From: Actinomycetota bacterium
GTDB lineage: Bacteria > Actinomycetota > Actinomycetes > Nanopelagicales > Nanopelagicaceae
Length of the DNA stretch: 10,125 nt
Direction of reading: 5' to 3'
NCBI GenBank assembly: GCA_009699165.1
Contig: WLOR01000051.1
Coordinates: 1-10,125 of the forward strand
Shown: positions 1 to 10,125 of the stretch, one piece after another
Position numbering within the stretch: position 1 is the first letter of the stretch
Layout: every line of letters starts with the position of its first letter
Translations under genes and position numbers: made by a program
The notes under the pieces: generated by a model
The model's database searches: none
Told to the model about the DNA's origin: nothing
Seen by the model: only the letters and a program-made list of their open reading frames with translations

Positions 1-282
1 CTTGGAATCAGTGCTGGATACTTGCCATGGTTCTTTTTCCAACAAAGAACGGTCTTCACCTTTTATGCAATTATCTTTGAGCCCTTTATGTTGTTGGCGA
101 TTATTTACTGTGCAAAGCGATTACTAGATAGTGCCTTAAAGCCGGCGGTTTCTAGTGGAATTGTCATTGGTTCGATGGTGGTTATATTCCTAAACTTTAT
201 CTACTTCTTACCCGTCTTTACCGGTCAGGTTATGAACTACTCGGACTGGATGAAGTTAATGTGGCTTAACTCCTGGATCTAA
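1..282 (+). CDS. pmt: C-terminal fragment of PMT-family protein O-mannosyltransferase
   Basis: The reading frame is open from base 1 and ends at TAA 280-282, so the window holds only about the last 93 residues. The TTG at 22 is an internal codon, since the frame continues upstream as LGISAGY. The fragment begins with a G-Y-L-P-W-F segment followed by QQRTVFTFYAI, a hallmark of the C-terminal four-helix region of actinobacterial dolichyl-phosphate-mannose/polyprenyl-phosphate-mannose protein mannosyltransferases. Two or three hydrophobic helices follow (about residues 25-40 and 53-76 of the fragment). The family transfers mannose from a polyprenyl phosphate carrier to secreted proteins at the plasma membrane. 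The next gene converges with it: the stop ends at 282 and the opposite-strand stop begins at 283, so there is no intergenic base. Family assignment is fairly sure; substrate is not visible. Confidence 0.85.
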   Translation, partial: LGISAGYLPWFFFQQRTVFTFYAIIFEPFMLLAIIYCAKRLLDSALKPAVSSGIVIGSMVVIFLNFIYFLPVFTGQVMNYSDWMKLMWLNSWI

Positions 283-1086
283 CTATTCGTTAGCGGCCCT
301 TGCTTGATTAAGACGATCAACGGCCTCTTCTGCAAGTTGTTGATCAAAGATCTGATCACGCGAAGGCGATGCTGCAGCAAGTGCTTGGCGCTCTAGACGC
401 TCTTGCTCGTCACTCCAGGCTCCTGGAACCGTTAAATCAATTACGCGCTTTGGAATAATCGCCTTTGGTGCATTGACATATGTTGGAACCGGAACATCAG
501 CTGGCTGCCATGCATTTCGAACCGTTGCTGTTCCTTGAGGCAAAATTACAACACTCTTAAGTTCACGCTCAGAAAGTGGAATCCAGTGCTCTTGAGAAAG
601 CTTAGGTGTTACAACGTCTACTAGATTAGTTGCAGATACACCTGCTGTGCGACGTTGCAACTGTTGAATTCGACGGTGTTGAATTCGATCTGCAATCGTC
701 TGGTGTCTTACGTTTGCAATATAAATCAATATTCCTGTTGCAGGCACTAGTGCATATAAAAACGGCATCGAATTCATAAGGCCTCCTACAATTGTTGCGA
801 CTAGGGAAAATGTCAATAATCCAAAAATAATACGTCGCCTTAAAAGAAGTTGGGCGATCTTTGCTTCGCGATCTAAATCAATATGGTGATGTTCATTAAT
901 CGCAGTTGAGTGTGATGAAGAGTTAGCAACCACCGTTAAAGCAACTTTAAAACGCTCAACCGACTTTCCTGAAAATTCATTGCGGTCATGGATCCAACGG
1001 GGCGCAAAGTAGGCAACCCACATCCCAATAATCGCAATATAAATAATTCCGGAAGTCATGATGTACAAAGATAAAGGAGGAGGCAT
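283..1086 (-). CDS. GlpR-like three-helix membrane protein, candidate receptor for the gephyrin-like protein
   Basis: The 267-residue protein has an N-terminal membrane helix (about 12-28) ending in F-A-P-R-W, a basic/polar stretch with SVERF (42-46), and a His cluster (HHH 66-68). Two closely spaced helices follow (about 86-103 and 107-125). The long, probably cytoplasmic C-terminal tail carries a Trp/Pro-rich block (WQPADVPVPTYV, 193-204, then IDLTVPGAW). This layout matches actinobacterial membrane proteins encoded beside rimJ and moeA, such as Rv0996 of M. tuberculosis and, by my recollection, GlpR of Corynebacterium. It is the last gene of the glp-rimJ-glpR unit, 21 bases after rimJ. The ATG at 1086 has no Shine-Dalgarno and begins with three Pro codons. 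The ATG at 1059 (258 residues, MTSGIIYI...) is an equally good start and better resembles homologues. Role in division is inferred from context and topology. Confidence 0.65.
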   Translation of the reverse strand: MPPPLSLYIMTSGIIYIAIIGMWVAYFAPRWIHDRNEFSGKSVERFKVALTVVANSSSHSTAINEHHHIDLDREAKIAQLLLRRRIIFGLLTFSLVATIVGGLMNSMPFLYALVPATGILIYIANVRHQTIADRIQHRRIQQLQRRTAGVSATNLVDVVTPKLSQEHWIPLSERELKSVVILPQGTATVRNAWQPADVPVPTYVNAPKAIIPKRVIDLTVPGAWSDEQERLERQALAAASPSRDQIFDQQLAEEAVDRLNQARAANE

Positions 1087-1107
1087 TACTTTTATGGGAT
1101 TTAAGCG

Positions 1108-1680
1108 CTACTTAATTGAGGGATTTTCCTTTACGAAAGCGATATGGTCGCGCCAATCTCCATCGATGTGAAGGTATCTAGCTCGCTCCCCTTCAAAGAT
1201 ATAGCCAGATTTTTCAGCAACTCTGCGAGATGCAGCATTTTCTGGCCGCAGATTAATCTCTAATCGATGCAGCAAAAGATGAGTAAACGCGAAATCAGTT
1301 AAAAGGCCCACTGCCTGCGTCGTATAACCCTTATTGGCATAGTTTCGATCTATCCAATAGCCGATATGGCCCCCTCGAAGAGCCCCCAAAATCACCCCAC
1401 CCAATGAGATTTGCCCGATCAGATTGCGCTGATGCCAGATAGCAAATGAGAATGAATGGCCTTCTCGCGCCTGGCTGTTAAGGCTACGCACCATTTCAAA
1501 GTACGAGGGTAGGTGCTGATAATCCCCATCAGAGTTAAGCAATGGGACGGTGGCCTCCCAGGGCGAAAGCCATGCCCGATTCTGCGCACGCACTGAGTTC
1601 CATTGGCCACGATCACGAAATCGCAGTGGCCGCAGATAAATATCTTCGCCATGTAAGACGGTTGGCCAACGCTGGGTCAT
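1108..1680 (-). CDS. rimJ: RimJ/RimL-type GNAT N-acetyltransferase
   Basis: This 190-residue protein has full GNAT length. The N-terminal strand (GEDIYLRPLRFRD, 11-23) is typical of the RimJ/RimL group. The acetyl-CoA-binding motif A lies in IGYWID (106-111) followed by NYANKGYTT (113-121). Motif B is RPENAASRRVAEKSGY (145-160), the usual NxxSxxvaeKxGF pattern. The family acetylates N-terminal amines of ribosomal or other proteins; the substrate here is unknown. The gene starts 6 bases after the moeA-like stop and ends 21 bases before the membrane-protein gene, so it is probably co-transcribed with both. The same moeA-rimJ-membrane-protein order occurs in Mycobacterium. There is no clear ribosome binding site, so translation is probably coupled to the upstream gene. 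Family call is strong; the symbol is by homology and synteny. Confidence 0.85.
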   Translation of the reverse strand: MTQRWPTVLHGEDIYLRPLRFRDRGQWNSVRAQNRAWLSPWEATVPLLNSDGDYQHLPSYFEMVRSLNSQAREGHSFSFAIWHQRNLIGQISLGGVILGALRGGHIGYWIDRNYANKGYTTQAVGLLTDFAFTHLLLHRLEINLRPENAASRRVAEKSGYIFEGERARYLHIDGDWRDHIAFVKENPSIK

Positions 1681-1686
1681 CGTTTT

Positions 1687-2598
1687 TTAGATGTATCTGC
1701 GCTCGAGGATGACGACCGTGACTGAATCGCCGGCAGATAAGTGAGTTGTCTTTTCCCCAATAGCTATAAAGGCCGTGGCATCAGAGAGTGTTGATATCTC
1801 CTCTTGATCACCCAGCGGCATAACTGATTTTGCATCCTCTGATAATGTGGCGCGAATATACGAGCGCATTCCCGGAGCTGACTCAATCGCCTTTTCAAGT
1901 TTGGCTTTTACCGATGGACGATGAATCGTCGCGGCTCCCAACATTGTTCGAATCATCGGGCGGACAAAGAGTTCGAATGAAATGTAAGCCGCGATTGGAT
2001 CACCTGGCAGAGTTACAACTGGTGTTTGATCGGGACCGATTTGACCATAGTTATGGCGCCCGCTCATTTCGATAGCCATATCCACGGTTGTAATCTCGCC
2101 TATGCGTGAAAGGGTTCGGGTAATGAGATCGAATGAATCATCTTGGCGCTCACCGCTAATAATAATTAAATCCGCGCGCACTAATTGATCTTCTATAACC
2201 TTTTGGAGTTCTTCCTCGTCATCTGGAATCGAATGAACGCGATATGCAACGGCACCAACTTCGCGCACTGCAGTTGTCAGTAGCCACGAGTTAGTTTCGT
2301 ACTCTTCATCGTGGGCAAGGGCTTTACCTGGCTCTACAAGATCTGGGCCAGCTGAAAGGACGACAACGCGAGGATGCGGGCGAGTAGGCAAGTGATCTCG
2401 CCCAATCGATGCAGCAAGACCAATCTGAGTTGAGCGAATTCGACTGCCTGCCCGCATAACCAGGCGCTCACCTGCATAGACATCCTCGGCCAGAGTCGCA
2501 CCATGGGCATCTAGTAATGGCATATCGAAGGAGTCCAGCGGCTTGCAGATGGCGATAAGAGAGGTGAGGAAATCATCTACCCGCGTGTGCTCTGCCAT
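1687..2598 (-). CDS. glp: Gephyrin/MoeA-like protein lacking domain II and active-site motifs (Glp-like)
   Basis: This is a MoeA-family protein of 303 residues, against about 410 for E. coli MoeA. Domain I (1-42, ending LAEDVYA) runs straight into the later part of the family fold (GERLVMRAGSR, from 43), so about 100 residues forming domain II are absent, including the SAMDGYA and MTGA motifs. The MoCF-like domain III follows: VVLSAGPDLVEPG (79-91), YETNSW (100-105), then ISGERQ (147-152) where MoeA has SGGVS, and IEMSGRH (176-182) where MoeA has IKPGKP. LPGDP (197-201) is kept, and domain IV is 225-303. Loss of these parts makes molybdate insertion unlikely. With a GlpR-like gene two positions downstream, it more likely resembles Glp, the gephyrin-like protein that binds FtsZ in Corynebacterium. 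The ATG at 2598 is preferred over the in-frame GTG at 2604 because a -10-like element ends 6 bases before it. Confidence 0.8.
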   Translation of the reverse strand: MAEHTRVDDFLTSLIAICKPLDSFDMPLLDAHGATLAEDVYAGERLVMRAGSRIRSTQIGLAASIGRDHLPTRPHPRVVVLSAGPDLVEPGKALAHDEEYETNSWLLTTAVREVGAVAYRVHSIPDDEEELQKVIEDQLVRADLIIISGERQDDSFDLITRTLSRIGEITTVDMAIEMSGRHNYGQIGPDQTPVVTLPGDPIAAYISFELFVRPMIRTMLGAATIHRPSVKAKLEKAIESAPGMRSYIRATLSEDAKSVMPLGDQEEISTLSDATAFIAIGEKTTHLSAGDSVTVVILERRYI

Positions 2599-2604
2599 AA
2601 TCAC

Positions 2605-2610
2605 ACCATA
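2605..2610 (-). promoter_or_regulatory. Probable -10 element (TATGGT) for a leaderless glp transcript
   Basis: On the minus strand TATGGT fits the TANNNT form and is followed by exactly 6 bases and then the ATG of the moeA-like gene. Transcription would therefore begin at or next to the start codon, the usual leaderless arrangement in Actinobacteria. No Shine-Dalgarno precedes the ATG, which agrees. No good -35 hexamer is visible at 16-18 bases upstream. Confidence 0.45.
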
Positions 2611-2666
2611 CTTGTTAAGCCAGGCTTTCGTTGGGATTTAACCCCACATTACTGCGGAGATAAGAG

Positions 2667-3215
2667 ATGAATCAGAGCACAGTTAAAAGTGAGCTTCGTG
2701 AGCGACTACGACGTGAGCGACGACAAAAATTTATCGCCTCAAATTTTAATATTATTTTAAAAACACCAGAGGTCATATCTGCATCAACCATCGCCTCGTA
2801 TATTTCATATGAGGTCGAACCAAGCACGACCGAGATCAACAAAGCTTTCCTTAAGGCAGGTAAGCGGGTTTTACTGCCACGAGTAAACGGTGAAGTTCTC
2901 GAATGGATTCAGTGGAGCGGTGATCCGAGCGAGTTAAAAGTGACTAAGAAACTCTCAGAGCCAATAGGTAAACCAGTTACAGATTTGGATGGAATCGACG
3001 TAATGGTCGTGCCAGCTCTTCGGATAGATCAACATGGTTATCGCCTTGGGCAAGGTGGAGGATTTTATGATCGTGCGCTGGCATATCTTCCGGGTTGGAA
3101 GATTGGTTTAGTACATGCAGGCGAGTTAACAAGTCAGAGCCTGCCCCGAGAACCTCATGACATCGCCCTTGATGCTGCGGCAACTCCATCGGTTGTAGTG
3201 CGATTTAAAGTTTAA
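2667..3215 (+). CDS. 5-formyltetrahydrofolate cyclo-ligase
   Basis: The enzyme converts 5-formyltetrahydrofolate to 5,10-methenyltetrahydrofolate with ATP, returning storage folate to one-carbon metabolism in the cytoplasm. At 182 residues it has normal length. The diagnostic HGYRLGQGGGFYDR segment (123-136) carries the glycine-rich ATP/phosphate loop and the YDR signature. The basic N-terminal helix (KSELRERLRRERR) and the SYISYEVEPST strand-loop (44-54) are also typical. The ATG at 2667 follows GGAG (2656-2659) with 7 bases of spacing. It is transcribed divergently from the moeA-like gene across about 68 bases, as in Mycobacterium, except that galU is missing between them here. Its TAA shares bases with the convergent acyl-CoA dehydrogenase stop: the two stops are read from the same palindromic TTAA at 3212-3215. 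Confidence 0.93.
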   Translation: MNQSTVKSELRERLRRERRQKFIASNFNIILKTPEVISASTIASYISYEVEPSTTEINKAFLKAGKRVLLPRVNGEVLEWIQWSGDPSELKVTKKLSEPIGKPVTDLDGIDVMVVPALRIDQHGYRLGQGGGFYDRALAYLPGWKIGLVHAGELTSQSLPREPHDIALDAAATPSVVVRFKV

Positions 3216-4357
3216 GAGTGTGGAAGATTGCGCGCCATCACAATTCGTTGAATCTGATTGGTGCCCTCATAAATCTGAGTTAACTTTGCATCACGCATCA
3301 TTCGCTCAACTGGATAGTCAGAGACATATCCGTAGCCACCCAAAACTTGAATTGCATCCTGCGTTACTTTCATCGCGACATCGCTAGTGAAGCATTTGCT
3401 TGCAGCAGAAAAGAATCGTAAATCCTTTTCATTATTCTCACTCTTAACCGCAGCGGCATAGGTTAATTGACGAGCGGCTTCGATATTCATTGCCATGTCA
3501 GCCAACATAAACTGCACACCTTGAAAATCAAAGATCTCCTTGCCAAACTGTTTGCGCTCATGCGAATACTTTGTTGCTACATCGAGTGCACCTTGAGCCA
3601 AGCCCAAAGCTTGAGCGGCGATAGTGATTCGAGTGTGATCTAAAGTGTTCATTGCAAGCGCAAAACCCTCACCGACTGGGCTGATTCGACGATCATCGCC
3701 GAGTTTTACATTGTCGAAATAAACCTCGCGGGTCGGAGATCCCCTAAAGCCCATCTTCTTTTCGGGAGCGCCAAAAGATATTCCTGGATCGGATTTTTCT
3801 ACTATAAATGCCGTAATTCCCTTCGAGCCAAGCGTTGGATTGCCTTGGGCAATAACCGTATAGAACTCAGAGACTCCTGCATTGGAGATCCACTTCTTAC
3901 TTCCGTTGAGCACCCAGCCATCGCCATCTGGCTCTACCTTCGTTCGAAGTGCAGAAGCATCAGAGCCAGCGTCAGATTCGGAGAGACAGTACGAGAAGCC
4001 TTTTCCAGCAACAAGTTGTGGCAGCCACCGCTTCTTTTGTTCATCACTACCGCCCAGAATTAAAGGAAGCGATCCGAGTTTATTAACTGCTGGAATAAGT
4101 GATGATGCACCACATACTCGTGCGATTTCCTCAATGATAATTACTGTTGCCAAAGCATCTGCGCCATCTCCGCCAAACTCGGTTGGGACATGCGCCGCAC
4201 TTAACCCTGCCTTTTGTAAAGCGATTACGGCCTCTTGCGGATAACGATGTTCTTCATCGACGGACTGAGCATGCGGTGCAATCTCTTTTTCAGATAGCGC
4301 ACGAACGCTTGCGCGCAGCTCTTTATATTCACTAGGTAGATCAAAGATATTTTCCAT
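3212..4357 (-). CDS. Acyl-CoA dehydrogenase (FAD-dependent)
   Basis: This 381-residue flavoprotein catalyses alpha,beta-dehydrogenation of an acyl-CoA, passing electrons to an electron-transfer flavoprotein. Signature 1 is YCLSESDAGSD (123-133) and signature 2 is QVLGGYGYVSDYPVERMMRD (337-356). The catalytic base is Glu364 in IYEGTNQIQR, the position used by short- and medium-chain and branched-chain members. RKQFGKEIFDFQGVQFMLADM (from about 268) is the usual C-terminal helical-domain start. Length and motifs indicate an intact enzyme; chain-length or branched substrate cannot be read from sequence alone. The start ATG overlaps the copD-ctaG stop by one base (TAATG), so translation is probably coupled. 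A weak AGGA lies about 10 bases upstream. Why it sits in a copper/oxidase unit is not obvious. The 3' end overlaps the convergent cyclo-ligase by 4 bases. Confidence 0.93.
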   Translation of the reverse strand: MENIFDLPSEYKELRASVRALSEKEIAPHAQSVDEEHRYPQEAVIALQKAGLSAAHVPTEFGGDGADALATVIIIEEIARVCGASSLIPAVNKLGSLPLILGGSDEQKKRWLPQLVAGKGFSYCLSESDAGSDASALRTKVEPDGDGWVLNGSKKWISNAGVSEFYTVIAQGNPTLGSKGITAFIVEKSDPGISFGAPEKKMGFRGSPTREVYFDNVKLGDDRRISPVGEGFALAMNTLDHTRITIAAQALGLAQGALDVATKYSHERKQFGKEIFDFQGVQFMLADMAMNIEAARQLTYAAAVKSENNEKDLRFFSAASKCFTSDVAMKVTQDAIQVLGGYGYVSDYPVERMMRDAKLTQIYEGTNQIQRIVMARNLPHS

Positions 4358-6204
4358 TAGCTTTCATTCCTATCGCGTTGGGCTAACTCCTGTAAATACT
4401 GGTTGTACTCAGCTAAATCATCGGGCTGTCCCATTGCAGCCGCGCGGACGGTATTGCGATCTATGCGCTTTGCCTCGCGAGAGTCATCCTTGACCCAACT
4501 TATGAAAGTTGCAACAAGTGCAATAAGAATTGGAATCTCGCCCATAGCCCATCCGATAGAGCCACCCAACTGCTGGTCTGCCAAAAGATCTGTCAGCCAA
4601 GGTGTCTTCAATGATGCGAAATATCCGCGATCAATAAGGGTTGTAGAAGACATGAGTGCGACCGAGAAGAAGGCGTGGATGCTCATAGCGGCAAAGACAA
4701 TGACGATTCGCACTAAGTGCGGAACTCGCCGTGGATTTGGATCGATACCGATAATTACGTGAAAGAAGAGGAGTCCGGCAAGAATAAAGTGAATATTCAT
4801 GAAGAGGTGGCCGACGTGACTCTGCATCATCGAACCAAATAAGTTTGTGAAATAAAGAGCAAACAAAGATCCATCAAAAAATGCGAGTGCCACGACTGGA
4901 TACGTATAGAAAATCGCTAATTTAGAATGCAGTGCTGCCAGCAGCGTTGCGCGAACGCCGCGTTCATCTTTAGTTCGGCCTTGTGGCAGAGTTCGTAAAG
5001 CTAAAGTGATTGGTGCGCCTAAAACAATCCCAATTGGTGCAATCATTCCTAAAATCATGTGCGCAACCATGTGATAAGAAAAAGCAAAGTGTGCATAAAG
5101 GCCAAGCCCGCCACTTGTTGCAAAATCAATGAGTGCTATGCCACAAGCAAATGCCACTGTTCGACCAACTGGCCACTTGTCACCACGATGGTGCAAAACT
5201 AAAACACCTTTAACATATAGAGCAACAGCAGTAATCAGAAGGCCGATCATCAACGCATCAGGCTCGTAACTAAAGAAAATTCTCCCCCAAGTAGGAGCTG
5301 GTGGTGTTGGGATTCCGGAGACTGCTATCGCAGGATCGAAGGCTTGGCGTCCTGGTCTTTCGGGTGCTTGGTTAGATGAGAGCCATGCACCCATTGCAAC
5401 GGTTACAACCATAATTACTGCTTCGACGAAAATTAATCTTCCAAAGCCTAACCAATCAATTTGATCGCGCTTTGCTAAGTTTTCACGGTGCACATATCCA
5501 ATGGCTACTAAAATTAAAGTCAGAGCGATCTTCGCAATCACTACATAGGCATACGCCGAGTTCCAAGCCCCCTGAAAATCGAGTCTTGCCCAAGCATTGA
5601 CCGTACCGCTGGCAATAACGGCAAGAATTGACCACAGGGCTAGTTCGCTAAAGCGATGAACTGCAATTGGGCGGTCTTCTGGCTCTATGAGCGCAATAGC
5701 AATCACGCCCCCAACCCACAGAGAGAGTGCGGCAACATGAATAACTAAAGAGCCGATTGCCAAACCATGCGAGCCACTAGAAGCAGCATGACTTTGAAAA
5801 ATAGGTGCAACTAATCCCAAAAGAGCAAGAACAAGCATGAATGCCGCAGAGAGAATCTTTTTGACGCGAAAAGCAAAAACCGCAATCACTAATCCGACAA
5901 TAGCTTCGAAGAGTAAGTATTGGCCAAGAGTTATCTGGGTAATAAAAGATCGTAAAACAGTTGCATCTAGTGCAACTGATACTGGTTGATCCAAAATTGT
6001 CGCAAGCGTAAATACAATCGTTCCGAAACTTCCGACTGACCAGAGAATTGCAGAGCCCCACAAGAGTCGGCGAAGTTTTTCACCCTGAGTTGAGAGTCGA
6101 CCCTGGGTATCCAACAGCAAGAAACTCATTGCCAACAAACTCCCGATAGTCGTAAAACTTCCAACTAGTGAGAGATACTTAAAAATTACATTTAACGCAA
6201 TCAT
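4357..6204 (-). CDS. ctaG: CopD-CtaG fusion: copper transport / cytochrome oxidase assembly membrane protein
   Basis: This polytopic 615-residue protein joins two domains, a fusion common in Actinobacteria. The CopD-like half (about 1-275) has some eight hydrophobic helices, with SHAASSGSH (138-146), H156 and LWVGG (162-166) matching the CopD core. After a Pro-rich linker (about 280-305) comes the caa3-type CtaG half. Its pattern is HFAFSYHMVAH (372-382) with LGAPITL, then SHVGHLFMNIHF (462-473), H482 and DPNPR (488-492), H510, and the DQQLGGSIGW motif (543-552). The many intramembrane histidines suit Cu binding. Proteins of this kind import copper or deliver it to the CuB site of haem-copper oxidase at the plasma membrane. 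The C-terminal 45 residues are charged and cytoplasmic. The ATG overlaps the copC-like stop in ATGA (6201-6204), and its stop overlaps the acyl-CoA dehydrogenase start, so all three genes are coupled. Confidence 0.92.
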   Translation of the reverse strand: MIALNVIFKYLSLVGSFTTIGSLLAMSFLLLDTQGRLSTQGEKLRRLLWGSAILWSVGSFGTIVFTLATILDQPVSVALDATVLRSFITQITLGQYLLFEAIVGLVIAVFAFRVKKILSAAFMLVLALLGLVAPIFQSHAASSGSHGLAIGSLVIHVAALSLWVGGVIAIALIEPEDRPIAVHRFSELALWSILAVIASGTVNAWARLDFQGAWNSAYAYVVIAKIALTLILVAIGYVHRENLAKRDQIDWLGFGRLIFVEAVIMVVTVAMGAWLSSNQAPERPGRQAFDPAIAVSGIPTPPAPTWGRIFFSYEPDALMIGLLITAVALYVKGVLVLHHRGDKWPVGRTVAFACGIALIDFATSGGLGLYAHFAFSYHMVAHMILGMIAPIGIVLGAPITLALRTLPQGRTKDERGVRATLLAALHSKLAIFYTYPVVALAFFDGSLFALYFTNLFGSMMQSHVGHLFMNIHFILAGLLFFHVIIGIDPNPRRVPHLVRIVIVFAAMSIHAFFSVALMSSTTLIDRGYFASLKTPWLTDLLADQQLGGSIGWAMGEIPILIALVATFISWVKDDSREAKRIDRNTVRAAAMGQPDDLAEYNQYLQELAQRDRNES

Positions 6205-6722
6205 CTATCCCTAAATAGTTTTCGTGCATATAGTGATAACCCAATAAGTACAAAGAAAGCAATAATCAGAATTGCAAAGATAAAAACATTTGTTCCCCAA
6301 CTACTACTTGCTGGAGTCTGCGACTGTGTTGGTGTCGGAGATGGTTCGGTTGGGGTAATAACACTGGGTGCTGAAAAATTAAATGTGAAAGATCCTTGTA
6401 GTGGTACTTCGCCTTCGGAATAAAGCGTGTACGCAACCCGGTAAATTCCAGATTCAGTCAGAGGTTTCAATCCGATAGTTGCATTTACACCGTCAACGGT
6501 GATGGTTCCATCGTCGACTCGAATTCCAGATGGGTCAGTGACAATCAACTCGTTTGCATCAGCTATCAAATCAACCTGCGAGGTTAAAGTGACATAACTC
6601 GGAGGTGTAGCCAACGTCGAACCGCTGATGGGTGATGTCGTAATGAGTGAATTAGCCGACGCAGATGCAAGTCCAGCGTAGGTAAGCAGCACTAAAAGTG
6701 CGGCCAGGCCCTTGATTCTCAA
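6201..6722 (-). CDS. copC: Membrane-anchored CopC-like protein lacking Cu(II) ligands
   Basis: This is a 173-residue exported protein. The start chosen is TTG 6722, because GAGGGAG (6734-6728) precedes it by 5 bases and because it places MRIKGLAALLVLL directly as a signal peptide. The ATG at 6785 would add 21 polar residues before the signal. Cleavage is likely after ASA (residue 23). The CopC-type beta domain follows (24-117) with the TTSPISGSTL and GIYRVAYTLYSEGEVPLQGSF segments. A Ser/Thr/Pro linker (about 122-141), one C-terminal helix (about 146-167) and a basic RKLFRDR tail complete it. Classical CopC binds Cu(II) through an N-terminal His and the Asp and His of an ADGH motif. Here the mature N-terminus is Asn and the motif reads SEGEVP (102-107), so these ligands are missing. 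It probably partners the CopD domain encoded immediately downstream. Confidence 0.88.
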   Translation of the reverse strand: MRIKGLAALLVLLTYAGLASASANSLITTSPISGSTLATPPSYVTLTSQVDLIADANELIVTDPSGIRVDDGTITVDGVNATIGLKPLTESGIYRVAYTLYSEGEVPLQGSFTFNFSAPSVITPTEPSPTPTQSQTPASSSWGTNVFIFAILIIAFFVLIGLSLYARKLFRDR

Positions 6723-6727
6723 CGTAA

Positions 6728-6734
6728 CTCCCTC
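6728..6734 (-). promoter_or_regulatory. Shine-Dalgarno that fixes the copC-like TTG start
   Basis: The minus strand reads GAGGGAG, then TTACG, then TTG. The 5-base spacing is optimal, and there is no comparable site before the ATG at 6785. This is the main reason to place the start at 6722 rather than 6785. Confidence 0.8.
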
Positions 6735-6750
6735 ACTATTGGATGTCGAT

Positions 6751-6779
6751 TCGACCCTATCGTGCCACTTCTTTAGACT
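6751..6779 (+). promoter_or_regulatory. Candidate sigma70-type promoter for the fmdB-like gene
   Basis: TCGACC (6751-6756) and TAGACT (6774-6779) are separated by 17 bases, each matching 4 of 6 consensus positions. Transcription would start near 6786, giving a leader of about 40 bases that contains the C4-A4-G4-T4 element and the GGAG site. The pattern is weak and could be chance. Confidence 0.35.
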
Positions 6780-6788
6780 ACGCATCTA

Positions 6789-6805
6789 CCCCCAAAAGGG
6801 GTTTT
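6789..6805 (+). repeat. C5-A4-G4-T4 self-complementary element in the copC/fmdB divergent region
   Basis: A run of five C, four A, four G and four T lies just downstream of the candidate fmdB transcription start and upstream of both divergent genes. In RNA it could form a 4-bp CCCC/GGGG stem with an AAAA loop, or an alternative AAAA/UUUU stem with a GGGG loop. The stem is too short for a convincing terminator; an operator or 5'-stabilising hairpin is possible. Confidence 0.4.
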
Positions 6806-6816
6806 GCCTACAGATT

Positions 6817-6820
6817 GGAG
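6817..6820 (+). promoter_or_regulatory. Shine-Dalgarno that fixes the fmdB-like TTG start
   Basis: GGAG is followed by 5 bases (cacaa) and TTG 6826. This makes the protein begin MPTYQYAC, the standard N-terminus of the FmdB/Ruc family, and rules out the longer in-frame reading from 6712. Confidence 0.85.
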
Positions 6821-6825
6821 CACAA

Positions 6826-7065
6826 TTGCCTACATATCAATATGCATGTACTGCCTGCTCTCATGAGTTTGAGGCGGTCCAATCTTTCTCTGACGATTCT
6901 TTAACCCAGTGCCCCGAGTGCAAAGGCGAGATTCGAAAAATCTACTCTGCCGTTGGTGTTGTCTTTAAAGGCTCAGGGTTCTATAAAACCGACTCTGCAA
7001 AGAAAAAGCCATCAACGCAGAACGCTGCGCCAGCTCCGGTCACTCCGGCGCCTAAAGCAGATTAG
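6826..7065 (+). CDS. FmdB/Ruc-type zinc-ribbon protein (putative redox-regulated chaperone)
   Basis: This 79-residue protein has the start MPTYQYAC (TTG codon) and two CxxC pairs, C8/C11 and C29/C32, forming a zinc ribbon. The GVVFKGSGFYKTDS segment (44-57) is diagnostic of the actinobacterial FmdB group. The rest (58-79) is a Lys/Pro/Ala-rich, probably disordered tail. The M. tuberculosis relative Rv0991c (Ruc) is a redox-regulated chaperone that works with Hsp70; its disordered tail is longer. A similar role here is an inference from the shared layout. In Mycobacterium this gene lies beside the formyltetrahydrofolate cyclo-ligase gene on the same strand. Here the two keep their relative orientation but are separated by the copC-copD/ctaG-dehydrogenase unit. 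The TAG at 7063-7065 shares bases with the stop of the convergent small gene. Confidence 0.88.
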   Translation: MPTYQYACTACSHEFEAVQSFSDDSLTQCPECKGEIRKIYSAVGVVFKGSGFYKTDSAKKKPSTQNAAPAPVTPAPKAD

Positions 7066-7178
7066 TCCTCGTGATGTGGTGGCTTATCTGACTGAATTTC
7101 TCTGTCCCTCTGTGCCGCTTCCGCTGCGGCTTCAGGATCGATTTCGTCTGTTGTCACTGTAGGAAATAGATCGCTCAT
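7062..7178 (-). CDS. Small acidic protein of 38 residues, unknown function
   Basis: The reading frame runs from ATG 7178 to TAA 7064-7062 and fills almost the whole gap between fmdB and the MMPL gene, on the opposite strand. The peptide starts MSDLFPTV, has an acidic/alanine-rich predicted helix (about 11-28, with DPEAAAEAAQRDREI) and ends in KPPHHED. It has no membrane segment and no signal peptide. Codon use resembles the neighbouring genes (Ala by GCG/GCA/GCC, Asp by GAT/GAC). Support comes from the -10 element TATACT lying 7 bases before the ATG, which fits a leaderless mRNA, and from the stop overlapping the convergent fmdB stop exactly as at other gene junctions in this window. I do not recognise a family. 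The alternative is that this is simply an untranslated spacer. Confidence 0.65.
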   Translation of the reverse strand: MSDLFPTVTTDEIDPEAAAEAAQRDREIQSDKPPHHED

Positions 7179-7185
7179 GTTTTTA

Positions 7186-7191
7186 AGTATA
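7186..7191 (-). promoter_or_regulatory. -10 element (TATACT) for the leaderless 38-residue gene
   Basis: The minus strand reads TATACT, then 7 bases, then ATG. TATACT matches 5 of 6 consensus positions. No Shine-Dalgarno precedes the ATG, so a leaderless transcript is the natural reading. A clear -35 is not seen. The reverse reading (TAAGTATA) could also serve as a weak -10 for the MMPL gene. Confidence 0.5.
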
Positions 7192-7200
7192 GGTCACAAT

Positions 7201-7206
7201 AAGGAG
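7201..7206 (+). promoter_or_regulatory. Shine-Dalgarno for the MMPL GTG start
   Basis: AAGGAG is followed by 6 bases and the GTG at 7213, an optimal spacing. It decides for this GTG codon. Confidence 0.85.
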
Positions 7207-7212
7207 TGTTAA

Positions 7213-9321
7213 GTGTTTGAAAAGCTAGGTAGATTTATTGTCAGGCGCCGAAAAGCCGTACTTGTTCTCTTCTTACTTGCGACTTTGGCGGCCGGCGGTA
7301 TTGGTTCGCAGGCCTTTGGAAAGTTAGATAGCGGCGGCTACTCAGACGAGAACAGTGAGTCATCAAAAGCCTTCACATACCTGGTCGATACTTTTAAAGT
7401 CCAAGAGCCCTCTTCAATTTTGGTCGTTGATTCAGGCACGATTGATATTAACGATGTAACTGTCGCATCAAGGGTGAGTTCGCTAGAAAAAGAGATTGCT
7501 TCTGTTAAAGGAGTCTCACGAACACTTTCGTATTGGTCTACGGGGTATCCGGCATCACTTCGCTCACTAGATGGAAAAGCTGGCTTCATATTTATCTTCT
7601 CAAGCTCTGATGCATTTGATTGGAACGCCCTTGGAAATCTCGGTTCAGTTATTCAAGATCGATTTGATGGGGACTACCAAGGTTTGACTGTAAGCGCCGC
7701 GGGCGGCGCAGTAATCACCCATGCAATCAATCACCGGATTGAAAAAGATTTAGTACTCGCCGAGTCGATAGCTATACCTCTGACGTTCTTGCTTTTACTG
7801 CTCGTCTTTGGCGCGATGGTTGCTTCAGCGATGCCCATCTTTGTCGGTATTAGCGCAATTTTCAGTTCATTCTTAATCATTTACTTATTAACCCTGTTTA
7901 CAAACGTCAGCGTTTTCGCCCTTAACCTAATTACGGGCTTAGGTCTTGGGCTCGGAATCGATTACGCACTCTTGATGGTCAATAGATTCCGAGAAGAACT
8001 CCATCACGGCCACTCTGTTGAAGAATCTGCTGTCACTACTGTTGCAACAGCAGGTAAGACAGTTTTCTATTCTGGTCTCACAGTTCTCGTTACGATGGCA
8101 TCACTTCTATTTTTTCCACTTAACTTCCTTAAATCATTTGGCTATGCAGGGATAGCAGTTATTACCTTTGCTGTATTTGGTGCAGTCATCGCACTTCCCG
8201 CACTGCTTGCAATACTCGGAACAAAAATTGATAAAGGTGTTATTCGCAAAAGTGCGATCACTCCAAAGGAAGAAGGGCGTTGGGCAAAGACTGCCCGCGC
8301 CGTCATGAAGCGTCCGATTCCAATCGTGATCGCATGTCTTGCAATCCTTGGAGTATTAGCCGCACCTGTCATGAATATTGAATTTGCTCAGGTTGACTCG
8401 CGAGTTTTGCCTGCATCAGACCCAGCTGCAGTTGCTTCACATATTATTGAGACCAGATTCGATGGCATGACTGGAAGCCCTATCGAAATTGTTATTCCAA
8501 ATGGAGTTGGCCAAGAGGCTCAAATCAATACATTTCTCAATAATGTAAGAAGTATTAATGGAATCATTAATGTTGGGCCAATTGAGACTTTCGGTAAAGA
8601 TATTCGCGTTCGCGTGGTCTCATCACTTGCATCTCGCACAAAAGAGTCAGAGGAGGTCATTCACTCGATAAGAGCGCTAGATCGCCCCGAAGGAACTCTC
8701 ATTGGTGGAGGAGCGGCGGATTTCACTGATTCACAAGATGGAATCGCTAAGAAACTTCCTTACGCACTCGGTTGGATCGCACTTACCGTCATGATCTTGA
8801 TCTTCATCTTTACGGGTTCAATAATCCTGCCTATTAAGGCCGTAATCCTTAACGGGCTTTCCTTAGGCGCAACTCTTGGTGCAATAACTTGGATCTTTAT
8901 CGACGGGCACCTCAAGTGGCTAGTTGGTGACTTCACCGTTACGGGTTCACTTGATACTGGGTCAGTCATCTTGGTAGCTGTGGTCGTATTTGGTCTATCG
9001 ATGGACTACGAATTATTCCTACTGTCACGAATCCGTGAAGAGCACTTAACTGGCAAGAGCAATGTTGAATCCGTTGCAGTCGGTCTTCAACGTTCGGCAC
9101 GAATAATTACCGCAGCGGCTCTTTTGCTTGCAGTAGTGTTCGCTACTTTCATAACAAGCGGAGTAACCTCTATCAAAATGCTTGGTTTTGGCGTAGCGCT
9201 TGCAGTTCTCTTAGATGCCACATTAGTGCGTGCATTATTGGTTCCAGCTCTTATGCGCTTATTCGGTGAGCGCAATTGGTGGGCACCTAAGTGGATGCAG
9301 CGCTTTACTCTCAAGCATTAG
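7213..9321 (+). CDS. MMPL-family (RND superfamily) membrane transporter
   Basis: This 702-residue protein shows the two-fold RND plan. Helix 1 (about 14-34) precedes an extracytoplasmic domain (35-180) and helices 2-6 (183-335). A cytoplasmic linker (336-365), helix 7 (about 369-388), a second extracytoplasmic domain (390-512) and helices 8-12 (515-680) follow. The paired proton-relay motifs are GLGLGIDYALLMVNRFREE (D250, Y251) and GLSMDYELFLLSRIREE (D598, Y599), equivalent to the Asp-Tyr pairs of mycobacterial MmpL3. The C-terminal NWWAPKW (688-694) is also characteristic. MMPL proteins move lipids or other hydrophobic compounds across the membrane using the proton gradient; the substrate here cannot be named. 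Start is GTG with a strong AAGGAG. It lies downstream of fmdB on the same strand, so read-through transcription would run antisense to the 38-residue gene. Confidence 0.93.
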   Translation: MFEKLGRFIVRRRKAVLVLFLLATLAAGGIGSQAFGKLDSGGYSDENSESSKAFTYLVDTFKVQEPSSILVVDSGTIDINDVTVASRVSSLEKEIASVKGVSRTLSYWSTGYPASLRSLDGKAGFIFIFSSSDAFDWNALGNLGSVIQDRFDGDYQGLTVSAAGGAVITHAINHRIEKDLVLAESIAIPLTFLLLLLVFGAMVASAMPIFVGISAIFSSFLIIYLLTLFTNVSVFALNLITGLGLGLGIDYALLMVNRFREELHHGHSVEESAVTTVATAGKTVFYSGLTVLVTMASLLFFPLNFLKSFGYAGIAVITFAVFGAVIALPALLAILGTKIDKGVIRKSAITPKEEGRWAKTARAVMKRPIPIVIACLAILGVLAAPVMNIEFAQVDSRVLPASDPAAVASHIIETRFDGMTGSPIEIVIPNGVGQEAQINTFLNNVRSINGIINVGPIETFGKDIRVRVVSSLASRTKESEEVIHSIRALDRPEGTLIGGGAADFTDSQDGIAKKLPYALGWIALTVMILIFIFTGSIILPIKAVILNGLSLGATLGAITWIFIDGHLKWLVGDFTVTGSLDTGSVILVAVVVFGLSMDYELFLLSRIREEHLTGKSNVESVAVGLQRSARIITAAALLLAVVFATFITSGVTSIKMLGFGVALAVLLDATLVRALLVPALMRLFGERNWWAPKWMQRFTLKH

Positions 9322-9351
9322 TTAGAAATTGCTGTGAAGCCTTGTTTTGAA

Positions 9352-9380
9352 TTGCAGGTAATGCTGGGCTCAGCTAGCGT
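9352..9380 (+). promoter_or_regulatory. Candidate promoter for a leaderless cytochrome b5-like gene
   Basis: TTGCAG (9352-9357), a 17-base spacer, TAGCGT (9375-9380), 6 bases, then ATG 9387. The spacing is ideal for a promoter whose transcript starts at the initiation codon, and no Shine-Dalgarno precedes this ATG. The -35 hexamer matches only in TTG. Confidence 0.45.
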
Positions 9381-9386
9381 TTTTCT

Positions 9387-10125
9387 ATGAGAAAACTTTG
9401 CGCAGCGGTTCTGTTATTCATGTTAATTGGTAGCGGAGTTGCGCAAGCACATCAACCCGTTGTGTTGTTGGATTCGGATACAACTGCTGCCAAGGGCCCA
9501 TTGCTAACCGATGGAACTGTTTCTTATGCCATTAGAGCATGGTTCACAAAATCTGGACAAAAGAAAGCTTTTAGGGCTCAATTCAATGTCGGAGATGCCC
9601 TTTCGGTTCAGTACTTGATTGTTGATAAGCAACCAGAGAATTCTTTGCGGACGAGTGCACTTCCAAGATTAGTAATCACATCACCTTCAGGCACGTCTAT
9701 TTCCATAAATTTAAATGAACGAGTGAAGTTTTATGAACCTTTTAGTAAAGTAAATTACTTATATCTTTCTCGCTATAGCGCAGTTGCAAAAGCGGGTGTT
9801 TATAGCTTCACTATTACATCAAAGGGTAAAGCTGAGATCACAGTTGCAGTTGGTGATAAGGAGATTCCTGGTGAAGTTTTGCGCGGTACAAAACCAACGC
9901 CGACGCCGACTTCAACATCGTCTTCAACGGCATCTCCAACACCTTCGGCTTCACCCGCTGGATACACCATGGCGCAAGTTAAGGCCAATAACAGCTCAAA
10001 GAGCTGTTGGGCTGTTATTGATGGATTTGTTTACAACTTAACATCGTGGATTAATTCACACCCGGGTGGCTCTAGTGCAATTGTTTCTTTGTGTGGCACA
10101 GATGCAACATCGACTTTTAAATCCC
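9387..10125 (+). CDS. Secreted protein with C-terminal cytochrome b5-like haem domain (cut by window end)
   Basis: The frame is open from ATG 9387 to the window edge (246 complete codons). A signal peptide (MRKLCAAVLLFMLIG...AQA, cleavage about residue 21) leads into an unrecognised, probably beta-rich domain (22-166) containing FNVGDALSVQYLIVD and FYEPFS. A Ser/Thr/Pro linker (about 168-191) precedes a cytochrome b5-like domain from 192: CWAVIDGFVYNLTSWI (207-222), then HPGG (225-228) with the first axial haem His, H225, then CGTDAT. The second axial His should lie just past the edge. C207 and C236 could form a disulphide, which would suit an extracytoplasmic domain. Cys5 is not in a lipobox. 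A redox or electron-transfer role outside the cell membrane is inferred; partners are unknown. The copper/oxidase genes are 2.7 kb away and not clearly linked. Confidence 0.85.
   Translation, partial: MRKLCAAVLLFMLIGSGVAQAHQPVVLLDSDTTAAKGPLLTDGTVSYAIRAWFTKSGQKKAFRAQFNVGDALSVQYLIVDKQPENSLRTSALPRLVITSPSGTSISINLNERVKFYEPFSKVNYLYLSRYSAVAKAGVYSFTITSKGKAEITVAVGDKEIPGEVLRGTKPTPTPTSTSSSTASPTPSASPAGYTMAQVKANNSSKSCWAVIDGFVYNLTSWINSHPGGSSAIVSLCGTDATSTFKS

What the first reader, a model, noticed from the sequence alone, without database searches (positions are those of the whole stretch)
1687..2598. MoeA homologue stripped of domain II and catalytic motifs: a minimal gephyrin-like division protein?
The sequence joins domain I (LAEDVYA) directly to the region after domain II (GERLVMRAGSR), losing about 100 residues with the SAMDGYA and MTGA motifs. 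SGGVS has become SGERQ and PGKP has become MSGRH. Such a protein should not insert molybdate. Domains III and IV, which in gephyrin form the pocket for receptor peptides, remain. In Corynebacterium a gephyrin-like protein (Glp) binds FtsZ and a membrane receptor. Here evolution seems to have kept only the scaffold part, which would be an unusually reduced Glp.
Basis: partly seen in the sequence, partly recalled or inferred. Interest (0 to 1): 0.82.

Follow-up and report, generated by a model that had tools for sequence, protein, structure and literature searches.

The report
Division scaffold that lost its enzyme half
In small-genome freshwater bacteria, a protein descended from a molybdenum-cofactor enzyme has lost the part that did the chemistry but still sits beside its membrane partner, apparently kept only as a cell-division scaffold, and the same trimming seems to have happened three separate times.

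Summary
The 305-aa ORF (1687-2604, minus; ATG at 2598) is orthologous to the actinobacterial divisome protein Glp, with domain II cleanly removed and the remaining active-site motifs eroded, in the order Glp-acetyltransferase-GlpR. It is no oddity: 14 of 16 sampled genera of its family share it; two sister genera keep full-length Glp beside moaC. Of 130 genomes with mini-Glp and no other MoeA, none has MoaC or the one molybdoenzyme domain searched, so it is not a molybdenum insertase. Domain II was lost independently in two other families (single origin rejected, p-AU 3e-6; one of the two rests on one sequence). Purifying selection and a confident fold argue against decay. In all 54 Glps compared, full and mini, a hinge proline and a D-Q-x-x-R helix of domain III are invariant, yet rare in MoeA paralogues. 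Against: the published FtsZ-binding loop is eroded, and DivIVA/Wag31 was not detected in 26 of 26 genomes. Best reading: a Glp reduced to its GlpR-linked scaffold; direct FtsZ binding is unproven. New variant of a known kind.

The parts
1687..2604 (-). mini-Glp ORF, 305 aa from GTG 2604 or 303 aa from ATG 2598 (more likely start)
2386..2547 (-). domain I (both halves joined), residues about 20-73
   Evidence: boundaries by alignment to 8bve
2470..2481 (-). deletion junction: LAEDV | AGERLV; about 99 residues (domain II) missing here
1930..2385 (-). domain III (MogA-like), residues about 74-225
1702..1929 (-). domain IV, residues about 226-301
2539..2541 (-). Pro22, hinge 1 proline, Glp-specific (50 of 54 Glps, 1 of 16 MoeA)
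2377..2379 (-). Pro76, hinge 2 proline (RPHPRVV), 54 of 54 Glps, 0 of 16 MoeA paralogues
2170..2193 (-). EDQLVRAD helix end (D139, Q140, R143 in 54 of 54 Glps)
2143..2157 (-). SGERQ, eroded SGGVS active-site motif
2053..2067 (-). MSGRH, eroded PG(M/K)PQG motif
2029..2040 (-). IGPD loop, Glp-specific (G190, D192; G187 just before it)
1996..2010 (-). LPGDP, changed LPGNP motif
1822..1845 (-). equivalent of the C. glutamicum FtsZ-binding hairpin (360-370), shortened, Tyr369 absent
1108..1680 (-). GNAT acetyltransferase (RimJ-like) between glp and glpR
283..1086 (-). GlpR/SepX membrane protein, 267 aa (NF050099, 90.7 bits, below cut-off 150)
415..513 (-). GlpR segment WxPxxVPxPTYV..P.A..R.IDLT.PG.W, candidate Glp-binding segment
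286..300 (-). GlpR C-terminus RAANE, second candidate
2667..3215 (+). 5-formyltetrahydrofolate cyclo-ligase, divergent neighbour as in the ancestral locus (no galU between, here)

Best explanation
A mini-Glp: the divisome scaffold Glp after loss of molybdenum-cofactor synthesis in this lineage. Shown: moaC and mog left the ancestral locus galU-glp-moaC-mog-GNAT-glpR, and glp lost domain II and its catalytic motifs, while glp-GNAT-glpR stayed together. Inferred: it forms a MoeA-type dimer, docks on the membrane protein GlpR at the division site and acts purely as a scaffold that helps organise the FtsZ ring. The conserved hinge prolines and the DQxxR helix of domain III are the most likely working surface. 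Contact with the FtsZ tail may persist through the remaining hydrophobic pocket of domain IV or may now be indirect.
For: Glp identity: NF045515 271.7 bits against MoeA_actino 201.5; 54 Glp-locus proteins are separated from 16 MoeA paralogues, 100/100. Gene order Glp-GNAT-GlpR in 19 of 20 regions, the twentieth ending at a contig edge. Moco-independence: 130 of 188 mini-Glp genomes have no MoeA_N; of these 0 have MoaC and 0 have MoCoBD_1. Ancestral operon: 11 of 11 loci from 8 other families have hits for glp, moaC, mog, GNAT and glpR; genus g8 keeps it; 0 of 16 mini regions has a moaC or mog hit. Selection: median dN/dS 0.045 over 148 pairs of 20 sequences. Fold: pLDDT 91.4, pTM 0.89, aligned over 292 residues to 8bve_B. 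Glp-specific residues are kept in three independent mini lineages. FtsZ tail D(V/I)PDF(M/L)(K/R) in 29 of 29 FtsZ found.
Against: The published FtsZ loop signature is not met: Tyr369 in 0 of 26 mini-Glps of this family; Met361 and Leu343 equivalents are not kept either, though these are mostly absent in full-length outgroups too (Met361 falls in an alignment gap, so this depends on the alignment) and Tyr369 is present in only 6 of 11 of them. Domain IV has about three times the dN/dS of domain III. The AlphaFold monomer superposes better on MoeA/Cnx1E (2.0-2.3 A) than on C. glutamicum Glp (3.2-3.4 A), whereas the open Glp form makes the FtsZ site. DivIVA was not found. C. glutamicum Glp, the only one tested at the bench, has Ser at the Asp139 position (it keeps Gln and Arg). 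No localisation or binding data were found for any mini-Glp.
Confidence: 0.75

Rival explanations
1. Mini-Glp works with GlpR at the membrane but no longer touches FtsZ; the Glp-GlpR pair has a second, FtsZ-independent job that is the part kept under selection.
For: FtsZ loop eroded and domain IV least conserved, while the domain III and hinge signature is invariant. GlpR stays next door. No DivIVA detected in 26 of 26 genomes, so the published FtsZ-to-Wag31 bridge is unlikely to be the retained function.
Against: FtsZ tail conserved in 29 of 29, though SepF would also need it; Val338, Leu360 and Phe414 pocket positions mostly stay hydrophobic (23, 25 and 22 of 26).
Confidence: 0.35
2. It is still a Moco enzyme of reduced form, or borrows domain II from another protein.
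For: Domain III keeps the MogA-like fold; 58 of 188 mini-Glp genomes also hold a MoeA_N protein.
Against: 130 mini-Glp genomes lack MoeA_N, MoaC and MoCoBD_1. Domain II residues and the SGGVS and PGxP motifs are gone. Of 61 genomes with MoaC, 56 hold a MoeA_N protein other than Glp, 4 hold full-length Glp and 1 has none found.
Confidence: 0.03
3. A decaying pseudogene or relic kept by chance.
For: Long stem branch (0.89 changes per column) at the base of the mini clade; 7 of 201 genomes show no match and 2 only a weak or partial one, mostly fragmented assemblies.
Against: dN/dS median 0.045, highest 0.094 (dS near saturation); open frames with the gene order kept across 14 genera; confident fold; same outcome three times.
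Confidence: 0.03
4. The three mini lineages share one deletion spread by horizontal transfer rather than three losses.
For: The junction lies at nearly the same domain boundary in all three. One f39 record is titled Candidatus Nanopelagicales bacterium, so that family may be nearer than the tool's grouping suggests.
Against: Forcing all minis into one clade lowers lnL by 73, p-AU 3.1e-6; each non-family mini groups with full-length Glp of its own family (97/80 and 100/100) and sits in a galU-glp-GNAT-glpR locus. Caution: long branches meet in that tree, and f5 has one mini sequence.
Confidence: 0.04

Closest known systems
Glp of Corynebacterium glutamicum (Cgl0883, PDB 8bve/8bvf; PMC10522489)
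   Same: Same clade by NCBIfam ranking, glpR nearby, Pro-rich hinge (P76 kept), degraded active site, domains I, III and IV
   Different: Domain II (residues 46-145) missing; FtsZ-binding loop shortened without Tyr369; here often the only MoeA-like protein; no Wag31 detected
GlpR / SepX (C. glutamicum Cgl0885; Streptomyces SepX, PMC8748795)
   Same: Neighbouring membrane protein, three hydropathy peaks, NF050099 match
   Different: Shorter (267 aa), below the curated NCBIfam cut-off; no DivIVA/Wag31 found in the genomes searched
MoeA / gephyrin E domain / Cnx1E
   Different: No domain II, no catalytic motifs, no Moco pathway in most of these genomes
Full-length Glp-locus protein of sister genera g8 and g15
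   Same: Same locus, same clade, same hinge and DQxxR signature
   Different: 404-409 aa open frames, SAMDG, MTGAP, SGGVS and LPGNP kept, beside moaC, the only MoeA_N found in genomes with molybdoenzyme domains: possibly still an enzyme, although the E. coli Lys279 position is Gln

Membership tests
Glp (divisome, Martinez et al. 2023) | Monophyletic with Glp, apart from MoeA | tested here: met
   54 Glp-locus proteins against 16 MoeA paralogues, 100/100; C. glutamicum Glp itself was not in that tree; 7 of 9 full-length ones scanned pass the Glp cut-off
Glp (divisome, Martinez et al. 2023) | Two Pro-rich hinge regions | tested here: met
   P22 in 26 of 26 and P76 in 26 of 26 mini-Glps of this family
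Glp (divisome, Martinez et al. 2023) | FtsZ-binding loop with Met361 and Tyr369 | tested here: not met
   Tyr369 0 of 26, loop shorter; so it is a derivative of Glp, not a canonical Glp
Glp (divisome, Martinez et al. 2023) | Four domains I-IV | tested here: not met
   Domain II absent
Glp (divisome, Martinez et al. 2023) | glpR gene nearby | tested here: met
   19 of 19 regions that could be read to the end
Glp (divisome, Martinez et al. 2023) | Curated NCBIfam score NF045515 of at least 475 | tested here: not met
   271.7 bits; profile positions 1-138 unmatched
Glp (divisome, Martinez et al. 2023) | Binds FtsZ tail and GlpR, septal localisation | not testable with these tools
   needs binding and imaging
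MoeA molybdopterin molybdotransferase | Domain II and SAMDGYA, MTGAP, SGGVS, PGxP motifs | tested here: not met
MoeA molybdopterin molybdotransferase | Works in a genome with MoaC and molybdoenzymes | tested here: not met
   own genome: no MoaC, MoCoBD_1 or MoeA_N (genome 83% complete); 0 of 130 comparable genomes
SepX/GlpR (for window 283-1086) | NCBIfam SepX_GlpR score over cut-off | tested here: not met
   NF050099 90.7 bits, cut-off 150; gene position agrees

The most novel reading that the evidence does not exclude
Glp began as a moonlighting enzyme, both molybdenum insertase and divisome scaffold, and may still be one in actinobacteria where it is the only MoeA found and sits with moaC-mog. 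Each time a lineage drops Moco synthesis the enzyme half is shed, first the motifs and then the whole of domain II. Three independent reductions therefore mark the true division surface: not the FtsZ loop of domain IV but the hinge and the DQxxR helix of domain III, acting through GlpR in cells that lack DivIVA/Wag31.
Probability: 0.3. Interest if true: 0.86.

Novelty: new variant of a known kind. Interest (0 to 1): 0.74.

Why it matters
Whether Glp is a repurposed or a moonlighting enzyme is open to test here. These lineages are a natural separation-of-function experiment: the retained function needs neither Moco catalysis nor domain II, and intermediates exist (full-length with moaC-mog; full-length with eroded motifs and no moaC-mog; domain II gone). 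They do not fit a statement in PMC11733289 (abstract and passages seen) that Glp-bearing bacteria have at least two MoeA copies: 29 of 40 class genomes chosen mostly for their good Glp match have one MoeA_N, and 130 family genomes have none besides mini-Glp. Its second statement, that Glp lost the active site, is only partly at odds: SAMDG, MTGA, SGGVS and LPGNP are essentially kept in 15 of 15 full-length Glps, but the position of E. coli Lys279 is Gln in all 15, and 5 of 5 full-length Glps of f5/g20 and f39/g94 are eroded. Glp and GlpR also persist where Wag31 was not found, so the published bridge to the polar elongasome cannot be their only role if that absence holds.

Tried and rejected
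Pseudogene: rejected by dN/dS and conservation. Moco enzyme: rejected by absence of MoaC and of the one molybdoenzyme domain searched; MoaA, MoaE and other molybdoenzyme families were not searched. Single origin of all minis: rejected by AU test. G510's 274-aa and G273's 242-aa ORFs looked like further minis, but G510's region ends with its contig (L185) and G273's match begins at base 2 of its contig. Foldseek and VIA-align: by rmsd the monomer lies nearer to MoeA/Cnx1E than to C. glutamicum Glp; Foldseek by E-value ranks 8bvf/8bve first. A DivIVA gene was sought between yggT and ileS: none in 7 of 7 regions, own genome included (yggT and ileS checked by Pfam in the own genome only); that wag31 usually lies there is recalled. 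The FtsZ tree supports full-length versus mini lineages only weakly (76/57), the neighbour-gene tree 99/99. Class-wide scan: of 150 listed rows 109 lie outside the family and 107 of these have open frames of 400 aa or more; the 15 genomes were the only others placed (one of them, G510, was also among the 109), so mini-Glps may be commoner. In one search N-termini were cut by rule to a nearby start. The tools' family codes are unnamed; one f39 record is titled Candidatus Nanopelagicales bacterium (L197). P0001 (364 aa, odd score) was not pursued.

Mended on checking: I had written that galU left the locus together with moaC, mog and domain II. One search shows galU still beside mini-glp in 2 of 16 regions (g13, g5), so its loss came later. 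The same call shows Gln at the Lys279 position in 17 of 18 full-length Glps of the window's family and the other-family set (His in 1), and Arg in 16 of 16 MoeA paralogues. I therefore lowered the novel case from 0.4 to 0.3. It also shows the GlpR motif is not universal.

Literature: no listed paper is about a Glp without domain II or Glp in Nanopelagicales, as far as titles, abstract starts and the passages I opened show; only open-licence full texts were searched. PMC10522489: first two parts, sections 9, 10, 11 and passages read; PMC11733289: abstract, outline and passages; PMC8748795: passages; all others search listing only.

Full report
What is there. The ORF at 1687-2604 (minus) gives 305 aa from a GTG or 303 aa from the ATG at 2598; most of the 120 listed database relatives are 303 aa long. 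Pfam recognises domains III and IV only. NCBIfam's best model is Glp (NF045515, 271.7 bits against a cut-off of 475, profile 139-403), ahead of MoeA_actino (201.5). Downstream lie a GNAT acetyltransferase and a membrane protein matching SepX/GlpR (NF050099, 90.7 bits, cut-off 150). In C. glutamicum glp is Cgl0883 and glpR Cgl0885 (PMC10522489); that the gene between is rimJ-like is recalled. That these are freshwater plankton is recalled.

Distribution. Of 201 genomes in the order sample, 194 match; 188 are strong matches outside the full-length genera. I read 30 Glps from all 16 genera: 26 from 14 genera lack domain II, 4 from genera g8 and g15 keep it. A fifth genome, G160 (g8), shows only a fragment at a contig end. 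Trees put the minis in one clade, with Glp itself (26 rows, 100/100) and with neighbouring genes (16 rows, 99/99); FtsZ agrees weakly (76/57).

Operon history. In 11 of 11 loci from eight other families of the class there are hits for glp, moaC, mog, GNAT and glpR, with a galU hit upstream in 8 of 11 (in some loci ORF calls overlap). Genus g8 keeps galU-glp-moaC-mog-GNAT-glpR in 3 of 3 (domains of galU, mog and moaC of one copy confirmed by Pfam); g15 has galU-glp-moaC up to its contig end. The 16 mini regions have glp-GNAT-glpR and no moaC or mog hit; galU remains in 2 of 16 (g13, g5), so it was lost later. Domain II, moaC and mog thus left on the same branch as far as sampled.

Moco-independence. 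MoeA_N occurs in 64 of 201 genomes, MoaC in 61, the molybdoenzyme domain MoCoBD_1 in 19. Of 188 mini-Glp genomes, 130 have no MoeA_N; 0 of these has MoaC and 0 has MoCoBD_1. The window's own genome has none of the three. Single-contig genomes of the same genus (G001-G005, 99% complete) also lack MoeA_N and MoaC.

Convergence. A class-wide sample and a follow-up of 15 genomes, mostly small, gave further domain-II-less Glps in family f39, genus g93 (4 genomes; 307 aa), and family f5, genus g71 (1 genome; 308 aa). All five sit in galU-glp-GNAT-glpR. Their sister genera (g94, one genome; g20, four) have full-length Glp with eroded motifs (for example CEGYA or KVDGYC for SAMDGYA) and no moaC or mog hit. 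A tree of 54 Glps needs three changes, and one clade for all minis is rejected (lnL difference 73.4, p-AU 3.1e-6). The f39 type recurs in 12 named metagenome records at 65-78% identity, two of them partial and one the record of a genome already used, and its model also folds well (pLDDT 91.0, pTM 0.88). The f5 mini is one sequence on a long branch and deserves more caution.

What is kept. I compared 54 Glps with 16 MoeA paralogues of the window's family. In every Glp but rare in MoeA: Pro76 (54 of 54; 0 of 16), Asp139 (54; 1), Gln140 (54; 0), Arg143 (54; 3). Nearly so: Gly187 (53; 0), Gly190 (53; 1), Asp192 (51; 2), Arg215 (51; 3), Pro22 (50; 1). C. glutamicum Glp is not among the 54; it has Ser at 139 but keeps the Pro76, Gln140, Arg143, Gly187, Gly190 and Arg215 equivalents. 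The two prolines match the published hinge signature. The third published signature, the FtsZ loop, is not kept: Tyr369 in 0 of 26 minis, 4 of 4 full-length relatives, 6 of 11 outgroups; the Val338, Leu360 and Phe414 positions stay mostly hydrophobic. Domain III has sum dN/sum dS of 0.055 against 0.156 for domain IV (synonymous sites are near saturation, so these are rough).

Partners. FtsZ was found in 29 of 30 genomes searched; all 29 tails end D(V/I)PDF(M/L)(K/R). SepF is in 24 of 26. DivIVA/Wag31 was found in 0 of 26, with C. glutamicum positive as control, and no gene lies between yggT and ileS in 7 of 7 regions. GlpR shows a conserved cytoplasmic segment (WxPxxVPxPTYV...R.IDLT.PG.W) and C-terminus in most of 31 sequences from this family and outgroups; a form of it is in 4 of 4 f39 mini neighbours but was not found in the one f5 mini neighbour, nor in f41 or f34. 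In C. glutamicum, lack of the GlpR C-terminal disordered region partly copies loss of Glp (PMC10522489 section 9), so this segment is a reasonable Glp-binding candidate (inference).

Mechanism. Shown: a Moco-free, conserved, GlpR-linked Glp without domain II. Inferred: it dimerises (as MoeA does, recalled), binds GlpR, and supports Z-ring organisation. Unknown: whether it touches FtsZ directly. The monomer model resembles MoeA more than C. glutamicum Glp by rmsd, and the FtsZ loop is eroded, so I keep an FtsZ-independent version as a serious rival.

Relation to print. PMC11733289 concludes that Glp is repurposed rather than moonlighting and that its bearers have at least two MoeA copies (abstract and passages). 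Here 29 of 40 class genomes, 34 of them picked for a good Glp match, have exactly one MoeA_N; in the three I compared (G205, G249, G340) it is the Glp-locus protein. The 15 full-length Glps essentially keep SAMDG, MTGA, SGGVS and LPGNP, and genus g8 has no other MoeA_N although it has MoaC and molybdoenzyme domains. Against catalysis, the residue aligned with E. coli Lys279 (mutated in PDB 2nro) is Gln in all 15, whereas the 16 MoeA paralogues have Arg there. Dual function in the ancestor is therefore open, not shown; it needs enzymology.

Noticed in passing
G000 C69 (L149) and L147, L148, L151-L154: between yggT and ileS: No DivIVA/Wag31 gene in this actinobacterial family where looked for, although ftsZ, sepF and yggT are in order; PF05103 0 of 26 genomes.
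   Followed up: partly
L175-L179 (families f39 and f5 of the same class): Independent domain-II-less Glps in two other small-genome lineages, with eroded full-length Glp in their sister genera.
   Followed up: yes
L114-L117 (genera g8, g15): Full-length Glp with most catalytic motifs, the only MoeA_N found in genomes with moaC and molybdoenzyme domains, yet Gln at the E. coli Lys279 position: a possible moonlighting Glp.
   Followed up: partly
window 415-513 and 286-300 (minus), GlpR: Conserved cytoplasmic motif and C-terminal RA(V/A)(N/G)(D/E) in GlpR of many but not all families; not described in the passages I read.
   Followed up: partly
L122, L123 (genera g13, g5): galU is still beside mini-glp here, unlike the other 14 mini regions: galU was lost after domain II.
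   Followed up: yes
L186, L187 (family f34): Glp-moaC-mog present but no GNAT or GlpR hit in the fetched 12 kb.
   Followed up: no
window 9387-10124 (plus): Putative secreted protein ending in a cytochrome b5-like domain (PF00173, 57.6 bits), cut by the window end.
   Followed up: no
window 3212-6785 (minus): CopC-like and CopD/CtaG fusion genes next to an acyl-CoA dehydrogenase; CtaG and the dehydrogenase recur beside the locus in many relatives.
   Followed up: no
58 of 188 mini-Glp genomes: A MoeA_N protein, with MoaC in 55 of the 58, beside mini-Glp in the same genome (at other places where both were listed): patchy Moco synthesis, regained or retained, with mini-Glp left reduced.
   Followed up: partly
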